Assembly (NCBI GenBank): GCA_017744365.1
Contig: JAGIBL010000002.1
Coordinates: 992,001-1,056,000 of the forward strand
Direction of reading: 5' to 3'
Length of the DNA stretch: 64,000 bases
From: Nocardioidaceae bacterium
GTDB lineage: Bacteria > Actinomycetota > Actinomycetes > Propionibacteriales > Nocardioidaceae
This document shows positions 1-64,000 of this stretch, in pieces. How positions within the stretch are numbered: position 1 is the stretch's first letter; every line of letters starts with the position of its first letter. The translations under genes and the position numbers were made by a program. Under the pieces are notes generated by a model, which saw only the letters and a program-made list of their open reading frames with translations, did not search any database and was not told where the DNA came from.

Positions 1-23
1 GTCGGATTCCCAAGGGAACATGT

Positions 24-71
24 GAAACTGGCGCTTCCGCTCCGATGCATCGGATCGGAAGCGCCAGTTTC
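24..71. repeat. 48-bp near-perfect palindrome (terminator or dispersed repeat)
   Basis: The two halves pair completely except for one C/T mismatch; outer arms GAAACTGGCGCTTCC and its complement enclose CCGATGCATCGG. It lies 12 bp beyond the stop codon of the acylase gene, so it can act as its terminator, although no T-tract follows. The flanking sequence from base 1 recurs in decayed form at 49634-49703, which suggests a dispersed element. Confidence 0.8.
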
Positions 72-82
72 GACGGTTTGGT

Positions 83-2509
83 CTACCCCGTCACCGTCAC
101 CGAGCTGATCTGCTGGCCCGCGATCTGGGCCGGGGTGAACGGGAACGAGACCCACTGCTTGGCACCGAACAGCGCCGTCTGGTCCGAGGACCAGGGCGAG
201 GTCGGGTCGTCGGACTGGCCGTAGGTCAGGATCGTCCTCGCGTCCACGCCGGTGTCGGTGAAGGCGATCGCCTGGATGTGCGAGGACCCGTAGGTGACCG
301 GGCGGAAGAAGCCGCCGTTGGCGACCACGCCCTTGGTGGCCAGCGCGTTGGCGTTGCCGGCCTGGTCGCCCAGACCGCCGCCGAGGGGAATGGCCGGGGC
401 GCCCCGGTCGCCGGAGACCTGCAGCGAGCCCCAGGTCGCGTCCATCGGGACGCCCTGCGAGCGCAGGAACGCGATGGCGTCGCGCATCGCGGCGACGACG
501 TGCTTGTTGTCCTCGTCGATGTTGCGCGGCGTGTTCACCGGGTCGTTGCGGTCGAACCCGACCTCCCAGTACTTGCCCTGGCCGAGCAGCCCCTTCTTCG
601 GCAGCCGCTTCACGAACTCCTCGAAGATGTGGTTGCCGACGCTGTCCACGTTGGAGTGCTTGTCCCAGGCGGCCAGCACCGGGCAGGCGTCGCCGCCGTC
701 GGCGTTCTGGCAGATCTTCACCAGGTCGCCGTTCTCGCTCATCACCTCGGCGCCCAGCACCCGGTTCTGGTGCTCGAACCCGGCCAGCTGGTCAGGACTG
801 ATCTTCCCCTGGGCGAGCGCGTCCATCACGTACCGGTCGACCATCCGGGTCCGCAGCGTGCGCACGCAGTTCTCGCAGCCGATGATCCGGTCGTAGCCCT
901 CGAGCTCCTGGGCCGGGTTGGGCAGCCAGTAGGAGTCGTTCGCGTTCATCACCCAGTCGCGCCGGAAGGTGGCCGGCAGGTTCGCCGTGCCGAAGATGCC
1001 GGGTCGCTGGGCGTCGGCATCGGTGCCCCACTTGCAGAGGTTGTCGGCGAAGGTGCCGTCGAGCCCGGGCAGGCCGGCCAGCAAGTTCGTGACCCGGCCG
1101 ATCGGCGTCATGCACAGGCCGGCCAGCTTGTCGGAGACGTTCGGGACCACCGAGTGGTCGGCGTACAGGACCTCCCCGGTCCGGTCGGCCGCGGTGGTGT
1201 TCACCCACGGCATCCCGCCGCCGGCGTCCTGGCGCGCGAGCAGGTCGTGCACGTTGGTCGCCTTGCCCATGTTGAGGAAGGTGTCGATGGTGCGCAGCTG
1301 CTCGCCGTTGGCGTCACGGATCGCGAAGAAGCTGAGCGGCGTCCAGCCCATCAGCGTGGACGGGTCGTCGATGACGTAGCCCTGCGGGGTCCGGTACATG
1401 TCCTCGGTGACGGTGCCGAGTGTGCCGTCGGTCTTCTTCACGGTGACCTCGACGACCCGCTTCTCCACCTTCTTGAGCAGGCCGTTGGAGGACAGGTAGA
1501 GGAACGGTGAGAGCACGGTGCGGTACTCGTACGGCGTGAAGCGGTACGCCGTGGAGACGGTGTGGCTCCAGGCGACGTTCTTGTTCCAGCCGATGTTCAC
1601 CACCGGGGACCCGATCAGGCTGGCACCGGCGACGTCGTACTGACCCGGGATCGTCAGCTGCTGCTGGGTGAACCGGTAGCGGCCGTTCCACGGGAAGTGC
1701 GGGTTGCCGAGCAGCATGCCGCGACCGGTGGTGCTGTCGTCGCCGCCGATGGCGGTCGCGTTCGAGCCGAACTCGGAGTCGCCGGTCAGCCGCGCGGTCA
1801 GCTCCTCGGAGGTGGGCAGCTCCGGCGGCACGATCCCGAAGGTGGCCAGGCTGGGCAGCCCGGGGTCCTTCAGCGACGGCGGCGTCGCCCCGACGATCTG
1901 CTGGAGGAAGTGGCCGGTGGACCCGATGATGTTGGCCAGGTAGACGCCGTACCAGACGTCCATCGGGGTCGCGTTCGGCTGGATCCACGCCGCGTTCCTG
2001 CACTGCGGGTCGGTGATGCCCGCGGAGCCGCCGATCTCGGCGAGGTACTTGTTGACCCCGGCCGCGTAGCCGGTGACCATCGCGCGGGCCTCCGCGCCCG
2101 GGCCGGCGCTGGTGCTCGCCAGCAGACCCTCGACGACCTTGCGGTTGTGCAGGTCGGTGACCAGCGCGTCGACCTGGAGGTTGGTGCCGGACATGCCGCC
2201 GACCAGGTCGTCGTACTTCCCGTCCGGGCCGAGGTACCTCGACCGCTCGCCGCGCGCGGTCAGCACCACATCGGCCAGCGTGCAGATGTCGGTCTGCGCT
2301 GTCGCGTAGCCGGAGCCGAACCCGAGCGAGCCGAAGTCGCCGGCCTGGATGTGCGGGATGCCGTGCTCGGTCCGGGTGATCGTCGCGGAGTAGGCCGGAC
2401 CGGGATCCGCGACGGTCGGGGCCGAGCTCAGCGTGACGGTGGTGAGGGTCGCGAGCAGCGCGGCGGCGGCAGCCAGGGAGAGGGCGCGCCGGCGGGGTGA
2501 GATCGCCAT
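83..2509 (-). CDS. Penicillin acylase family protein (secreted Ntn amidohydrolase)
   Basis: This 808-residue protein is a probable extracytoplasmic amidase of the penicillin/cephalosporin/acyl-homoserine-lactone acylase family, which hydrolyses amide bonds linking acyl chains to amines. An Arg-rich start and hydrophobic stretch (about residues 5-34) form a signal peptide. The precursor is expected to be cut before Ser249 (GSNATAIGG), giving a small chain and a large chain whose N-terminal serine is the nucleophile; the following LLGNPHFPW is the family's conserved segment. Length fits the PvdQ/aculeacin-acylase type. The substrate (antibiotic, AHL or lipopeptide) cannot be read from sequence. 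Two inverted repeats lie in the 87 bp upstream and a strong palindrome lies just past the stop codon, so it is probably a regulated single-gene unit. Confidence 0.88.
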   Translation of the reverse strand: MAISPRRRALSLAAAAALLATLTTVTLSSAPTVADPGPAYSATITRTEHGIPHIQAGDFGSLGFGSGYATAQTDICTLADVVLTARGERSRYLGPDGKYDDLVGGMSGTNLQVDALVTDLHNRKVVEGLLASTSAGPGAEARAMVTGYAAGVNKYLAEIGGSAGITDPQCRNAAWIQPNATPMDVWYGVYLANIIGSTGHFLQQIVGATPPSLKDPGLPSLATFGIVPPELPTSEELTARLTGDSEFGSNATAIGGDDSTTGRGMLLGNPHFPWNGRYRFTQQQLTIPGQYDVAGASLIGSPVVNIGWNKNVAWSHTVSTAYRFTPYEYRTVLSPFLYLSSNGLLKKVEKRVVEVTVKKTDGTLGTVTEDMYRTPQGYVIDDPSTLMGWTPLSFFAIRDANGEQLRTIDTFLNMGKATNVHDLLARQDAGGGMPWVNTTAADRTGEVLYADHSVVPNVSDKLAGLCMTPIGRVTNLLAGLPGLDGTFADNLCKWGTDADAQRPGIFGTANLPATFRRDWVMNANDSYWLPNPAQELEGYDRIIGCENCVRTLRTRMVDRYVMDALAQGKISPDQLAGFEHQNRVLGAEVMSENGDLVKICQNADGGDACPVLAAWDKHSNVDSVGNHIFEEFVKRLPKKGLLGQGKYWEVGFDRNDPVNTPRNIDEDNKHVVAAMRDAIAFLRSQGVPMDATWGSLQVSGDRGAPAIPLGGGLGDQAGNANALATKGVVANGGFFRPVTYGSSHIQAIAFTDTGVDARTILTYGQSDDPTSPWSSDQTALFGAKQWVSFPFTPAQIAGQQISSVTVTG

Positions 2510-2531
2510 GCCTGGCTAACGGTGTCCGTCA

Positions 2532-2580
2532 GTTCCGGTTACGGAACACTCACCAGAGCGAGACGATACGTACCGTCTCG
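2532..2580 (-). promoter_or_regulatory. Two inverted repeats upstream of the acylase gene
   Basis: GTTCCG-GTTA-CGGAAC (2532-2547) and a 22-bp palindrome at 2559-2580 (arms CGAGACG/CGTCTCG around TACGTA, one mismatched pair) lie in the gap between the acylase start and the next gene's stop. Their position in the presumed promoter suggests repressor operators; the second has the size of a TetR-type site. No regulator gene adjoins, so the binding protein is unknown. Confidence 0.5.
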
Positions 2581-2596
2581 CGACGGATGTCCCGTC

Positions 2597-3379
2597 TCAG
2601 CGGCCCTTCCAGACTGGGTCGCGCTTCTCCGCGAAGGCGATCGGACCCTCGAGGGCGTCCTCGCTGGTCATCACCGTGAGCATCGCGGCGTCGCTGGCCG
2701 CCCAGGCCGCGTCCTCGGACGGGATCCTTCCAGAAGCGATCCCGCGGGCGACCCGCTTGCTGTGCCGCACCGAGAGCGGCGCGTTCGCTGCGATGGTGCG
2801 CGCGAGCGCGAGCGCGCTCTCCAGCAGTGAGGACGCCGGGACGACCTCGTTGACCAGGCCCCAGCGCAGCGCGGTCGCGGCGTCCACGGGCTCGCCGGTC
2901 AGGATCATCCGCATCGCGATCTTCGACGGCACCTGGGCAGGCAGCCGGACCAGCCCGCCGGCCGCGGCGATCAGCCCTCGTCGTACCTCGGGAAGACCGA
3001 AGGTCGCGTGCTCGGCCGCCACCGCCAGGTCCGCGGCGAGGACCAGCTCGGTGCCGCCGCCGAGTGCCTGGCCGTTGACCGCGGCGATGACCGGCACGTC
3101 GACCGGGTGCTGCACCATCCCGGCGAAGCCCCAGGACTCGGTGCCGGGCGGGTTCAGCGACTCCCCCCGCGAGATCGCCTTGAGGTCGGCGCCGGCGCAG
3201 AAGCTCTGAGAACCTGCCCCGGTCAGCACGACCGCGCGGACCTCCGGGTCGGCCGCGGCCTCCTCGAGCGCCGTGCCGAGCCCCAGGGTCAGCTCGCCGT
3301 TGACGGCGTTGCGCGCCTCCGGGCGGTTGAGCGTGACCACGAGGACGTGACCGTCACGCTCGGTGAGCACCGCACTCAC
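2597..3379 (-). CDS. Enoyl-CoA hydratase/isomerase family protein
   Basis: A 260-residue crotonase-fold protein. The oxyanion-hole segment CAGADLK (residues 61-67), GQALGGGTEL with Glu111, and FGLPEV with Glu131 are present. The two glutamates are 20 residues apart, as are the two catalytic glutamates of mitochondrial enoyl-CoA hydratase, so hydratase activity is plausible. The GTG start at 3379 gives a GTGA overlap with the hydrolase stop codon, indicating translational coupling; upstream extension would run deep into the hydrolase gene. With the monooxygenase and hydrolase before it, it suggests oxidation of a ketone or ring followed by beta-oxidation-like degradation. Confidence 0.88.
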   Translation of the reverse strand: MSAVLTERDGHVLVVTLNRPEARNAVNGELTLGLGTALEEAAADPEVRAVVLTGAGSQSFCAGADLKAISRGESLNPPGTESWGFAGMVQHPVDVPVIAAVNGQALGGGTELVLAADLAVAAEHATFGLPEVRRGLIAAAGGLVRLPAQVPSKIAMRMILTGEPVDAATALRWGLVNEVVPASSLLESALALARTIAANAPLSVRHSKRVARGIASGRIPSEDAAWAASDAAMLTVMTSEDALEGPIAFAEKRDPVWKGR

Positions 3380-4242
3380 GACGATGCCTTGGCGACGAAC
3401 TCCGAGGCCAGCGCCACGAAGTCCTCGGCCTTCTCGATCTGCGGCATGTGCCCGGCCTCGCCGAACAGGTGGAACTGCGCGTCCGGCAGCGCGCGCCGGG
3501 CGGCGTCGAGGTGGCTCGCCGGCAGCACCGAGTCCGCCTCGCCCCACACCACCAGCACCGGAACCCCGGAGTCGCGCACCTGCTCTAGCAGCCGGCGCCG
3601 CCAGCCCGGGTACAGCCCGACCATCGGCACGCCGATGCCGAAGGCCGTCCCCAGGAAGGTGTTCCGGAAGTCCGGCTGCCGGCCGACGCGGCCGTAGTGG
3701 CGGATCATCTCCGGCGTCGCGTACGACGGGTCGAAGAACTGGTCCCGGCACACCTGCGCGCCGGCCTCGCGGGCGAGCGGGGCGAAGCGCTTCCCGACCA
3801 GCGGGAGACCGGCCAGCACGGCGTACGTCATCGGCAGCGGCGAGAGGTTCACCTCGCGGCCGAACCCGACGCTGTCGACCAGCACCAGGCTGGCCACCCG
3901 GTCGCGATGCTCGGCGGCCATCGTCATGGCGACCCCGCCGCCGAGCGAGTTGCCCATCACGTGCGCCGGCTCCTCGACCCCGACGGCGTCGAGCAGGCCG
4001 ACCATGGCGCGGGCGAACGCCGAGAGTCCCGGGCGTCCGGGGAACGCACGGGTGAAGCCGAACCCGGGCAGGTCGGCGCTGATGACGCGGTGGTTCGAGG
4101 CGAGCAGGTCGTGCGCCGCCGACCAGTCCTCCAGGCTGCGGGCGATCCCGTGCAGCAGCAGCACCGGAGAGCCGGCTCCACTGACCCGGACCCGAACGGC
4201 CCGGCCCTCGACCGCGAAGGTGACCTCGTCGGCCGCCCTCAT
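3376..4242 (-). CDS. Alpha/beta hydrolase
   Basis: A 288-residue alpha/beta-hydrolase-fold protein with an intact triad: nucleophile Ser99 in GNSLGG, acid Asp237 in WGEADSVLP, and His265 in GEAGHMP. HGIARSLEDW near residue 31 supplies the oxyanion loop. The ATG at 4242 overlaps the monooxygenase stop (ATGA) and its own stop overlaps the next start, so three genes form one translationally coupled unit. Next to a Baeyer-Villiger-type monooxygenase the obvious inferred role is hydrolysis of the ester or lactone it makes; the actual substrate is unknown. Resembles C-C/ester hydrolases of catabolic clusters. Confidence 0.85.
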   Translation of the reverse strand: MRAADEVTFAVEGRAVRVRVSGAGSPVLLLHGIARSLEDWSAAHDLLASNHRVISADLPGFGFTRAFPGRPGLSAFARAMVGLLDAVGVEEPAHVMGNSLGGGVAMTMAAEHRDRVASLVLVDSVGFGREVNLSPLPMTYAVLAGLPLVGKRFAPLAREAGAQVCRDQFFDPSYATPEMIRHYGRVGRQPDFRNTFLGTAFGIGVPMVGLYPGWRRRLLEQVRDSGVPVLVVWGEADSVLPASHLDAARRALPDAQFHLFGEAGHMPQIEKAEDFVALASEFVAKASS

Positions 4243-5732
4243 GCGCTCTTGTCCAGGACCTCGTCGGTCAGCCGGGTCCCCGCGGGCGCGAACCGCAGCG
4301 TCTTGTGCAGGTCCCGGCGCAGCGTCGTCGCCGCGTCGATGAAGTAGTTCTGCCGGACACGCCAGGCCCCGCGGTGCCCCTGTTGCGGCAGGTCGGCGAG
4401 CGCCCGCTGGATGTAGCCCGAGGACAGGTCCAGCAGCGGCCGCGGCTCCAGCGGGCCGTCCGGCACCGGTACGACGACGCCCGCACCCTCCCGGTCCATC
4501 TCGTTGATGACCTTGCAGACCAGCCGCGAGGTCAGATCGCCGCGCAGCGTCCAGGACGCGTTCGTGTAGCCGACGCACAGCGCGAAGTTCGGCAGGCCGG
4601 TGAGCATGCAGCCCTGCCAGACGAAGTTGTCGTGCACGTTCACCGCAGAGCCGTCCACGGTCGGGATCACCCCGCCGAACAGCTGCACCTTGAGCCCGGT
4701 CGCCGGGATCACGATGTCGGCCTCGAGCAACCGGCCGCTCTTCAGCACGATCCCGGACGGCACGAACCGGTCGATGTGGTCGGTGACCACGTCCACGCTG
4801 CCGTTGCGGATCTTCTTGAACAGGTCGCCGTTGGGGATGGCGCACAGCCGCTGGTCCCAGGGGTCGTAGTCCGGCGTGAAGTGCTCGGCCACCAGGGCCT
4901 CGTCCTTGATCCCCTTCGTGGCCATGCCGGTGAACACCTTGCGCGCGAGCTTGGGCTGCCGCTGGCAGAACTCGTAGACCCCGATGGAGAAGGCGGCGTT
5001 CTTGTTGCGGATCACCTGGTGCGCCAGGCCCGCGGGCAGCAGCTTGCGCAGCCGGTTGGCGATCTTGTCCTGCTTGGGCACGATCCCGACCCAGGTGGGC
5101 GAGCGCTGCAGCATCGTCACGTGCGCCGCGTCGTCGGCCATCGACGGCACCAGCGTCACCGCGGTCGCACCGCTGCCGATGATGACGACCTTCTTGCCCG
5201 CGTAGTCGAGGTCCTCGGGCCAGAACTGCGGCCGCACGATCTGCCCGGCGAAGTCGTCCATGCCCTCCCAGACCGGCTCGTGCCCCTGGGTGTAGTCGTA
5301 GTAGCCGGAGCAGGAGTAGAGGAACGAGCAGGTCAGGGTCTCGCGGGTGCCGGCGCGGTCGACGGTGACGGTCCAGGTGCTCGTCGCCGAGGACCAGTCG
5401 GCCGCGACGACGCGGTGGCCGAAGCGGATCTGGGAGTCGATGCCGAACTCGGCGGCAGTGTCCTTGATGTACTGCAGGATCTCCGGCCCGTCGGCGATCG
5501 AGTTCTTCGCGGTCCACGGCCGGAACGGGAAGCTCAGCGTGAACATGTCCGAGTCCGAGCGGATCCCCGGGTACCTGAACAGGTCCCAGGTGCCGCCGAT
5601 CGAGTCGCGCGCCTCGAGGATCGCGTAGGTCTTGCCGGGGCACTCGGTCTGCAGCCGGTAGCCCGCACCGATGCCGGAGAGCCCGGCGCCGACGACCAGG
5701 ACGTCGTAGTCGACGCTCGCCTTCTCAGTCAT
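4239..5732 (-). CDS. Flavin-containing (Baeyer-Villiger type) monooxygenase
   Basis: A 497-residue class B flavoprotein. FAD-binding GAGLSG is at residues 15-20, and the NADPH-binding Rossmann motif GSGATA at 186-191. FRYPGIRSDSDMF (52-64) is typical of the EthA-like branch, which oxidises ketones and thioamide drugs. The Baeyer-Villiger fingerprint FxGxxxHxxxW appears at 161-171 with Arg167 where His is usual, so the oxidation chemistry should be tested rather than assumed. TAGTCT at 5739-5744 lies 6 bp before the ATG, suggesting a leaderless transcript that also carries the hydrolase and hydratase genes. Confidence 0.85.
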   Translation of the reverse strand: MTEKASVDYDVLVVGAGLSGIGAGYRLQTECPGKTYAILEARDSIGGTWDLFRYPGIRSDSDMFTLSFPFRPWTAKNSIADGPEILQYIKDTAAEFGIDSQIRFGHRVVAADWSSATSTWTVTVDRAGTRETLTCSFLYSCSGYYDYTQGHEPVWEGMDDFAGQIVRPQFWPEDLDYAGKKVVIIGSGATAVTLVPSMADDAAHVTMLQRSPTWVGIVPKQDKIANRLRKLLPAGLAHQVIRNKNAAFSIGVYEFCQRQPKLARKVFTGMATKGIKDEALVAEHFTPDYDPWDQRLCAIPNGDLFKKIRNGSVDVVTDHIDRFVPSGIVLKSGRLLEADIVIPATGLKVQLFGGVIPTVDGSAVNVHDNFVWQGCMLTGLPNFALCVGYTNASWTLRGDLTSRLVCKVINEMDREGAGVVVPVPDGPLEPRPLLDLSSGYIQRALADLPQQGHRGAWRVRQNYFIDAATTLRRDLHKTLRFAPAGTRLTDEVLDKSA

Positions 5733-5738
5733 GAACCG

Positions 5739-5744
5739 AGACTA
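5739..5744 (-). promoter_or_regulatory. -10 element of the monooxygenase operon (leaderless)
   Basis: TAGTCT on the minus strand, 6 bp before the ATG, the same geometry as several other starts in this window. No clear -35 was identified. Confidence 0.45.
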
Positions 5745-5790
5745 GACCTCAGCCCCGATATCTGTAACTCGGTGTCACATGTAATCTGGC

Positions 5791-6336
5791 TCACTCGCCG
5801 ACGCGGCCGTCGAGGCACTCGCGAAGCAGGTCGGCGTGCCCGTTGTGCCGGGCGTACTCCTCGATCAGGTGCACGATCACCTCGCGCGCCGAGATGGTCC
5901 CGTCCTCGAACGGCACCCGCGAATCCAGGTCGGCCGCGGCCAGGTACGCCGTGCCGAAGTCCTGCTCGCCGCGGAGGTTCGCCCACGCCTCCTCGACCAG
6001 CGCCGAGTCGGCCACGGCCCCGTCCCAGTCGAGGTCCGGCTCGTCCGGGGTCCGGTAGATCCGCGTGGTGTCGGGCCGCTCGGAAAGGACCCGGCGGAAC
6101 CACGCGCGCTCGACCTCGGCGAGGTGCCGCACCAGGCCGAGCAGCGACATCGTCGAGGGCGGCACCGCCCGGCGGGCCAGCTGCTCGGCGTCCAGCCCCG
6201 CGCACTTGAGCTCGAGGGTCTGCCGGTGGTGTCGCAGGTACTCGGTGAGGATCTCCTTCTCCCCACCCGGCGTCGCGCCCTGGTGCCGCGGGTCGTCGGC
6301 GGGGTCGAGGAACGACCCGGCGCGATGCTCGGCCAT
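5791..6336 (-). CDS. DinB family protein (DUF664)
   Basis: A 181-residue four-helix-bundle protein of the DinB/YfiT-like superfamily, many actinobacterial members of which are mycothiol-dependent transferases. Candidate metal-binding histidines occur in LVRHLAEVE and in the C-terminal VIVHLIEEYARHNGH segment, matching the family's three-histidine pattern. Its ATG at 6336 shares one base with the permease stop (TGATG), so the two are probably co-transcribed. No substrate can be inferred. Confidence 0.75.
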   Translation of the reverse strand: MAEHRAGSFLDPADDPRHQGATPGGEKEILTEYLRHHRQTLELKCAGLDAEQLARRAVPPSTMSLLGLVRHLAEVERAWFRRVLSERPDTTRIYRTPDEPDLDWDGAVADSALVEEAWANLRGEQDFGTAYLAAADLDSRVPFEDGTISAREVIVHLIEEYARHNGHADLLRECLDGRVGE

Positions 6337-7493
6337 CAGTCCTCCTCGGTCGCGGCGACGGACTCCTCGGCCTGCTCCACCTCACGCCGTACGGCGGCCA
6401 CGGTCTCCTCCGGGGTGTCCGTCTCGTCGTGCCCCACCCCGGAGAGCAAGGGGATCACCCAGCGCGCCTCCGGGTCCACGTCGACCAGCAGCGCCTTGGC
6501 CAGCAGCGTCATCGGGATCGCCAGCAGCGCGCCGAGCGGGCCCAGCACCCAGGACCAGAACACCAGCGAGAGGAACGTCAGCGTCGCGCTGAGACCGAGG
6601 GTGTCGCCCACGATCTTCGGCTGGATCAGCGACTGGATCACGAAGTTCGCGACCACGTAGACCACGACCACCGCGATCATCAGGCCGACGCCGCCGTCCA
6701 GCAGCGCCAGCACCGCCGGCGGCACCAGGCCGATCACGAAGCCGATGTTCGGGATGAAGTTGGTGACGAAGGAGAGCACGCCCCACACCAGCGCGCCCGG
6801 CACCCCCATGATCGCCAGCGCCGCGTAGTCGAGCACCGCCACGATGAGGCCGAACAGCGCCGAGACCGCGTAGTACTTCCGCGTGCCGGCGGCGAACGAG
6901 ATCAGCGCGTCGACCACGGCCGGCCGGTGGTCGCGCGCGCTGAGCAGGTGCACCGGGAACTTCGCCATGTCGAAGCCGATGAACAGCACCAGGGTGGCGA
7001 TGAAGAGCGCGTTGGAGAGCACCCCCAGCACGCTCTGCAGCAGCGAGGTGGCCAGCCCGAGCAGCTTGCCGAAGTCGAGGGAGTCCCGGATCGAGTTGAG
7101 CTGCTCCTGCTTGACGCCCTGCTCGCCGAGCCAGTGGGTGACGTCGTCGACGAGGTCGTTGATCTCCGGGGTGTACGTCGGCACCAGCGCGGCCAGCCGG
7201 CCCACCGAGATCACCAGCGCGACCACGAGCGCGACCAGCACGGCGTAGACGGTGATGACGGTCAGCAGCGTCGCCAGCCAGCCGGGCAGCCCGCGCCGGA
7301 CCATCCAGCCACGGATCGGGAAGACGGTGATCATCAGCACGATGGCGAGGAACGCCGGCCCGAGCAGGCCACCGATCGTCTTCATCCCGGTGACGGTGAT
7401 GGTCGCGGCCGCGAAGCCGAGCAGGATCAGCAGCCCGCGCGGCAGCACGGGATCCCGCGGGGACCGCTCGACGACGTCCTGGCTCACCCTCAC
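6336..7493 (-). CDS. AI-2E family transporter
   Basis: A 385-residue polytopic membrane protein of the AI-2 exporter-like (YdiK/TqsA/PerM) superfamily. Paired hydrophobic helices occur near residues 20-70, a long loop follows, and the typical C-terminal set contains FVTNFIPNIGFVIGLVPPA and the IQPKIVG motif. Members have been linked to export of autoinducer-2 or to Na+/H+ antiport; the substrate here is unknown. The start is GTG at 7493, with a second in-frame GTG two codons later. The acidic C-terminal tail (about 40 residues, Glu/Thr rich) is cytoplasmic. Confidence 0.8.
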   Translation of the reverse strand: MRVSQDVVERSPRDPVLPRGLLILLGFAAATITVTGMKTIGGLLGPAFLAIVLMITVFPIRGWMVRRGLPGWLATLLTVITVYAVLVALVVALVISVGRLAALVPTYTPEINDLVDDVTHWLGEQGVKQEQLNSIRDSLDFGKLLGLATSLLQSVLGVLSNALFIATLVLFIGFDMAKFPVHLLSARDHRPAVVDALISFAAGTRKYYAVSALFGLIVAVLDYAALAIMGVPGALVWGVLSFVTNFIPNIGFVIGLVPPAVLALLDGGVGLMIAVVVVYVVANFVIQSLIQPKIVGDTLGLSATLTFLSLVFWSWVLGPLGALLAIPMTLLAKALLVDVDPEARWVIPLLSGVGHDETDTPEETVAAVRREVEQAEESVAATEED

Positions 7494-7592
7494 CCTCCCC
7501 TCGCCCTCAGTGGTCCGTCGGTACCCGGCGAGTCTCCCAAGAACGCCGCGGGTTTCCCTTCAGCCGCGCCGGGCCCCGCCGATCGGGCAGAG

Positions 7593-8573
7593 GTGCGTCG
7601 TCCTCCGCTGCTGCTCCTGGTCGCGGGCGTCCTCCTGCTCGGGCTGCTCGGCCCGTCGGCGCACGGCACCGGCTACTCGCCGCTGGTCGACGAGCCTTCG
7701 TCGTACGACGCCCAGAGCAGCTGCACCCGTGGCCCGCAGCCCGGCACCGTCGCGCTGTCGCGCTACCTGCTCCGGACCTACCGGGCGACCCGCTCGCTGG
7801 GGCTGATGCGCGCCTGCGGGGTCGGCGGGACCAGCGAGCACAAGGACGGCCGTGCCTTCGACTGGGGCGCCGACGTCCGCAACCCGCGGCAGAAGCGGGC
7901 GGCGTACGCGTTCCTCCGCGCCGCGCTCGCGACCGACGCCGCCGGCAACCGGCACGCGCTCGCCCGGCGGATGGGGATCATGTACCTCATCTACGCCGAC
8001 ACGATCTGGTCGTCGTACCGGGACTTCCAGCCGCGGCCCTACCTGAACTCCGGCTGCACGAGCCTCAAGCGCTGCTCGCGCACGCTGCGGCACCTCAACC
8101 ACGTGCACATCTCGCTCGGGTACGCCGGCGCGGCCGCGCAGACCTCCTGGTACCGCGCCCGCAACGTGCCCTCGCTGCCGGTCTTCTTCGCCGGCACCCG
8201 CGAGCTCGACCCGGCGCGGACCGCGGTCACCGGGGTCACCGTGCCGGCCGGCGACCGCTTCACCTGGACACCGTTCCTGCTGCGCGCGGGCGAGACGTAC
8301 CGTCTCGTGGTCACCGGCACGGGCCGGCTTCCCGACGGACAGGTCACCGACGCGCGCTGCCCCGGAGCCGGCCCCGGAGCCAGCCCTGGCGCGCTGCCGC
8401 TCCCGCTGCTCTGGACGGACGAGGACTGCCGGGCCGACCACACCTACGAGGCCTGGTTCACCCCGCTGGTCACCGGACCGCTCCCGCTCCGGTTCGGCGG
8501 CCCCGGCAGCACCGGCACCTTCACCGTCTACCTCGCCCGCGCGGACATCACCGCGGCCTCACTACGCCGCTGA
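7593..8573 (+). CDS. Secreted zinc-peptidase-like protein (ARB_07466-type)
   Basis: A 326-residue exported protein starting at GTG 7593, followed by a Leu-rich signal peptide (residues 4-24). The region with SEHKDGRAFDWG and HVHISLGYAG resembles the actinobacterial ARB_07466-like domain, a relative of D,D-peptidases in which an HxxxxxxD pair and HxH bind zinc; those residues are present. The last 120 residues look like a beta-rich domain of unknown role. A cell-wall role is inferred. It stands alone between an opposing permease gene and an opposing VOC gene. Confidence 0.65.
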   Translation: MRRPPLLLLVAGVLLLGLLGPSAHGTGYSPLVDEPSSYDAQSSCTRGPQPGTVALSRYLLRTYRATRSLGLMRACGVGGTSEHKDGRAFDWGADVRNPRQKRAAYAFLRAALATDAAGNRHALARRMGIMYLIYADTIWSSYRDFQPRPYLNSGCTSLKRCSRTLRHLNHVHISLGYAGAAAQTSWYRARNVPSLPVFFAGTRELDPARTAVTGVTVPAGDRFTWTPFLLRAGETYRLVVTGTGRLPDGQVTDARCPGAGPGASPGALPLPLLWTDEDCRADHTYEAWFTPLVTGPLPLRFGGPGSTGTFTVYLARADITAASLRR

Positions 8574-8583
8574 CTGGAAGGAG

Positions 8584-9225
8584 CTAGCGCCCCTGCGTGG
8601 TGCACAGGCAGACCTTGTTGCCCTCGGGATCGGCGAGCACCCAGAACCGCGGTGCGGCCTCCTCGGAGACCAGCGAACCGCCGGCCGCGACGGCCGCGTC
8701 GATGCGCGGCCGCACCTGCGCGGGCTCGACCCAGACGTCGGGGTGCCAGCGCTGCCGGGGCTCCTCGCTGCCGGACTTCTGGAACCAGACCAGCGGCACG
8801 GCGCCGTACGGGTCCACGACGTCGTCACCGGCCTGCTTGCCGGCCAGCACCGCGGCCCAGAACGGCGCCACCGCGCTTGCGTCCGGGCTGTCCAGCCCGA
8901 GCTCGACCCGGGAGACCGACGCGCTGTCGGTGCTCACCCCGGCCGCGGCGGCGATGTCGCTGATCCGGTGCGCCAGCCGCAGGTCGCGCTCGGTGACCCC
9001 GCCGGTGTCGTGACTGGTCAGCAGCACGTCGACCCGGCCCCAGCGCAGGTCCAGGTCGGGGTGGTGGTTCATCTCCTCGGCGGCCTCGCCGATCGCGTTG
9101 ACGACCTGCAGCGCGGCCGCGAAGTCCTTGGTCTTGATCCTGGTCTGCAGCGCGTCGGCGAGGTGGGCCCAGCCGGTCAGCCCGGCCTCGGCGATCTGCT
9201 GCCCGGTCAGCTTCTCGGTGCTCAT
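8584..9225 (-). CDS. 4a-hydroxytetrahydrobiopterin dehydratase-like / VOC fusion protein
   Basis: A 213-residue two-domain protein. Residues 1-100 match pterin-4a-carbinolamine dehydratase, with EEMNHHPDLDLRW and the downstream TSHDTGGVTERDLRLA segment that complete the family's active-site pattern. Residues 105-213 are a glyoxalase/VOC-like domain ending in LADPEGNKVCLC. This fusion recurs in actinobacteria. ATG 9225 was chosen because it begins the dehydratase domain; upstream codons add only a basic stretch. The pterin-recycling partner, an aromatic amino acid hydroxylase, is not in the window, so its substrate is unclear. Confidence 0.8.
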   Translation of the reverse strand: MSTEKLTGQQIAEAGLTGWAHLADALQTRIKTKDFAAALQVVNAIGEAAEEMNHHPDLDLRWGRVDVLLTSHDTGGVTERDLRLAHRISDIAAAAGVSTDSASVSRVELGLDSPDASAVAPFWAAVLAGKQAGDDVVDPYGAVPLVWFQKSGSEEPRQRWHPDVWVEPAQVRPRIDAAVAAGGSLVSEEAAPRFWVLADPEGNKVCLCTTQGR

Positions 9226-9347
9226 GCACCCCACTCTTGCTCGCGCCCGCACGCGCGTCGAGAAAAAGTTGGGGCAGGCTGTCGTATCGCCACCATGCTG
9301 CTCGTAGACCGGGTGACAGCAAGGACCACGAAACCCCAGGAGAAACC

Positions 9348-9923
9348 ATGCGCACCCTGATCGTCACCGAGTTCATCAGCCTCGACGGCATCGTCGACTC
9401 CCCCGGCGGCGGCGAGCACCCGCGTGCCGGCTGGACGTTCAAGGACGTCGACTTCGTCGAGGAGGCCTACGAGCTCAAGGGCCGCGAGCAGACCGAGGCC
9501 GCCGCGATGCTGATCGGCCGGCAGAGCTACGAGGAGTTCGCGCCCGTGTGGCCGACGATGACCGAGGAGTTCCCGCAGTACAACGCGATGCCGAAGTACG
9601 TCGTCTCCACCACCCTCGACGCCGACGAGGTCGCGAACGGCCCGTGGGAGAACTGCCACGTGCTGCGCTCGCTCGACGAGGTCGCCGAGCTGAAGAAGGG
9701 CGAGGGCGGGCCGATCATCGTGCACGCCAGCGCGAACCTGGCCCAGGGCCTCGCCGCGGCCGGGCTCGTCGACCAGTACAACCTGCTGGTCTTCCCGGTC
9801 GTCCTCGGCGGCGGCAAGCGGCTCTTCGCCGCCGACGGAGGCGAGTTCGCCAAGCTGCGCCTGGTCGAGCACGACACCTACAGCAACGGCATCCAGAAGG
9901 CCGTGTACTCCGTCGAGGGCTGA
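9348..9923 (+). CDS. Dihydrofolate reductase family protein
   Basis: A 191-residue RibD C-terminal/DHFR-fold protein. It has the N-terminal SLDGIVDSPGG motif, IGRQSYEEF (nucleotide-binding region), KYVVSTTL and the C-terminal FPVVLGGGKRLF pattern typical of this family. Members are NADPH-dependent reductases, mostly without known substrate. AGGAG at 9338-9342 precedes the ATG. The stop overlaps the next gene's ATG by one base, so the two are probably co-transcribed. Confidence 0.85.
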   Translation: MRTLIVTEFISLDGIVDSPGGGEHPRAGWTFKDVDFVEEAYELKGREQTEAAAMLIGRQSYEEFAPVWPTMTEEFPQYNAMPKYVVSTTLDADEVANGPWENCHVLRSLDEVAELKKGEGGPIIVHASANLAQGLAAAGLVDQYNLLVFPVVLGGGKRLFAADGGEFAKLRLVEHDTYSNGIQKAVYSVEG

Positions 9924-11023
9924 TGCACCGGCTCACCCGGGACGACGCCCGGCGGATCGCGGTCCAGGCCCAGCTCCTGACCGCGGTCCGCCCGGCCGGC
10001 CTGCTCGACGTCGTCCGGCAGCTGACGCTGCTGCAGGTCGAGCCGACCGCCGCCGTCGCGCCCAGTGCCGAGGTGGTCGCCTGGAGCCGCCTCGGCCCAG
10101 CGTTCCGAGCACGCGAGCTGGACGAGGCGGTGGCCGCCGGCACCCTGGTCGAGCTGTTCTCGATGCTGCGCCCGGCCGAGGACATCGCCCTGTACCGCGC
10201 GGAGATGGCGGCCTGGCCCGGGCCGGAGCCGCGGGCCTGGGAGCGCCGGATCGCGGGCTGGCTGGAGGCCAACGACGGCTGCCGCCGGGAGATCCTCACC
10301 AAGCTGTACGACGAGGGTCCGCTGCCGCGCTCGGAGCTGCCCGACACCACCGAGGTCCCGTGGGAGTCCTCGGGGTGGAACAACGACCGCAGCCTGCGGA
10401 TGCTGCTCGAGCGCCTGTCGGTCCGCGGCGAGATCGCGGTCGCCGGCCACGAGGGGCGCGAGAAGCTCTGGGACCTGGCCGACCGGGTCTACCCCGACGA
10501 CCCGCCGGTCCCGCTGGCCGACGCCCTCCGGATCCGTGACGAGCGCCGGCTGCATGCCCTCGGGATCGCCCGGGCCAAGGCCGCCGAAGCGCCCAGCGAG
10601 CCCAACCACGTGGGCGAGGCGGGCGAGCCGGCGACCGTCGAGGGCGTGCGCGGGACCTGGCGGGTGGACCCGGCCTCCCTGGACGGCGCCGCGGAGCCGC
10701 GCACCGCCCTGCTCTCCCCGCTGGACCGCCTGGTCTTCGACCGCAAGCGGATGGCCGAGCTCTTCGAGTTCGACTACCAGCTGGAGATGTACAAGCCGGC
10801 CGCGAAGCGGCGCTGGGGCTACTGGGCTCTGCCGGTGCTCTCCGGTGACCGGCTGATCGGCAAGGTCGATGCCACCGCGGAGCGCGACCGGGGCGTGCTC
10901 GCTGTCACCGCGCTGCACGAGGACGGCGGCTGGACCCGCGGGCAGCGCGCGGCCGTGGACGCCGAGATCGAGTCGCTGGCGTCGTGGCTCGGGCTCGTGG
11001 TCGAGCAGGATCGGGTTCACTGA
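9923..11023 (+). CDS. Winged-helix DNA glycosylase-like protein (YcaQ/AlkX, HTH_42 family)
   Basis: A 366-residue protein of the YcaQ-like family, of which Escherichia coli YcaQ/AlkX unhooks DNA interstrand crosslinks. Visible family features are the N-terminal LTRDDARRIAVQAQLL segment, SPLDRLVFDRKRM, and KRRWGYWALPVL followed by GKVDATAERD in the C-terminal domain. Streptomyces relatives confer self-resistance to DNA-alkylating antibiotics, but no such cluster is here, so a general repair role is inferred. ATG overlaps the preceding TGA (TGATG). Confidence 0.72.
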   Translation: MHRLTRDDARRIAVQAQLLTAVRPAGLLDVVRQLTLLQVEPTAAVAPSAEVVAWSRLGPAFRARELDEAVAAGTLVELFSMLRPAEDIALYRAEMAAWPGPEPRAWERRIAGWLEANDGCRREILTKLYDEGPLPRSELPDTTEVPWESSGWNNDRSLRMLLERLSVRGEIAVAGHEGREKLWDLADRVYPDDPPVPLADALRIRDERRLHALGIARAKAAEAPSEPNHVGEAGEPATVEGVRGTWRVDPASLDGAAEPRTALLSPLDRLVFDRKRMAELFEFDYQLEMYKPAAKRRWGYWALPVLSGDRLIGKVDATAERDRGVLAVTALHEDGGWTRGQRAAVDAEIESLASWLGLVVEQDRVH

Positions 11024-11027
11024 GCAC

Positions 11028-12071
11028 GTGCAGCTGATCTCCCCCGCCAAGGCCCGCGTCGGCGACAAGGTCGCCGTGCTCTCCCCCTCCTTCGCCGCGC
11101 CGGCGGTCGCCCCCGCGATCCACGAGCAGGCGCTCGCCCGGCTCACCGAGGTCACCGGCCTGGTCCCGGTCGAGTACCCGACCACCCGGCGGCTCGACGC
11201 CACCGCCGAGGACCGGGCGGCCGACCTCAACGCCGCCTTCGCCGACCCGGAGATCCGTGCGGTGCTCGCGACCATCGGGGGCGAGGACCAGATCACCGTG
11301 GTCCCGCACCTGGATGCCGCGCTGGTGCGCGCCGACCCGAAGCCGTTCCTCGGCTACAGCGACAACACCAACCTGCTCAACTGGCTCTGGACCAACGGCG
11401 TCGCGGCGTTCTACGGCGGCTCGACCCAGGTGCACCTGGGGCCCGGCCCGGCCGTCGACCCGGTGCACCTGGCCTCGCTGCGGGCGGCACTGCTCAGCGG
11501 CGGGCGCCTCGAGGTGGTCGAGCCCGGGGAGTCCGAGGACGTCGGGAAGGAGTGGAACGACCCGGCCGCGCTGACGTCGTACGGGGACCGCGAGGCGACC
11601 GAGCCGTGGACCTGGGCCGGCCCCGCGCGCGTGGTCACCGGACGGACCTGGGGCGGCTGCATCGAGGTGCTCCAGTGGGCGCTGACCGCGGGCCGGTTCC
11701 CCGCCGACCCGCGCGTGCTCGCCGGCGGCGTGCTGCTGGTGGAGAGCTCGGAGGAGCTGATCCCCGCGCGCGAGTTCGCCTGGATCCTGCGCTCCCTCGG
11801 CGAGCGCGGCGTGCTCGCCGCGGTGGACGCCGTCCTGGTCGCCCGGCCGCCGACCTCGGACTTCACCGTCCGGCCCAGCGCCGAGGAGCGGGCGGCCAAG
11901 CGGGCCGAGCAGCGCGACGTCGCGATCGCGACCGTGCAGCGGTACCACCCCGGTGCGGTGGTGGTGGTCGGTGTCCCGTTCGGGCACACCCGGCCGCAGT
12001 GGATCCTCCCGTACGGCGGCCAGATGACCGTCGACAACGAGACCCAGCGTCTCTGGGCGGACTACGCCTGA
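11028..12071 (+). CDS. S66 family peptidase (LD-carboxypeptidase/MccF-like)
   Basis: A 347-residue S66 serine peptidase. LD-carboxypeptidases trim the peptidoglycan tetrapeptide in recycling, while MccF relatives detoxify microcin C-type nucleotide peptides. The triad is visible: Ser111 in GYSDNT, Glu in LLVESSEEL, and His in FGHTRPQ. The length and the inserted segment after residue 180 are closer to MccF than to short LdcA, so immunity or detoxification is possible. The start is GTG 11028, four bases after the preceding stop. Confidence 0.8.
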   Translation: MQLISPAKARVGDKVAVLSPSFAAPAVAPAIHEQALARLTEVTGLVPVEYPTTRRLDATAEDRAADLNAAFADPEIRAVLATIGGEDQITVVPHLDAALVRADPKPFLGYSDNTNLLNWLWTNGVAAFYGGSTQVHLGPGPAVDPVHLASLRAALLSGGRLEVVEPGESEDVGKEWNDPAALTSYGDREATEPWTWAGPARVVTGRTWGGCIEVLQWALTAGRFPADPRVLAGGVLLVESSEELIPAREFAWILRSLGERGVLAAVDAVLVARPPTSDFTVRPSAEERAAKRAEQRDVAIATVQRYHPGAVVVVGVPFGHTRPQWILPYGGQMTVDNETQRLWADYA

Positions 12072-12082
12072 CCCCTACTCAT

Positions 12083-12616
12083 TCACTCGTTCACCAGCAC
12101 GGGGACGCCGACGGCTGCCGAGGCCGCCTGACCGCGGAACTTCGCGGGCACCGCGATCCGGAAGCTCTCCTGCTCGCTGGGCGGACCGGCGTCGGCGTGG
12201 GTGTCCTCGTCGAGGTGGTGGGTGAACCGGGCGTCGCCGAGGAAGGTCCCCCCGGCGTCGTAGAACCCGGCCAGGACCTGCAGCTCGAGCACGTCGCTGA
12301 CGTCGCTGGTGATCGTCATCGTCCCGGTCACCGCGGTGCCGTCGAAGCGCAGGCCGGTCAGCTTGAACCGGTCGTCGAAGGGCCCCGGCAGCAGGGTCAC
12401 CTTGCGCGCGTCGGGAGCGGCGGACTGGATGCCCTGCAGCGAGGGCTCCCCGGTGGCCGGGGTCAGCCCGGGCAGGTCGGTCTTCACCACGCCGGTCGGG
12501 TGCGGCCGCGGGGCGGTGTCGCGGGTGGCCGGGTCGTCGTCCTTCAGCACCCAGACCAGGACGCCACCGAGGACGGCGGCGACGAGGCAGACGGCCACGA
12601 GCAGACGGCGGTTCAT
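12083..12616 (-). CDS. Membrane-anchored or secreted protein of unknown function
   Basis: 177 residues with one N-terminal hydrophobic helix (about 4-24) and a short acidic linker (KDDDPATRD); the remainder is probably extracytoplasmic and beta-rich. No lipobox cysteine follows the helix, so it is an anchored or cleaved protein rather than a lipoprotein. No domain was recognised. It lies downstream of the alkaline phosphatase gene on the same strand, separated by a hairpin, so co-transcription is uncertain. Confidence 0.6.
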   Translation of the reverse strand: MNRRLLVAVCLVAAVLGGVLVWVLKDDDPATRDTAPRPHPTGVVKTDLPGLTPATGEPSLQGIQSAAPDARKVTLLPGPFDDRFKLTGLRFDGTAVTGTMTITSDVSDVLELQVLAGFYDAGGTFLGDARFTHHLDEDTHADAGPPSEQESFRIAVPAKFRGQAASAAVGVPVLVNE

Positions 12617-12651
12617 GCGATGTCCTTCACGTGCAGGTCGTTCACGAGCAG

Positions 12652-12684
12652 GGGCGGCCCGGGCCGTGCCGGCCCGGACCGCCC
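12652..12684 (-). terminator. GC-rich hairpin downstream of the alkaline phosphatase gene
   Basis: GGGCGG (12652-12657) pairs with CCGCCC (12679-12684), and an inner 8-bp CCGGGCCG/CGGCCCGG stem closes a very short loop, with one unpaired C/A position. It lies between the phosphatase stop and the next gene on the same strand. No T-run. Confidence 0.55.
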
Positions 12685-12703
12685 TGAGTATGGCCGGTCC
12701 TGC

Positions 12704-14203
12704 TCAGCCGGTGACGCGCAGCGCCGCGCCGACGATGTCGAAGAGGTCCGTGTTGTCGATGCTGTCGTCCAGCACCTCGGAGCGCGGGCCGTAGGCGAAG
12801 ACCGGGACGTCCGCGCCGGTGTGGTTGCCGGACAGATAGGTCAGCCACAGGCTCGCGGCGGTGTCGCCGTCCTGCACGCCGGCCGGGTCGTCCGGCGTCC
12901 GGAACGTCGCGGGTGCGAAGTTCTTCGGGTCGGCGGCACCCGCGCCGTTGACCGGGCCGGTCGAGCGCAGCGGGTCCTTGACGTTGCCGCTGGTGCGGGA
13001 CGGGCTCGAGCTGTTCGCCGTGTTGCCGGAGTCGACGTTGGTCGGCGGGGCCGCGGCCTCGGCGTTGGTGAAGGTGCCCTTCTCGATGATGTTGAAGCCG
13101 GCGCACTCGTGGTCGGCGGTGACGATGACCAGGGTGTGGCCGTCGGCCTTGGCGAAGTCGAGCGCGACCTTGACCGCGTCGTCGAACGCCTTGGTCTCCT
13201 CGAGCGTCTGCGCGGCGTCGTTCGCGTGCGAGCGCTTGTCGATCAGCGCGCCCTCGACCTGCAGGTAGAAGCCCTTGCCGGCCTTCTTGCTGCCGTCCAG
13301 CAGCGAGATCGCCTTGCGGGTCATGTCCGCGACCGTCGGCTCCTGGGCCTGCACCGACGCGGGGTTCTCCCGCTTGAACTTCTCGATGGTCAGGTTGCCC
13401 TTGTTGAACAGGCCGAAGACCTTCGCGCCGCTCGCCCCGGCCAGGTCGGTCTTGGTGGCCGGCGTCTGGCTGGCCGGCGAGCCGAGGACCTGGTAGCCCT
13501 GGTCGGTCAGCGCGGTCTCGTCGGCCGCGTCGAACCGGGACAGGCCACCGCCGAGGATGACGTCGGCGGTGCCGTTGCGGGCGATCTGCTCGGCGATCGG
13601 GGTGACCCGGAGGTCCGAGGTCGGCAGCGCCGCGCCGGTGATCGCGGTGTCCTGGCAGGAACCGGCCGAGTACGTCGGGCCCTGGCAGCCGCGGGCGAGC
13701 GCGTGGCTCATCTGGCCGGCCGGGGTGGCGTCGGTGATCTCCGCGGTGGAGACGTTGCCGGTGCGGTAGCCGGCCTGGTGCGCCAGCTCCATCATCGTCG
13801 GCACCAGGCCGCCCTTGCCGTCGACGCCGAGCGCGGCGTTGTAGGTCTTCACGCCCGAGGACCAGGCGGTGGCCGCCGAGGCGGAGTCGGTGACGTAGTT
13901 CGGCTTGAAGTCGGCCTCGCCGGGCTGGCCGGAGTTCTTCTCGATCGAGTACGTGGAGACCTGGCCGACCACCGGCATCGTCTCCATGGTCAGCTTGCCG
14001 TGGGCGCCGTAGTAGCGCTCCCGGGCCGCGGTCACGTGGGTGCGGCCCATGCCGTCGCCGAGCAGGTAGATCACGTTCTTGATCCGCGCGTCGTCGCTGC
14101 TGGCTCCGGCCGAGCCCGCGGTCGCCACCGCGGTCGCGCCGGCTCCGGTGGCGCCGGCGAGAAGGGCAAGCGCCGCGGCGGCGGCGCGGTTGCGAGGTCG
14201 CAT
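12704..14203 (-). CDS. Alkaline phosphatase (PhoA family), secreted
   Basis: A 499-residue phosphomonoesterase that releases phosphate from extracellular phosphoesters. The Ala-rich signal peptide ends near residue 34 (GSAGASS). Metal ligand Asp50 lies in YLLGDGMG, and the phosphorylated nucleophile Ser107 in VTDSASAATAW. Further ligands are in FYLQVEGALID, VIVTADHECAGF (Asp-His pair) and the late NHTGADVPVFAYGP. All are present and the length is normal. Such genes are usually induced by phosphate starvation through PhoP; I could not identify a convincing PHO box in the 178-bp divergent promoter region. Confidence 0.9.
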   Translation of the reverse strand: MRPRNRAAAAALALLAGATGAGATAVATAGSAGASSDDARIKNVIYLLGDGMGRTHVTAARERYYGAHGKLTMETMPVVGQVSTYSIEKNSGQPGEADFKPNYVTDSASAATAWSSGVKTYNAALGVDGKGGLVPTMMELAHQAGYRTGNVSTAEITDATPAGQMSHALARGCQGPTYSAGSCQDTAITGAALPTSDLRVTPIAEQIARNGTADVILGGGLSRFDAADETALTDQGYQVLGSPASQTPATKTDLAGASGAKVFGLFNKGNLTIEKFKRENPASVQAQEPTVADMTRKAISLLDGSKKAGKGFYLQVEGALIDKRSHANDAAQTLEETKAFDDAVKVALDFAKADGHTLVIVTADHECAGFNIIEKGTFTNAEAAAPPTNVDSGNTANSSSPSRTSGNVKDPLRSTGPVNGAGAADPKNFAPATFRTPDDPAGVQDGDTAASLWLTYLSGNHTGADVPVFAYGPRSEVLDDSIDNTDLFDIVGAALRVTG

Positions 14204-14381
14204 GCTGTCTGTCTCCCAAGAGTCACGTACGCCGGTGATCGGCGTCTCCGCGGCGCACGCTAGGCAGGGTCCCGGTACGTCGGGCCAGCCACCGGTGTCC
14301 GCCCGGCGACGATCAGGTGAACGGGACCGGGCTCAGGGCCGTGTCTCAGGGAGTCCACTCCCCCACGGAAGGAACCAGCTC

Positions 14382-14960
14382 ATGCGTGCCTCTCACGTCG
14401 TCGCCTTCTCCCTGGCCGTCCCGCTGCTGGCCGCCGCCCCCGCCGCCGCCGTCATGGGCGGCACCCGGAGCTACTCGGCAGACCTGCACGCGATCAACCA
14501 CGGTGGAAGCGGCTCGGTGCAGCTGATGCAGCACGGCACCACCCTGGAGGTCGACCTGCGGGCCTCCGGCCTCGACGACGGCATCCACATCGCGCACATC
14601 CACGGCATCAGGCAGGCCGAGTCCGAGTGCCCCGGCATGAACCGCGACGCCGACCACAACGGGCTCATCGACATCCTCGAGGGCCTGCCGGACTACGGGC
14701 CAGTGCTGCGAACCCTGTCCAACGGGCTCAACGACCGCGGCACCTCGCTCGCCTACACCCGCACCTTCAAGCTGATCGACAACGGCGACGCGATCGCATC
14801 CCTGGGACGGCTCGACCAGTACGCGATCGTGGTGCACGGCGTCGACCTCAACGGTGACGGCCAGGCCAACAACCCCGACGTCCAGGGCGACGGCCCCGGC
14901 GACCCCGACGACAACGAGATCTCGATGCCGAGCCTGTGCGGGGTGATCGTCAGCCGGTGA
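14382..14960 (+). CDS. Secreted CHRD-like protein with EF-hand loop
   Basis: 192 residues with a signal peptide (1-24) and a beta-rich core containing DGIHIAHIHG, similar to CHRD/Cu-Zn-superoxide-dismutase-like domains. Residues 89-100 (DADHNGLIDILE) form a canonical EF-hand calcium loop with ligands at positions 1, 3, 5 and 12. A second Asp/Asn-rich stretch (VDLNGDGQANNPD) is near residue 157. A calcium-binding extracellular protein is the supported description; its function is unknown. GGAAGGA precedes the ATG at 14382. The 3' end overlaps the opposing reductase gene by 11 bp. Confidence 0.65.
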   Translation: MRASHVVAFSLAVPLLAAAPAAAVMGGTRSYSADLHAINHGGSGSVQLMQHGTTLEVDLRASGLDDGIHIAHIHGIRQAESECPGMNRDADHNGLIDILEGLPDYGPVLRTLSNGLNDRGTSLAYTRTFKLIDNGDAIASLGRLDQYAIVVHGVDLNGDGQANNPDVQGDGPGDPDDNEISMPSLCGVIVSR

Positions 14961-15585
14961 CCTTCCGGGTGAACGAGAGGTGCGTGACGCCGCTGGGCGA
15001 GGAGACCGCCTCGATGTCGTAGTCGTCCTCCAGGGCCTCCAGACCGTCCCAGAGCCGGACGCCGCGGCCGAGCACGATCGGCACCTGCACCAGGTGCAGC
15101 TGGTCGACGAGCCCGGCGGCGACGAAGTCGCGCACGACCGTGGGGCCGCCGCCGATCCGGACGTCCAGGTCGCCGGCGGCCTCCCGCGCGACGGCGAGCG
15201 CGTCGGCCGGGCGGGCGTCGAGGAAGTGGAAGGTGGTGCCGCCGTCCATCTCCAGCGGGGGCCGCGGGCGGTGGGTGAGCACGTACGTCGGGGTGTGGAA
15301 CGGCGGGGTCGGGCCCCACCAGCCGCGCCACTCCGGATCGTCCTGCCACCCCGGCGGCCCGAACTTGTTCGCGCCCATGATCTCGGCGCCGATGCCCTGG
15401 CTGTGCCGCTGGGCGAAGGCGTCGTCGACTCCCTCGCTCCCCGCCGGACCCCAGAAGCGGGTGCCGAACATCCACTCGTGGAGCCGCTCCCCGGCATGCC
15501 CGAACGGCGCCTCGAGCGACTGCGGCTCGCCGGTGGCGAAGCCGTCCAGGGAGATCGACAGGTTGTGGACCCGGGTCAGTGACAT
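14950..15585 (-). CDS. Dihydrofolate reductase family protein (RibD C-terminal-like)
   Basis: 211 residues with SLDGFATGE near the N-terminus, MGANKFGPP, VRIGGGPTVVRDF (nucleotide-binding) and PIVLGRGVRLWDGL, all characteristic of the RibD C-terminal/DHFR-like family of NADPH-dependent reductases. It is longer than the protein encoded at 9348-9923 and clearly distinct from it. Its 3' end overlaps the convergent CHRD-like gene. No specific substrate can be assigned. Confidence 0.83.
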   Translation of the reverse strand: MSLTRVHNLSISLDGFATGEPQSLEAPFGHAGERLHEWMFGTRFWGPAGSEGVDDAFAQRHSQGIGAEIMGANKFGPPGWQDDPEWRGWWGPTPPFHTPTYVLTHRPRPPLEMDGGTTFHFLDARPADALAVAREAAGDLDVRIGGGPTVVRDFVAAGLVDQLHLVQVPIVLGRGVRLWDGLEALEDDYDIEAVSSPSGVTHLSFTRKVTG

Positions 15586-15681
15586 CGCACGCTCCTCGCT
15601 CGCCGGCGCCCATCCTGGCCGAGGAGCACGCGCGAGGGAAAGCGGATTCGGGTCCCGTGCCGGGTCGCCCCGCCGTACGGG

Positions 15682-16116
15682 TCAGGACCTGAGCACGACC
15701 GGGTCCGGCGGAGCCGCCGTGCCGAGCTGGATGCGGGCGCCGTACTCGTCGCGGATCCCCCAGTGCTCGGCGAGCCGGTCGCCCTCGGTCCGGTAGATGT
15801 GGGCGGTGGCCATGGCGTAGGCACCCCCCTCGGCGCCCACGCCGTGCACCGCGTCCACGCCGGCCCCGTGCGCCACCGCGCGCAGCACCACGCGGTCCTC
15901 GGTCGAGAACACGTCCTCGACGTCGTACCGGACCTGCAGGACCTCGGTGACGAAGGTGAGGATCTGCCGGTAGCCGGCGGGGCCGGGTGGGAGCGGGAAC
16001 GGCGAGCCGTGGTCGACGAAGTCCGGGGTGACCAGGTCGTCGAGGCAGTCCAGGTCGCGGGCGTTGATGGCCTCGAAGACGCGCAGCGCGGCGGCCTGCG
16101 CGGGGTTCTCTGTCAT
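15682..16116 (-). CDS. SnoaL-like / NTF2-fold protein
   Basis: A 144-residue ester cyclase/SnoaL-type protein: VFEAINARDLDCLDDLVTPD at the N-terminus and FVDHGSPFPLPPGPAGYR form the usual alpha+beta barrel entrance, and AHIYRTEGDRLAEHWG is the closing strand motif. Such proteins are small-molecule cyclases, isomerases or binding proteins, often without known substrate. It is transcribed divergently from a TetR gene across a 66-bp gap containing a repeated palindromic site, so it is probably the regulator's target. Confidence 0.78.
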   Translation of the reverse strand: MTENPAQAAALRVFEAINARDLDCLDDLVTPDFVDHGSPFPLPPGPAGYRQILTFVTEVLQVRYDVEDVFSTEDRVVLRAVAHGAGVDAVHGVGAEGGAYAMATAHIYRTEGDRLAEHWGIRDEYGARIQLGTAAPPDPVVLRS

Positions 16117-16135
16117 GGCTAGACTCCCGAATGAG

Positions 16136-16167
16136 TGGAATGCAATTCCAGTGGAATGGCAATCTAG
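16136..16167. promoter_or_regulatory. Tandem TetR-type operator
   Basis: TGGAATGCAATTCCA (16136-16150) is a perfect inverted repeat with 6-bp arms. The next 16 bases (16152-16167) repeat the block with 12 of 16 identities. It sits between divergent starts at 16116 and 16183, the expected place for the adjacent TetR repressor. Confidence 0.65.
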
Positions 16168-16182
16168 TGAATCGGGGCCCCG

Positions 16183-16818
16183 GTGGCAAGGACCTACGAC
16201 AACTCCGCGCGCACGCAGCTGGCGGAGCGCACCCGCAGCGCGATCGTCGCGACCGCGCGCGACCTGCTGCTCGATGGCGGCTACCCGGCGATGACGGTCG
16301 CCTCCCTGGCCGCCGCCGCGGGGGTCAGTCCGCAGACCGTCTACAACTCCGTCGGGGGCAAGGCGGCGGTGGTCAAGGCCGTCTACGACCGGACGATGGC
16401 CGGTGACGACGACGAGGTGGCGATGAGCGAGCGCCCGGAGTTCCGCGCCATGTTCGAGGCAGCCGACCGGGCCGCCTTCGCGCGGGCGTACGCGGGGTGG
16501 GTCCGCGAGCGCTCCGAGCGGGTCGGCCCGCTGCTGGGCGCACTGCTGGCGCACGGCACCGACGCCGCGCTCGTCGACTTCGCCGCCACGATCGACCAGG
16601 AGCGGTACGTCGGCACCACGCACGCGATCGACGGGGTGCGCGACCGGCTCGGGCTCGCCCAGCGGCACGCCGGGAAGAAGGCCCGGCAACGGCTGGTCGA
16701 CGCGGTGTGGACGCTGAACGCGCCGGAGGGCTACGACCGGCTGGTACGCCGGCGCGGGTGGTCCCCGGCCGAGTACGAGGACTGGCTCGCCGGCCAGCTG
16801 GTCGCGCTGCTCGGCTGA
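16183..16818 (+). CDS. TetR family transcriptional regulator
   Basis: 211 residues with an N-terminal helix-turn-helix domain (TVASLAAAAGVSPQTVYNSVGGKAAVVKAVYD, about residues 38-69, matches the TetR recognition-helix pattern) and a variable ligand-binding C-terminal domain containing GHIDG-like acidic and Arg-rich helices. The start is GTG 16183. The adjoining palindromic site and divergent SnoaL-like gene indicate local autoregulation. Its ligand is unknown. Confidence 0.85.
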   Translation: MARTYDNSARTQLAERTRSAIVATARDLLLDGGYPAMTVASLAAAAGVSPQTVYNSVGGKAAVVKAVYDRTMAGDDDEVAMSERPEFRAMFEAADRAAFARAYAGWVRERSERVGPLLGALLAHGTDAALVDFAATIDQERYVGTTHAIDGVRDRLGLAQRHAGKKARQRLVDAVWTLNAPEGYDRLVRRRGWSPAEYEDWLAGQLVALLG

Positions 16819-16846
16819 CGCGGGCTGTTCGTGCCGGCCCGCCGGA

Positions 16847-18253
16847 TCAGTGGGCCATGTCCACGAACCGGCTGTAGTGACCTTGGAAGAGCACGGTCAC
16901 GTCGCGGGTCGGGCCGTTGCGGTGCTTGGCCACGATGATGTCGGCCTCGCCGGGGCGGGTCGACTCCTTCTCGTAGGCGTCGTCGCGGTGCAGCAGCATC
17001 ACGATGTCCGCGTCCTGCTCGATCGAGCCGGACTCACGCAGGTCGCTCATCATCGGGCGCTTGTCGGCGCGCTGCTCGGGACCACGGTTCAGCTGGCTCA
17101 GCGCGATGATCGGGACCTCGAGCTCCTTGGCGAGCAGCTTGATCTGCCGGGAGAACTCGGAGACCTCGAGCTGGCGGGACTCGACCTTCTTGCCCGACGT
17201 CATCAGCTGCAGGTAGTCGATGACGACGAGCTTGAGATCGTGGCGCTGCTTGAGCCGGCGGGCCTTCGAGCGGATCTCCATCATCGTCATGTTGGGTGAG
17301 TCGTCGATGAAGAGCGGCGCGCTCGAGACCTCGCCCATCTTGCGCGCGAGCTTGGCCCAGTCGTCGTCGGTCATGCCGCCGTTGCGGATGTGGTTGAGCG
17401 GGATCTTGCCCTCGGCCGAGAGCATCCGCATCGCGATCTCGGACTTCGTCATCTCCAGGCTGAAGATGACGCTGGTCAGGCCGTTGTGGATCGAGGCCGC
17501 CCGGCAGAAGTCCAGGCCGAGCGTCGACTTGCCCATCGCGGGTCGCGCGGCGACGATCACCATCTGGCCGCCCTGGAGGCCGTTGGTCAGCTCGTCCAGG
17601 TCGGCGAACCCGGTCGGCACCCCGTTCATGCCGCCGTCGCGGTTCGAGATCGCCTCGATCTCGTCGAGGGTGCCCTCCATGATCGCGCTCAGCGGCGCGT
17701 AGTCCTCGGTGGAGCGGTTCTCGGTGATCGCGTAGATCTCCGCCTGCGCCCGGTCCACGGTGTCCTCGACCTGGCCCTCGCCGGCGTAGCCGAGCTGGGC
17801 GATCTTGGTGCCGGCGTCGACCAGCCGCCGCAGGATCGCCTTCTCCCGGACGATGTCGGCGTAGTAGCCGGCGTTGGCGGCGATGGGCACGCTGGCCGAG
17901 AGCGTGTGCAGGTACGGCGCGCCGCCGATCCGCTGCAGCTCACCCCGGCGCTGCAGCTCGGCGGCGACGGTGACCGGGTCGGCCGGCTCGCCGCGGGCGT
18001 ACAGGTCGGTGACCGCGTCGAAGATCGTCTCGTGCGCGGGCTTGTAGAAGTCGTGCGCCTTGCAGACCTCGAGGACGTCCGCGATCGCGTCCTTGGAGAT
18101 CAGCATCGAGCCGAGCACGCTCTGCTCGGCCTCGTTGTCCTGCGGAGGCATCCGGCCCGACCAGTGCTCCTGGTTGCCGGACTCGGGGAAGTCACCGGCG
18201 GGGTAGTCCGCGAACGCGGCCTCCTCCAGCCCGGCGGACCCGGTCATGCTCAT
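16847..18253 (-). CDS. dnaB: Replicative DNA helicase DnaB
   Basis: The 468-residue hexameric 5'-3' helicase that drives the replication fork. The N-terminal primase-interacting domain begins near MPPQDNEAEQSVLGSML. Walker A is ARPAMGKST, Walker B VVIDYLQLM, and the arginine-finger region includes LSQLNRGPEQR, MSDLRESGSIEQDAD and HRNGPT. No intein interrupts the usual P-loop insertion site, unlike some actinobacterial homologues. ATG 18253 is preceded by AGGGAGA; a second ATG two codons on is possible. Upstream lie three perfect DnaA boxes, which may place the gene under DnaA control. Confidence 0.97.
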   Translation of the reverse strand: MSMTGSAGLEEAAFADYPAGDFPESGNQEHWSGRMPPQDNEAEQSVLGSMLISKDAIADVLEVCKAHDFYKPAHETIFDAVTDLYARGEPADPVTVAAELQRRGELQRIGGAPYLHTLSASVPIAANAGYYADIVREKAILRRLVDAGTKIAQLGYAGEGQVEDTVDRAQAEIYAITENRSTEDYAPLSAIMEGTLDEIEAISNRDGGMNGVPTGFADLDELTNGLQGGQMVIVAARPAMGKSTLGLDFCRAASIHNGLTSVIFSLEMTKSEIAMRMLSAEGKIPLNHIRNGGMTDDDWAKLARKMGEVSSAPLFIDDSPNMTMMEIRSKARRLKQRHDLKLVVIDYLQLMTSGKKVESRQLEVSEFSRQIKLLAKELEVPIIALSQLNRGPEQRADKRPMMSDLRESGSIEQDADIVMLLHRDDAYEKESTRPGEADIIVAKHRNGPTRDVTVLFQGHYSRFVDMAH

Positions 18254-18635
18254 CGCGGATCTCCCTCTCACCTGCTGTGGACAACCTCTGCTGCGTGCGA
18301 CCTTAGGGGCGACCGGGGACAGGATCTGAATCCGGTTATCCACAGGGCCTCCACCGGCGTGTGGATAAGCCGCGATCCAATTCACAATTTGTTTCGGCCG
18401 ATCCACATTCAGCCGGACAGAACTGTGGATCGCACGGCCCCGCCTGCAACAACCAGGCCGCTGACCTGCGGTTTCGTGCATCCACAAGGTGTGGACCCAG
18501 ATTCTCGAGCAGATTGTTGTTAACTGTTTCGTCATCCGGACGCCCCGGTCTGCAAGTCGACAAATGACCCCGATCCCCCCGGAAACCCACAGGCCGGGTC
18601 CGGGACCTTCGGCCCGCGCCACTAGCCTCGCGGAC
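18254..18635. promoter_or_regulatory. Divergent dnaB/MATE intergenic region with DnaA-box cluster
   Basis: This 382-bp gap holds three perfect DnaA boxes: TGTGGACAA (18276-18284), TTATCCACA (18336-18344) and TGTGGATAA (18360-18368). Weaker 7-of-9 matches lie at 18399-18407, 18424-18432, 18478-18486 and 18490-18498. A relatively AT-rich patch with TTGTTGTTAACTG lies around 18513-18527. It could be DnaA-responsive control of dnaB or a DnaA-titrating/initiation-modulating site. The last 10-15 bases hold the MATE gene's -10 element. Confidence 0.8.
18623..18628 (+). promoter_or_regulatory. -10 element of the MATE gene (leaderless)
   Basis: TAGCCT, 7 bp before the ATG at 18636. This decided the start over upstream in-frame codons. 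Confidence 0.5.
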
Positions 18636-19934
18636 ATGCGCGCGGAGGACCGGGAGATCCTGCGGCTCGCCGTCCCCGCGTTCCTCGCCCTGGTCGCCGA
18701 GCCGGCCTTCCTGCTCGCCGACTCCGCCATCGTCGGCCACCTCGGCACCACCCCGCTCGCCGGCCTGGGCCTGGCCGGCGCGGTGCTCGGCACCCTGGTC
18801 AGCCTGTGCATCTTCCTCGCCTACGGCACCACCGCCTCGGTGGCCCGCCGGATCGGCGCCGGCGACCTGCCCGGGGCGCTGACCGACGGCGTGCACGGGC
18901 TCTGGCTCGCGGTGCTCATCGGCGCGGTCACCACCGTGGCCGGCCTGCTCGGCACGCCGGCGCTGATCGGCCTCTTCGACGCCTCGGACGCGGTCGGCGC
19001 GCAGGCCGAGCGGTACCTGCGGATCGGTGTGCTCGGCGCCGTACCGCTGCTGCTGATGCTCGCCGCCACCGGCATCCTGCGCGGCCTGCAGGACACCCGG
19101 ACCCCGCTGCTGGTGGCCGTGGGCGGCAACGTCGCGAACGTGCTGCTCAACCTGTGGCTCGTCTACGGGCTCGATCTCGGCATCGCCGGGTCGGCGCTCG
19201 GCACCGTGGTCGCCCAGACCGGCTCGGCAGCGGTGATGGTGGCCGTGGTGGCGCGCGCCGCCCGCGCGTACGACGTACGGATGCGTCCCTCGCTCGCCGG
19301 GATCGCCGGCGCCGGCCGTGCCGGGGTGCCGCTGCTGCTGCGCACCCTCACGCTCCGGGCCAGCCTGCTGGTGATGACGTACGGCGCCGCCGCCCTCGGG
19401 CCCGGCGACCTGGCCGCGATGCAGGTGGCCATGACGATCTGGACCTTCCTCGCCTTCGCCCTGGATGCGATCGCCATTGCCGCCCAGGCGCTCACCGGCC
19501 GCCACCTCGGCGCCGGCGACGCGGACCGGACCCGGCTGGTGACCCGGCGGATGCTGCGCTGGGGGCTCTGGTCGGGGGTGGTCACCGGGCTCGCGCTGGC
19601 GGCCGTCTCGCCGGTGCTCGGAGCCGTCTTCACCACCGATGCCGAGGTGCGCGACCTGCTGGTGCCGGTGCTGCTGGTTGCCGCGCTGGGGCAGCCGCTG
19701 GCCGGGGTGGTCTTCGTGCTCGACGGCGTCCTCATCGGCGCGGGCGACGGCCGCTACCTGGCCTGGGCCGGGCTCTGGGTGCTGGCCGTCTTCGCCCCGG
19801 CCGCCTGGCTGGCCGTCGCCGGTGGCGGCACGCTGACCTGGCTGTGGGTGGCGTTCGCGGTGGCGTTCATGGGCGGGCGCGCGGTGGTACTGCTGGCGCG
19901 CGAGCGGGGCGAGGCCTGGATGACCCTAGGCTGA
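18636..19934 (+). CDS. MATE family efflux transporter
   Basis: A 432-residue protein of about 12 transmembrane helices arranged as two similar halves. It has FLALVAEPAFLLADSAIVGHLG at the first helix and GILRGLQDTRTPL between helices, hallmarks of the DinF-like branch of MATE antiporters that export drugs or metabolites with H+ or Na+. The ATG at 18636 starts immediately before the first helix and follows a -10 at leaderless spacing. The stop codon overlaps the -10 of the next gene. Substrate unknown. Confidence 0.88.
   Translation: MRAEDREILRLAVPAFLALVAEPAFLLADSAIVGHLGTTPLAGLGLAGAVLGTLVSLCIFLAYGTTASVARRIGAGDLPGALTDGVHGLWLAVLIGAVTTVAGLLGTPALIGLFDASDAVGAQAERYLRIGVLGAVPLLLMLAATGILRGLQDTRTPLLVAVGGNVANVLLNLWLVYGLDLGIAGSALGTVVAQTGSAAVMVAVVARAARAYDVRMRPSLAGIAGAGRAGVPLLLRTLTLRASLLVMTYGAAALGPGDLAAMQVAMTIWTFLAFALDAIAIAAQALTGRHLGAGDADRTRLVTRRMLRWGLWSGVVTGLALAAVSPVLGAVFTTDAEVRDLLVPVLLVAALGQPLAGVVFVLDGVLIGAGDGRYLAWAGLWVLAVFAPAAWLAVAGGGTLTWLWVAFAVAFMGGRAVVLLARERGEAWMTLG
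19927..19932 (+). promoter_or_regulatory. -10 element overlapping the MATE stop codon (leaderless start at 19940)
   Basis: TAGGCT ends on the first base of the MATE gene's TGA stop and is 7 bp from the next ATG, so the downstream gene can have its own leaderless transcript. Confidence 0.45.
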
Positions 19935-19939
19935 CGCCC

Positions 19940-20533
19940 ATGTCGCCGCTGCAGAGGATCGCCATGGGGCTGGTCTTCGTCATCGGTACCGCACCCTTCC
20001 CGGCCGACCCGCACCCGTCCTGGAAGCAGTACGACGCGCTGCCCGACCCGGTCGGCTGGGTGCTGGTCCTGCTCGGCGTGCACGCGCTGGTCCGAGGCCG
20101 CCCGCACTTCGACGTGCTCCGGCTCCCGGCGCTGGTGGCCGCGGTGGTGAGCGTCGCGGTCTGGTTCCCCCAGCTCAGCCACCGGCTCTCGGACTCCGGC
20201 GCGTGGGCGCTGAGCCTGCCGCAGCTCGCGTTCAGCTTCCTGCTCGCCCGGGCGATCGCGGAGCAGGGCCTCGAGCAGGAGCCGGTCGACACCTACGTGA
20301 GCAAGCGGTTCGGCCTGCTGATGTGGGGGTTCGCCGTCCTCGCGGCGCTCCCCCCGATCGCCATCGGCGGCAACGTCACCGCCCTCGACGACGTCACCGT
20401 GACCGCGGCGCTGGTCGTGAACGTCGCGTTCGTCTACTACCTGTTCCGGGTGCACCGGCGCGAGTGGCTCGGCGGCCCCGGCCCGCTCGTGGTCGAGATG
20501 CCCGGGAACGACGAAGGCCGCCCACCCGCCTAG
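19940..20533 (+). CDS. Uncharacterised membrane protein
   Basis: 197 residues with about four or five hydrophobic segments (near 5-18, 38-50, 62-76, 88-102, 122-160) and a hydrophilic C-terminal tail (HRREWLGGPG). No domain recognised. Its position 5 bp after the MATE gene suggests occasional read-through, but it has its own -10 element. The last codons form the left arm of a terminator hairpin. Confidence 0.65.
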   Translation: MSPLQRIAMGLVFVIGTAPFPADPHPSWKQYDALPDPVGWVLVLLGVHALVRGRPHFDVLRLPALVAAVVSVAVWFPQLSHRLSDSGAWALSLPQLAFSFLLARAIAEQGLEQEPVDTYVSKRFGLLMWGFAVLAALPPIAIGGNVTALDDVTVTAALVVNVAFVYYLFRVHRREWLGGPGPLVVEMPGNDEGRPPA

Positions 20534-20548
20534 GGGGAGCGGCCTTCG
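20512..20548. terminator. Bidirectional terminator between convergent genes
   Basis: CGAAGGCCGC (20512-20521) pairs perfectly with GCGGCCTTCG (20539-20548). It lies between the membrane-protein gene and rplI, whose 3' ends face each other; the left arm is inside the former's coding sequence. Confidence 0.75.
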
Positions 20549-20567
20549 CCGTACGGCTGGGCGAACG

Positions 20568-21011
20568 TCAGGCCGAGACCACGTTCAGGTTGACCTTCGC
20601 CTCGACGTCGTCGTGGACCTTGACGGTCACGGTGTGAGCGCCGAGCGACTTGATCGGGTTGCCGACCACGATGGTCCGCTTGTCGACCTGGCCACCCGCC
20701 TCGGTGATGGCCTGGGCGATGTCCGCCGCGGTCACGGCGCCGAACAGGCGGCCGCCCTCGCCGGCACGGACCTTGACCTGCACGGTCGAGCCCTCGAGCT
20801 GGGCCTTGACCTCGGCCGCGTGGTCCGCGTCGCGCACCGAACGGGCCTCGCGGGCCTTCTTGATCGACTCGATGGTCTTCTCGCCACCGCGGGTCCAGCG
20901 GATGCCGAAGCCACGCGGGATGAGGTAGTTGCGGCCGTAGCCGTCCTTGACCTCGACCACGTCGCCGGCGGCGCCGAGGCCGGTCACTTCCTGAGTCAGG
21001 ATGAGCTTCAT
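20568..21011 (-). CDS. rplI: 50S ribosomal protein L9
   Basis: 147 residues with the N-terminal L9 signature ([15 protein letters not shown], near residues 22-36), a long central helix and the C-terminal domain containing [14 protein letters not shown]. It binds 23S rRNA near the L1 stalk. It is the last gene of the rpsF-ssb-rpsR-rplI operon and is followed by the bidirectional hairpin. Confidence 0.97.
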
Positions 21012-21025
21012 GATGTGACCTCCTC

Positions 21026-21262
21026 TCAGCGGGCCGTGGACGTGTACGGGAGCAGCGCGACCTCACGGGCGTTCTTCACGGCCGTGGCGACGTCACGCTG
21101 GTGCTGCACGCAGTTGCCGGTCACCCGACGGGCGCGGATCTTGCCCCGGTCGGAGATGAACTTGCGCAGCAGGTTCGTGTCCTTGTAGTCGACGTAGGAC
21201 GTCTTGTCCTTGCAGAACTGGCAAACCTTCTTCTTCGGCTTGCGCATCACTGCCTTCGCCAT
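21026..21262 (-). CDS. rpsR: 30S ribosomal protein S18 (zinc-binding form)
   Basis: 78 residues, with CQFC (Cys14, Cys17) and NCVQHQRD supplying zinc ligands, the C+ form that many actinobacteria replace with a C- paralogue under zinc limitation. S18 pairs with S6 on the 30S platform. It lies 14 bp before rplI in the same operon. RBS-like GGAG lies upstream in the 75-bp gap after ssb. Confidence 0.96.
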
Positions 21263-21337
21263 TGTGGTGCTCCTTCAAGCTGAGCCCGGCTCTGGATTGG
21301 CTACCAGGGCCGGAATGGTTAGTGATGGGTTGATCGG

Positions 21338-21919
21338 TCAGAACGGGGGCTCTTCGGAGGCGCCCGGCACCGCCCAGGGGTCCTGAGCGGGCTGGCCACC
21401 ACCGGCGGGGCCGCCCTGGGGGGCGCCACCCTGCGGCGCGCCACCCTGCTGTCCACCCCACTGGCCGCCGCCGCCCTGCTGGGCCGGCTGAGCCGGGGTG
21501 GCCCACGGGTCGTCGCCGCCGGACCCGCCACCGGAGTACCCGCCACCGCTGCTGCGGTTGGCGCGGGTGACCTTCGCGGTCGCGTACTTCAGGCTCGGGC
21601 CGACTTCCTCGACCTCGATCTCGAAGACGGTGCGCTTCTCACCTTCGCGGGTCTCGTAGGAGCGCGCCTTGAGGCGCCCCTGCACGACCACGCGCATGCC
21701 GCGCTGGAGCGACTCGGCGACGTTCTCCGCGGCCTGCCGCCAGACCGAGCAGGACAGGAACAGCGCTTCGCCGTCCTTCCACTCGTTGGTCTGCCGGTCG
21801 AAGGTGCGCGGCGTGGACGCGATCCGGAAGTTCGCCACGGCCGCACCCGAGGGGGTGAAGCGCAGCTCCGGGTCGTCCACGAGGTTGCCGACGACGGTGA
21901 TGACGGTCTCGCCTGCCAT
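21338..21919 (-). CDS. ssb: Single-stranded DNA-binding protein
   Basis: 193 residues: OB-fold domain (residues 1-110, starting [20 protein letters not shown]), a long Gly/Gln/Pro-rich disordered linker (about 120-185) and the acidic tip SEEPPF, which recruits DNA-processing partners in SSB proteins. It lies between rpsF and rpsR, as in most bacteria. The linker is low-complexity (repeated GGAPQGG units) with no sign of frameshift. Confidence 0.96.
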
Positions 21920-21954
21920 GGGTTCTCCCTAGGGTCCGACAGCTGGTCTGACGC

Positions 21955-22245
21955 TCAGTGAGCGTCGGGACGAATGACCTTAGTGCGGAGCACCGACTCG
22001 TTCAGCGTGAGCTGGCGGTCGAGCTCCTTGACGGTGGCCGGTTCGGCCTGGAGCGTAACGACGGCGTAGATGCCCTCGGCGTTCTTGTTGATCTCGTACG
22101 CGAGACGGCGACGTCCCCAGACGTCGACGTTGTCCACGGTGCCTCCGTCGTTGCGAACGACGTTGAGGTACGTGTCGAGCGACGGTGCGACCGTCCGCTC
22201 CTCGAGCTCGGGGTCCAGGATGACCATGAGTTCGTAGGCACGCAT
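21955..22245 (-). CDS. rpsF: 30S ribosomal protein S6
   Basis: 96 residues, complete S6 ([13 protein letters not shown] at the N-terminus, [19 protein letters not shown], then a strand pair). A strong Shine-Dalgarno AAGGAGGTGG precedes the ATG at 22245 and fixes the start. First gene of the rpsF-ssb-rpsR-rplI operon. The leader includes a stable hairpin that could be the S6:S18 autoregulatory site. Confidence 0.96.
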
Positions 22246-22274
22246 AGCGTTCTCCACCTCCTTCGGACTCGGCG

Positions 22275-22293
22275 GCCACGGCGTTTCCGTGGC
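22275..22293 (-). promoter_or_regulatory. Hairpin in the rpsF leader (possible S6:S18 site)
   Basis: GCCACGG (22275-22281) and CCGTGGC (22287-22293) form a perfect 7-bp stem with a 5-nt loop, 30 nt before the rpsF start. In other bacteria the S6:S18 complex represses this operon by binding a leader stem-loop containing CCG. The resemblance is only suggestive. A candidate -10 (TACCCT, minus strand, 22342-22347) lies upstream. Confidence 0.35.
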
Positions 22294-22379
22294 AGGAGGG
22301 CTGTGCGTTGTCGCCCGCTCGTCGGGAGTGGGCGACGGGTCAGGGTACCCGGAGCGGGGGCGGGGAGGCCAATCGAAGC

Positions 22380-24665
22380 TCAGCGCACCGGGTCGACCCG
22401 GAAGATCGTGACCTCGCCGTACCGCCGGTGCACCGGCAGCAGGCTGCGCAGTCCGGCGAGGTCCGCGTGGTAGCGCCGGTCCACCACGAGCCACCGGACC
22501 GGGTACCGCCCGACCAGCGCGCGGAGGGTTCCCACGGACGGTTGATCGAAGACCGCGTCGTTGAGCGCGAGCAAGGCGGGGTTCCAGTACGGCACCCGGA
22601 ACGCGCTCGCGGGGCTCGGCGCCTCGTCGTTGGCGGTGGCCGTATAGGCCCAGCCCTCCACGACGACGCGGCGTTCGGCGAACGCGGCAAGCCAGAATCC
22701 GCGTGCGTCCCCGGTGCTGTCGTTCGGGATCCGCAGATGCGCGTTGGTCGCGAGCATGTCGTCCGGGCTGGTGTGCGCCCGCAGGTACCGAGCCGCGTCG
22801 ATGCCACCCACAGGCAGCGCTCGCAACCGTGCCGGGAGACCGCTGTAGTCCCCGCGCGAGATCGGGAGCTGGCGTGCCAGGTCGACGGTACGCACGCTGG
22901 CCATCCCGACCGTGCAGGCACCCGCGGCCGCGAGCGTGAGGACCAGGCGGGCGCGCCGGTCCAGGCCGCTGGAGAGGCGCCCGCCCAGCCAGCCGGCTAG
23001 GCCGGTCGCCACGATCGCCGCCACGACCAGCACGAGCGCCCGCCAGGCGGTGCCGTCGACGGACAGGTCCCGGCGACTGAGCATGCGGGCCAGCAGCACC
23101 AGGCCGAGGCCCGTGGCGCCGGCGGACCCCAGCACGACGACGGTCCGGCGGCCCGGCACCAAGGCTGTCGCGGCGACCAGTCCCCACGCGACCAGCAGGT
23201 AGCCGAAGGGCAGACCCGAACGCAGGAAGAAGTACTCGCTGTACCCCGGGTGCGCCAGCAGCACCACGACGCCGACGGAGGCGACCACCATCCCGGTCAC
23301 CAGGATCGCTGCCGGGTCGAGCAGGGCCGGCCGGTCCCCGGTCGGGAACCGCGCCAGCACGCCTGCACCGGTCAGCGGTGCGAACCAGCCGAAGAACAGG
23401 CACGCACAGACGGCGGTGAGGGTGAGCGCGCCGGTGGCGGCTGGTACTCCGATCGAGGCCCCGAGGACCCGGAAGTCGTCGCCCGGCGCCAGCACCAGGC
23501 CCTGGCTGGCCCCACCGAACAGCACCACCTGGGCGAAGAGGAGCTCGGCCCCGAGCAGCAGTCCGACCGCCACGACCGGCCCGGGCAGCCGCCGCTCCCG
23601 CATCATCCCGACCAGGGCGACCAGCGCCACGCCGGCGCCGATCACCGGGAGGAAGGTCGCCTTCGCACCCATCAGCGTCGCGGTCAGCAGCGCGAGCAGC
23701 ACCCACGGCCGCGGTCCCCGGTCCTCCCCGCGCACGATCCCGACGATGACGTAGAGGGAGGCAATGGCCAGCACCTGGCCGAACCCCTGGGTCGGGCTGC
23801 CCACCCAGTTCACCAGCAGCAGGGTGCTGTCGACGACCGTGGTGGTGGCGCCGTGCAGGAGGCTTACGCTGCCGGCGAGCACCGCGAGGCCGAGCGCCAC
23901 CAGGCCGACCGCCTTGCGGCGGCCGATCCGCTCGGCCAGCAGCGCGAAGGCGATGAAGCCGGTGAGCAGGCTCCACAGCGGCTGCAGCCGGAACAGCAGC
24001 GTCGACATCTCCAGCCCGCTCTGCCAGCTGGTCGCGGCCACGTCGACCATCGCAAACCAGTGGTAGTTCAACCGCTCGTCCACCACGTACGGCGTCGTCG
24101 GCGGCACGTGGTTCCTCGCGTCCCCGGCAATCGAGAGCAGGAACAGGTGATCGGCCGACTGCCAGAGCAGGTTCGGCGGACCCACCGGGTTCATCGGCGT
24201 CAAGCCGCCGTACCAGAGGCAGAGCAGGCCGATCCCCACGGTGACGCCCCAGGTCATCCAGGTCGGCTCCGCCCGGGCGGGGTCGGGCCGCCAGTGCCGG
24301 CGCAGTGCCGGGACGGACGCGAACACCGCGACGGTGACCACCGGGAACACCCAGATCGCCCGTGGGACACCGACCCACCGGCAGAACAGGTACAGCGCGA
24401 TCGTCACCGCGTGGCCCAGGATCAGGCCGAAGGTGCCGTCGAGGAGCAGCGAGCCGGAACGGCCGCGCAGCCAGCGCCAGACCAGCAGGCCGGGTATCAG
24501 GTACGCGACGAGCTGGAGGGCCAGGAAGGTCAACGTGTCGCGGTCGCCGACACCGGATCGGTGCAGGACCAGCAACACGCAGCCGAGGGAAAGGACCACC
24601 GGGAGCTGCCAGTGCAGAAGACGGCGGACCACCCGCGTGAGCATACGGGCCGTCCGGTTGCTCAC
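22380..24665 (-). CDS. Large polytopic membrane protein, GT-C-like, unknown function
   Basis: 761 residues with roughly 13-15 transmembrane helices over residues 15-600, then a soluble, probably extracytoplasmic C-terminal domain. A conserved-looking outer loop after helix 5 ([20 protein letters not shown]) has acidic residues in the place where GT-C glycosyltransferases keep their catalytic motif, and the tail contains [15 protein letters not shown] and VDRRYHADL, as in actinobacterial mannosyl/arabinosyl-type proteins. A role in polyprenyl-linked sugar transfer is an inference. The GTG start at 24665 overlaps the TetR stop (GTGA), so the two genes are coupled. Confidence 0.6.
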
Positions 24666-25318
24666 GTCCGCTCCATCGCCACCGCCAGCGCGGCCCGCAC
24701 CTGGTCCACGACCGCGCCTCCCCAGGGGAGCCGGGCGACCCGGGCGATCGGGGTCACCAGGGGGACGGTGGCGTCCACCAGGCGCCGGGTCCGCTCCTGC
24801 CCGGGGCTGCGGTCGGTGACCCAGAACAAGGTGATGCCCAGGTGGCACAGCCAGAGCAGGTCGGGGAGCACGTCCTGGATCTTGTCGGGCACCCGCGGCA
24901 CGGCGCCGGCGACGACGTCGCGGTAGATCGCCCGGGACTGCTCGCGAGCCGGCGCCGAGGCCTCGCTCAGCGGGTTGCTCGGGCTCCCGGGGCTCACCGC
25001 GATCGAGACGAAGGCGTTGCCGAACCCGTGGTACGGCGCGATGACGTCGAGGAAGGCGTGCTCCACGGCACGCAGCCGGTCGACCAGGGGCAGCCCGGGA
25101 GCGAGGTCGGCGGCGGCCCGCTGCGCGTGCTCGGTCTGGATCCGCACGTAGAAGGCCTGGACGAGCTCGTCCTTGCCGGCGAACCAGTAGTAGGCGTTGC
25201 TCGGCGCCAGCCCGGCCTCCACGGCGATGGCGCGCATCGTGGTGGCCGCGTAGCCGCGCTCCTCGAACAGGCGCAACGCGGTGTCGAGGATCAGCTGGCG
25301 GGTGTCCTGGGGAGCCAT
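24662..25318 (-). CDS. TetR family transcriptional regulator
   Basis: 218 residues. The N-terminal helix-turn-helix is typical ([21 protein letters not shown] followed within residues 29-50 by [20 protein letters not shown]). A perfect operator-like repeat lies 9-22 bp upstream of its start, between it and the divergent gene at 25367, which supports autorepression. It is translationally coupled to the large membrane protein downstream, its likely target. Confidence 0.87.
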
Positions 25319-25326
25319 AGGTGCGA

Positions 25327-25340
25327 TTGAACACGTTCAA
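25327..25340. promoter_or_regulatory. TetR-type operator (perfect inverted repeat)
   Basis: TTGAAC-AC-GTTCAA, with perfect 6-bp arms and partial extension by GTGCG/CGCAC on the outside. It lies in the 48-bp gap between divergent starts of the TetR gene and the gene at 25367. Confidence 0.75.
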
Positions 25341-25353
25341 GGGCGCACGGTCC

Positions 25354-25359
25354 TACTGT
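25354..25359 (+). promoter_or_regulatory. -10 element (leaderless start at 25367)
   Basis: TACTGT, 7 bp before the ATG and 13 bp after the TetR-type operator, so repressor binding would block this promoter. Confidence 0.45.
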
Positions 25360-25366
25360 GTCCGAC

Positions 25367-25732
25367 ATGGACACCGGACGGATCAGCAGTGCGGCCCTGA
25401 TGCTCTCCGGACTCGCCGGCGTGGCGATGCCGGGCCGGGTCGCCGCGGCGCTCGACCTGGTCCCGGGCTCCGGGCGCGGGATCACCGAGACCCGGGCCGG
25501 TCTGGGGGCGACGTACGCCGGCCTGGGCGCGTTCGCGCTGGTGAGGGGATCGGCCGACGCCCACCGCGCGGTCGGGTTCACCTGGCTGGGCGCCGGAGCG
25601 AGCCGGCTGGCGTCGTACGGCGCCGACCGCCCGCGTACGGACGCGATCTACTGGCTCTCCCTCGGCATGGAGCTGGGCCTCGGCGCCGCGGCCCTGGCAG
25701 CAGCCCGCAGGAGTGTCCGACCGCGCGCCTAG
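25367..25732 (+). CDS. Small membrane protein (DUF4345-like)
   Basis: 121 residues with four hydrophobic segments (near 5-20, 40-58, 66-82, 95-112), resembling the DUF4345 small integral membrane family; assignment is tentative. The ATG at 25367 was preferred because the -10 TACTGT is exactly 7 bp upstream. It faces the TetR gene across the operator and may be in its regulon. Confidence 0.6.
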   Translation: MDTGRISSAALMLSGLAGVAMPGRVAAALDLVPGSGRGITETRAGLGATYAGLGAFALVRGSADAHRAVGFTWLGAGASRLASYGADRPRTDAIYWLSLGMELGLGAAALAAARRSVRPRA

Positions 25733-25735
25733 GGT
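25730..25735 (+). promoter_or_regulatory. -10 element of the endonuclease IV gene (leaderless)
   Basis: TAGGGT overlapping the preceding TAG stop, 7 bp before the ATG at 25743. Confidence 0.45.
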
Positions 25736-25742
25736 GGAACCC

Positions 25743-26537
25743 ATGAGCATCCCCATCGGAGCGCACGTCGACCAGACCGACCCGATCGCCGAGGCGACCG
25801 CGCGCGGCACCACGCTGGTGCAGTTCTTCCTCGGGGACCCGCAGGGCTACAAGGGCCCGGAGATCCGGTACGCCGGCGGCGCGGCCGGCCTGCGCGAGGA
25901 CGCCGCCGCCGCGGGCATCGACCTCTACGTGCACGCGCCGTACATCGTGAACGTGGCCACCACCAACAACCGGATCCGGATCCCCAGCCGCAAGCTGCTG
26001 CAGCAGCACCTCGACGCGGCCGCCGAGATCGGCGCGAAGGGCCTCATCGTGCACGGCGGCCACGTCAACGCCGGCGACGACCCGAAGACCGGCTTCGACA
26101 ACTGGCGCAAGGCGGTCGAGGCCACCGACCTGAAGATCCCGGTACTCATCGAGAACACCGCCGGCGGCGACCACGCGATGACCCGGCACCTGGACCGGAT
26201 CGCCGGGGTCTGGGAGGCGATCAGCGCCGCCGAGGGCTTCGAGAACATCGGCTTCTGCCTGGACACCTGCCACGCCTGGGCCGGGGGCATCGGGCTGGCC
26301 GACGCGGTGGCAAACCTGCGGAAGATCACCGGCCGCATCGACCTGGTGCACGCCAACGACAGCCGCGACGCCTTCGACTCCGGCGCGGACCGGCACGCGA
26401 ACTTCGGCGCGGGTCAGCTCGACCCCGACGAGTTCGCCGCGGTCGTCCGCGACGCGGGGGCGCCGGTGATCTGCGAGACCCCGGGCGGCGCCGCCGAGCA
26501 CCAGGCGGACTTCGCCTGGCTGCGCGAGCGGCTCTAG
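25743..26537 (+). CDS. nfo: Deoxyribonuclease IV (endonuclease IV-like)
   Basis: A 264-residue TIM-barrel AP endonuclease that nicks DNA 5' to abasic sites. Zinc ligands characteristic of the family are visible in order: VHAPYIVNVATTN, IVHGGHVNAG, LIENTAGG, FCLDTCHAWA, LVHANDSRDAFDSGADRH and ICETPG. Spacing and length match actinobacterial Nfo. It is expressed from its own -10 at leaderless spacing. Symbol by homology only. Confidence 0.9.
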   Translation: MSIPIGAHVDQTDPIAEATARGTTLVQFFLGDPQGYKGPEIRYAGGAAGLREDAAAAGIDLYVHAPYIVNVATTNNRIRIPSRKLLQQHLDAAAEIGAKGLIVHGGHVNAGDDPKTGFDNWRKAVEATDLKIPVLIENTAGGDHAMTRHLDRIAGVWEAISAAEGFENIGFCLDTCHAWAGGIGLADAVANLRKITGRIDLVHANDSRDAFDSGADRHANFGAGQLDPDEFAAVVRDAGAPVICETPGGAAEHQADFAWLRERL

Positions 26538-26545
26538 GACTCATC

Positions 26546-26551
26546 TAGGCT
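26546..26551 (+). promoter_or_regulatory. -10 element of the FemX-like gene (leaderless)
   Basis: TAGGCT, 6 bp before the GTG at 26558, downstream of the nfo stop codon. Confidence 0.45.
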
Positions 26552-26557
26552 CGCTGC

Positions 26558-27682
26558 GTGACTGAAGCCATCTCCGTCCGGACGATCACGCCCGCGGAGC
26601 ACCTGGCGTTCCTGCGCACGCTGCCCTCGGCCTCCTTCCTGCAGACCCCGGCGTGGGCGCAGGTCAAGCGCGAGTGGCACTCGGAGTCGCTGGGCTGGTT
26701 CTCCGGCGACCGCATCGTCGGGGCCGCGCTGGTGCTCTACCGCAGGATCCCGCGCTCGAAGCGGTCGCTGGCCTATCTCCCCGAGGGCCCGGTGATCGAC
26801 TGGGACAGCGACGACCTCGGCGCCTGGCTGGACCCGATGGCCGCGCACCTGCGGAAGCGGGGCGCGTTCGGCATCCGGATCGGCCCCCCGGTGGTCACCC
26901 GCCGGTGGAGCGCGGCCCAGGTCAAGGAGGGCATCGCCGCGGACACCGTGACCAGCCTGACCGAGCTGCCGCCGACCGAGCGCAGCCGGACCGGGGCGGC
27001 CGTGCTCTCCCAGCTGCGCGAGCTCGGCTGGCGCTGCCAGAGCGTGGCCGGCGGGTTCGCGGCCGGGCAGCCGCAGTTCAACTTCCAGATCCCGCTGGCG
27101 GGCCGCACGCCCGACGACGTGCTCAAGGGCATGAACCAGCTCTGGCGGCGCAACATCAAGAAGGCCGACAAGGCCGGGGTGGTGGTGACGGTGGGCAAGG
27201 GGCCCGAGGACCTCGCCGCCTTCCACGCCCTCTACGCGCACACCGCCGAGCGCGACCACTTCACGCCGCGGCCGGCGTCGTACTTCACCACCATGGTCGA
27301 CGCGCTCAGCACCGAGGAGCCGGACCGCATCACGCTGTACCTGGCCCACCACGAGGGCGACCTGGTCGCCGCCACGATCGCGATCCGGGTCGGCACGCAC
27401 GCCTGGTACTCCTACGGCGCCTCCTCCACCGAGAAGCGCGACGTGCGCGGCTCCAACGCGATCCAGTGGCGGATGATCACCGACGCGATGGCGGCCGGTG
27501 CGGAGGTCTACGACCTGCGCGGGATCACCGACACGCTCTCCTCCGACGACCCGCACGTCGGGCTGATCCAGTTCAAGGTCGGCACCGGCGGCGAGGCGGT
27601 CGAGTACGCCGGCGAGTGGGACCTGCCCCTGAACCGCCCGCTGTACAAGGCGTTCGAGCTCTACCTGGCGAGGCGCGGATGA
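26558..27682 (+). CDS. FemABX-type peptidyltransferase (lipid II bridge formation)
   Basis: A 374-residue member of the FemABX family, two GNAT-like domains that transfer an amino acid from aminoacyl-tRNA to the peptidoglycan stem peptide. SFLQTPAWAQVKREWHSE (N-domain), LAYLPEGPVIDW, WRRNIKKADKAGVVV and the C-terminal YDLRGITDTL...HVGLIQFKVGTGG segment are family features. Organisms of this type commonly have a glycine bridge on LL-diaminopimelate, so transfer of glycine is the likely role. The stop overlaps the ATG of the racemase-like gene (ATGA), so the two proteins are made together. Confidence 0.82.
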   Translation: MTEAISVRTITPAEHLAFLRTLPSASFLQTPAWAQVKREWHSESLGWFSGDRIVGAALVLYRRIPRSKRSLAYLPEGPVIDWDSDDLGAWLDPMAAHLRKRGAFGIRIGPPVVTRRWSAAQVKEGIAADTVTSLTELPPTERSRTGAAVLSQLRELGWRCQSVAGGFAAGQPQFNFQIPLAGRTPDDVLKGMNQLWRRNIKKADKAGVVVTVGKGPEDLAAFHALYAHTAERDHFTPRPASYFTTMVDALSTEEPDRITLYLAHHEGDLVAATIAIRVGTHAWYSYGASSTEKRDVRGSNAIQWRMITDAMAAGAEVYDLRGITDTLSSDDPHVGLIQFKVGTGGEAVEYAGEWDLPLNRPLYKAFELYLARRG

Positions 27683-28758
27683 GTGTGGTTCTGCACGTCG
27701 ACGGGGACCGCTGGCGCGCGCACCTGCGTGAGGTGGCCGCGCGCAGGCCCGGCCTGGTGCCGGTGATCAAGGGCAACGGCTACGGGTTCGGCAACGCCCG
27801 GCTGGCGCGCAAGGCCGGCTGGCTGGGCGCCGAGGCGGTCGCGGTCGGCACGTACGACGAGGTGCCCGACGTCGCGCCCCGGTACGACGGCGACCTGGTC
27901 GTGCTCACCCCGTGGCGGCCGTTCGCGCCCGAGGTTCCCGCGTCGCTGAGCACCCGGGTCGTCCACACCGTCGGCCGCCTCGAGGACCTCGCCGCGCTGC
28001 TGGCGACCGAGACCCGGCCCCGGGTGATCCTCGAGCGGATGACCTCGATGAAGCGGCACGGGTTCACCGCCCGCGGGCTGCGCGAGGCGACGTCGCTGAT
28101 CGCCGCGCACCGCGGCGGGCCGGGCGTCACCGTCGAGGGGACGAGCATCCACCTGCCGCTCGGGCACGGCGAGGACAACCTGAAGGAAGCCGACCGGCTG
28201 CTCACCGACGTCGTGGCCGCCGGCCTGGCCCAGGCCGACGACCGCGGCCCGGCTCAGGTCTGGGTCTCGCACCTGTCCGCCGACGCCCTGGCCACGCTGG
28301 CCGGCCGCTACCCCGAGGTCCGGTTCCGCCCGCGCGCCGGCACCGAGCTCTGGCTGGGCGAGCGCGGCGCGCTGCGGGTGACCGCGCAGGTGCTGGACAG
28401 CCATCCCGTCGAGCGCGGCGAGACCTTCGGCTACCGCGGCCGGGCGATCCCGCGCAACGGCACCCTGCTGGTGGTCTCCGGCGGCACCGCGCACGGCATC
28501 GGCCTGGAGGCGCCCTCGGGCGACCTCGGGCTCAAGGCCCGGGTCGGCACCCTGGCCCGCGGCGGGCTGGACGCGGTCGGGATGGCGCGGTCGCCGTACA
28601 CGGTGGGCGGCAAGCTGCGCTACTTCGCCGAGCCGCCGCACATGCAGGCCTCGATGCTGTTCCTGCCCTCAGGCACGCAGGTGCCGGCCGTCGGCGACGA
28701 GGTCGAGCTCCGGGTCCGGTTCACCGCGACTGCCTTCGACCGGGTCGAGATCTCCTAG
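27679..28758 (+). CDS. Alanine racemase-like PLP protein
   Basis: A 359-residue fold-type III protein: Lys31 in VIKGNGYGFG is the PLP-binding lysine equivalent, and a C-terminal beta-domain starts near residue 230. In classical alanine racemases the C-terminal domain has GYADGYPR with the catalytic tyrosine; here the corresponding stretch after VERGETFGY reads SGGTAHGIG, with no tyrosine. It may therefore be a non-racemase PLP-binding or altered-specificity enzyme. Overlap with the FemX-like gene suggests a joint envelope role. Its last 90 bp overlap the convergent GT87-like gene. Confidence 0.75.
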   Translation: MSVVLHVDGDRWRAHLREVAARRPGLVPVIKGNGYGFGNARLARKAGWLGAEAVAVGTYDEVPDVAPRYDGDLVVLTPWRPFAPEVPASLSTRVVHTVGRLEDLAALLATETRPRVILERMTSMKRHGFTARGLREATSLIAAHRGGPGVTVEGTSIHLPLGHGEDNLKEADRLLTDVVAAGLAQADDRGPAQVWVSHLSADALATLAGRYPEVRFRPRAGTELWLGERGALRVTAQVLDSHPVERGETFGYRGRAIPRNGTLLVVSGGTAHGIGLEAPSGDLGLKARVGTLARGGLDAVGMARSPYTVGGKLRYFAEPPHMQASMLFLPSGTQVPAVGDEVELRVRFTATAFDRVEIS

Positions 28759-30108
28759 CGGTGGGATCGGGTCGAGGACGTCGCCGACCACCCGTGCCAC
28801 CAGGTACAGCTCCGCGGCCACGCGGACCACGATCGCCAGCTGGTAGGCGGTCGCGTCCGTCCCGGTCGAGGGCGCCAGCCAGCCACCCAGGTAGAGCCAG
28901 ACCGCGCCGAAGTAGACGAGCTCGCCGGCCTGCCAGAGCAGCAGGTCGCGCCAGTTCGGCCGGGCCAGCGCGGCCAGCGGCAGCAGCCAGAGCACGTACT
29001 GCGGCGAGTACACCTTGTTGACGATGAGGAACGCGGCCACGATCAGGAACGCGATCTGCGCGACCTGGGGCCGCCGCGGCGCGCGCAGGCCGAGTGCCAG
29101 GATCCCCGCGCAGGCGGCGAGGAAGACCACCCCGGAGACCACGTTGATGGAGTGCGCGGAGGTGTGCGCACCGAGCTGGTCGAGGAGCAGCCAGAGCGAG
29201 CCGAGGTCGGCGCCGCGCTCGGAGTTGAACGACCAGAACACCTTCCAGTCCGCCGACCCGGTCGCGATCGCGGGCAGGTTCACCGCGAACCACGCCGCGG
29301 CGGCCCCGAACAGGGTGGTCCCGGCCCGGTCGAGCCGGTCGCGCCGGTCCTCCTCCCCACGGCGGAGCAGGTCGACCAGGAACGCGCCGAGCAGGAACAG
29401 CGGGTACAGCTTGGTGGCCACGCCGAGCCCGACCATCGCGCCGGCCAGGAGGGGCCGGTCCCGTGCCCAGGCCCAGAGCGCGGCGGCGGTGAAGAGCAGC
29501 GCGAGCAGGTCCCAGTTGACCAGCGCCGTGGCCAGCAGCACCGGCGCGAGCGCGAACCCCATCGCGTCCCAGGGCCGGCCCGGGCTGGCGCCGGCCAGGA
29601 ACCAGAGCGCGCCCAGACCGCACCCGAAGAGCAGCAGCGCGGTCACCAGGAAGTAGGTGTTGACCTCGGTCGTCATCCCGGGCAGGCCCCAGAGCCCGGC
29701 CACCGGCGTCTGCGCGCGGATCTCCTGCGCCGGCCCCGACGGGACGAGCGCGGTGACCTCCGAGGCGCCCCAGGCCAGGTAGGAGATCAGCACCGGGTAC
29801 TCCATCGCCGGGTAGCGGCCGTCGTCCTGGCCGTAGGGCCAGCGGTGCTCGGCGAACCCGCGCCCGGTGTAGAGGTAGGGCACGTCGGAGTAGCACATCC
29901 GCGAGTAGCGGACGTCGTTGTTCGACCAGTCGGTCTTCCCGCACGGGTAGTCGCGCACCAGCGCCAGCGAGAAGACCACCGTGAACACCGCGAGCAGCAC
30001 CCGCACCGGCGTCCACCACGAGTGCGGCCGGGCGCGCCGGCCGACCGGGCCACCGACGACCTCGCTCAGGGCAGCGGCGACCGGGTCCTCGCGGGTCGGC
30101 TGGTTCAC
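28669..30108 (-). CDS. GT87-like (DUF2029) polytopic membrane glycosyltransferase
   Basis: 479 residues with about ten transmembrane helices. GT87 proteins use polyprenyl-phosphate-mannose to build phosphatidylinositol mannosides or arabinogalactan. The first outer loop (DYPCGKTDWSNNDVRYSRMCY, with acidic residues) and RYPAMEYPVLISYLAW after it agree with the family. The reading frame continues 90 bp past the stop of the opposing racemase-like gene, encoding a Gly/Glu-rich tail. GTG start at 30108. It is 21 bp downstream of the PBP stop on the same strand, so co-transcription is likely. Confidence 0.75.
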   Translation of the reverse strand: MNQPTREDPVAAALSEVVGGPVGRRARPHSWWTPVRVLLAVFTVVFSLALVRDYPCGKTDWSNNDVRYSRMCYSDVPYLYTGRGFAEHRWPYGQDDGRYPAMEYPVLISYLAWGASEVTALVPSGPAQEIRAQTPVAGLWGLPGMTTEVNTYFLVTALLLFGCGLGALWFLAGASPGRPWDAMGFALAPVLLATALVNWDLLALLFTAAALWAWARDRPLLAGAMVGLGVATKLYPLFLLGAFLVDLLRRGEEDRRDRLDRAGTTLFGAAAAWFAVNLPAIATGSADWKVFWSFNSERGADLGSLWLLLDQLGAHTSAHSINVVSGVVFLAACAGILALGLRAPRRPQVAQIAFLIVAAFLIVNKVYSPQYVLWLLPLAALARPNWRDLLLWQAGELVYFGAVWLYLGGWLAPSTGTDATAYQLAIVVRVAAELYLVARVVGDVLDPIPPLGDLDPVEGSRGEPDPELDLVADGRHLRA

Positions 30109-30129
30109 GGCTGGGTCACCGGGTCGCCG

Positions 30130-32379
30130 CTACGGCTTCGGGTTGTTGCCGTTGCCGCCGCCACCGCCGCCGTCGCACGGCGGCTGCAGGATCAGGCCGC
30201 AGGTGGGGGTCGGCGTCGGTGTGGGGGTCGGCGTCGGCTCCACGGTCGGGGTGGGCGTCGGGGTGATCGTCGGCAGCGGCGTCACCGGCACCGTGGGAGT
30301 CGGCTTCTTCGACGGCTTCGGCTTGGGCTTCGGGGTGATCGGCGCGTGCCCGTTGTCCGGCGCCTTGCCGTCGACGTACGCCGGCTTGGGGAAGTCCTCC
30401 TCCTCGACGCCGTCCATGATCCCCTGCATGATCGCCGTCCACGTGCGCGCCGGGTAGGAGGCGCCGTAGAACGGCTCCAGGTAGCCCTCGATCACCTTGC
30501 GTCCGTTGCCGCGCGAGTAGGTGACCGCGGTCGCGACCTGCGGGGTGTAGCCGACGAACCACGAGGTGATGACCTTGCCGTCGTCGTTGGTCGCCGTGCC
30601 GGTCTTGCCGGCGGCCGGGCGGCCGAGCGCCTTCGCGGCCTCGCCGGTGCCGCCCTGGACCACCTGCTGCAGCGCGTAGCTGACGTCCGCGGCGATGTCC
30701 TCGCTGATCGCGCGCTTGCTCCGCTTCGGCGCGGTGTAGAGCACCTCGCCGTCGCTGGCCCGGGTGACCTTGGAGATGACGTACACGTCGTGCTGGACGC
30801 CGCCGTTGGCGAAGGTCGAGTAGGCGTTGGCCATGTTGATCGGGCTGATCGACGCGAAGCCGAGCGCGATGCTCGGCACCGGCGGCAGCTTCGTCGTCGA
30901 GGGCACGCCGAGGGCGTAGGCCATGTCGCGGATCTTCTCGGGGCCGTCGGGCATCGACTCGGTGAGGTCGACGTACGCGGTGTTCACCGACTCCTGGGTG
31001 GCCTTGATGAGGTTGATCCGGGAGCCGTAGCTGTGCCCGTCGCCCTGGCCCTCGTTCTTGATCTCGTCACCGTTGGGCAGCACGTACGGCGAGGAGCCCT
31101 GGAAGGTGTCCTTGAGGCTGAAGCCGGCCTTGATGCCGGCGGCCAGCGCGAACGGCTTGAACGCCGAGCCGGGCGAGTTGCCGAGCGAGGCCCAGTTCAG
31201 CTGGCTCTTGAGGTAGTCCTGGCCGCCGTAGAAGCCGAGCAGCGCGCCGGTCTTCACGTCCACCGAGGCGGCCGCGGCGTGCAGCTCGTTGAGGCCCTCC
31301 GGCTTCTGCGCGAGCACGCCGTCGCGGGCCGCGCGCATCGCCTTCGGGGTGAACGTGGTGGTCACCCGCAGACCGCCGGCGTCGATCTGGGACTGGTCGA
31401 ACCCGAGCCGGAGCAGCTCGGCCTTGACCATGTCGAGCATGAAGCCCTTCTGGCCGCCGTACTGGTTGGACGTGGTCTGCTTCTTGCGCGCCGGCAGCTT
31501 GCCCTCGAGCTTGGCGGCGGTGGCCGCGTCCAGGGTGTCCATGTCGACCATGCCCGAGAGCACGTAGTCGTAGCGGCTGGTCAGCGCCTGCCGGGAGGCC
31601 TCGCCGCGGTCGGGGTTGAGGTAGTTCGGCGAGTTCAGCACCGCCGCCAGCATCGCCGCCTGGCCGGCCTTGAGCTGGCGCGCGGAGATGCCGAAGTAGG
31701 CCTGCGAGGCCGCCTCGACGCCGTACGCGCCCCGGCCGAAGTAGATGGTGTTGAGGTAGCCCTCGAGGATCTCGGACTTGGACTGCTGCTGCTGGATCTT
31801 CAGCGACAGGAACGCTTCCTTGATCTTGCGCTTGAAGGTGCGCTCCTGGGACAGGTACAGGATCTTCACGTACTGCTGGGTGATCGTGGAGGCACCCTGG
31901 GTGGCGCCGCCCTTGGCGTTGGAGAACGCCGCGCGCAGGATGCCCTTGGGGTCGATGCCCTTGTTGGTCCAGAAGGTGCGGTCCTCGGCGGCGACCACCG
32001 CGTCCTGCATCACCTGCGGGATGTCGGCCAGCGGGATCGACTCGCGGTTCTGGGTGGCGAAGCGGCCGATCTTGGTCTTGCCGCCGGCGTAGTAGACGTT
32101 CGTGGTCTGCGCCTGGAACGCGGTGTTGGGGTCCGGGATGTCGGTCGCGCGGTAGGCGAGGTAGAAGATCGAGACCAGCATCAGGACGCCGACCACGCCG
32201 GCGATCAGGCTGATCTTCAGCCACTTGCGGATCTGCTCCTTGCGGGTCAGCCGCGGCTTGTCCTTCGAGGCCTTCCTGCTCGTCGGCGCCTTCCGCGACG
32301 ACTTCTGGGCCGCCGCCTTCTTGGCGGGTGCCTTGGTGGCCGCCTTCTTGGCGGGCGGTCTCGGCGTGTTGCCACTCAC
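30130..32379 (-). CDS. Class A penicillin-binding protein (bifunctional transglycosylase/transpeptidase)
   Basis: 749 residues: a Lys/Ala-rich cytoplasmic tail (1-50), one membrane helix (about 54-76), a GT51 glycosyltransferase domain with catalytic Glu132 in AAEDRTFW, and a transpeptidase domain with Ser405xxLys408 (SPGSAFKPF), Ser464-x-Asn (SVNTAY) and Lys592-Thr-Gly. The C-terminus is a low-complexity Pro/Thr/Lys tail ending in a Cys pair and a Gly-rich run, probably wall-facing. It polymerises and cross-links peptidoglycan; closest known relatives are PonA-type proteins. GTG 32379 was chosen at the beginning of the Lys-rich tail; upstream in-frame sequence looks non-coding. Confidence 0.92.
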   Translation of the reverse strand: MSGNTPRPPAKKAATKAPAKKAAAQKSSRKAPTSRKASKDKPRLTRKEQIRKWLKISLIAGVVGVLMLVSIFYLAYRATDIPDPNTAFQAQTTNVYYAGGKTKIGRFATQNRESIPLADIPQVMQDAVVAAEDRTFWTNKGIDPKGILRAAFSNAKGGATQGASTITQQYVKILYLSQERTFKRKIKEAFLSLKIQQQQSKSEILEGYLNTIYFGRGAYGVEAASQAYFGISARQLKAGQAAMLAAVLNSPNYLNPDRGEASRQALTSRYDYVLSGMVDMDTLDAATAAKLEGKLPARKKQTTSNQYGGQKGFMLDMVKAELLRLGFDQSQIDAGGLRVTTTFTPKAMRAARDGVLAQKPEGLNELHAAAASVDVKTGALLGFYGGQDYLKSQLNWASLGNSPGSAFKPFALAAGIKAGFSLKDTFQGSSPYVLPNGDEIKNEGQGDGHSYGSRINLIKATQESVNTAYVDLTESMPDGPEKIRDMAYALGVPSTTKLPPVPSIALGFASISPINMANAYSTFANGGVQHDVYVISKVTRASDGEVLYTAPKRSKRAISEDIAADVSYALQQVVQGGTGEAAKALGRPAAGKTGTATNDDGKVITSWFVGYTPQVATAVTYSRGNGRKVIEGYLEPFYGASYPARTWTAIMQGIMDGVEEEDFPKPAYVDGKAPDNGHAPITPKPKPKPSKKPTPTVPVTPLPTITPTPTPTVEPTPTPTPTPTPTCGLILQPPCDGGGGGGNGNNPKP

Positions 32380-32545
32380 GGTGTCGGACTCCAGGGGAAG
32401 AACGTGCAGGTCAGACGCGCAGTACCCATCCGGGAGGGGCGGGCAACGCTGGGTCGAGGGTACGGCGTCGGGCAACCGGGCACCCAACTCCACCGGTGGC
32501 CGAGCGGGGTGTGACGGGCGTCGCGCGCGGGAACGGAGAGTTAAC

Positions 32546-32585
32546 TTGCGCTCTTGATATATCGATGCGATAGATTGCTGCGATA
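32546..32585 (+). promoter_or_regulatory. Promoter and operator of the padR-ino1 operon
   Basis: TTGCGC (32546-32551), a 19-bp spacer and TAGATT (32571-32576) form a candidate promoter. The perfect inverted repeat TATCG-ATG-CGATA (32560-32572) lies across the spacer/-10, and GCGATA recurs at 32580-32585. This position suits repression by the adjacent PadR protein. Confidence 0.55.
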
Positions 32586-32633
32586 CCACCGTTCGAGACA
32601 TCCGGGTCTCGACGCCGTACGACGGGTAGGCAG

Positions 32634-33233
32634 ATGCCGAGCAAGGGCGCGACTCTCGAGCTCGCCGTGCTGGGGCTCCTCCAGGAGTCGCCGCTGCACG
32701 GGTACGAGCTGCGCAAGCGCCTCAACCTGCTCCTGGGCTGGACCCGGCTGCTCTCCTACGGCTCGCTGTACCCGGCGCTCAAGCGGATGCTGCGGGCCGG
32801 GTGGATCACCGAGGTGGCCACCTCGGCGGCGGCCTCCCGGCGGCAGCGGATCGTCTACCAGATCACCCCGGCGGGGATGGAGTACTTCGCCTCGGAGATC
32901 ACCGACGCCGGCCCGGCCGCGTGGGAGGACGAGAACTTCAACATGCGGTTCGCGTTCTTCTCCCGCACCGACGCCGCCGTCCGGCTGCGGATCCTCGAGG
33001 GCCGGCGCTCCCGGCTGCAGGAGCGGCTCGACCGGGCGCACCACCTGGCTGGGGGCCAGGACCGGTACGTCACCGAGCTGCGCCGGCACGCCGCCGAGTC
33101 CGTCGAGCGCGAGGTGCGCTGGCTGACCGACCTCATCGAGGCCGAGCGGTCCAGCCAGGACCGCAGCGGCCACCAGGCCCGGCCCGAACCCGCGCCGGCC
33201 ACCCCCGACGTCACCACCACCGAAATCAGTTGA
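32634..33233 (+). CDS. PadR family transcriptional regulator
   Basis: 199 residues: winged-helix N-terminal domain ([20 protein letters not shown], then [14 protein letters not shown] and [11 protein letters not shown]), a coiled-coil dimer arm and a disordered C-terminus. It precedes the inositol-phosphate synthase gene by 20 bp. The same regulator-ino1 pairing occurs in mycobacteria, so it is inferred to regulate inositol supply. The operator-like repeat upstream supports autoregulation. Confidence 0.87.
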
Positions 33234-33253
33234 TTCAGGAAACAGGAGGAACC

Positions 33254-34345
33254 ATGCCGAAGGTACGCGTGGGCATCGTGGGAGTGGGCAACTGCGCCAC
33301 CTCCCTGATCCAGGGTGTCGAGTACTACAAGAACGCCGACCCGTCCGGCACCGTCCCGGGTCTGATGCACGTCACCTTCGGTGACTACCACGTCTCCGAC
33401 GTGGAGTTCGTCGCCGCGTTCGACGTGGACGCGAAGAAGGTCGGCTTCGACCTCTCCGACGCGATCAACAACTCGGAGAACAACACCATCCGCATCACCG
33501 ACGTGCCGCCGACCGGCGTGACCGTCCAGCGCGGTGTCACCCTCGACGGTCTGGGCAAGTACTACCGGGCCACCATCGAGGAGTCCGACGCCGAGGCCGT
33601 CGACGTCGTCCAGGTCCTCAAGGACGCCGAGGTCGACGTGCTCGTCTCCTACCTGCCGGTGGGCTCGGAGCAGGCCGACAAGTTCTACGCCCAGTGCGCC
33701 ATCGACGCGGGCGTCGCGTTCGTGAACGCCCTGCCGGTCTTCATCGCCTCGGACCCGGAGTGGGCCAAGAAGTTCGAGGACGCGGGCGTCCCGATCATCG
33801 GCGACGACATCAAGAGCCAGGTCGGCGCGACCATCACCCACCGCGTGATGGCCAAGCTGTTCGAGGACCGCGGCGTGGTGCTGGACCGCACCTACCAGCT
33901 CAACGTCGGCGGCAACATGGACTTCAAGAACATGCTCGAGCGCGAGCGGCTGGAGTCGAAGAAGGTCTCCAAGACCCAGGCGGTCACCTCGAACCTGAAC
34001 GGCCCGCTGGCCGGCAAGATCGACGACCGCAACGTGCACATCGGCCCGTCCGACTACGTGGCCTGGCTCGACGACCGCAAGTGGGCCTACGTCCGGCTCG
34101 AGGGTCGTGCCTTCGGTGACGTCCCGCTGAACCTGGAGTACAAGCTCGAGGTCTGGGACTCCCCGAACTCGGCCGGCATCATCATCGACGCGATCCGCGC
34201 GGCGAAGATCGCCAAGGACCGCGGCATCGGCGGCCCGCTGCTCTCGGCGTCGTCGTACCTGATGAAGTCCCCGCCGGTGCAGCGCCCCGACGAGGAGGGT
34301 CGCGCCTCGGTCGAGGCGTTCATCCGTGGCGAGGTCGAGCGCTGA
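33254..34345 (+). CDS. ino1: Myo-inositol-3-phosphate synthase
   Basis: A 363-residue NAD-dependent enzyme that turns glucose-6-phosphate into inositol-3-phosphate, the precursor of mycothiol and phosphatidylinositol. The nucleotide-binding motif [15 protein letters not shown] (7-21) and the catalytic block [12 protein letters not shown] are present, along with [18 protein letters not shown] lies 5 bp upstream of the ATG. It forms an operon with padR and ends at a perfect hairpin. The length agrees with actinobacterial-type enzymes. Confidence 0.96.
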
Positions 34346-34378
34346 CCCACGCGCGCATCGCGCACTGATTTCGGTGAC

Positions 34379-34406
34379 GAGCCCCGGACCTTCGGGTCCG
34401 GGGCTC
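34379..34406 (+). terminator. Perfect stem-loop terminator of the padR-ino1 operon
   Basis: GAGCCCCGGACC and GGTCCGGGGCTC form a 12-bp perfect stem closed by a TTCG tetraloop, 34 bp after the ino1 stop. There is no T-tract, as is common in high-GC actinobacteria. Confidence 0.85.
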
Positions 34407-34463
34407 GTGCGCATCCGGACGTCTCTCCGGGTCAGAAACCTCCCGCCGGCGCCCGCACGTCAC

Positions 34464-34469
34464 TACGGT
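34464..34469 (+). promoter_or_regulatory. -10 element (leaderless start at 34477)
   Basis: TACGGT, 7 bp before the ATG; this favours 34477 over an ATG three codons upstream. Confidence 0.45.
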
Positions 34470-34476
34470 GTCGGCC

Positions 34477-35304
34477 ATGAGCGATGACACTCCCCCTCCG
34501 CCGCCGCCCGAGCCGGGCGCTCCGCCACCGCCGCCGCCCGCGTACGGCACTCCGCCGCCGCCACCTCCGTACGGCGCCACGCCGCCGGCCGCCGGGGGCG
34601 CCTACAACGCGGTCGACGCGATCAAGTACGGCTGGGCCAAGTTCGCCAAGAGCCCGGCGACGCTGCTGGTCCCCGGCCTGATCTACCTGCTCGCGGTGAT
34701 CATCGTCGAGGTGGTCCTGCAGTTCTTCCTGCAGGCGACGCTGCTCGACTCGCACTCGTGCACCAAGACCGTCTTCGGCACCGAGGTCACGGCCCAGTGC
34801 GGCCCCGGCTTCTTCATGAACGTGTTCGCGAACGCGATCGGGTCGTTCGTGGCCAGCCTCATCATCGCCGCCCTCGGTGCCGGCGTGATCCGGTGCGCGC
34901 TGAACTACGTGGACGGCAAGGAGGTCAACGTCGGCGACGTCTTCGGCTACGTGACCAAGCCGAACGTTCTCGCCGCGGCCGCCCTGGTCGCCGTGCTCAC
35001 CTTCATCGGCACGCTGCTGTGCGTGCTGCCCGGGGTGATCGTCAGCTACCTGACCGCGTTCACGATGTTCTTCGTGGTGGACAAGGACCAGTCGCCGACG
35101 GAGGCGATCCGGTCGAGCATCACGTTCATGACCTCCCGGTTCAGCGACACGCTGCTGTTCGTCGTCCTCGCGTTCGTCTGCCTGGTCGTCGGGGCGATCC
35201 TCTGCGGCATCGGCCTGTTCGTGGCCGCCCCGGTGGTCCTCATCGCCGCGGCGTACACCTTCCGGGTGCTCCACAACGAGCCGGTCGCGCCCGTCGAGGC
35301 CTGA
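34477..35304 (+). CDS. Membrane protein with proline-rich N-terminus
   Basis: 275 residues: a Pro/Gly/Tyr-rich cytoplasmic N-terminus with PPPPPP runs (1-45), then about six helices between residues 65 and 265 similar to the DUF975/YciC-like integral membrane families seen in actinobacteria. Function unknown. The N-terminal low-complexity region resembles those of mycobacterial septal or secretion-associated proteins but gives no specific assignment. It is followed, across a 60-bp gap with a hairpin, by another small membrane-protein gene. Confidence 0.62.
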   Translation: MSDDTPPPPPPEPGAPPPPPPAYGTPPPPPPYGATPPAAGGAYNAVDAIKYGWAKFAKSPATLLVPGLIYLLAVIIVEVVLQFFLQATLLDSHSCTKTVFGTEVTAQCGPGFFMNVFANAIGSFVASLIIAALGAGVIRCALNYVDGKEVNVGDVFGYVTKPNVLAAAALVAVLTFIGTLLCVLPGVIVSYLTAFTMFFVVDKDQSPTEAIRSSITFMTSRFSDTLLFVVLAFVCLVVGAILCGIGLFVAAPVVLIAAAYTFRVLHNEPVAPVEA

Positions 35305-35333
35305 GCTCCTACCTAGGGCACGTACCCGTCCGG

Positions 35334-35367
35334 CACGCCCGGGGTCCCTGAGAGGATCCCGGGCGTG
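35334..35367 (+). promoter_or_regulatory. Hairpin that includes the start codon of the next gene
   Basis: CACGCCCGGG (35334-35343) pairs perfectly with CCCGGGCGTG (35358-35367), whose last three bases are the GTG start of the downstream gene. The loop holds a GAGAGGA that could be the ribosome-binding site. It may be the upstream gene's terminator or a translation-controlling structure. Confidence 0.5.
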
Positions 35368-35976
35368 ACTGTTCTCGAGGCCTGGCGTGCCGGGTGGCGG
35401 GCCTTCCGCGAGCACACCGACGTGGTGCTGTTCCCGGTGCTGGCCGCCGCGGTGGCCTGGGCAGTCGCCGAGTTCGCGGTCCAGGCGCTGATCGGACTGG
35501 TCGTCGACGACGCCGGGAACGCCCTGGCCGCCGGGGTCTTCGCGTTCTACGTGCTCGGGCAGCTGTTCTGGGCCGTGGTCGTCCACCGCGCGCTGGCCGC
35601 GCTCGGGACCCCGGCCGCGCCGCGCCCGCTGGCCGTCCTCGGCAGCGCTCTCCTCGCCGGCGCCGGCCTGACCCTCGGCAGCGCCCTGTGCCTGCTGCCC
35701 GCCGTCGTGCTCGCCGTCCTCGGCCAGCTCACCACGATCATCCTGTTGACCGAGCGGGTGGACCCGTTCACCGCCTTCGGGCGCAGCGTCGCCCTTGTCG
35801 TCCGCGCACCGGGCCCTGCCCTGGGCTTCACCGGCCTCGCCGCCCTGACCCTGCTCGCCGGCCTCCTCCTCGGCGTCGTCGGGGTCTTCCCGGCGATCAC
35901 GGTCGTCGCCCTGGCGCAGGCGCAGCGTCAGCGCGGCCCGTGGGTGTTGAGCCAGAGCACCGGGCCGGGAAGCTGA
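35365..35976 (+). CDS. Small polytopic membrane protein of unknown function
   Basis: 203 residues, five or six hydrophobic helices, starting LEAWRAGWRAFREHTDVVLFPV; similar in layout to the C-terminal part of the preceding protein. A possible paralogue pair. The start is GTG 35365; GAGGAT is 7 bp upstream, which allows either a leaderless start or use of GAGAGGA as ribosome-binding site. The last 49 bp overlap the convergent deaminase-like gene. Confidence 0.6.
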   Translation: MTVLEAWRAGWRAFREHTDVVLFPVLAAAVAWAVAEFAVQALIGLVVDDAGNALAAGVFAFYVLGQLFWAVVVHRALAALGTPAAPRPLAVLGSALLAGAGLTLGSALCLLPAVVLAVLGQLTTIILLTERVDPFTAFGRSVALVVRAPGPALGFTGLAALTLLAGLLLGVVGVFPAITVVALAQAQRQRGPWVLSQSTGPGS

Positions 35977-36902
35977 GGGCCGATGTCGGCGATCGCGGCC
36001 AGGGCCTTGCCGGTGTAGACGGGCTCGAGCTCCAGCCCGGCCCGGGCGCCGGCCTCGACCATCGTGACCGAGGCCGGGGTCGGGTCGCCGTACGTGCTGC
36101 CCAGCCAGTCGTTGCTGACGGTGATGCAGTCCTCGCTCATGGTGAAGGGCCCGGCGGCGCCGCGGGAGACGAGCAGCTCGGCGGTCCGCGAGGCCAGGCC
36201 GGCGAGGGCGGGCGCGGAGAGGTCCAGGGTGTCGTTGACGACGACCCCGAACACGCGCGCGGAGAGGCCGGCCAGGCTCAGCCCGAGCGCGAGCCCGGCG
36301 ACGGTGCCCCCGGACCCGACCGGGACCACCACGGTGCCGGGCTCGGGGAGCTCGCCGTGGGCGACCTGCTTGGCGATCTCGAGCGCGGTCTCGACGTATC
36401 CGAGCGTGCCGAACTCGTTGGACCCGCCCGCGGGCAGGTACCACGGCAGCCGCCAGTCGCCGGCGTAGCGCGCCATCAGCCAGGGCGCGGCCAGGCGCAG
36501 GCGAGCCGGGGTCGGGTACCGGTGCAGCTCGGCACCGGAGGCCTGCAGCCGGGCCAGCTGCTCGCGGACGTGGTCGTCGACCGGCTGGTCGACCAGCCCG
36601 AGGACGGTGCGGAACCCGTGCTCGGCGCCGTACCGGGCGCAGGCCAGCCCCCAGTGGGTGCCGATCCCGCCGACGGTGAACAGGGTGCGCACGCCGCGGC
36701 GCTTGGCCTCGGGCAGGATCCACTCCAGCTTGCGGACCTTGTTGCCACCCCAGCCGCCGTCGCCGAAGACGCTCTCGTCCTTGACCCAGAGGTCGACCCC
36801 CTCGATCCCGTCGAGCGCGAGCGGCCGCACCGGCGTGGGCCGGGCGCCGAGCTTCATGTGCCCGAGGTCGAGACCGGGGAACCGGATGTGCAGCATCGAC
36901 AC
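35928..36902 (-). CDS. PLP-dependent D-cysteine desulfhydrase/ACC deaminase-like protein
   Basis: 324 residues of the fold-type II tryptophan synthase-beta family. Lys in GGNKVRKLEW is the PLP lysine, and VPVGSGGTVAGLALG binds the cofactor phosphate. Relatives cleave D-cysteine to pyruvate, H2S and ammonia or deaminate 1-aminocyclopropane-1-carboxylate; the specificity cannot be told here. GTG 36902 is used, with ATG two codons in as an alternative. The gene overlaps the convergent membrane-protein gene by 49 bp at its 3' end. Confidence 0.82.
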   Translation of the reverse strand: MSMLHIRFPGLDLGHMKLGARPTPVRPLALDGIEGVDLWVKDESVFGDGGWGGNKVRKLEWILPEAKRRGVRTLFTVGGIGTHWGLACARYGAEHGFRTVLGLVDQPVDDHVREQLARLQASGAELHRYPTPARLRLAAPWLMARYAGDWRLPWYLPAGGSNEFGTLGYVETALEIAKQVAHGELPEPGTVVVPVGSGGTVAGLALGLSLAGLSARVFGVVVNDTLDLSAPALAGLASRTAELLVSRGAAGPFTMSEDCITVSNDWLGSTYGDPTPASVTMVEAGARAGLELEPVYTGKALAAIADIGPQLPGPVLWLNTHGPR

Positions 36903-36961
36903 AGGGCCAGCATCGCAGGTCGGCTCGTCACCTCCGGCGGTGCTGCGTCGTTGACGGGGGC

Positions 36962-38179
36962 ATGTCCTCGCGTCGCTTTGTCCGGTTCCTCCTCGCCCTC
37001 GCCGTCGCGCTGCTGGTCCTGACCGGCCTGCAGCCCGCCGCGTCGGCGTCGACCTCGCGCTCGCTGGGCATCGCGGTCACCCCGGCCGCCACCGCGAGCG
37101 GCTCGGTGGTGACGTTCTCGGGCCGGCTCACCCGCTCACCGAAGGGCACCCTCGTGCGGCTGCAGCGCAGGTCCGGCAGCGCCTGGGTCGCCGCGGGTGC
37201 CACCAGGACCACCACGTCGACGGGCCGGTACGCCGTCCGGGTGACGCTGCCGACGCCGGTGGCGATCTACTCGTTCCGCGCGGTCGCCCCCCGCAAGGGC
37301 TCGCTGGCCACCGCCACCTCGAAGACCGTCCGCGTGGCCGCCCTGGCCAAGCGGTTCGTCTCGCTGACCCCCTCGCCCAAGACCGTGACCGCGGGCACGA
37401 GCACCACCATGACCGGCCTGGTGCGCCCGTTCGTGCGCGGCGCCGGCGTGCTCCTGCAGCGCTGGACCGGGTCCTCGTGGGCCACCGTCGCGACCGCCCC
37501 GCTGAACTCCAACGGCATCTACTCGCGGGCGGTCGCGGTGTCCCGGACCAGCACCTACCGGGCCGTCGTGGCGCGCAGCGGCATGACGGCGGCGGGCTCC
37601 TCGACCCCGGTCACCGTGACCGCGACCCCGCCCGAGCCGCAGGTCCCGCCGGCGCCGGTGATCGCGACGACCTCGCTGCCGCAGGCCACCGAGGGTTCGT
37701 CGTACGACGTCACGCTGGCCACCACGAGCCCCGCCTCCGGCACCTGGTCGGCCTCGCCGCTCCCGGCCGGCCTCAGCCTCGACGAGCACACCGGCGTCAT
37801 CAGCGGCACCCCGACCGCGCCCGGCACCACCCACGTGGTCGTCGGCTTCACCGAGATCGGCAACCCGACGGCGGCCACCCCGAAGACGCTCGACCTGGTG
37901 GTGGCGCCGCGGCCGGCCCCGGTCATCACCACCGCCGAGCTGCCGGACGGCAAGGTGTGGTCCAAGTACGCCGCGCAGCTCGCGGTGGCCGGCGACCCCG
38001 CAGGCACCTGGTCGATCAGCGGCAAGCCGGCGTGGATGTCGTTCAGCACGACCACCGGTGCGATCGGCGGGACCCCGCTCCTCCCGGGCGACTACAAGAT
38101 CACCGTGGGCTTCACCGAGACCGGCAACCCGACCCCCGCCGCGCCGGTGACGCTGACGGTGCACGTCGCAGGGCTCTAG
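36962..38179 (+). CDS. Secreted protein with putative Ig-like repeats
   Basis: 405 residues with a clear signal peptide (1-30, ending ASASTS). Two related beta-sandwich units of about 85 residues each follow (GLTVxxxAS-like, with LVRLQRRSG and VLLQRWTGSS). Then come two putative Ig (He_PIG) repeats with ATEGSSYDVTLA, GLSLDEHTGVISGTPTAPG and the parallel SFSTTTGAIGGTPLLPGDY. No enzymatic domain is evident, so it is probably an adhesion or surface structural protein. Function unknown. Confidence 0.72.
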   Translation: MSSRRFVRFLLALAVALLVLTGLQPAASASTSRSLGIAVTPAATASGSVVTFSGRLTRSPKGTLVRLQRRSGSAWVAAGATRTTTSTGRYAVRVTLPTPVAIYSFRAVAPRKGSLATATSKTVRVAALAKRFVSLTPSPKTVTAGTSTTMTGLVRPFVRGAGVLLQRWTGSSWATVATAPLNSNGIYSRAVAVSRTSTYRAVVARSGMTAAGSSTPVTVTATPPEPQVPPAPVIATTSLPQATEGSSYDVTLATTSPASGTWSASPLPAGLSLDEHTGVISGTPTAPGTTHVVVGFTEIGNPTAATPKTLDLVVAPRPAPVITTAELPDGKVWSKYAAQLAVAGDPAGTWSISGKPAWMSFSTTTGAIGGTPLLPGDYKITVGFTETGNPTPAAPVTLTVHVAGL

Positions 38180-38186
38180 CCCCGCC

Positions 38187-39629
38187 CTAGCCCCGGGACG
38201 CCGCCCAGGCCAGCAGCGCGTCCCGGGCGTCCTCGTACGACATCGGCCCGTTGTCCAGGCGCAGCTCGAGCAGGAACCGGTACGCCTCGCCGACCTCGCG
38301 GCCGGGCCCGATGCCGAGCAGCTCCATGATCTGGTTGCCGTCCAGGTCGGGCCGGATCGAGTCCAGCTCCTCCTGCTCGGCCAGCTGCTCGATCCGGGCC
38401 TCGAGCTCGTCGTAGGTGCGCCGCAGCCGCTCGGCCTTGCGCTGGTTGCGGGTGGTGCAGTCGGCCCGGGTGAGCACGTGCAGCCGCGGCAGCAGCTCGC
38501 CGGCGTCGCGCACGTAGCGCCGCACGGCCGCGTCGGTCCACTGCCCGTCGCCGTACCCGTGGAAGCGCAGGTGCAGCTCGACCAGCTTGCTCACCGCGGC
38601 GGTCTCGTCGGCGGAGAAGCGCAGCGCCTGCATCCGCTTCTTGGTCATCTTGGCGCCGACCACGTCATGGTGGTGGAAGGTCACCGTGCCGTCGTCGAGG
38701 AAGCGGCGGGTGCGCGGCTTGCCGACGTCGTGCATCAGCGCCGCGAACCGGGAGACGAAGTCCGGGCCGCCGCCGGGCAGCCGGTCCTCCAGGTCGATCG
38801 ACTGCTCCAGCACGGTGAGCGTGTGCTGGTAGACGTCCTTGTGCCGGTGGTGCTCGTCGCGCTCCAGCGCCAGGGCCGGCAGCTCCGGGATCACGTACGA
38901 CGCCAGCCCGGTCTCCACGAGCAGGGTCAGCCCGGCCCGCGGGCGCGGCGCGGTCACCAGCTTGACCAGCTCGTCGCGGACCCGCTCGGCGGAGATGATC
39001 GTGATCCGCTCGGCCATCGCGGTCATCGCGGCCTGCACCTCGGGCGCGACCGTGAAGCCGAGCTGGGCGGCGAACCGGGCAGCGCGCATCATCCGCAGCG
39101 GGTCGTCGGAGAACGAGTCCTCGGGCCGCCCGGGCGTGCGCAGCACCTGGTGGGCCAGGTCCACGATGCCGCCGTACGGGTCCTCGAACGTCCGCTCGGG
39201 CAGGTTGATCGCCATCGCGTTGACGGTGAAGTCGCGCCGGCCGAGGTCCCCGGCCAGGCTGTCGCCGTACGCCACCTCGGGCTTGCGGCTGTCCGGGTCG
39301 TACCTCTCCGACCGGTACGTCGTGATCTCGATCTGCCACTCGCCGCGGCGGCAGCCGATGGTGCCGAAGTCGCGGCCGATGTCCCAGATCGCGTCGGCCC
39401 AGCCCTTGAGCAGTCGCTCGGTCACCTCGGGGCGGGCCGAGGTGGTGAAGTCGAGGTCGTTCTGCAGCCGGCCGAGCATCGCGTCGCGGACCGGGCCGCC
39501 CACCAGGGCGATCCGCTCGCCGGCGTCGGCGAACCGGGCGCCGAGCTCGTCGATCACCGGTGCGAGACGGAGCAGCTCGGCGACCGCGCGCTCCTGCACC
39601 TGCGCCATGCTGAGGACCTCGTCGGACAC
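38187..39629 (-). CDS. cca: CCA tRNA nucleotidyltransferase
   Basis: 480 residues. It adds or repairs the 3' CCA end of tRNAs. The nucleotidyltransferase motif LVGGPVRDAMLGRLQNDLDF (residues 44-63 region) contains the metal-binding DLDF; RRDFTVNAMA and the ERVRDEL segment follow, then an HD domain (ALMHDVGKPRTR). The mycobacterial orthologue is called pcnA. TAGAGT (39638-39643, minus strand) is 8 bp before GTG 39629, which decided this start over ATG 39608. It is divergent from the DUF6049 gene. Confidence 0.92.
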   Translation of the reverse strand: MSDEVLSMAQVQERAVAELLRLAPVIDELGARFADAGERIALVGGPVRDAMLGRLQNDLDFTTSARPEVTERLLKGWADAIWDIGRDFGTIGCRRGEWQIEITTYRSERYDPDSRKPEVAYGDSLAGDLGRRDFTVNAMAINLPERTFEDPYGGIVDLAHQVLRTPGRPEDSFSDDPLRMMRAARFAAQLGFTVAPEVQAAMTAMAERITIISAERVRDELVKLVTAPRPRAGLTLLVETGLASYVIPELPALALERDEHHRHKDVYQHTLTVLEQSIDLEDRLPGGGPDFVSRFAALMHDVGKPRTRRFLDDGTVTFHHHDVVGAKMTKKRMQALRFSADETAAVSKLVELHLRFHGYGDGQWTDAAVRRYVRDAGELLPRLHVLTRADCTTRNQRKAERLRRTYDELEARIEQLAEQEELDSIRPDLDGNQIMELLGIGPGREVGEAYRFLLELRLDNGPMSYEDARDALLAWAASRG

Positions 39630-39637
39630 GAGGGTCC

Positions 39638-39643
39638 ACTCTA
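39638..39643 (-). promoter_or_regulatory. -10 element of the CCA transferase gene (leaderless)
   Basis: TAGAGT on the minus strand, 8 bp before GTG 39629, back to back with a -10 for the opposite gene 53 bp away. Confidence 0.4.
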
Positions 39644-39695
39644 TCCGCGCCGACGGTCCCGGGAATGGCGGCCCTGGCCGGCCGGGCGTACTCGT

Positions 39696-39701
39696 TAGCA
39701 T
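39696..39701 (+). promoter_or_regulatory. -10 element of the DUF6049 gene (leaderless)
   Basis: TAGCAT, 8 bp before GTG 39710. It directs the start of the DUF6049-murJ gene row. Confidence 0.4.
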
Positions 39702-39709
39702 CAGGCGGT

Positions 39710-41809
39710 GTGAGCGCCTCCCGTCCGTCTGCTGCCCTCCGGGCGGCGGCGACGAGGGCGACCCTGCTGCTCACCCTGCTCCTCGGGCTGGTGGTGGTCA
39801 GCCCTCCGACACGGGCGGCCGAGGAGCCGCAGGCCTCCCCCCTCACGGTGCGCCTGGCCCGGCTGACCCCGGCGACCATCCCGAGGAAGGGCGCGATCAC
39901 CCTGGTCGGCTCGGTGCGCAACGACTCCGAGGAGACCTGGTCGGCGATCAACGTGCACCCCTTCCTGAGCCGGTCGCCGATCACCAGCCGCGACGAGCTG
40001 GCCGCTGCCGCGGCCACCGACCCGGACACCGAGGTCGGCACCCGGATCACGCAGGTCGGGCTGTTCGCGACGATCGGCGACCTGGCGCCCGGGCAGAGCG
40101 CGCGGTTCCGGATCTCGCTGCCGGTCGCCGCACTGCGGCTCAGCCAGCCGGGCGTCTACTGGATCGGGGTGCACGCGCTCGGCCAGAACGCCGACGGCCG
40201 CGACGGGCTGGCCGACGGCCGCGCACGCACGTTCATCCCGCTGGTGCCCGCGGGCCAGCCGACCAGTGCGGTGGCGCTGGTGGTGCCGCTGCGCGAGCAG
40301 GTACGACGCGACCCCGACGGCCGCCTCGAGGACACCGCCGACTGGTCGGCGACGCTGAGCAGCACCGGCCGGCTGCGCCGGATCGTCGACTTCCTGGAGA
40401 GCGCCGGCGCCCAGGCCTACAGCGCGATGGTCGACCCGGCCGTGCTGGAGGCGGCCGAGTCGGTGGCCGCGAACAACCCGCCGATCTCCTTCGGCAAGGA
40501 GAAGGAGCAGACCCCGTCGCCCACGCCGACGCAGACCTCGCGCTCGCTGGACCGTCTCGACGAGCCCGACCGGGCCAACGCGACCGCCTGGCTCGGCGAC
40601 GTCAAGGCGCTCGCGGCCGGGCGCGGCCTGCTCGGCCTCGCGTACGGCGACCCCGACACCGCCGGGCTGGCCCGGTACCGCCCGGCCATGCTGCGCCGGG
40701 CCGAGCGGCTCTCCGCGGACACCTTCGAACGGCTCGAGCTCGGCGCGGTGCCCACGGTCGCGCCGCCGGACGGCTGGCTCGACGACGACGCGCTCTCCGC
40801 GGTCGCGCCCGGCAGCCTGGTGCTGGTCTCCGACCACGGCGCCCCGCGCACGCGGACGCAGTGGCGCACCTCGGCGGACCAAGACCTGGTCTTCGCCGAC
40901 GCGCAGACCTCCTCGGGCGGACCCGGCCCGACGCCGCGGCTGGACGCGCTCGCTCTGCGCCAGCGGATCGTCGCGGACGCGGCCCTGCGGGCGGGCGAAC
41001 CGGGCAGCGGACCGCTCGTGGTCCAGCTGCCGGCCACCTGGGACCCCGGCCCGGGCTGGGAGGGTGCCCGCTTCTTCGAGACCCTCGGCGCGCTGCCCTG
41101 GCTGAGCCTGACCGGGGTGCTCCACCCCGAGCTCGGCACCCCGACCTTCGACGCGGCGCTCGGCTACCCGAAGGCCGAGCAGCGCCGCGAGGTCGGCCCG
41201 ACCAACATCGGTGTGGCCGCCGACCTGATCCGCACCGCGACCGTGCTCGGCCAGCTGCTCGAGACCGAGAACTCCGTCGAGCACAGCCTCACCGGCGATG
41301 CGCTCGCCGCGGTCTCGTACCACGCCCGCGACGACCGGGAGGCGGCTCGCCTCGACGTGCTCTCCCTCGACGGCCGGATGCAGAACCGGCTCGGCGACGT
41401 CGCGGTCACCGGCACCGACTTCGTCCGGCTCTCCGGCAGCACCGGCACCGTCGCGGTCACCCTGGTGAACCGGCTCGAGCAGCCCATCACGGTCGGGATC
41501 AGCGCGAGCACCGACAGCCCGGCGGTCCGCATCGACGGCACCAAGGCGTTCACGATGGCCCCCGGCGAGCGCGCGGTGCGCCGGCTGCGCGTGCACGCCT
41601 CGTCGATCGGCGTGCACGAGGTCACCCTGACCCCGATCACCGGCAAGGGCGCCGAGCTCGGCACCCCGCTCACCTTCAGCCTGCGCACCAGCCAGGTCGG
41701 CACGCTGATCTGGTACGTCTTCGGCGCGGCCGGGCTGCTGCTCGTGGTGATGATCGGCCGACGGATCCGGCGCGGGGTGCGCCAGCACCGCTGGCGAGGT
41801 GCCGAGTGA
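39710..41809 (+). CDS. DUF6049 family membrane-anchored protein
   Basis: 699 residues: a signal peptide (about 10-38), a large outer part with two halves, and a C-terminal helix (about 664-684) followed by a basic cytoplasmic end. It corresponds in position to mycobacterial Rv3909, between pcnA and murJ. It may assist the flippase complex, but its function is unknown. A Ser/Thr-Pro stretch (TPSPTPTQTSRS) links the two halves. The start is GTG 39710. The stop lies 18 bp before murJ, so the two are probably co-transcribed. Confidence 0.8.
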   Translation: MSASRPSAALRAAATRATLLLTLLLGLVVVSPPTRAAEEPQASPLTVRLARLTPATIPRKGAITLVGSVRNDSEETWSAINVHPFLSRSPITSRDELAAAAATDPDTEVGTRITQVGLFATIGDLAPGQSARFRISLPVAALRLSQPGVYWIGVHALGQNADGRDGLADGRARTFIPLVPAGQPTSAVALVVPLREQVRRDPDGRLEDTADWSATLSSTGRLRRIVDFLESAGAQAYSAMVDPAVLEAAESVAANNPPISFGKEKEQTPSPTPTQTSRSLDRLDEPDRANATAWLGDVKALAAGRGLLGLAYGDPDTAGLARYRPAMLRRAERLSADTFERLELGAVPTVAPPDGWLDDDALSAVAPGSLVLVSDHGAPRTRTQWRTSADQDLVFADAQTSSGGPGPTPRLDALALRQRIVADAALRAGEPGSGPLVVQLPATWDPGPGWEGARFFETLGALPWLSLTGVLHPELGTPTFDAALGYPKAEQRREVGPTNIGVAADLIRTATVLGQLLETENSVEHSLTGDALAAVSYHARDDREAARLDVLSLDGRMQNRLGDVAVTGTDFVRLSGSTGTVAVTLVNRLEQPITVGISASTDSPAVRIDGTKAFTMAPGERAVRRLRVHASSIGVHEVTLTPITGKGAELGTPLTFSLRTSQVGTLIWYVFGAAGLLLVVMIGRRIRRGVRQHRWRGAE

Positions 41810-41827
41810 CGACCCCCGGGAACCCCG

Positions 41828-43510
41828 GTGGCTAGGGGCGGCGCGCACCGCGACAACCGGCCGCGGCAGGCCTCGGTGGGCTCCTCGAGCGCGGTGATGG
41901 CCGCGGGCACGGTGTTCTCCCGGGTCAGCGGCTACGCCCGGGCCGCCCTGCTGGTGGCGGCGCTGGGCTCGGGCCTGCACGCGGACGTGTTCAACATCGC
42001 GAACACGATCCCGAACATGCTCTACATCCTGCTCGCCGGCGGGGTCTTCAACGCGGTGCTCGTGCCCCAGCTGGTGCGCGCGCTGCGTAACGACCCGGAC
42101 GGCGGCGAGGCCTACACCAACCGGATCATCACGCTGGCCGGGGTGTTCCTGGCGGTGGTCTCGGTCCTGCTCGTGATCGCCGCGCCGCTGGTGATGCGGG
42201 TGCTCGTCGACGGTCGCATCTTCGACCCCGCGCACGCGGCCGAGCGCGAGTCGATGATCGCGCTGGCCCGCTACTGCCTGCCGCAGGTCTTCTTCTACGG
42301 CATGTTCGTGCTGGTCGGGCAGATCCTCAACGCCCGCGGCAGCTTCGGCCCGATGATGTGGGCGCCGATCACCAACAACGTGATCTCCGTGGTGGTCCTG
42401 GTCGGCTACCTGGTCGCCTACGGTCCGGCGAAGGACTCCGAGCTGTGCGGCGGCTACTCCGCGGGTGCGCAGGCGGTCCTCGGCCTGGGCTCGACGCTGG
42501 GCATCGCGGTCCAGTTCCTGGTGCTCATCCCGTACCTGCGCCGGACCGGCTTCACCTTCCGGCCGCGGTTCGACTTCCGCGGCGCCGGCCTCGGCCACAC
42601 CTTCCGGCTCGGCGTCTGGACGGTGCTGTTCGTGATCGCCAACCAGGTCGCCTACACCGTGGTGGTCCGGCTGGCGTCGGCAGGAACGGTCGCCAGCGGC
42701 TGCGACGCGCAGACCCAGGGCACCGGCTACACGGTCTACTCCAACTCGTTCCTGCTGGTGATGGTGCCGCACGCGGTCATCACGGTCTCGCTGGCGACCG
42801 CGGTCCTGCCGCGGCTCTCGTCGTACGCCGCCGAGGCCGACGCCCGCGGCCTGGCCCGGTCGCTGGCCGAGACGATGCGTCTCACCTTCGCGCTGGTGGT
42901 GCCGCTGCTCGCGCTGCTCCCGCTGGTGGCCGGCGACGTGGCCCGGCTGGTCTTCGGCTGGGGCGCCAACAGCGACTACTCGCAGAACTTCGTGCCGACG
43001 ATCTCGCTGTTCGCCGTCGGGGTGCTCTTCTTCACCAGCCACTACCTGGTCCTGCGCGGGTTCTACGCCCTCGAGCAGAACCGCCGGGTGTTCTTCATCC
43101 AGTGCGTGATCGCGGCGGTCAACGTCGGCGCCGCCTACGCGCTGACCCGCGACATCGACCCGGTGGACACCGCGCCGCGGCTGGTGGTCGCCTACGCGAT
43201 CGCGTACGCCGTCGGCGCCGCGCTGTCCTACGTGCAGCTCTCCCGGCGCCTCGGCGGGCTGGGCGGCCGGGCCATGCTCCGGTACGGCGTCCGCCTCGCC
43301 GTCGTGGTCGCGGTCGCGGCCGGTGCCGCCTGGCTGGCCCGGGAGTCGGCGCGCGAGATCGTCGGGAGCACCTCGCTGGCGGCCACCGTGCTCCGGCTCG
43401 GCGTGGTCGGCCTGGTCGGGATGAGCGCCTACCTGGCCTGCGCGCGGGTGTTCCGCCTGACCGAGGTCACCGCGCTCACCCAGACCCTGACCAGACGGCT
43501 GACCCGGTGA
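41828..43510 (+). CDS. murJ: Lipid II flippase MurJ
   Basis: 560 residues with 14 predicted helices of the MOP superfamily. The first helix includes GTVFSRVSGYARAALLVAALG with an Arg-rich start. The central cavity region has the family's LPQVFFYGMFVLVGQILNARG and the FGWGANSDYSQNF segment. It moves lipid II across the membrane for peptidoglycan synthesis. In mycobacteria the same protein carries a C-terminal pseudokinase; here it ends at 43510 and the kinase-like part is a separate gene 46 bp later. GTG start. Confidence 0.93.
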   Translation: MARGGAHRDNRPRQASVGSSSAVMAAGTVFSRVSGYARAALLVAALGSGLHADVFNIANTIPNMLYILLAGGVFNAVLVPQLVRALRNDPDGGEAYTNRIITLAGVFLAVVSVLLVIAAPLVMRVLVDGRIFDPAHAAERESMIALARYCLPQVFFYGMFVLVGQILNARGSFGPMMWAPITNNVISVVVLVGYLVAYGPAKDSELCGGYSAGAQAVLGLGSTLGIAVQFLVLIPYLRRTGFTFRPRFDFRGAGLGHTFRLGVWTVLFVIANQVAYTVVVRLASAGTVASGCDAQTQGTGYTVYSNSFLLVMVPHAVITVSLATAVLPRLSSYAAEADARGLARSLAETMRLTFALVVPLLALLPLVAGDVARLVFGWGANSDYSQNFVPTISLFAVGVLFFTSHYLVLRGFYALEQNRRVFFIQCVIAAVNVGAAYALTRDIDPVDTAPRLVVAYAIAYAVGAALSYVQLSRRLGGLGGRAMLRYGVRLAVVVAVAAGAAWLARESAREIVGSTSLAATVLRLGVVGLVGMSAYLACARVFRLTEVTALTQTLTRRLTR

Positions 43511-43556
43511 GGCGACCCCCTCGGCCTACGATGGGCACCACCCCGGGAGGAGGAAC

Positions 43557-45431
43557 GTGTCCACCAGCTCGATGACTCCGGGCACCGTGCTGGGCGGCCG
43601 GTACCGGCTCGACGACCTGCTCACCGAGCACGACGGTGCGCGCTTCTGGCGTGCCACCGACACCGTGCTGGCACGCAGCGTCGGCATCCACGCGGTCGCC
43701 AGCGACGACCCGCGCGCCGACCCGATCCTGGACGCGGCCCGGCTCTCGGCCCGGGTGACCGACCCGCACTTCCTGCGGGTGCTCGACTGCGCGGACTCCG
43801 ACGGCCTGACCTGGGTGGTCAACGAGTGGGGCACCGGCACCTCGCTGGACCTGATGGTGCAGCGCGAGCCGCTGCCGGCGGAGCGGGCGGCCTGGATCAC
43901 CCGGCACGTGGCCGAGGCGATCGCCGCCGCGCACGCCGCCGGCATCTGCCACGGCCGGCTGAACCCGGAGAACGTGATGGTGACCGAGGCCGGCGCGGTC
44001 AAGGTGATCGGCTTCGCGGTCTACGCCGTGTTCGCCGGCCCGCGGCGGATCGACCCGGCGACGTACGGCACGCTCACCGACCGCGAGGCCGACGTGATCG
44101 ACCTGGCCGGGATCCTCTACACCGCGCTCACCGGCCGCTGGCCCGGCGTCTCCCCCTCCGCGGTGCCGCGGGCGCCCCGCGAGGGCGGTCGGGCGACCGG
44201 GCGGCACCTGCGCCCGCGCCAGGTCAGGGCTGGGGTGCCGCGCACGCTCGACGCGATCTGCGACCGGGTGCTGAACAAGGAGGCCGGGCAGCACGTCCTC
44301 CCGATCGAGACCGCGCACGAGATCGCGGCGGTGCTCAGCGACTACGTCGGCGACCCGGCGATGGCGCCGCTGGACGTGACCGCCACCTCCGAGCAGCCCG
44401 TGCCCGCCGACGACCCGGAGCCGACCGTCGTGGTGGGTCCCGAGGTCAGCCCGGTGCTGCCCCCGGTGCCGCCCCCGGTGCCGCCCCCGGTGCCGCCCCC
44501 GGTGCCGCCCCTGGAGCCACCACCGTCGCGACACCCGGACCCCGCCGTCGACCCGGACGCCACCATGGCCGCCCCGCCCCCGCTGGACGACACCGCGGCG
44601 CACGCGCTGGCCGGCCTGCGGGTCGGCGACCTGGTGGAGCCCGAGGAGTGGGAGCCGCGCGAGGCACCGGCACCGCCGCCACCGTTCGAGCAGCCGCCGG
44701 ACCGGCCGCTGTTCGCGGACACCGAGCGCCGGGTCCCGGCCTCGCCACCGCCCGTCGCTGCGTCCACGGACAGCTTCTGGCCCTTCGACGGGCAGCCGGC
44801 GGCCGAGCACGAGCCGGCGCAGGGCGGCTCCTGGGGGCGCCCCCTGCTGCTCGGCCTGGCCGTGGTGGCACTGCTGGTGGCGATGTACGTCGCCTTCGAC
44901 CTCGGCCGCGGCAACGACGACGAACCGGCCGCGAAGCCGACCACCGGGGCGACCTCGGGCACCCCGCTGCCCACGGGCACCCCGCTCAAGGTCTTCAAAG
45001 CCACCGACTTCGACCCCGAAGGGGACCCGCCCTCGGAGAACCCCGAGCAGGCGAAGCTCGCGGTCGACGGCGACCCGGCCACCGGCTGGCGCACGCTGAC
45101 CTACAAGGACGACCCGCAGCTGGGCGGCCTGAAGAGCGGTGTCGGCCTGGTCCTCGACCTGGGCTCGGAGCAGGCGGTCGGCTCGGTCCAGCTCGCGCTC
45201 GCCGGACAGCCGACCTCGCTGGAGATCCTGGCGACCCCGCCCGGGGTGGACGACGCGCCCGCCGACCTCGCCGACGCACGCCGGCTGACCGGCCTGGTCG
45301 CCAACGGCACCACCGCGGTGGCGCGGTTCGACCAGACCCGGACGCGCTACCTGGTCGTCTGGCTGACCAAGCTGCCCCCGGCGGACGGCGGCTTCCGCGG
45401 CGAGATCGACGAGGTGACGGTGCGCCCGTGA
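43557..45431 (+). CDS. Pseudokinase with membrane helix and discoidin-like domain
   Basis: 624 residues. An N-terminal protein-kinase-like domain (about 10-265) lacks all key residues: His45 replaces the ATP-binding Lys, HGR (132-134) replaces HRD, and GFA (152-154) replaces DFG, so it is predicted inactive. A Pro-rich linker (300-420) contains a (VPPP)4 run. One helix follows (about 427-449), and an outer domain (480-624) resembles discoidin/galactose-binding folds. It corresponds to the C-terminal part of mycobacterial MviN, whose pseudokinase recruits FhaA when phosphorylated. It is probably the regulator of MurJ. GGGAGGAGG precedes GTG 43557. Confidence 0.85.
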   Translation: MSTSSMTPGTVLGGRYRLDDLLTEHDGARFWRATDTVLARSVGIHAVASDDPRADPILDAARLSARVTDPHFLRVLDCADSDGLTWVVNEWGTGTSLDLMVQREPLPAERAAWITRHVAEAIAAAHAAGICHGRLNPENVMVTEAGAVKVIGFAVYAVFAGPRRIDPATYGTLTDREADVIDLAGILYTALTGRWPGVSPSAVPRAPREGGRATGRHLRPRQVRAGVPRTLDAICDRVLNKEAGQHVLPIETAHEIAAVLSDYVGDPAMAPLDVTATSEQPVPADDPEPTVVVGPEVSPVLPPVPPPVPPPVPPPVPPLEPPPSRHPDPAVDPDATMAAPPPLDDTAAHALAGLRVGDLVEPEEWEPREAPAPPPPFEQPPDRPLFADTERRVPASPPPVAASTDSFWPFDGQPAAEHEPAQGGSWGRPLLLGLAVVALLVAMYVAFDLGRGNDDEPAAKPTTGATSGTPLPTGTPLKVFKATDFDPEGDPPSENPEQAKLAVDGDPATGWRTLTYKDDPQLGGLKSGVGLVLDLGSEQAVGSVQLALAGQPTSLEILATPPGVDDAPADLADARRLTGLVANGTTAVARFDQTRTRYLVVWLTKLPPADGGFRGEIDEVTVRP

Positions 45432-46078
45432 CCGCCGCTCACCACGAGCTCGACGACGACGCGCTGCTGGTCGCGCACCGGCAGGGCGACCCGGACGCGT
45501 TCGGGGTGCTGTTCACCCGGCACCGGGACCGGCTCTGGGCGGTCGCGCTGCGCACCACCGGCAATCCCGAGGACGCCGCCGACGCGCTCCAGGAGGCGAT
45601 GATCTCGGCGTACCGGCGGGCCGACTCGTTCCGCGGTGACGCCCTGGTCACCACCTGGCTGCACCGCGTCGTGGTGAACGCCTGCCTGGACCGGCTGCGT
45701 CGCAACAAGGTCCGGGCCGCGCAGCCGCTGCCCGACGATCTCGACGAGTACGCCGCCCGCGGTGCCCTGCTCAGCGCCGCGACCGACGCCGACGACCCGG
45801 CGGCCGCCGCGGTCCGGGCCGATCAGCGGGCCGCGGTGCTCGCCGCGCTGGACCGGCTGCCGGCGGACCAGAAGGCCGCGCTGGTGCTGGTGGACATGGA
45901 GGGCTACCCGGTCGAGGAGGCCGCCCGCATGCTCGACTGCCCGGTGGGCACCGTGAAGAGCCGGTGCGCGCGGGGCCGCCACCGGCTGGCCGGCCTCCTG
46001 GAGGGAACCATCTGGCACGGCCGGACGTCCGATCCGGGACAGGATCCCCAGAGCGAGCGAGGAGGTGTGCAGGCATGA
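45428..46078 (+). CDS. sigM: ECF RNA polymerase sigma factor, SigM-type
   Basis: 216 residues with region 2 (QGDPDAFGVLFTRHRDRLW, then EDAADALQEAMISAYR) and region 4 (LDRLPADQKAALVLVD, GYPVEEAARMLDCPVGTVK). The GTG start overlaps the pseudokinase stop (GTGA) and the stop overlaps the anti-sigma ATG (ATGA). Located as sigM in mycobacteria, upstream of trxB and trxA. ECF factors of this group control cell-envelope or disulfide-stress genes; both thioredoxin genes here carry matching -35/-10 motifs. Confidence 0.92.
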   Translation: MTAAHHELDDDALLVAHRQGDPDAFGVLFTRHRDRLWAVALRTTGNPEDAADALQEAMISAYRRADSFRGDALVTTWLHRVVVNACLDRLRRNKVRAAQPLPDDLDEYAARGALLSAATDADDPAAAAVRADQRAAVLAALDRLPADQKAALVLVDMEGYPVEEAARMLDCPVGTVKSRCARGRHRLAGLLEGTIWHGRTSDPGQDPQSERGGVQA

Positions 46079-46860
46079 GCGACGAGAACCGTCCCGGAGA
46101 CGCCCCCGAGGGCGACGTTCCCGGCTTCGACGACCCCGCGTACGACGACCTGCGCGCCCTGCTCGCCGGCGCCCGCGTCAGGGAGCCGATGCCCGCCGAG
46201 GTGGCCGACCGGCTCGACGGCGTGCTGGCCGGCCTGCGCGCGGAGGCCGTCGAGGAGGCCCTCGGTCCGGTGGTCGCGCTCGAGTCCCGGCGTCGTCGTA
46301 CGGGGGTGCGGATGCTGACCGCCGCGGCGGCCGTGGTCGCGGTGGCCGCCGGTGGGGTGGGCCTCGGGCAGGTGCTGGACGACGGCAGGTCCGCGTCCAG
46401 CGACAAGGCCGCGACCGCCGAGTCGGCCGGGGGCAGCGGAGGATCGGTCACGAGCGGCGACGCCGACGGCCCCGTGGACCGGCTCCAGCGAGCCTCAGTG
46501 CCGCAGGTGCACGCGAAGACCTTCGCCGCGGACGCCGCCCGGCTGCTGGTCAGCACGCCGGCCGCGGGCCCGGTGGCTCCCGCCATCCCGGCGCCCAGCG
46601 AGTCCGCGCGGACCCAGGGGTACTCGGCCGACGAGCCCGGGCTCATGAACGACCTGGCCTCCAAGGCCGTCGCGTGCACGCCGCCCGCGCGGGAAGGCGC
46701 GCAGACCGACGCCCTGGCCGGGTCGACGTCGTCCCCGGTGCTGCTGGACGGCAAGCCCGCCACGCTGGTGGTGCATCCGCCGGCGCGGGGCAAGCGGCTG
46801 GTGCAGGCGTGGTCCTGCGACGGCACCCGGGTGCTGGCCAGCGCGACCGTTCCTCGCTGA
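46075..46860 (+). CDS. Putative anti-sigma factor
   Basis: 261 residues: an N-terminal cytoplasmic part (1-80), one transmembrane helix (about 81-99) and a Ser/Gly-rich outer part. The 4-bp coupling to sigM and the single-helix topology indicate a membrane-anchored anti-SigM like mycobacterial RsmA. The HxxxCxxC zinc motif of ZAS anti-sigma factors is not visible, so redox sensing by that motif is not supported. Two cysteines occur near the C-terminus. Confidence 0.7.
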
Positions 46861-46875
46861 GACCTGCGACACAGG

Positions 46876-46901
46876 GGAACATCTCCTGCCTAGGATCTGT
46901 T
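46876..46901 (+). promoter_or_regulatory. ECF-type promoter of trxB
   Basis: GGAAC (46876-46880), an 18-bp spacer and GTT (46899-46901), matching the GGAAY-N18/19-GTT pattern of SigR/SigH-class promoters. It is 33 bp upstream of the trxB ATG. Confidence 0.7.
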
Positions 46902-46933
46902 CTGGCAGCAGTCCCGTGGAGAGCAGGAACCTC

Positions 46934-47911
46934 ATGTCCGACGTCACCAACGACGCCCCCCGCAACGTCATCATCATCGGCTCCGGCCCGGCCGGCTACA
47001 CGGCCGCGGTCTACGCCGCCCGCGCGAACCTGCACCCGCTGGTGTTCGAGGGCGCTGTGACCGCCGGCGGCGCGCTGATGAACACCACCGAGGTCGAGAA
47101 CTTCCCGGGCTTCCGCGACGGCATCCAGGGTCCGGCGCTGATGGACGAGATGCGCGCCCAGGCCGAGCGCTTCGGCGCCGAGCTGATCGCCGACGACGTC
47201 ACCGAGGTCGACCTGTCCGGCGAGCTCAAGGTGGTCAAGACCCACGAGGGCACCTGGACCGCGAAGGCCGTGATCCTGGCGATGGGCTCGGGCTACCGCA
47301 AGCTGGGCCTGCCCGACGAGGACCGGCTCTCGGGCCATGGCGTCTCCTGGTGCGCGACCTGTGACGGCTTCTTCTTCCGCGAGCAGCACATCGCCGTGGT
47401 CGGCGGTGGCGACTCCGCGGTCGAGGAGGCCACGTTCCTGTCGCGGTTCGGCTCCAAGGTCACCCTGATCGTGCGCCGCGACGAGCTGCGTGCCTCGGCG
47501 ATCATGGCCGAGCGGGCCTTCGCCGACCCGAAGATCGACATCCAGTGGAACTCGGTGGTCGAGGGCATCCACGGCGACGACAAGCTGACCGGACTGACCC
47601 TGCGCGACACCGTCACCGGCGAGACCCGCCCCCTGGACGCGACCGGGCTGTTCATCGCGATCGGCCACGACCCGCGCTCGGAGCTGATCCGGGGCCAGAT
47701 CGACCTCGACGACGAGGGCTACGTGCTCGTCGAGGGCCGCAGCACCCGGACCAACCAGACCGGCGTGTTCGCCTGCGGCGACCTGGTCGACCACACCTAC
47801 CGGCAGGCCATCACCGCGGCCGGCAGCGGCTGTGCGGCCGCGCTGGACGCCGAGCGCTTCCTGGCCGACCTCGAGCACGCCGCCAAGACGGCCGTCACGG
47901 CAGGCGTGTGA
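46934..47911 (+). CDS. trxB: Thioredoxin-disulfide reductase
   Basis: A 325-residue flavoprotein that uses NADPH to reduce thioredoxin. FAD motif [15 protein letters not shown] lies near residue 17, redox-active CATC in [15 protein letters not shown] motif [11 protein letters not shown], and the C-terminal GVFACGDL. The ATG at 46934 follows a weak AGCAGGA ribosome-binding site; an upstream in-frame ATG-like codon 6 residues earlier lies beyond it and was not used. With trxA 80 bp downstream, it forms the thioredoxin system. Confidence 0.96.
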
Positions 47912-47926
47912 CCTGCTCCGGGCGGC

Positions 47927-47952
47927 GGAACAACTGTCCGCGGCCTGGTGTT
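47927..47952 (+). promoter_or_regulatory. ECF-type promoter of trxA
   Basis: GGAAC (47927-47931), an 18-bp spacer and GTT (47950-47952), identical in form to the trxB site. It is 39 bp before the trxA ATG, in the trxB-trxA gap. Confidence 0.7.
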
Positions 47953-47991
47953 CACTAACCGCAACGACACCCAACTGATCGAGGAGCAACC

Positions 47992-48318
47992 ATGGCCAAC
48001 CTTCAGGCCGTCACCGACGCCGACTTCGAGGCCGAGGTGCTCAAGTCCGAGACGCCCGTCCTGGTGGACTTCTGGGCCGAGTGGTGCGGTCCGTGCCGCC
48101 AGGTCGCCCCGATCCTGGACGAGATCGCCGCGGAGCACGGCGACAAGATCCGCCTGGTGAAGCTCAACGTCGACGAGAACCCGGTGACCCCCGCTCAGTA
48201 CCGCGTGACCGGCATCCCGACTCTCAACGTGTACCAGAACGGTGAGGTCGTGAAGCAGATCGTCGGCGCCCGCCCGAAGGCGGCGCTGCTGCGCGAGCTC
48301 GAGGACATCCTGGCCTGA
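47992..48318 (+). CDS. trxA: Thioredoxin
   Basis: 108 residues with the redox-active WCGPC within [14 protein letters not shown] and the cis-proline loop [12 protein letters not shown]. It is the electron donor for ribonucleotide reductase and other enzymes, reduced by the TrxB encoded upstream. It has its own ECF-type promoter. It is followed by a long stem-loop terminator. Confidence 0.97.
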
Positions 48319-48343
48319 GGCCCGGAGCACCGGAACACCTCCG

Positions 48344-48388
48344 CACGCCGGGAACCCCCCGATCCTCCGGGGCTTGGTTCCCGGCGTG
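48344..48388 (+). terminator. Terminator after trxA
   Basis: CACGCCGGGAACC (48344-48356) and GGTTCCCGGCGTG (48376-48388) form a perfect 13-bp stem with a short CCCC/GGGG inner pairing, followed by a T-rich GTTCTGTTTC. This makes it one of the few intrinsic-looking terminators here. Confidence 0.85.
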
Positions 48389-48455
48389 CGTTCTGTTTCA
48401 GTAGAGCCTGCGGCGTTCCACTCGGGGGGCGTCGCACGACCTCCCAGGAGCCCCC

Positions 48456-49622
48456 TTGGACACGACCATCCGCAGCGGCGACGCAGGTGCCGCCGTCGCG
48501 CAGATCGTCGATCTCCTCGCGCGGCTCGGCTTCCTCGACGGTGACGGTGACCTGCCGGGCTCGTACGACGACCGCGTGGAGCTCGCGGTCCGGGCCTTCC
48601 AGCAGCAGCGCGGGCTGCACGTGGACGGCGTCGTGGGCCCGGCGACCTTCCGCCGCCTCGACGAAGCCCGCTGGTCGCTCGGCGACCGGATCCTGACCCA
48701 CCTGCCCGGCAGCCTGATGGCCGGCGACGACGTGTTCGCGCTGCAGCGCCGGCTGCTCGAGCTCGGCTTCAAGGTGGGCCGGGTCGACGGCTACTTCGGC
48801 GCCGAGACCGCCGAGGCGCTGCGCGAGTTCCAGCGCAACATGGGCCTGCCCGCCGACGGCACCTGCGGGCCGGTGACGCTGCGCGCGCTCTCCCAGCTCG
48901 CGCCCCGGGTCAGCGGCGGCTCGCCGAACGCGATGCGCGCCCGTGAGCGGATCCGTGACGCCGGGCCCCACCTGGGCGGCAAGATCGTGGTCATCGACCC
49001 CTCGCGCGGCGCGCACCTGCCTGCGCAGTACGCCGACCAGGCCGCCGAGATCGTGCACGACCTGGCCGCCCGCATCGAGGGCCGGCTGGTCGCGACCGGC
49101 GTGCAGGCGTTCCTGACCGCCTCCCGGGCCGGACGGCACCGTGCCGCGGCGAGCACGGCCGAGGAGCACGCCGAGGAGATCGACCGCGCCGTCTTCGCCA
49201 ACCGCGCCCAGGCGAACCTGAGCATCTCGCTGGCCGTGGACGTCGCCGCCAACCAGGACGCGTGCGGTGTTGCCACCTACTACTTCGGGTCCTCCGAGCA
49301 CGGCACCCACTCATCGACCGGTGAGCGCTTCGCGGGCCTGGTGCAGCGGGAGATCGTGGCCCGCACCGACCTGGTCGACCTGCGCACGCACGCGAAGGCC
49401 TGGGAGTTCCTGCGCCGCACCCGGATGCCGGCCGTCCAGCTCGACGCCGGCTACCTCTCCAACCCCGGCGACGCCCGCCGTCTCGCCGACCCCGGCTTCC
49501 GGGACACCCTCGCCGAGGCCGTCGTCGTCGCCGTCCAGCGCTTCTACCTCTCCCCCGAGATCGACGCCCACACCGGCGTCCTGCGCCTCAGTGAGCTCCG
49601 GGCGGCCCTGCAGGCGGACTAG
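48456..49622 (+). CDS. cwlM: CwlM-like N-acetylmuramoyl-L-alanine amidase homologue with degenerate zinc site
   Basis: 388 residues without a signal peptide: two peptidoglycan-binding-like domains (about 5-70 and 90-150), then an Amidase_3 domain (175-370). The amidase zinc motifs are changed: DPSRG (181-185) lacks the first His, SIS (256-258) lacks the second, and LDAGYLSN has Asp330 in place of the catalytic Glu. In mycobacteria the orthologue is cytoplasmic, is phosphorylated by PknB and activates MurA, so a regulatory role is inferred. TTG 48456 is preceded by CAGGAG; it is the only start that keeps the first domain complete. Confidence 0.85.
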   Translation: MDTTIRSGDAGAAVAQIVDLLARLGFLDGDGDLPGSYDDRVELAVRAFQQQRGLHVDGVVGPATFRRLDEARWSLGDRILTHLPGSLMAGDDVFALQRRLLELGFKVGRVDGYFGAETAEALREFQRNMGLPADGTCGPVTLRALSQLAPRVSGGSPNAMRARERIRDAGPHLGGKIVVIDPSRGAHLPAQYADQAAEIVHDLAARIEGRLVATGVQAFLTASRAGRHRAAASTAEEHAEEIDRAVFANRAQANLSISLAVDVAANQDACGVATYYFGSSEHGTHSSTGERFAGLVQREIVARTDLVDLRTHAKAWEFLRRTRMPAVQLDAGYLSNPGDARRLADPGFRDTLAEAVVVAVQRFYLSPEIDAHTGVLRLSELRAALQAD

Positions 49623-49633
49623 CGCGGCGTGCT

Positions 49634-49703
49634 GTCGGTTTCCCGAAGGCACATGTGAAACCGGCACTTCGATCCGTTGCATCGGATCGGAGGCGCAGGA
49701 AAC
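49634..49703. repeat. Decayed copy of the 1-76 repeat
   Basis: The first 28 bases match bases 1-28 of the window at 24 positions; TGCATCGGATCGGA and the following GCGC are also shared. The pairing potential is partly lost. It lies between convergent genes cwlM and the GNAT gene. Confidence 0.7.
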
Positions 49704-49716
49704 GGATCGGATGTCC

Positions 49717-50382
49717 CTAGAGCGGGCGTGCGTGCGGGCCGTGGCCGCCGCGCTGGACGACGCGGTGCGTGGGCCGCGGGGAGGGGCGCTTGCCGGTGAC
49801 GACGCCCAGGAGCCGCTCGGCGGCCGCCTCGAACTCTTCGCGCCAGGTCAGGGTGGTGCTCAGGTCCATCCGCATCCGCGGGAAGGCCGGGTGCACCCGG
49901 TGGGTCCGGAAGCCGACGGCGGCGAGGAAGTCCGACGGCAGCACGCACACGTCCGGCTTGGGTCGCCGGGCGCCGAACGCCTCGACCGCGCCGATGCCGC
50001 CGTGCTTGATCAGGTCCTTGGCCATCGCCTGCACGAGCACCCGGGCCAGGCCCTGGCCGCGGAACCGCGGGTCGATGTAGCCGGTGGCGAGCAGCACGGC
50101 GTCCGAGCTCACCGGTGCCATCGCGAAGCTCTGGCTGCCGGGCAGGTGCAGGGCAGGCGCCCAGAGCAGGTGGCCGACGACCTCGTCGTCGACGACCATC
50201 ACCCGGCCGACCGAGCCCCACTCACGGAGCATCGTGGAGAGCCACGCGGCCTTCTCCTCGGTCTCGTGTCCGCGGATCTGCTCACGTCGTACGGGATCGA
50301 ACTCCCAGAAGGTGCAGGACGCGCAGTCGCCCGGCAACCGCGCGAGGTTGTCGAGGGTCAGGCGTTCGACCTGGCGTCCCAT
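49717..50382 (-). CDS. GNAT family N-acetyltransferase
   Basis: 221 residues with the GNAT acetyl-CoA pyrophosphate loop DPRFRGQGLARVLVQAMAK (near 102-120) after strand YIDP. An N-terminal Cys pair (CASCTFW, 20-26) is a variation seen in this subgroup. The C-terminal tail is Arg/His-rich. Its position next to parB and cwlM resembles the small conserved gene Rv3916c of mycobacteria. Substrate unknown. Confidence 0.75.
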   Translation of the reverse strand: MGRQVERLTLDNLARLPGDCASCTFWEFDPVRREQIRGHETEEKAAWLSTMLREWGSVGRVMVVDDEVVGHLLWAPALHLPGSQSFAMAPVSSDAVLLATGYIDPRFRGQGLARVLVQAMAKDLIKHGGIGAVEAFGARRPKPDVCVLPSDFLAAVGFRTHRVHPAFPRMRMDLSTTLTWREEFEAAAERLLGVVTGKRPSPRPTHRVVQRGGHGPHARPL

Positions 50383-50397
50383 GACGTCAAGAGTAGG

Positions 50398-51615
50398 TCA
50401 GGTCCGCAGCGTGGTGAGGAAGTCGCTGATCCGGCCGATCGCCTCGGTGAGCATGTCCACGTCGGGCAGCGTCACCAGCCGGAAGTGGTCCGGCTCGAAC
50501 CAGTTGAACCCGGTGCCGTGGGTGACCAGGATCTTCTTGGCCCGGAGGAGGTCGATCACGAACTCCTCGTCGTCCTTGATCCCGTACAGGTCGGTGTCCA
50601 GCTTGGGGAAGCAGTAGAGCGCGCCCATCGGCTCGACGCAGCTGACCCCGGGGATCTCGTTGAGCAGCTTCCAGGCGAGCTTGCTCTGCTCGTAGAACCG
50701 GCCGCCGGGCCCGATGTACTCGGTGATCGACTGGTAGCCGCCGAGCGCGGTCTGGATCGCGTGCTGGGCAGGCACGTTGGAGCACATCCGCATGTTCGCC
50801 AGCAGCGTGAGCCCCTCGAGGAAGTCCTCGGCGAGGTGCTTGGGGCCGGAGATCATCACCCAGCCGGCGCGGTAGCCGCAGACGCGGTAGGCCTTGGACA
50901 GGCCGCTGAAGGTCAGGCAGAGCACGTCGTCGGCCGCGTACGTCGCGCTGTGGTGGTGCACCGCGTCGTCGAAGAGGATCTTCTCGTAGATCTCGTCGCT
51001 GAACACGACGAGGTTGTGCCGCCGGGCGATGTCCACCAGGCCCTTGACGGTCTCCTCGCTGTAGACCGCACCCGTGGGGTTGTTGGGGTTGATGATGACG
51101 ATCCCGTGGGTGTTCTCGGTGATCTTCGCCTCGATGTCGGCGAGGTCCGGGTTCCAGCCGTTTTCCTCGTCGCAGCGGTAGTGCACCGCGGTGCCGCCGC
51201 AGAGGGTGACCGCGCCGGTCCACAGCGGGTAGTCCGGCGCCGGGACCAGGATCTCGTTGCCGTCGTCGAGGAAGGCCTGCAGCACCAGCGAGATCAGCTC
51301 GGAGACGCCGTTGCCGATGAAGACGTCCTCGACCTGGGTGTCGGTGAGCCCGCGGCCCTGGTAGTACTGCGCGACCGCGGTCCGGGCCGAGTAGATGCCG
51401 CGGGAGTCGGAGTACCCCTGCGACTCGGGCAGGTTGTGGATCATGTCGGCCACGATGGCCTCCGGGGCCTCGAACCCGAACGGGGCCGGGTTGCCGATGT
51501 TCAGCTTGAGGATCTTGTGGCCCTCGGCCTCGAGCCGCTGAGCCTCGACCAGGATCGGTCCCCGGACGTCGTACCGGACGTGCTGCAGCTTGCGGCTTTG
51601 GACGATGCGGCGCAT
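50398..51615 (-). CDS. Class I/II aminotransferase (AlaA-like)
   Basis: 405 residues, PLP-dependent. LSKAYRVCGYRAGW has the PLP lysine and the arginine after it; the NPNNPTGAVYS motif binds cofactor and substrate carboxylate, and the N-terminal segment is NIGNPAPFGF. It resembles alanine transaminase of the AlaA/YfbQ group, supplying alanine or valine; specificity is inferred. ATG 51615 was taken since it begins the usual RRIVQSRKLQHVRYDVRGP start. No ribosome-binding site is obvious. It is divergent from plsC. Confidence 0.86.
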   Translation of the reverse strand: MRRIVQSRKLQHVRYDVRGPILVEAQRLEAEGHKILKLNIGNPAPFGFEAPEAIVADMIHNLPESQGYSDSRGIYSARTAVAQYYQGRGLTDTQVEDVFIGNGVSELISLVLQAFLDDGNEILVPAPDYPLWTGAVTLCGGTAVHYRCDEENGWNPDLADIEAKITENTHGIVIINPNNPTGAVYSEETVKGLVDIARRHNLVVFSDEIYEKILFDDAVHHHSATYAADDVLCLTFSGLSKAYRVCGYRAGWVMISGPKHLAEDFLEGLTLLANMRMCSNVPAQHAIQTALGGYQSITEYIGPGGRFYEQSKLAWKLLNEIPGVSCVEPMGALYCFPKLDTDLYGIKDDEEFVIDLLRAKKILVTHGTGFNWFEPDHFRLVTLPDVDMLTEAIGRISDFLTTLRT

Positions 51616-51680
51616 GCACGGATTGTTCCAGACGCGCACGTCGGGCCGCCCGGGGATATCGGCCCCTCCCTACGCTCCCG

Positions 51681-51686
51681 TAGGGT
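51681..51686 (+). promoter_or_regulatory. -10 element of the plsC-like gene (leaderless)
   Basis: TAGGGT, 7 bp before ATG 51694, in the 78-bp divergent region. Confidence 0.45.
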
Positions 51687-51693
51687 TTCGCGC

Positions 51694-52470
51694 ATGCGCG
51701 ACATCAGCTACCCGGTCGTCATCGCCGCCGCGAAGACGTGGTTCAAGCTCGGCGACATCAAGATCGTGATGACCGGGACCGAGAACATCCCCGAGCACGG
51801 GGGCGCGCTGCTGGCGATCAACCACCTCTCGTTCGTCGACTACCTGATGGCCGGCTACCCCGGCGTCGAGCGCGGCCGGCTCACGCGGTTCATGGCGAAG
51901 AAGGAGATCTTCGACCACCCCGTCGGCGGGCCGGTGATGCGCTCCTTCCACCACATCTCCCTGGACCGGGCGAGCGGCCGTGCGGGCCTGGACAAGGCGC
52001 GGGAGTACCTCGAGAGCGGCGAGCTGGTCGGGATCTTCCCGGAGGGGACCATCTCGCGCAGCTTCCTGATCCAGCCGCTGAAGACCGGCGCGGCCCGGAT
52101 CGCGATCGACGCCCAGGTCCCGCTGATCCCGGTGGTGCTCTGGGGCACCCAGCGGTTCCTCACCAAGGGCAAGCCGCGCGACTTCAAGCGTCACAAGACC
52201 GTCGGCATCGAGATCGGGAAGCCGATGACGCCTGGCCTGGACGCCGACGCCGGCAAGGTCACCGCGGACCTCCAGGACACCATGGAGGCGATGCTCGACC
52301 GGCTCATCAGGAGCCACCCCGCCCAGGAGCAGCCGCCGGGCTCGTGGTGGCTGCCCTCCGCGTACGGCGGCTCGGCGCCGACCCTCGAAGAGGCAGCGGC
52401 CCTGTACGCCGAGGAGCGCCGGCTGCGTGCCGAGCGCCGGGCCCAGAAGCGAGCCTCCAAGAAGAGCTAA
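51694..52470 (+). CDS. 1-acyl-glycerol-3-phosphate acyltransferase (PlsC-like)
   Basis: 258 residues. NHLSFVDY is the HxxxxD acyltransferase catalytic motif and FPEGTIS is the glycerophosphate-binding motif; PVVLWGTQR follows. It transfers an acyl chain to lysophosphatidic acid in membrane lipid synthesis; some close homologues act in other acylations. The C-terminal 45 residues are Arg/Ala-rich and probably cytoplasmic. Transcription from its own leaderless-spaced -10. Confidence 0.87.
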   Translation: MRDISYPVVIAAAKTWFKLGDIKIVMTGTENIPEHGGALLAINHLSFVDYLMAGYPGVERGRLTRFMAKKEIFDHPVGGPVMRSFHHISLDRASGRAGLDKAREYLESGELVGIFPEGTISRSFLIQPLKTGAARIAIDAQVPLIPVVLWGTQRFLTKGKPRDFKRHKTVGIEIGKPMTPGLDADAGKVTADLQDTMEAMLDRLIRSHPAQEQPPGSWWLPSAYGGSAPTLEEAAALYAEERRLRAERRAQKRASKKS

Positions 52471-52476
52471 GGCGCT

Positions 52477-52500
52477 TTGTCGACTTATCGACTTGTCGCC
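52477..52500. repeat. Three 8-bp tandem repeats
   Basis: TTGTCGAC TTATCGAC TTGTCGCC in a row, in the 51-bp gap between the convergent plsC-like and parB genes. Function unknown. Confidence 0.7.
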
Positions 52501-52521
52501 CTGTTTCTTGATTGACGAACT

Positions 52522-53505
52522 CTAGATCGGCCGGTCGTCCCGGTTGCGCGGGTCGATGATGCTCACGATGCGCTCCAAGTCGCCCAACGAGGCGAACTCG
52601 ATGGCGATCCTGCCCTTCGCCTTGCCCATGGTCACCTTCACCCGGGTGTCGAGGCGGTCCGAGAGGCGCTCGTTCAGCTCGGCCAGACCCGGCGCGGTGG
52701 GCCGGTTCGCCTTGAACCGGACCGTTTCGCCGTCGCTCTCGTCCGCGACGCCGACCGCGACGATCTCCTCCAGGCCGCGCACCGAGATGCCCTCGGCGAC
52801 CACCCGGCCGGCGAGCCGGTCCTGCGCCGCGGCGTCGTTCACGCCGAGGAGCGCCCGGGCGTGGCCAGCGGAGAGCACCCCGGCGGCGACGCGGCGCTGG
52901 ACGGCGGGCGAGAGCTTGAGTAGCCGCAGCGTGTTGCTGATCTGCGGCCGGCTGCGGCCGATCCGCGAGGAGAGCTCCTCGTGGGTGCAGCTGAAGTCGT
53001 CGAGCAGCTGCTGGTAGGCGTGCGCCTCCTCCAGCGGGTTCAGCTGGGACCGGTGCAGGTTCTCCAGGAGCGCGTCCCGGAGCATGTCGTCGTCGCTGGT
53101 CTGCCGGATGATCGCCGGGATGGTCTCGAGCCCGGCTTCGGTGGACGCGCGCCAGCGGCGCTCGCCCATGATCAGCTCGTACTTGCCGTCCTGGCCCTCG
53201 CCGGAGAGCTGGCGGACGACGATCGGCTGGAGCAGGCCGATCTCCTTGACCGAGTGCACCAGCTCGGCCATGGCCTCTTCCTCGAACACCTCGCGTGGCT
53301 GGCGCGCGTTCGGGGTGATCGAGTCGATCGGCAGCTCGGCGAAATAGGCCCCGGCGACCGTGACCGGCAGGTCCGCGGGCATGTCCGGGGCGACCGGGAT
53401 GCCGTCGCCGGCGTGGTGGCCGTCGACCGCCCCGGCAGCGGGCTCCGGTGCCGTCGGGATCAGCGACCCCAGCCCGCGTCCGAGTCCCCGTCGCTTCTCG
53501 CTCAT
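52522..53505 (-). CDS. parB: Chromosome partitioning protein ParB
   Basis: 327 residues. The N-terminal domain has the CTPase/clamp motif MGERRWRAS with LETIPAII; a KorB-type helix-turn-helix (LSSRIGRSRPQISNTLRLL) and a C-terminal dimer domain follow. It binds parS and loads condensin at the origin. A Lys/Arg-rich start (MSEKRRGLGRGLGSLIPT) binds ParA. The ATG overlaps the parA stop (ATGA). Two perfect parS sites are within 1-1.8 kb. Confidence 0.97.
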   Translation of the reverse strand: MSEKRRGLGRGLGSLIPTAPEPAAGAVDGHHAGDGIPVAPDMPADLPVTVAGAYFAELPIDSITPNARQPREVFEEEAMAELVHSVKEIGLLQPIVVRQLSGEGQDGKYELIMGERRWRASTEAGLETIPAIIRQTSDDDMLRDALLENLHRSQLNPLEEAHAYQQLLDDFSCTHEELSSRIGRSRPQISNTLRLLKLSPAVQRRVAAGVLSAGHARALLGVNDAAAQDRLAGRVVAEGISVRGLEEIVAVGVADESDGETVRFKANRPTAPGLAELNERLSDRLDTRVKVTMGKAKGRIAIEFASLGDLERIVSIIDPRNRDDRPI

Positions 53506-54476
53506 ACTTGTGCTCCCCTGATCGCCATCTCGCGCGCCGCTTCCAGGTAGCTGAGCGCACCTGGCGAACCGGGATCGTACGTGATGACGCTCTGCCCGTA
53601 GCTGGGGGCCTCGGAGACCCGCACCGAGCGCGGGATCGCGGTCCGAAGCACCTGCTCGCGGAAGTGCTCGCGCACCTCGTCGGCGACTCCGGCAGCGAGG
53701 TTCGTCCGGCCGTCGTACATCGTGATGAGGATGGTCGAGACGATCAGGTCCTGGTTCAGGTGCGCCTTGACCATCTCGACGGTCTCGAGCAGCTGACCGA
53801 GGCCCTCGAGGGCGTAGTACTCGGCCTGGATCGGGATCAGCATCTCCCGGCCGGCCACGAGGGCGTTCAGGGTGAGCAGGCCGAGCGAGGGCGGGCAGTC
53901 GATGAGGACGTAGTCGAGCCGGTCCTCCCCCGTCTCCGAGACCGGCGGGTGCGCGGCGATCGCCTTGCGCAGCCGGCTCTCCCGGGCGACGACGCTGACC
54001 AGCTCGATCTCGGCGCCGGCCAGGTCGATGGTCGCGGGCACGACGGAGAGGTTCGGGATGTCCGGGTGCTGGTGGACCGCTTCGGCGATCGGAAGGCCGT
54101 CCACCAGCACCTCGTACGACGACGGGATCCCACGACGGTGCTCGACGGCCAGCGCGGTCGACGCGTTGCCCTGCGGATCCAGGTCGATCACCAGGACTCG
54201 CTGGCCGTGCTTGGCCAAGGCGACCGCGAGATTCACCGTCGAGGTGGTCTTGCCGACGCCGCCCTTCTGGTTGGCCACCACCATCACGCGGGTCTTCTCC
54301 GGCCGTGGCAGCGGGTCCTTGAAGGCAATGCCTTCCCGCGCGCGCAGCTCGGCCTCGATGGCGCGAGCCATCGGTGTGGTGTGGTCGTCGAAGGCCGTGG
54401 GGGTCGTCTCGACCTCCCCCGCCGTACGGACGATGGGCGCACCGAAACCGTTGGTCCGGTCTCCTTGCTCGGTCAC
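53502..54476 (-). CDS. parA: Chromosome partitioning ATPase ParA
   Basis: 324 residues with the deviant Walker A motif VANQKGGVGKTTSTVN, the Walker A' Asp in VIDLDPQGN and the DYVLIDCPPSLG segment. It works with ParB to move the origin. It has an N-terminal extension of about 70 residues before the core, as in streptomycetes and mycobacteria. GTG start. A perfect parS site is 19 bp upstream of the start codon. Confidence 0.96.
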   Translation of the reverse strand: MTEQGDRTNGFGAPIVRTAGEVETTPTAFDDHTTPMARAIEAELRAREGIAFKDPLPRPEKTRVMVVANQKGGVGKTTSTVNLAVALAKHGQRVLVIDLDPQGNASTALAVEHRRGIPSSYEVLVDGLPIAEAVHQHPDIPNLSVVPATIDLAGAEIELVSVVARESRLRKAIAAHPPVSETGEDRLDYVLIDCPPSLGLLTLNALVAGREMLIPIQAEYYALEGLGQLLETVEMVKAHLNQDLIVSTILITMYDGRTNLAAGVADEVREHFREQVLRTAIPRSVRVSEAPSYGQSVITYDPGSPGALSYLEAAREMAIRGAQV

Positions 54477-54494
54477 TCTGTGCTCCTGGGGCGA

Positions 54495-54510
54495 TGTTTC
54501 ACGTGAAACA
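54495..54510. promoter_or_regulatory. parS site (upstream of parA)
   Basis: TGTTTCACGTGAAACA, the perfect 16-bp parS consensus, in the parA-rsmG gap. Flanking it upstream of parA are two copies of GTGGAAAACTC (54527-54537 and 54582-54592). Confidence 0.97.
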
Positions 54511-54638
54511 GCAGCGCTGGGTCTCTGTGGAAAACTCAGGTGGATCTGTGGATTCTCACGCTCAGCCGGTGGTCTGTACCGGTGGAAAACTCTGGGTCGA
54601 CGCGACGTGTGAAGCGGCCGGGCGTCATCGGCACCACC

Positions 54639-55286
54639 TCATCGCTTGTCGATCCTGACGAGACGAACCGGGGGATCGACGATCTCTGTCCCCACGTCGA
54701 GGATGTCGCGAAAGACTCCGCGCTGCCGTGTGATCACAGCCCGAGCCGCGTCCACCTCCGCCTCTGCGGAGGAGCCTTTCATGGCGAGGAACTCACCGCC
54801 AGTCCTGACCAGAGGAAGCGCCCACCGGCTCAGCTTGTCCAGGGGCGCGACCGCTCTCGCGGTGACTACGTCGAACGTTACCGTCCCGTGCCGCTCCTCA
54901 GCCCTCGCCCGGACCACTGTCACGTTGTCCAGGCCCAGCGAGGAGACAGTCTCGTCCAGGAAGGTGGTGCGACGGAGCAACGGCTCCACGAGCGTGACCT
55001 GGAGGTCGGGACGCCGGATCGCCATCACCAGGCCCGGCAGTCCGGCCCCCGACCCGATGTCGCAGACCGTGGCCCCCTGGGCAATCGGTTCGGTCACCAG
55101 TGCACAGTTGAGCAGGTGGCGGTCCCAGAGCCGGGGTACCTCGCGGGGACCGATCAGCCCTCGTACGATCCCGTCGGTCGCCAAGAGCTCGGCGAACCGC
55201 TCCGCCACCGGGAGCGCATCGGAAAACACCCCCCGCGCCGAAGGAGGAGCAGGGGGTGTTTCACGTGAAACATCCTCAGGGGTCAC
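54639..55286 (-). CDS. rsmG: 16S rRNA (guanine-527-N7)-methyltransferase RsmG
   Basis: 215 residues, a SAM-dependent methyltransferase modifying 16S rRNA G527. The SAM-binding DIGSGAGLPGLV segment and FDVVTARAVAPLDKL are typical. GTG 55286 was chosen as the start: it gives a 7-bp gap to jag, while a farther start would overlap it. The parS consensus at 55257-55272 encodes residues VSRET in this frame. Same location in mycobacteria (gidB). Confidence 0.94.
   Translation of the reverse strand: MTPEDVSRETPPAPPSARGVFSDALPVAERFAELLATDGIVRGLIGPREVPRLWDRHLLNCALVTEPIAQGATVCDIGSGAGLPGLVMAIRRPDLQVTLVEPLLRRTTFLDETVSSLGLDNVTVVRARAEERHGTVTFDVVTARAVAPLDKLSRWALPLVRTGGEFLAMKGSSAEAEVDAARAVITRQRGVFRDILDVGTEIVDPPVRLVRIDKR
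55257..55272. promoter_or_regulatory. parS site (within rsmG)
   Basis: TGTTTCACGTGAAACA, a perfect match lying inside the rsmG coding sequence where it is read as VSRET. It is 747 bp from the other site. Confidence 0.97.
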
Positions 55287-55293
55287 ACGGAAC

Positions 55294-55893
55294 TCACTCG
55301 GGAAGGACCACCACGTAGCGCCGCGGCTCGACACCCTCGGACTCCGACTTCAGGCCGGCGGCAGCGACCACGTCGTGCACGACCTTGCGCTCGAACGGCG
55401 ACATCGGGTCCAGCGAGACCGACTCCCCCGACGACTTCACCTGGTCGACGACCTTCGCGGCCTCGTCCTCCAGCGCCGTCCGGCGAGCAGCGCGGTGCCC
55501 CGACACGTCCAGCATCAGCCGCGACCGCTCACCGGTCTCACGGTAGACAGCCAGCCGGGTGAGCTCCTGGAGGGCCTCCAGCACCTCACCGTTCCGGCCG
55601 ACCAGCTGCGGAAGGTCGGCGCCCACGATGGAGACGGTCGCGCGGTCACCCTCGACGTCCATGTCCAGGTCGCCGTCGAGGTCCGCGATCTCGAGCAGCT
55701 CCTCGAGGTAGTCCGCGGCGATCTCGCCCTCCTCGACCAGCCGCTGCGAACGCGACGGCCGCGGCTCGCCCGACTCGGAGTCGGTGGACTCGGACTCGGT
55801 GGGCTCGGTGGACTCGGTGTCCACGGAGTCCACGGTCTCCTCGGCGCTCTCGGTGCTCTCGGTGCTCTCGGTGGTGTCCAGGTTCTCGGTCAC
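55294..55893 (-). CDS. jag: Jag/KhpB family RNA-binding protein (R3H domain)
   Basis: 199 residues. The N-terminal 45 residues are an acidic Thr-Glu-Ser repeat. A KH domain follows (DLPQLVGRNGEVLEALQELTR) and then an R3H domain (SPFERKVVHDVVAAAGLKSESEG). It is a small RNA-binding partner of KhpA linked with cell shape and division. The GTG start overlaps the yidC stop (GTGA). Confidence 0.92.
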   Translation of the reverse strand: MTENLDTTESTESTESAEETVDSVDTESTEPTESESTDSESGEPRPSRSQRLVEEGEIAADYLEELLEIADLDGDLDMDVEGDRATVSIVGADLPQLVGRNGEVLEALQELTRLAVYRETGERSRLMLDVSGHRAARRTALEDEAAKVVDQVKSSGESVSLDPMSPFERKVVHDVVAAAGLKSESEGVEPRRYVVVLPE

Positions 55894-56897
55894 TCGTCGT
55901 CTCCCTGCTTCTGCTTCGGGTTCTGCTGCTGGGGGCGCGGGCCGCCGCCCTTGCGCTGCTGCCGCGACTGCTTCTTGGGTTGCTGTCGCGGCGCCGGCCG
56001 GCGGTCATCCGCATCGTCCTCGACGGCCACGTCCCCGGCGGCTGCTGCCGCGGCCGGGTCGATGCCCTTCCGGCGGGCCTTCTCGGCGTCGCGCTTCTCC
56101 TTGGCACGGAAGGCCTCGGTGTTGGGCGCCGGGTTGTTCCGGATGACGTAGAACTGCTGGCCCATGGTCCACAGGTTCGAGGTGGTCCAGTACAGGAGCA
56201 CACCGATCGGGAAGGCGATGCCACCGACCGCGAAGACCACGGGCAGGACGTAGAGAAGCAGCTTCTGCTGCTGGGCGTACGGACCGCTGAGCGCGTCGGC
56301 CGGCATGTTCTTGCTCATCAGCTGACGCTGGGTGAGGAAGGTGGTCGCGGTCATCGCGATGACCAGGAACGCGGCCAGGATCTTCACGTTGGTCGGGGCG
56401 CCGGAGGTCGTGAACGAGTCCGCGATGTGCCCGCCGAAGATCTTGGCGCCACTCAGGCTGGCGACGTCCGCCGTGGTGAGCAGGCCCTTGGCCTTGTCGT
56501 GGGCCGCGGCGTTGAGCAGCCGGAACAGAGCCAGGAAGATCGGCATCTGGATGATGAGCGGCAAGCAGGAGGAGAACGGGTTGGTCCCGGTCTCGCGGTA
56601 GAGCGCCATCGTCTCCTGGGTCAGGCGCTCACGGTCGTGGCCGTACTTCTTCTGCAGCTCCTTCACCTTCGGCTGGAGGAGCTGCATGTTCCGGCTCGAC
56701 TTGATCTGCCGCACGAACAGCGGGATCAGCGCCGCCCGGATGACGACGGTCAGACCGATGATCGACAGCGCCCACGAGGCGCCGGAGTCGGTCCCGAAGA
56801 CGGCACCGAAGACCTTGTGCCAGCCGAGCAGCACCGCCGAGATGACGAAGTACAGCGGATCCATGATGAATCCGCCGATGTCGCTCAGGAAACCCAC
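55890..56897 (-). CDS. yidC: Membrane protein insertase YidC
   Basis: 335 residues with five transmembrane helices, including the conserved Arg in the second (VVIRAALIPLFVRQIK), the hairpin LQPKVKELQKKYG, and the late helix AFPIGVLLYWTTSNLW. It inserts membrane proteins with or after SecYEG. The C-terminal 60 residues are Lys/Arg/Gln-rich and may contact the ribosome. It lies between yidD and jag, as in most actinobacteria. Confidence 0.96.
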   Translation of the reverse strand: MGFLSDIGGFIMDPLYFVISAVLLGWHKVFGAVFGTDSGASWALSIIGLTVVIRAALIPLFVRQIKSSRNMQLLQPKVKELQKKYGHDRERLTQETMALYRETGTNPFSSCLPLIIQMPIFLALFRLLNAAAHDKAKGLLTTADVASLSGAKIFGGHIADSFTTSGAPTNVKILAAFLVIAMTATTFLTQRQLMSKNMPADALSGPYAQQQKLLLYVLPVVFAVGGIAFPIGVLLYWTTSNLWTMGQQFYVIRNNPAPNTEAFRAKEKRDAEKARRKGIDPAAAAAAGDVAVEDDADDRRPAPRQQPKKQSRQQRKGGGPRPQQQNPKQKQGDDE

Positions 56898-57161
56898 TCA
56901 GACTCCTCGAGTCGTTCTCACATGGCCCAGCCGAGGCCGGGAGGTCTTCTTCGCGGGCACCGGGTCGTATCCCCCGCGTGCCCACGGGTTGCAGCGGGCG
57001 ATCCTGCGGACCGCGAGCCAGCTGCCCTTGATGCTGCCGTGCTCGGTCACGGCCTCGAGCGCGTAGGCCGAGCAGCTCGGGTGGTAGCGGCAGACCTGCC
57101 CGTACAACGGGGAGATCGCGAACCGGTACGCCTTGAGCAGGGCGATGAGGAAGTACTTCAT
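56898..57161 (-). CDS. yidD: Membrane protein insertion efficiency factor YidD
   Basis: 87 residues with the family's [20 protein letters not shown] and [13 protein letters not shown] motifs (three conserved Cys). The first residues form an amphipathic helix. It helps YidC. ATG 57161 overlaps the rnpA stop (ATGA); the gene ends one base before the yidC GTG. Confidence 0.93.
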
Positions 57162-57511
57162 AGACGACCCAGACAACGATCGAGAGCCCCGGCAAGATCC
57201 CGGTAGCTGGCGCCGGCCGACTCGGGCTGGGCCCTGACCACCACCAGCGACCCGGCGGGGACGACGTCCAGGCGCTCGCGCATCAGGTGGCGCAGCCGGC
57301 GCTTGACCCGGTTGCGGACCACCGCCGTACCGACGGCCTTCGACACCACGAACCCCACCTTCGTAGGGCTATTTATCTCTTTGTCGACATTCGGAGCCGA
57401 CAGGTGCACGGTGACCAGCGGGCCACCTGCGCGTCGCCCACGACGGACCGCGAGGCGGAAGTCGTCGGCCGTCGTCAGCCGGTGCCCAGCAGACAGCACG
57501 GAGGACACCAC
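57158..57511 (-). CDS. rnpA: Ribonuclease P protein component
   Basis: 117 residues; the RNR motif [18 protein letters not shown] (about 62-79) and the N-terminal [14 protein letters not shown] are RnpA hallmarks. It binds the RNase P RNA to process tRNA 5' ends. GTG 57511 is listed; GTG 57499, which starts VLSAGHRL, is an equally likely start giving 113 residues. Lies 15 bp downstream of rpmH. Confidence 0.93.
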
Positions 57512-57526
57512 CGGCGGGGCGGAGCC

Positions 57527-57664
57527 TCAGACAGAGAGGCTCTTGCGGCCCTTGCGGCGACGAGCGGACAGGATCGCGCGGCCGGCGCGGGTGCGCATCC
57601 GCAGGCGGAAACCGTGCACCTTGTGACGACGACGGTTGTTCGGCTGGTACGTACGCTTGCTCAC
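57527..57664 (-). CDS. rpmH: 50S ribosomal protein L34
   Basis: 45 residues, too short for the usual gene-length cutoffs: [18 protein letters not shown] begins it and GRKSLSV ends it, complete for L34. GTG start at 57664. First gene of the rpmH-rnpA-yidD-yidC-jag-rsmG row. A good promoter (TTGACC-N18-TACCGT) lies 173 bp upstream. Confidence 0.97.
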
Positions 57665-57836
57665 GAGTTACTCCACAGCTGCTCTGGTTGGGACGTGTCG
57701 ACGAACCGGCTCGCACGACGCGAAGCGCCGCCAGTCGAGATTCACGCCAACTGGCACCGCTCGCCCGCGCGAAGAGCCTCCGTCGGAGGCCCGGTCGTGG
57801 ACATGCGGCACCGGTCGAACCGGAATCGACCTGCCA

Positions 57837-57866
57837 ACGGTACGCGTGCGCGGTCGAGAGGGTCAA
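57837..57866 (-). promoter_or_regulatory. rpmH promoter
   Basis: On the minus strand TTGACC (57861-57866), an 18-bp spacer and TACCGT (57837-57842). It gives a leader of about 165 nt before rpmH. Confidence 0.65.
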
Positions 57867-57976
57867 TTCGGCCGCCTGTCACGGCGACCACAGCCCAAAA
57901 GACCAGATGCTGACAGCATGCCCACCGATCCTGTGGGCGACACGCCGACGAAACGCCCGAACCTGTGGAGAACCGG

Positions 57977-58006
57977 TTGATCCACAGGGGTGTGAGTTGT
58001 TAGCGT
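57977..58006 (+). promoter_or_regulatory. Candidate dnaA promoter
   Basis: TTGATC (57977-57982), 18-bp spacer, TAGCGT (58001-58006). The -35 overlaps a DnaA box, so autorepression is possible. Confidence 0.4.
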
Positions 58007-58185
58007 CCGGGCCACCGATCCACCCCGTGACAGGGGGGTTCCACGCGTGTTCCGGCCTTCCGGGCCCTGCTTGCACAACCTGTGGACAAAGGTGTGGATC
58101 GGAACAAGTGGATCAACCCAGACGGGTCTCGGGAGCACACCAGCGCCACCGAACGACGTCGGAGCCGAGGGGAGCGCGAGCACGC

Positions 58186-59661
58186 GTGGAGTCATCAGCA
58201 GCCAGCGGACGCGAGCTCGACGTACTGTGGCCGGTCATCCTCGACAGCCTCGCCCCCAACCAGCGGGTCTGGCTCGCCTCCAGCAGGCCGGTGATGCTGG
58301 CCGAGTCCACCGCCGTGATCGCGGTTCCCAACGAGTTCACCCGCACCCAGCTCGAGGGCCGGCTGCGCACCCGGCTCGAGGACGCGCTCAGCGACAGCCT
58401 CAACAAGCCGATCCGGATCGCGGTCACCGTCGACGACACCCTCGCGCCCGACCAGGCACCGCCCGTCGTCCCCGCCGAGCAGGCCGATGCGCACGCCGTA
58501 CCGGCGCCCGAGGCTGAGACCGAGGACCGGTTCGCACCGCCGCCGGAGCCCGCCTTCACAGCAGACAAGCCGACTTCTCCACAAAACGACTTGTCGACAA
58601 ATCTGCTGGGCTCCGGAGTCCCGGACAGCCCGCTGAACCCGCGGTACACCTTCGAGACCTTCGTCATCGGCTCCTCCAACCGGTTCGCGCACGCCGCCGC
58701 GGTCGCCGTCGCCGAGGCGCCCGGCAAGGCGTACAACCCGTTGCTCGTCTACGGCGACTCCGGTCTGGGCAAGACCCACCTGCTGCACGCGATCGGCCAC
58801 TACGTGCGCAGCCTCTACACCGGAGCCAAGATCCGGTACGTCTCCTCCGAGGCGTTCACCAACGACGTCATCAACGCGATCAAGGACGCCAACACGGCCG
58901 CCCTGCAGCGCCGGTACCGCGACGTCGACGTCCTGCTCATCGACGACATCCAGTTCCTGGAAGGCAAGCAGCAGACGCAGGAGGAGTTCTTCCACACCTT
59001 CAACACGCTGCACAACGCCAACAAGCAGATCGTCATCAGCTCCGACCGGCCGCCCAAGCGCCTGACCCAGCTGGAGGACCGGTTGCGCAACCGGTTCGAG
59101 TGGGGCCTGCTCACCGACGTGCAGCCGCCCGATCTCGAGACCCGGATCGCGATCCTGCGCAAGAAGGCCGCCGCCGATCGCCTGCACGCGCCGGCCGACG
59201 TCCTCGAGTTCATCGCCAGCCGGATCCAGACCAACATCCGCGAGCTCGAGGGTGCGCTGATCCGGGTGACCGCCTTCGCGAGCATCAACCACCAGGAGGT
59301 CGACATGACCCTGGCGGAGATCGTGCTCAAGGACCTCATCCCCGAGGGCGGCGAGCCGCAGGTCACGGCCGGGCTCATCATCGCCCAGACCGCGGCGTAC
59401 CACTCCTTCAGCATCGAGGACCTGTGCGGCCCGAGCCGGACCCGCGCCTTGGTCACCGCGCGCCAGATCGCGATGTACCTGTGCCGCGAGCTCACCGACC
59501 TGTCGCTGCCGAAGATCGGCCAGCAGTTCGGCGGCCGCGACCACACCACCGTGATGAACGCCGAACGCCGCATCCGCAAGGACCTCGCCGAGCGCCAGAC
59601 GGTCTACAAGACGGTCAACGAGCTCACCATGAGGATCAAGCAGCAGGCCAAGCAGGGCTGA
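58186..59661 (+). CDS. dnaA: Chromosomal replication initiator protein DnaA
   Basis: 491 residues. Domain I (1-85) precedes a short linker rich in Pro and Glu. The AAA+ domain has Walker [16 protein letters not shown], Walker [10 protein letters not shown] and the sensor region. The C-terminal DNA-binding domain has the DnaA signature [14 protein letters not shown]. It opens the origin at DnaA boxes. GTG 58186 is used; GGGGAG lies upstream. The short linker (about 60 residues) is compact compared with streptomycete DnaA. Confidence 0.97.
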
Positions 59662-60042
59662 GTCGCAAGAATTCCTGTGGTTCCCGGGACCGAATTCGGT
59701 GGATCGCCCGTGGACGGCCTGTGGACAACTGGGGACGAACCTCCACACCACGTCGTACGAACCACAGGCACCGCTTGCTCGCCCACCGCTCGTCCACAGC
59801 CACTGGGGACACGGAAACCGGCCGCCACCTGGGGATTCTGGAGTTGTCCACAGAATCCACGGGCCCTACTACGACAACGAGACATCAATTGGTTCCTTCG
59901 ACGTCCCACAACCGGGGCGCCACGAACCTGGGGACGAACGACAATGTTCTTCGGCTCCCCCGCAGACACGCAGGCGTGACAGGATGCCCATCCCGAGCAC
60001 TACCGGCCTCACCGTGAGGCAGAACAGCAGGAGGCACCACCC
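59662..60042. other. oriC: oriC region between dnaA and dnaN
   Basis: 381 bp without coding potential. Perfect DnaA boxes TGTGGACAA (59720-59728) and TTGTCCACA (59844-59852) are present, a one-mismatch TCGTCCACA at 59790-59798, and several weaker TGGGGA/CCACA matches. In streptomycetes and mycobacteria the origin is in this gap. The flanking genes diverge in strand bias from here, which agrees. Confidence 0.85.
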
Positions 60043-61206
60043 GTGAAGTTCCGCGTCGAGCGCGATGTCCTCGCCGATGCCGTCGCTTGGACGGCCCGCG
60101 CCCTCCCCCTGCGTCCCAGCGCACCGGTCCTGGCCGGCCTGCTGATCGAAGCCGGTTCCTTCGACGGCTCCGACGGCCTGCAGCTGTCCACCTTCGACTA
60201 CGAGACCTCGGCCCGGGCCACGCTCAACGCCGACGTCTCGGCCGAGGGCAAGGCGCTCGTCTCGGGTCGCCTGCTCGCCGACATCTGCCGCAGCCTGCCG
60301 AACAAGCCGGTCGACGTCGCGGTGGACGGGCCGAAGGTGACGCTCACCTGCGGCGCCGCGCGGTTCAGCCTCCAGACCATGCCGGTCGAGGACTACCCGT
60401 CGCTGCCGTCGATGCCCGAGGCCCGCGGCCAGGTGAAGAGCGAGGCCTTCGCGCACGCGGTCACCCAGGCGGTCACCGCCGCCGGCCGCGACGACATGCT
60501 CCCGGTGCTGACCGGTGTCCGGCTGGAGATGGACGGATCGACGATCTCGCTGCTGGCCACCGACCGGTTCCGCCTCTCCCAGCGCGAGCTCGACTGGGAC
60601 CCCGGGACCCCGGACATCTCCGCCGCCGCGCTCGTACCCGCCAAGGTGCTCGCGGACACCGCGAAGTCGCTGACCGGCGGGTCGGAGATCTCGATCGCGC
60701 TCTCCTCGACCGGAGCCGGCGAAGGCATCATCGGCTTCGAGGGCTCGGCCGCGGGCGGCGTACGGCGCACCACGACCCGGCTCCTCGACGGTGAGTTCCC
60801 CAAGGTGCGCTCGCTGTTCCCCAGCGAGCACCTGACCACCGCCCGGGTCGACCGCGCCGTCCTCATCGACGCCGTCAAGCGCGTCGCGCTCGTCGCCGAG
60901 CGCAACACCGCGGTCCAGCTCGCCTTCGGCAACGGGGTGCTCACCCTGGACGCCGGCTCCGGCGAGGAGGCGATGGCGAGCGAGTCCATCGAGGCGGCCA
61001 TCAACGGCGACGACCTGACCACCGGCTTCAACCCGCAGTTCCTGCTCGACGGCCTCGGCGCGATCGAGTCGCCCTTCGTGGAGCTCGCTTTCACTACGTC
61101 GTCCAAGCCCGTCGTAATCTCGGGAGTGGACTCGCTCGACGCATCGGGTACCGAGGTCGACGCGAGCTTCAAGTACCTGCTGATGCCTCGACGCCTGCTC
61201 TCCTGA
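60043..61206 (+). CDS. dnaN: DNA polymerase III beta subunit (sliding clamp)
   Basis: 387 residues: three similar clamp domains. It starts MKFRVERDVLADAV and has LLATDRFRLSQREL in the middle and the C-terminal YLLMPRRL. It encircles DNA and tethers the polymerase. GTG 60043 with CAGGAGG upstream. It follows oriC as in most actinobacteria. Confidence 0.97.
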   Translation: MKFRVERDVLADAVAWTARALPLRPSAPVLAGLLIEAGSFDGSDGLQLSTFDYETSARATLNADVSAEGKALVSGRLLADICRSLPNKPVDVAVDGPKVTLTCGAARFSLQTMPVEDYPSLPSMPEARGQVKSEAFAHAVTQAVTAAGRDDMLPVLTGVRLEMDGSTISLLATDRFRLSQRELDWDPGTPDISAAALVPAKVLADTAKSLTGGSEISIALSSTGAGEGIIGFEGSAAGGVRRTTTRLLDGEFPKVRSLFPSEHLTTARVDRAVLIDAVKRVALVAERNTAVQLAFGNGVLTLDAGSGEEAMASESIEAAINGDDLTTGFNPQFLLDGLGAIESPFVELAFTTSSKPVVISGVDSLDASGTEVDASFKYLLMPRRLLS

Positions 61207-61258
61207 GCGGGCCGCCCAGGAGCCAGCTCCGCCGACCGCGGGGCGGGAAGGACCACGC

Positions 61259-62245
61259 ATGCACCTCGGACTGGTCGGACTCGGCAAGATGGGCGGCAAC
61301 ATGCGCACCCGGTTGCGCAACGGCGGCCACACCGTCGTCGGCTTCGATCGCAACCCGGAGGTCTCCGACGCGGCCTCGCTGGCCGAGATGGTCGAAGCCC
61401 TGCCCAGCCCCAAGGTCGTCTGGGTGATGGTGCCCGCGGGCGACCCCACCGACGCGACGGTCAAGGAGCTGGCCGGCCTGCTCGGCGAGGGCGACCTGGT
61501 CGTCGACGGCGGCAACTCCCGCTGGACCGAGGACCTGCGCCACGACGAGCTGCTCGCCGCCAAGGGCATCGGGTTCGTCGACTGCGGTGTCTCCGGCGGC
61601 GTCTGGGGCCTGGAGAACGGCTACGCGTTGATGGCCGGCGGCCGTGCCGAGGACATCGCGAAGATCCAGCCTGCCTTCGACACCCTCAAGCCCGAGGGCG
61701 ACTTCGGCTGGGTGCACGCCGGCAAGGTCGGCGCCGGGCACTTCTCCAAGATGGTCCACAACGGCATCGAGTACGCGATCATGCAGTCCTACGCCGAGGG
61801 CTGGGAGCTCCTCGAGGCGGTCGACATGGTCGACAACGTGACCGAGGTGTTCCGCTCCTGGCGCGAGGGCACCGTGATCCGGTCCTGGCTGCTCGACCTG
61901 CTGGTCGCCGCGCTCGACGAGAAGCCCGGGCTGCAGGGCATCCGCGGGTACGCCGACGACTCGGGCGAAGGACGCTGGACCGTCGAGGCCGGTATCGAGC
62001 ACGCGGTCGCGACGCCCGCGATCACCGCGGCGCTCTACGCGCGGTTCGTCTCCCGCCAGGACGACAGCCCGGCGATGAAGGCGGTCGCCGCGATGCGCAA
62101 CCAGTTCGGCGGCCACGCCCTGCACACCGCACCTCCTCCCGGTGGTGACGTCGAGGCCGACCACGAGCCCGCGCAGAGCCACGCCGCGGAGCAGGCCGGC
62201 GCCGGGAGCGAGGAGACCGGCGAGCACGGTCCGTCCGGCAGCTGA
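61259..62245 (+). CDS. gnd: 6-phosphogluconate dehydrogenase (decarboxylating), short type
   Basis: 328 residues: NAD(P) motif GLVGLGKMGGNM, VVDGGNSRW, GVSGGVWGLENG and catalytic KMVHNGIEYAIMQ (Lys and Asn). It makes ribulose-5-phosphate and NAD(P)H. The protein is much shorter than classical 470-residue enzymes because of a small C-terminal domain; this type is usually NAD-linked. The last 35 residues are an acidic, Gly-rich tail. Located between dnaN and recF, as in other actinobacteria. Confidence 0.93.
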   Translation: MHLGLVGLGKMGGNMRTRLRNGGHTVVGFDRNPEVSDAASLAEMVEALPSPKVVWVMVPAGDPTDATVKELAGLLGEGDLVVDGGNSRWTEDLRHDELLAAKGIGFVDCGVSGGVWGLENGYALMAGGRAEDIAKIQPAFDTLKPEGDFGWVHAGKVGAGHFSKMVHNGIEYAIMQSYAEGWELLEAVDMVDNVTEVFRSWREGTVIRSWLLDLLVAALDEKPGLQGIRGYADDSGEGRWTVEAGIEHAVATPAITAALYARFVSRQDDSPAMKAVAAMRNQFGGHALHTAPPPGGDVEADHEPAQSHAAEQAGAGSEETGEHGPSGS

Positions 62246-62253
62246 GCACCACC

Positions 62254-62259
62254 TAGGCT
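62254..62259 (+). promoter_or_regulatory. -10 element of recF (leaderless)
   Basis: TAGGCT, 6 bp before GTG 62266, within the 20-bp gnd-recF gap. Confidence 0.45.
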
Positions 62260-62265
62260 GAGTGG

Positions 62266-63381
62266 GTGCACGTCGCCCACCTCTCGCTCCACGACTTCCG
62301 CTCGTACCCGAGCGTCGAGGTGGAGATCGGGCCGGGCGTCACGGCGTTCGTGGGCCGCAACGGGCAGGGAAAGACCAACCTGGTCGAGGCGATCGACTAC
62401 CTGTCCCGGCTCTCCTCGCACCGGGTCGCGGCCGACGCGCCGCTGGTGCGCCAGGGTGCCGAGTACGCCGTGGTCCGGGCCGCGGTGATCCGCGACGAGC
62501 GCCGGGCGGTCCTGGAGATCGAGATCAGTCCGGGCCGCTCGAACCGTGCCCGGATCAACAAGTCGCCGCTCCCGCGGGCCAAGGAGCTGCTGGGCCTGGT
62601 CCGCACCGTGCTGTTCTCGCCGGAGGACCTCGCCCTGGTCAAGGGCGACCCGTCCGAGCGGCGCCGGTTCGCCGACGACCTGCTGGTGCTGATCTCCCCC
62701 CGGTACGCCGGGACCCGGGCCGACTACGACCGGGTGCTCAAGCAGCGCAACTCGCTGCTCAAGACCTCCCGCCTGGCCCGCGGCTCGAGCGAGAACGCCC
62801 TGTCCACGCTGGCGGTCTGGGACTCCCGGCTCGCCGAGCTCGGCGCGGAGATCATGGCCCGCCGGGCCCAGCTGGTCGAGGACCTGACGCCCCTGGTGGG
62901 CAAGGCGTACGAGGCGGTGGCGCGCGGGGCGACCCGGGACGACGCGGTACTCGCGTACAAGCCCTCCTTCGAGGTGACCGACGGGCCGCTGCCCGAGCAG
63001 ATCCTCGCGGAGCTGGAGCGCCGGCGGGCCGACGAGCTCGACCGCGGCCTCACCCTGGTCGGACCCCACCGCGACGACCTGGTGCTCTCCCTGGGCGGGA
63101 TGCCGGTCAAGGGCTACGCGAGCCACGGCGAGTCCTGGTCCTTCGCGCTCGCGCTGCGGCTGGCGTCGTACGACCTGCTGCGCTCCGGCGGCGACGACCC
63201 GATCCTGATCCTCGACGACGTCTTCGCCGAGCTGGACTCCGGCCGGCGCGAGCAGCTCGCCGACCTCGTCGCCGGCGCCGAGCAGGTGCTCATCACCGCC
63301 GCCGTCGCCGAGGACGTCCCCGAGCGGCTGCGCGGCCGCAGGTTCACCGTCGCCGGCGGAGAAGTGGTGCCCGATGAGTGA
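62266..63381 (+). CDS. recF: DNA replication and repair protein RecF
   Basis: 371 residues: Walker [17 protein letters not shown] near residue 30, and the C-terminal signature and Walker B with [15 protein letters not shown]. It helps load RecA at gaps. The GTG start overlaps a leaderless-type promoter. Overlaps the next gene by 8 bp. Confidence 0.96.
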
Positions 63382-63892
63382 CGACGCCGACGAGCAGCCG
63401 CACGAGGAGACCGGGCTCGACCTGGCCCGCAGCATCGCGCGCGGGCTGGCCGGCAAGACAGGGCCGCTGCGGCGTACGAGCAAGGGCAAGGCCAAGCGCC
63501 GTACGCCGCCCCAGGCGAGCGGCGCGCACCCCGACGACCGCGACCCGCAGAGCCTGGACGCCACCCTCGGCCGCTTCGTCGCGGAGCAGGGCTGGCAGAC
63601 CGAGCTGCAGGTGCACGGCGTCTTCACCCGCTGGGCGAGCATCGTCGGGCGGGAGGTCGCCGAGCACGTGACGCCGGAGTCGTACGTCGAGGGACGGCTG
63701 GTGGTCCGCACCGACACCACGGCCTGGGCCACCCAGATGAAGCTTCTCGCCGCGGACGTGGTCCGGCGGCTCAACGAGGAGCTCGGCGAGGGCACCGTCG
63801 AGGTCGTCGACGTGCTCGGCCCACACCTGCCCCGGTGGACGTCGGGACGGTTCCGCGTCAAGGGCCGCGGGCCGCGCGACACCTACGGCTGA
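63374..63892 (+). CDS. DciA-like protein (DUF721)
   Basis: 172 residues. The N-terminal 60 residues are charged and probably disordered; then comes the DUF721 KH-like domain ([41 protein letters not shown]). DciA loads DnaB in bacteria lacking DnaC, so it is a functional partner of the dnaB at 16847-18253. It lies between recF and the expected gyrB, as in mycobacteria (Rv0004). Confidence 0.85.
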
Positions 63893-64000
63893 GGCGTGCC
63901 GAGAGGCGATCTGCGGGCCGCGCGGACGTAGGGGGACCCATCGGGACCCCTGAACCGGGGCGAATGAGCCCTTCTGAGGCCTCTGTGGGGCGAATTTCAC
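63893..64000. other. Window end, probable gyrB leader
   Basis: 108 bases after the DciA-like gene without visible coding. By synteny gyrB should begin just beyond base 64000. No start codon with ribosome-binding site was recognised here. Confidence 0.5.

Follow-up and report, generated by a model that had tools for sequence, protein, structure and literature searches.

A phased, directional row of DnaA boxes precedes dnaB in most Actinomycetes examined and may couple the supply of helicase to initiation of chromosome replication

The region upstream of dnaB, the gene for the replicative helicase, carries an array of DnaA boxes that is common to most Actinomycetes examined and through which the supply of helicase may be tied to the initiation of chromosome replication. 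The array was analyzed in a 64-kb stretch of DNA (hereafter, the window) and compared with the corresponding regions of other genomes. As judged from the sequence, the dnaB promoter is probably under direct control of a DnaA oligomer formed on this phased array, most likely as an activator. Binding of DnaA to the evenly phased sites before dnaB in this species is very probable.

The dnaB gene of the window starts with ATG at 18253 (MSMTG...), an alternative in-frame ATG being at 18247, and its ribosome-binding sequence reads AGAGGGAG; the nearest named loci by dnaB comparison, those of Marmoricola and Nocardioides, point to a Nocardioidaceae-like actinomycete. The gap between dnaB and the MATE-family gene (Table 1) is 382 bp long and AT-richer than the window (61% vs 71% G+C). 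The dnaA-dnaN gap is located at about 59662-60042, ~41 kb from the cluster upstream of dnaB. Scans of the window with Rfam (at gathering scores) and for tRNAs gave no matches, and no second copy of the dnaB-MATE gap was found in the genome.

Table 1. Genes, DnaA boxes, and putative promoter elements at the dnaB locus of the window
Feature	Position	Strand	Basis or remark
dnaB, replicative helicase	16847..18253	-	TIGR00665 DnaB, 549.6 bits, above the curated cut-off
DnaA box TTGTCCACA, in the putative 5' leader, downstream of the putative -10	18276..18284	-	sequence match
Putative -10 of the dnaB promoter, TAAGGT	18300..18305	-	TANNNT here in 21/22 genus sequences
Putative -35 of the dnaB promoter, TTCAGA, weak	18325..18330	-	8 bp after TGTGGA; congeners often have TTGGTG/TTGGCG
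DnaA box TTATCCACA, exact; inverted partner (TGTGGATAA toward dnaB), last before the putative promoter	18336..18344	+	sequence match and genus alignment
DnaA box TTATCCACA, exact; member of the 65-bp same-strand series nearest the promoter	18360..18368	-	matches the conserved TT.TCCACA in the genus alignment (22 sequences)
Weak DnaA box CGATCCACA, 7/9	18399..18407	+	sequence match
Weak DnaA box CGATCCACA, 7/9, 64 bp from 18360	18424..18432	-	sequence match
Conserved element CGCAGGTCAG within the array, not a DnaA box	18461..18470	-	CAGGTCA count across genomes
Weak DnaA box GCATCCACA, 7/9	18478..18486	+	sequence match
Weak DnaA box GGGTCCACA, 7/9, 66 bp from 18424	18490..18498	-	sequence match
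DnaA box, 7/9	18515	-	sequence match
Weak DnaA box TTGTCGACT, 7/9, 65 bp from 18490	18555..18563	-	position of TTGTCGACA in many congeners
MATE-family transporter gene, divergent neighbour of dnaB	18636..19934	+	PF01554, TIGR00797

An earlier note on this DNA had described three perfect DnaA boxes, four 7/9 matches, and an inverted pair separated by 15 bp, and all box coordinates, as well as the 15-bp separation, were confirmed. The boxes at 18336 and 18360 are exact, and the one at 18276 matches TTATCCACA in 8/9 positions but was rightly called perfect, because TTGTCCACA is listed as the high-affinity DnaA box of Mycobacterium tuberculosis and Streptomyces coelicolor (PMC4285127, Table 1). 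The four 7/9 matches were found at 18399 (+), 18424 (-), 18478 (+), and 18490 (-). The limits assigned to the cluster, 18276 to 18498, do not stand at either edge. On the right, 7/9 boxes also occur at 18515 and 18555. On the left, the 18276 box lies downstream of the putative -10 and has no counterpart of at least 8/9 in the same place in 21/21 congeners; thus, the conserved array spans about 18336-18563.

Positions 18257-18635 contain nine boxes of at least 7/9, compared with a mean of 1.5 and a maximum of 6 in 2000 dinucleotide shuffles, and three full TTRTCCACA boxes, compared with a shuffle mean of 0.0045 and a maximum of 1. The genome (4.76 Mb) has 29 exact TTRTCCACA sites, and nowhere else in it do three of them fall inside 100 bp. 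The cluster had been described as being as dense as the origin gap; it is indeed dense, and in fact denser than the dnaA-dnaN stretch of the window, where 405 bp contain six boxes scoring 7/9 or more. Over the first 144 genomes taken together, 527 boxes were counted in the 450-bp stretches preceding dnaB, compared with 20 expected by shuffles; equal lengths further upstream, much of them coding, hold about 10. Chance clustering of the boxes was rejected by the shuffle counts, both for the gap and for the 144-genome set.

Of 170 genomes of the class Actinomycetes, 159 have at least two boxes of at least 8/9 in the 450-bp region preceding dnaB. When palindromic sites are counted once (598 sites vs 613 readings), the number of such genomes is still 159. 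The set consists of the genome of the window, 54 relatives, and 115 genomes from a wider class sample, and covers 36 family labels. For the class sample, 118 of 196 matching genomes were read, namely the 30 best by score, including the genome of the window, and others picked to spread over families. Three genomes of label f1 with a distant dnaB (G077, G135, and G144) were tallied apart as f1x, which is included in the 36 labels. Genomes with no dnaB match (G012, G017, and G062) or a fragmented dnaB (G025) and loci with a partial dnaB (L052 and L069) were omitted. Plain counts are weighted toward genus-rich families, and the phasing test described below was weighted by family. Among named actinobacterial loci, which partly overlap the 170-genome set, 30 of 35 have at least two boxes. 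The earlier note had proposed that loss of the boxes in close relatives would refute its reading; all 21 congeners compared keep at least two boxes, and that reading survives this comparison. Outside the class, at least two boxes before dnaB were found in 5 of 40 genomes from other actinobacterial classes (40 of 89 matching genomes were read) and in none of 43 dnaB loci of the Clostridia/Chloroflexi type at the same threshold of 8/9. Thus, the cluster is largely specific to the class Actinomycetes. Two sets of exceptions count against the preferred reading: the 11 genomes of the class with fewer than two boxes (G031, G102, G078, G058, G127, G079, G243, G225, G069, G086, and G063) and the five such named loci (L016, L019, L020, L026, and L029).

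The boxes are arranged in a regular manner. In the 170-genome set, distances between same-strand boxes cluster at about 11-12, 21-23, 44-45, 54-56, 64-67, and 130-133 bp. The best period of same-strand spacing, weighted by family, is 10.85 bp with a strength of 0.62, and 300 jittered controls average 0.17 and do not exceed 0.28; without the family of the window, the period is 10.8 bp and the strength 0.63. The row is also directional, with 449 of 613 box readings oriented toward dnaB and 164 away (434 and 149 of 583 boxes, respectively, when palindromic sites are excluded). The main spacing in the genus is ~65 bp. The minus-strand series of the window, 18360, 18424, 18490, and 18555, advances in steps of 64, 66, and 65 bp, and thus its weak boxes fit the register of the relatives. 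The array of family label f7 looks looser. Stretches after dnaA in 20 relatives and the window show this period less strongly, with strengths, calculated without a null, of 0.40 for the same strand and 0.47 for opposite strands.

The array includes a further conserved element, CGCAGGTCAG. Its core CAGGTCA was found in the 550-bp region preceding dnaB of 85 of 170 genomes, compared with a mean of 4.9 and a maximum of 10 in 50 rounds of shuffling; the corresponding figures are 17 for the other strand and eight for a stretch further upstream. Outside family label f1, it is present in 37 of 121 genomes.

The array is positioned at a fixed distance from a promoter-like sequence. In 21 of 22 genus sequences, the distance from the last inverted box (TGTGGA) to TANNNT is 31-33 bp (33 bp in the window); the sequence that does not fit this search is G013. 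A strict pattern of TGTGGA followed by -35 and -10 elements was found in 37 of 170 genomes from five family labels, compared with 0.05 in shuffles, and in none of the 170 genomes on the opposite strand. Within these 37 genomes, the gap between the box and the -35 is 8 bp in 30, 7 bp in four, and 9 bp in three. The window itself does not conform to the strict pattern, its -35 being weak and its spacer 19 bp long; this failure and the restriction of the pattern to 37 of 170 genomes are also points against the preferred reading. The conserved boxes are situated upstream of the putative -35, with no overlap of this element or of the -10. In S. coelicolor, dnaB belongs to the modelled HrdB regulon (PMC6344877), which is consistent with a housekeeping promoter.

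In some relatives, a second promoter, of the PafBC type and associated with DNA damage, is present nearer dnaB. Using the motif TGTC(GG/AG/AC)-N10-TANNNT (PMC8151990), we found it in sense orientation in 38 of 170 genomes, compared with 0.3 in shuffles (for example, in G018, G046, and G119, between the array and dnaB); the seven antisense matches all belong to family label f20. The strict form is absent from the window, which has TGTCCC-N10-TAAGGT, and the 18276 box falls in the stretch where the relatives carry the PafBC-type promoter. This candidate motif suggests that dnaB may receive a DNA-damage input too.

The gap is shared by two divergent genes, and the boxes could in principle act for the MATE gene. 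The latter is a frequent neighbour, detected in the upstream stretch (about 1.1-1.9 kb taken) of 104 of 170 genomes. However, at least two boxes are present not only in 100 of these 104 genomes, but also in 59 of the 66 in which no MATE gene was detected; therefore, the cluster goes with dnaB rather than with MATE. Moreover, the pattern of box, -35, and -10 faces only dnaB (37 vs 0). Service to MATE is thus highly improbable, and it was rejected on both grounds. Extra dnaB-like copies do not decide much about the attachment of the boxes: none were found upstream of the copies in G051 (contig C8, partial) and G131 or of the copy on contig C9 of the genome of the window, and the second dnaB of G172, perhaps a strain variant, has three boxes upstream.

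Our preferred explanation is that the gap combines the dnaB promoter with an array of DnaA boxes that is directional, keeps helical phase, and sits just upstream of the -35. DnaA would seed on the strong inverted pair 18336/18360 and spread cooperatively over the weaker same-face boxes 18424, 18490, and 18555, and the molecule at the promoter-proximal box would contact RNA polymerase and, most likely, activate dnaB. The supply of helicase would then track the level or the ATP state of DnaA, rising with initiation capacity. In this species, the extra leader box at 18276 could contribute negative feedback when DnaA is abundant. An activator would be expected to bind in such a geometry, with phased boxes at a constant distance just upstream of the -35. 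The proposal of the earlier note that the boxes regulate dnaB is favoured, as a prediction for this species, by the retention of the cluster at dnaB without MATE, by the fixed distance to the promoter-like sequence, and by the reported binding of mycobacterial DnaA (PMC7738170).

Repression is another possible effect of a DnaA complex next to a promoter. Under negative feedback, the promoter-adjacent complex together with the leader box at 18276, just past the putative start in this genome, would block the polymerase, and in several bacteria DnaA is known to regulate its own gene (PMC8203912). We consider this scenario improbable, since the conserved boxes overlap neither promoter element, the 18276 box is not conserved in the 21 congeners, and in the I282T mutant of M. 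tuberculosis reduced binding is accompanied by reduced dnaB expression (PMC7738170). Somewhat less improbable, but still unlikely, is a reservoir near the origin, in which the cluster would bind DnaA soon after initiation, or speed its inactivation as datA does, and so delay re-initiation, its site before dnaB being secondary. The position of the cluster, near oriC but outside it, is of the datA kind; at about 41 kb from dnaA it is duplicated early, and the distance between dnaB and dnaA is 21-226 kb in each of the 37 genomes measured among 63 single-contig ones. DnaA-box clusters of S. coelicolor and Bacillus subtilis repress untimely initiation (PMC5742627), and a region of high motif density near oriC of Escherichia coli has been called advantageous for titration (PMC12371093). 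Yet a titrating cluster would require neither a constant distance to a -35, nor a preferred orientation toward dnaB, nor a link to this gene, and all three are seen; nor does the number of boxes clearly fall with the distance from dnaA in the 37 genomes. None of these genomes has dnaB far from oriC, so regulation and titration are not separable by position, and the two can coexist.

A second or relic replication origin is the least probable explanation. The phasing of the boxes resembles oriC, and the gap is relatively AT-rich, but its flanks are dnaB and MATE, without the dnaA or dnaN expected beside oriC, the dnaA-dnaN gap of the window has boxes of its own, and the place of the cluster is explained by the conserved promoter geometry. 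Compared with these alternatives, activation of dnaB by DnaA remains the preferred reading. A broader version of it is possible, and we offer it tentatively: an orisome-like DnaA filament might form at a promoter rather than at oriC, on a phased and directional array that would date back to the ancestor of the class Actinomycetes. It might read the same ATP-DnaA signal as oriC, switch on dnaB at initiation, and also buffer DnaA near the origin, with a second conserved factor binding CGCAGGTCAG and helping to shape the complex.

Binding of DnaA before dnaB is already published, and the principle is known. In vitro, M. tuberculosis DnaA binds the region preceding dnaB (Rv0057), homologous regions of Mycobacterium smegmatis are bound by DnaA in ChIP-seq, and in the I282T DnaA mutant weaker binding upstream of dnaB is accompanied by dnaB under-expression, a correlation from one mutant (PMC7738170). 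The mycobacterial region resembles that of the window in its place, in belonging to the class Actinomycetes, and in having DnaA as the binder; the difference is that binding was measured in mycobacteria (PMC7738170), for which no box array, phasing, or promoter geometry at dnaB was found in the literature searched. The two are probably an orthologous element. In Caulobacter crescentus, predicted DnaA boxes likewise stand upstream of dnaB, and the gene is among those whose expression depends on DnaA (Hottes et al. 2005, via PMC8203912). This species is an alphaproteobacterium, and its likeness to the actinobacterial array may be convergent. Another cluster outside oriC, in an actinomycete as here, is that of S. 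coelicolor, which represses untimely initiation (Smulczyk-Krawczyszyn et al. 2006, cited in PMC5742627). The datA locus of E. coli is likewise a DnaA-box cluster outside oriC. We know of no promoter-locked geometry at datA.

The array of the window has an unusually well-marked architecture. No description of a phased array before dnaB, of its promoter geometry, or of its class-wide spread was found in the limited literature searched, the scope of which did not extend to the 2006 paper on the S. coelicolor clusters. The clusters of that paper by Smulczyk-Krawczyszyn et al. are reportedly named H69, H24, and D78; looking for them by name in the literature gave no match. To our knowledge, Actinomycetes lack several of the controls of E. 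coli. If DnaA sets dnaB transcription via an origin-like array, initiation and helicase supply would depend on one signal throughout a class to which antibiotic producers and major pathogens belong, and how Actinomycetes keep the two in step would become directly testable. The array also places the reported mycobacterial binding of DnaA before dnaB into an evolutionary frame.

Two minor observations concern related sequences. On contig C7 of the genome (G000), three same-strand TTRTCCACA pairs, 27-28 bp apart, were found at 154799 (L135), 562453 (L136), and 977794 (L137); two of them precede genes with the AbiEi_4 domain, and one is situated between a gene for a dinB-type polymerase and a DUF4192 gene. 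As a general feature, TTRTCCACA-N17-19-TTRTCCACA was rejected, being present in 4 of 39 genomes, including the three places in this one. In the genus alignment, a block similar to CCAGATGACG (CCGGATGACG in the window) occupies 18530-18539, at the MATE-side end of the array, and CAGATG(A/G)C is present in 19 of 46 genomes of family label f1 and in one of four of f18.
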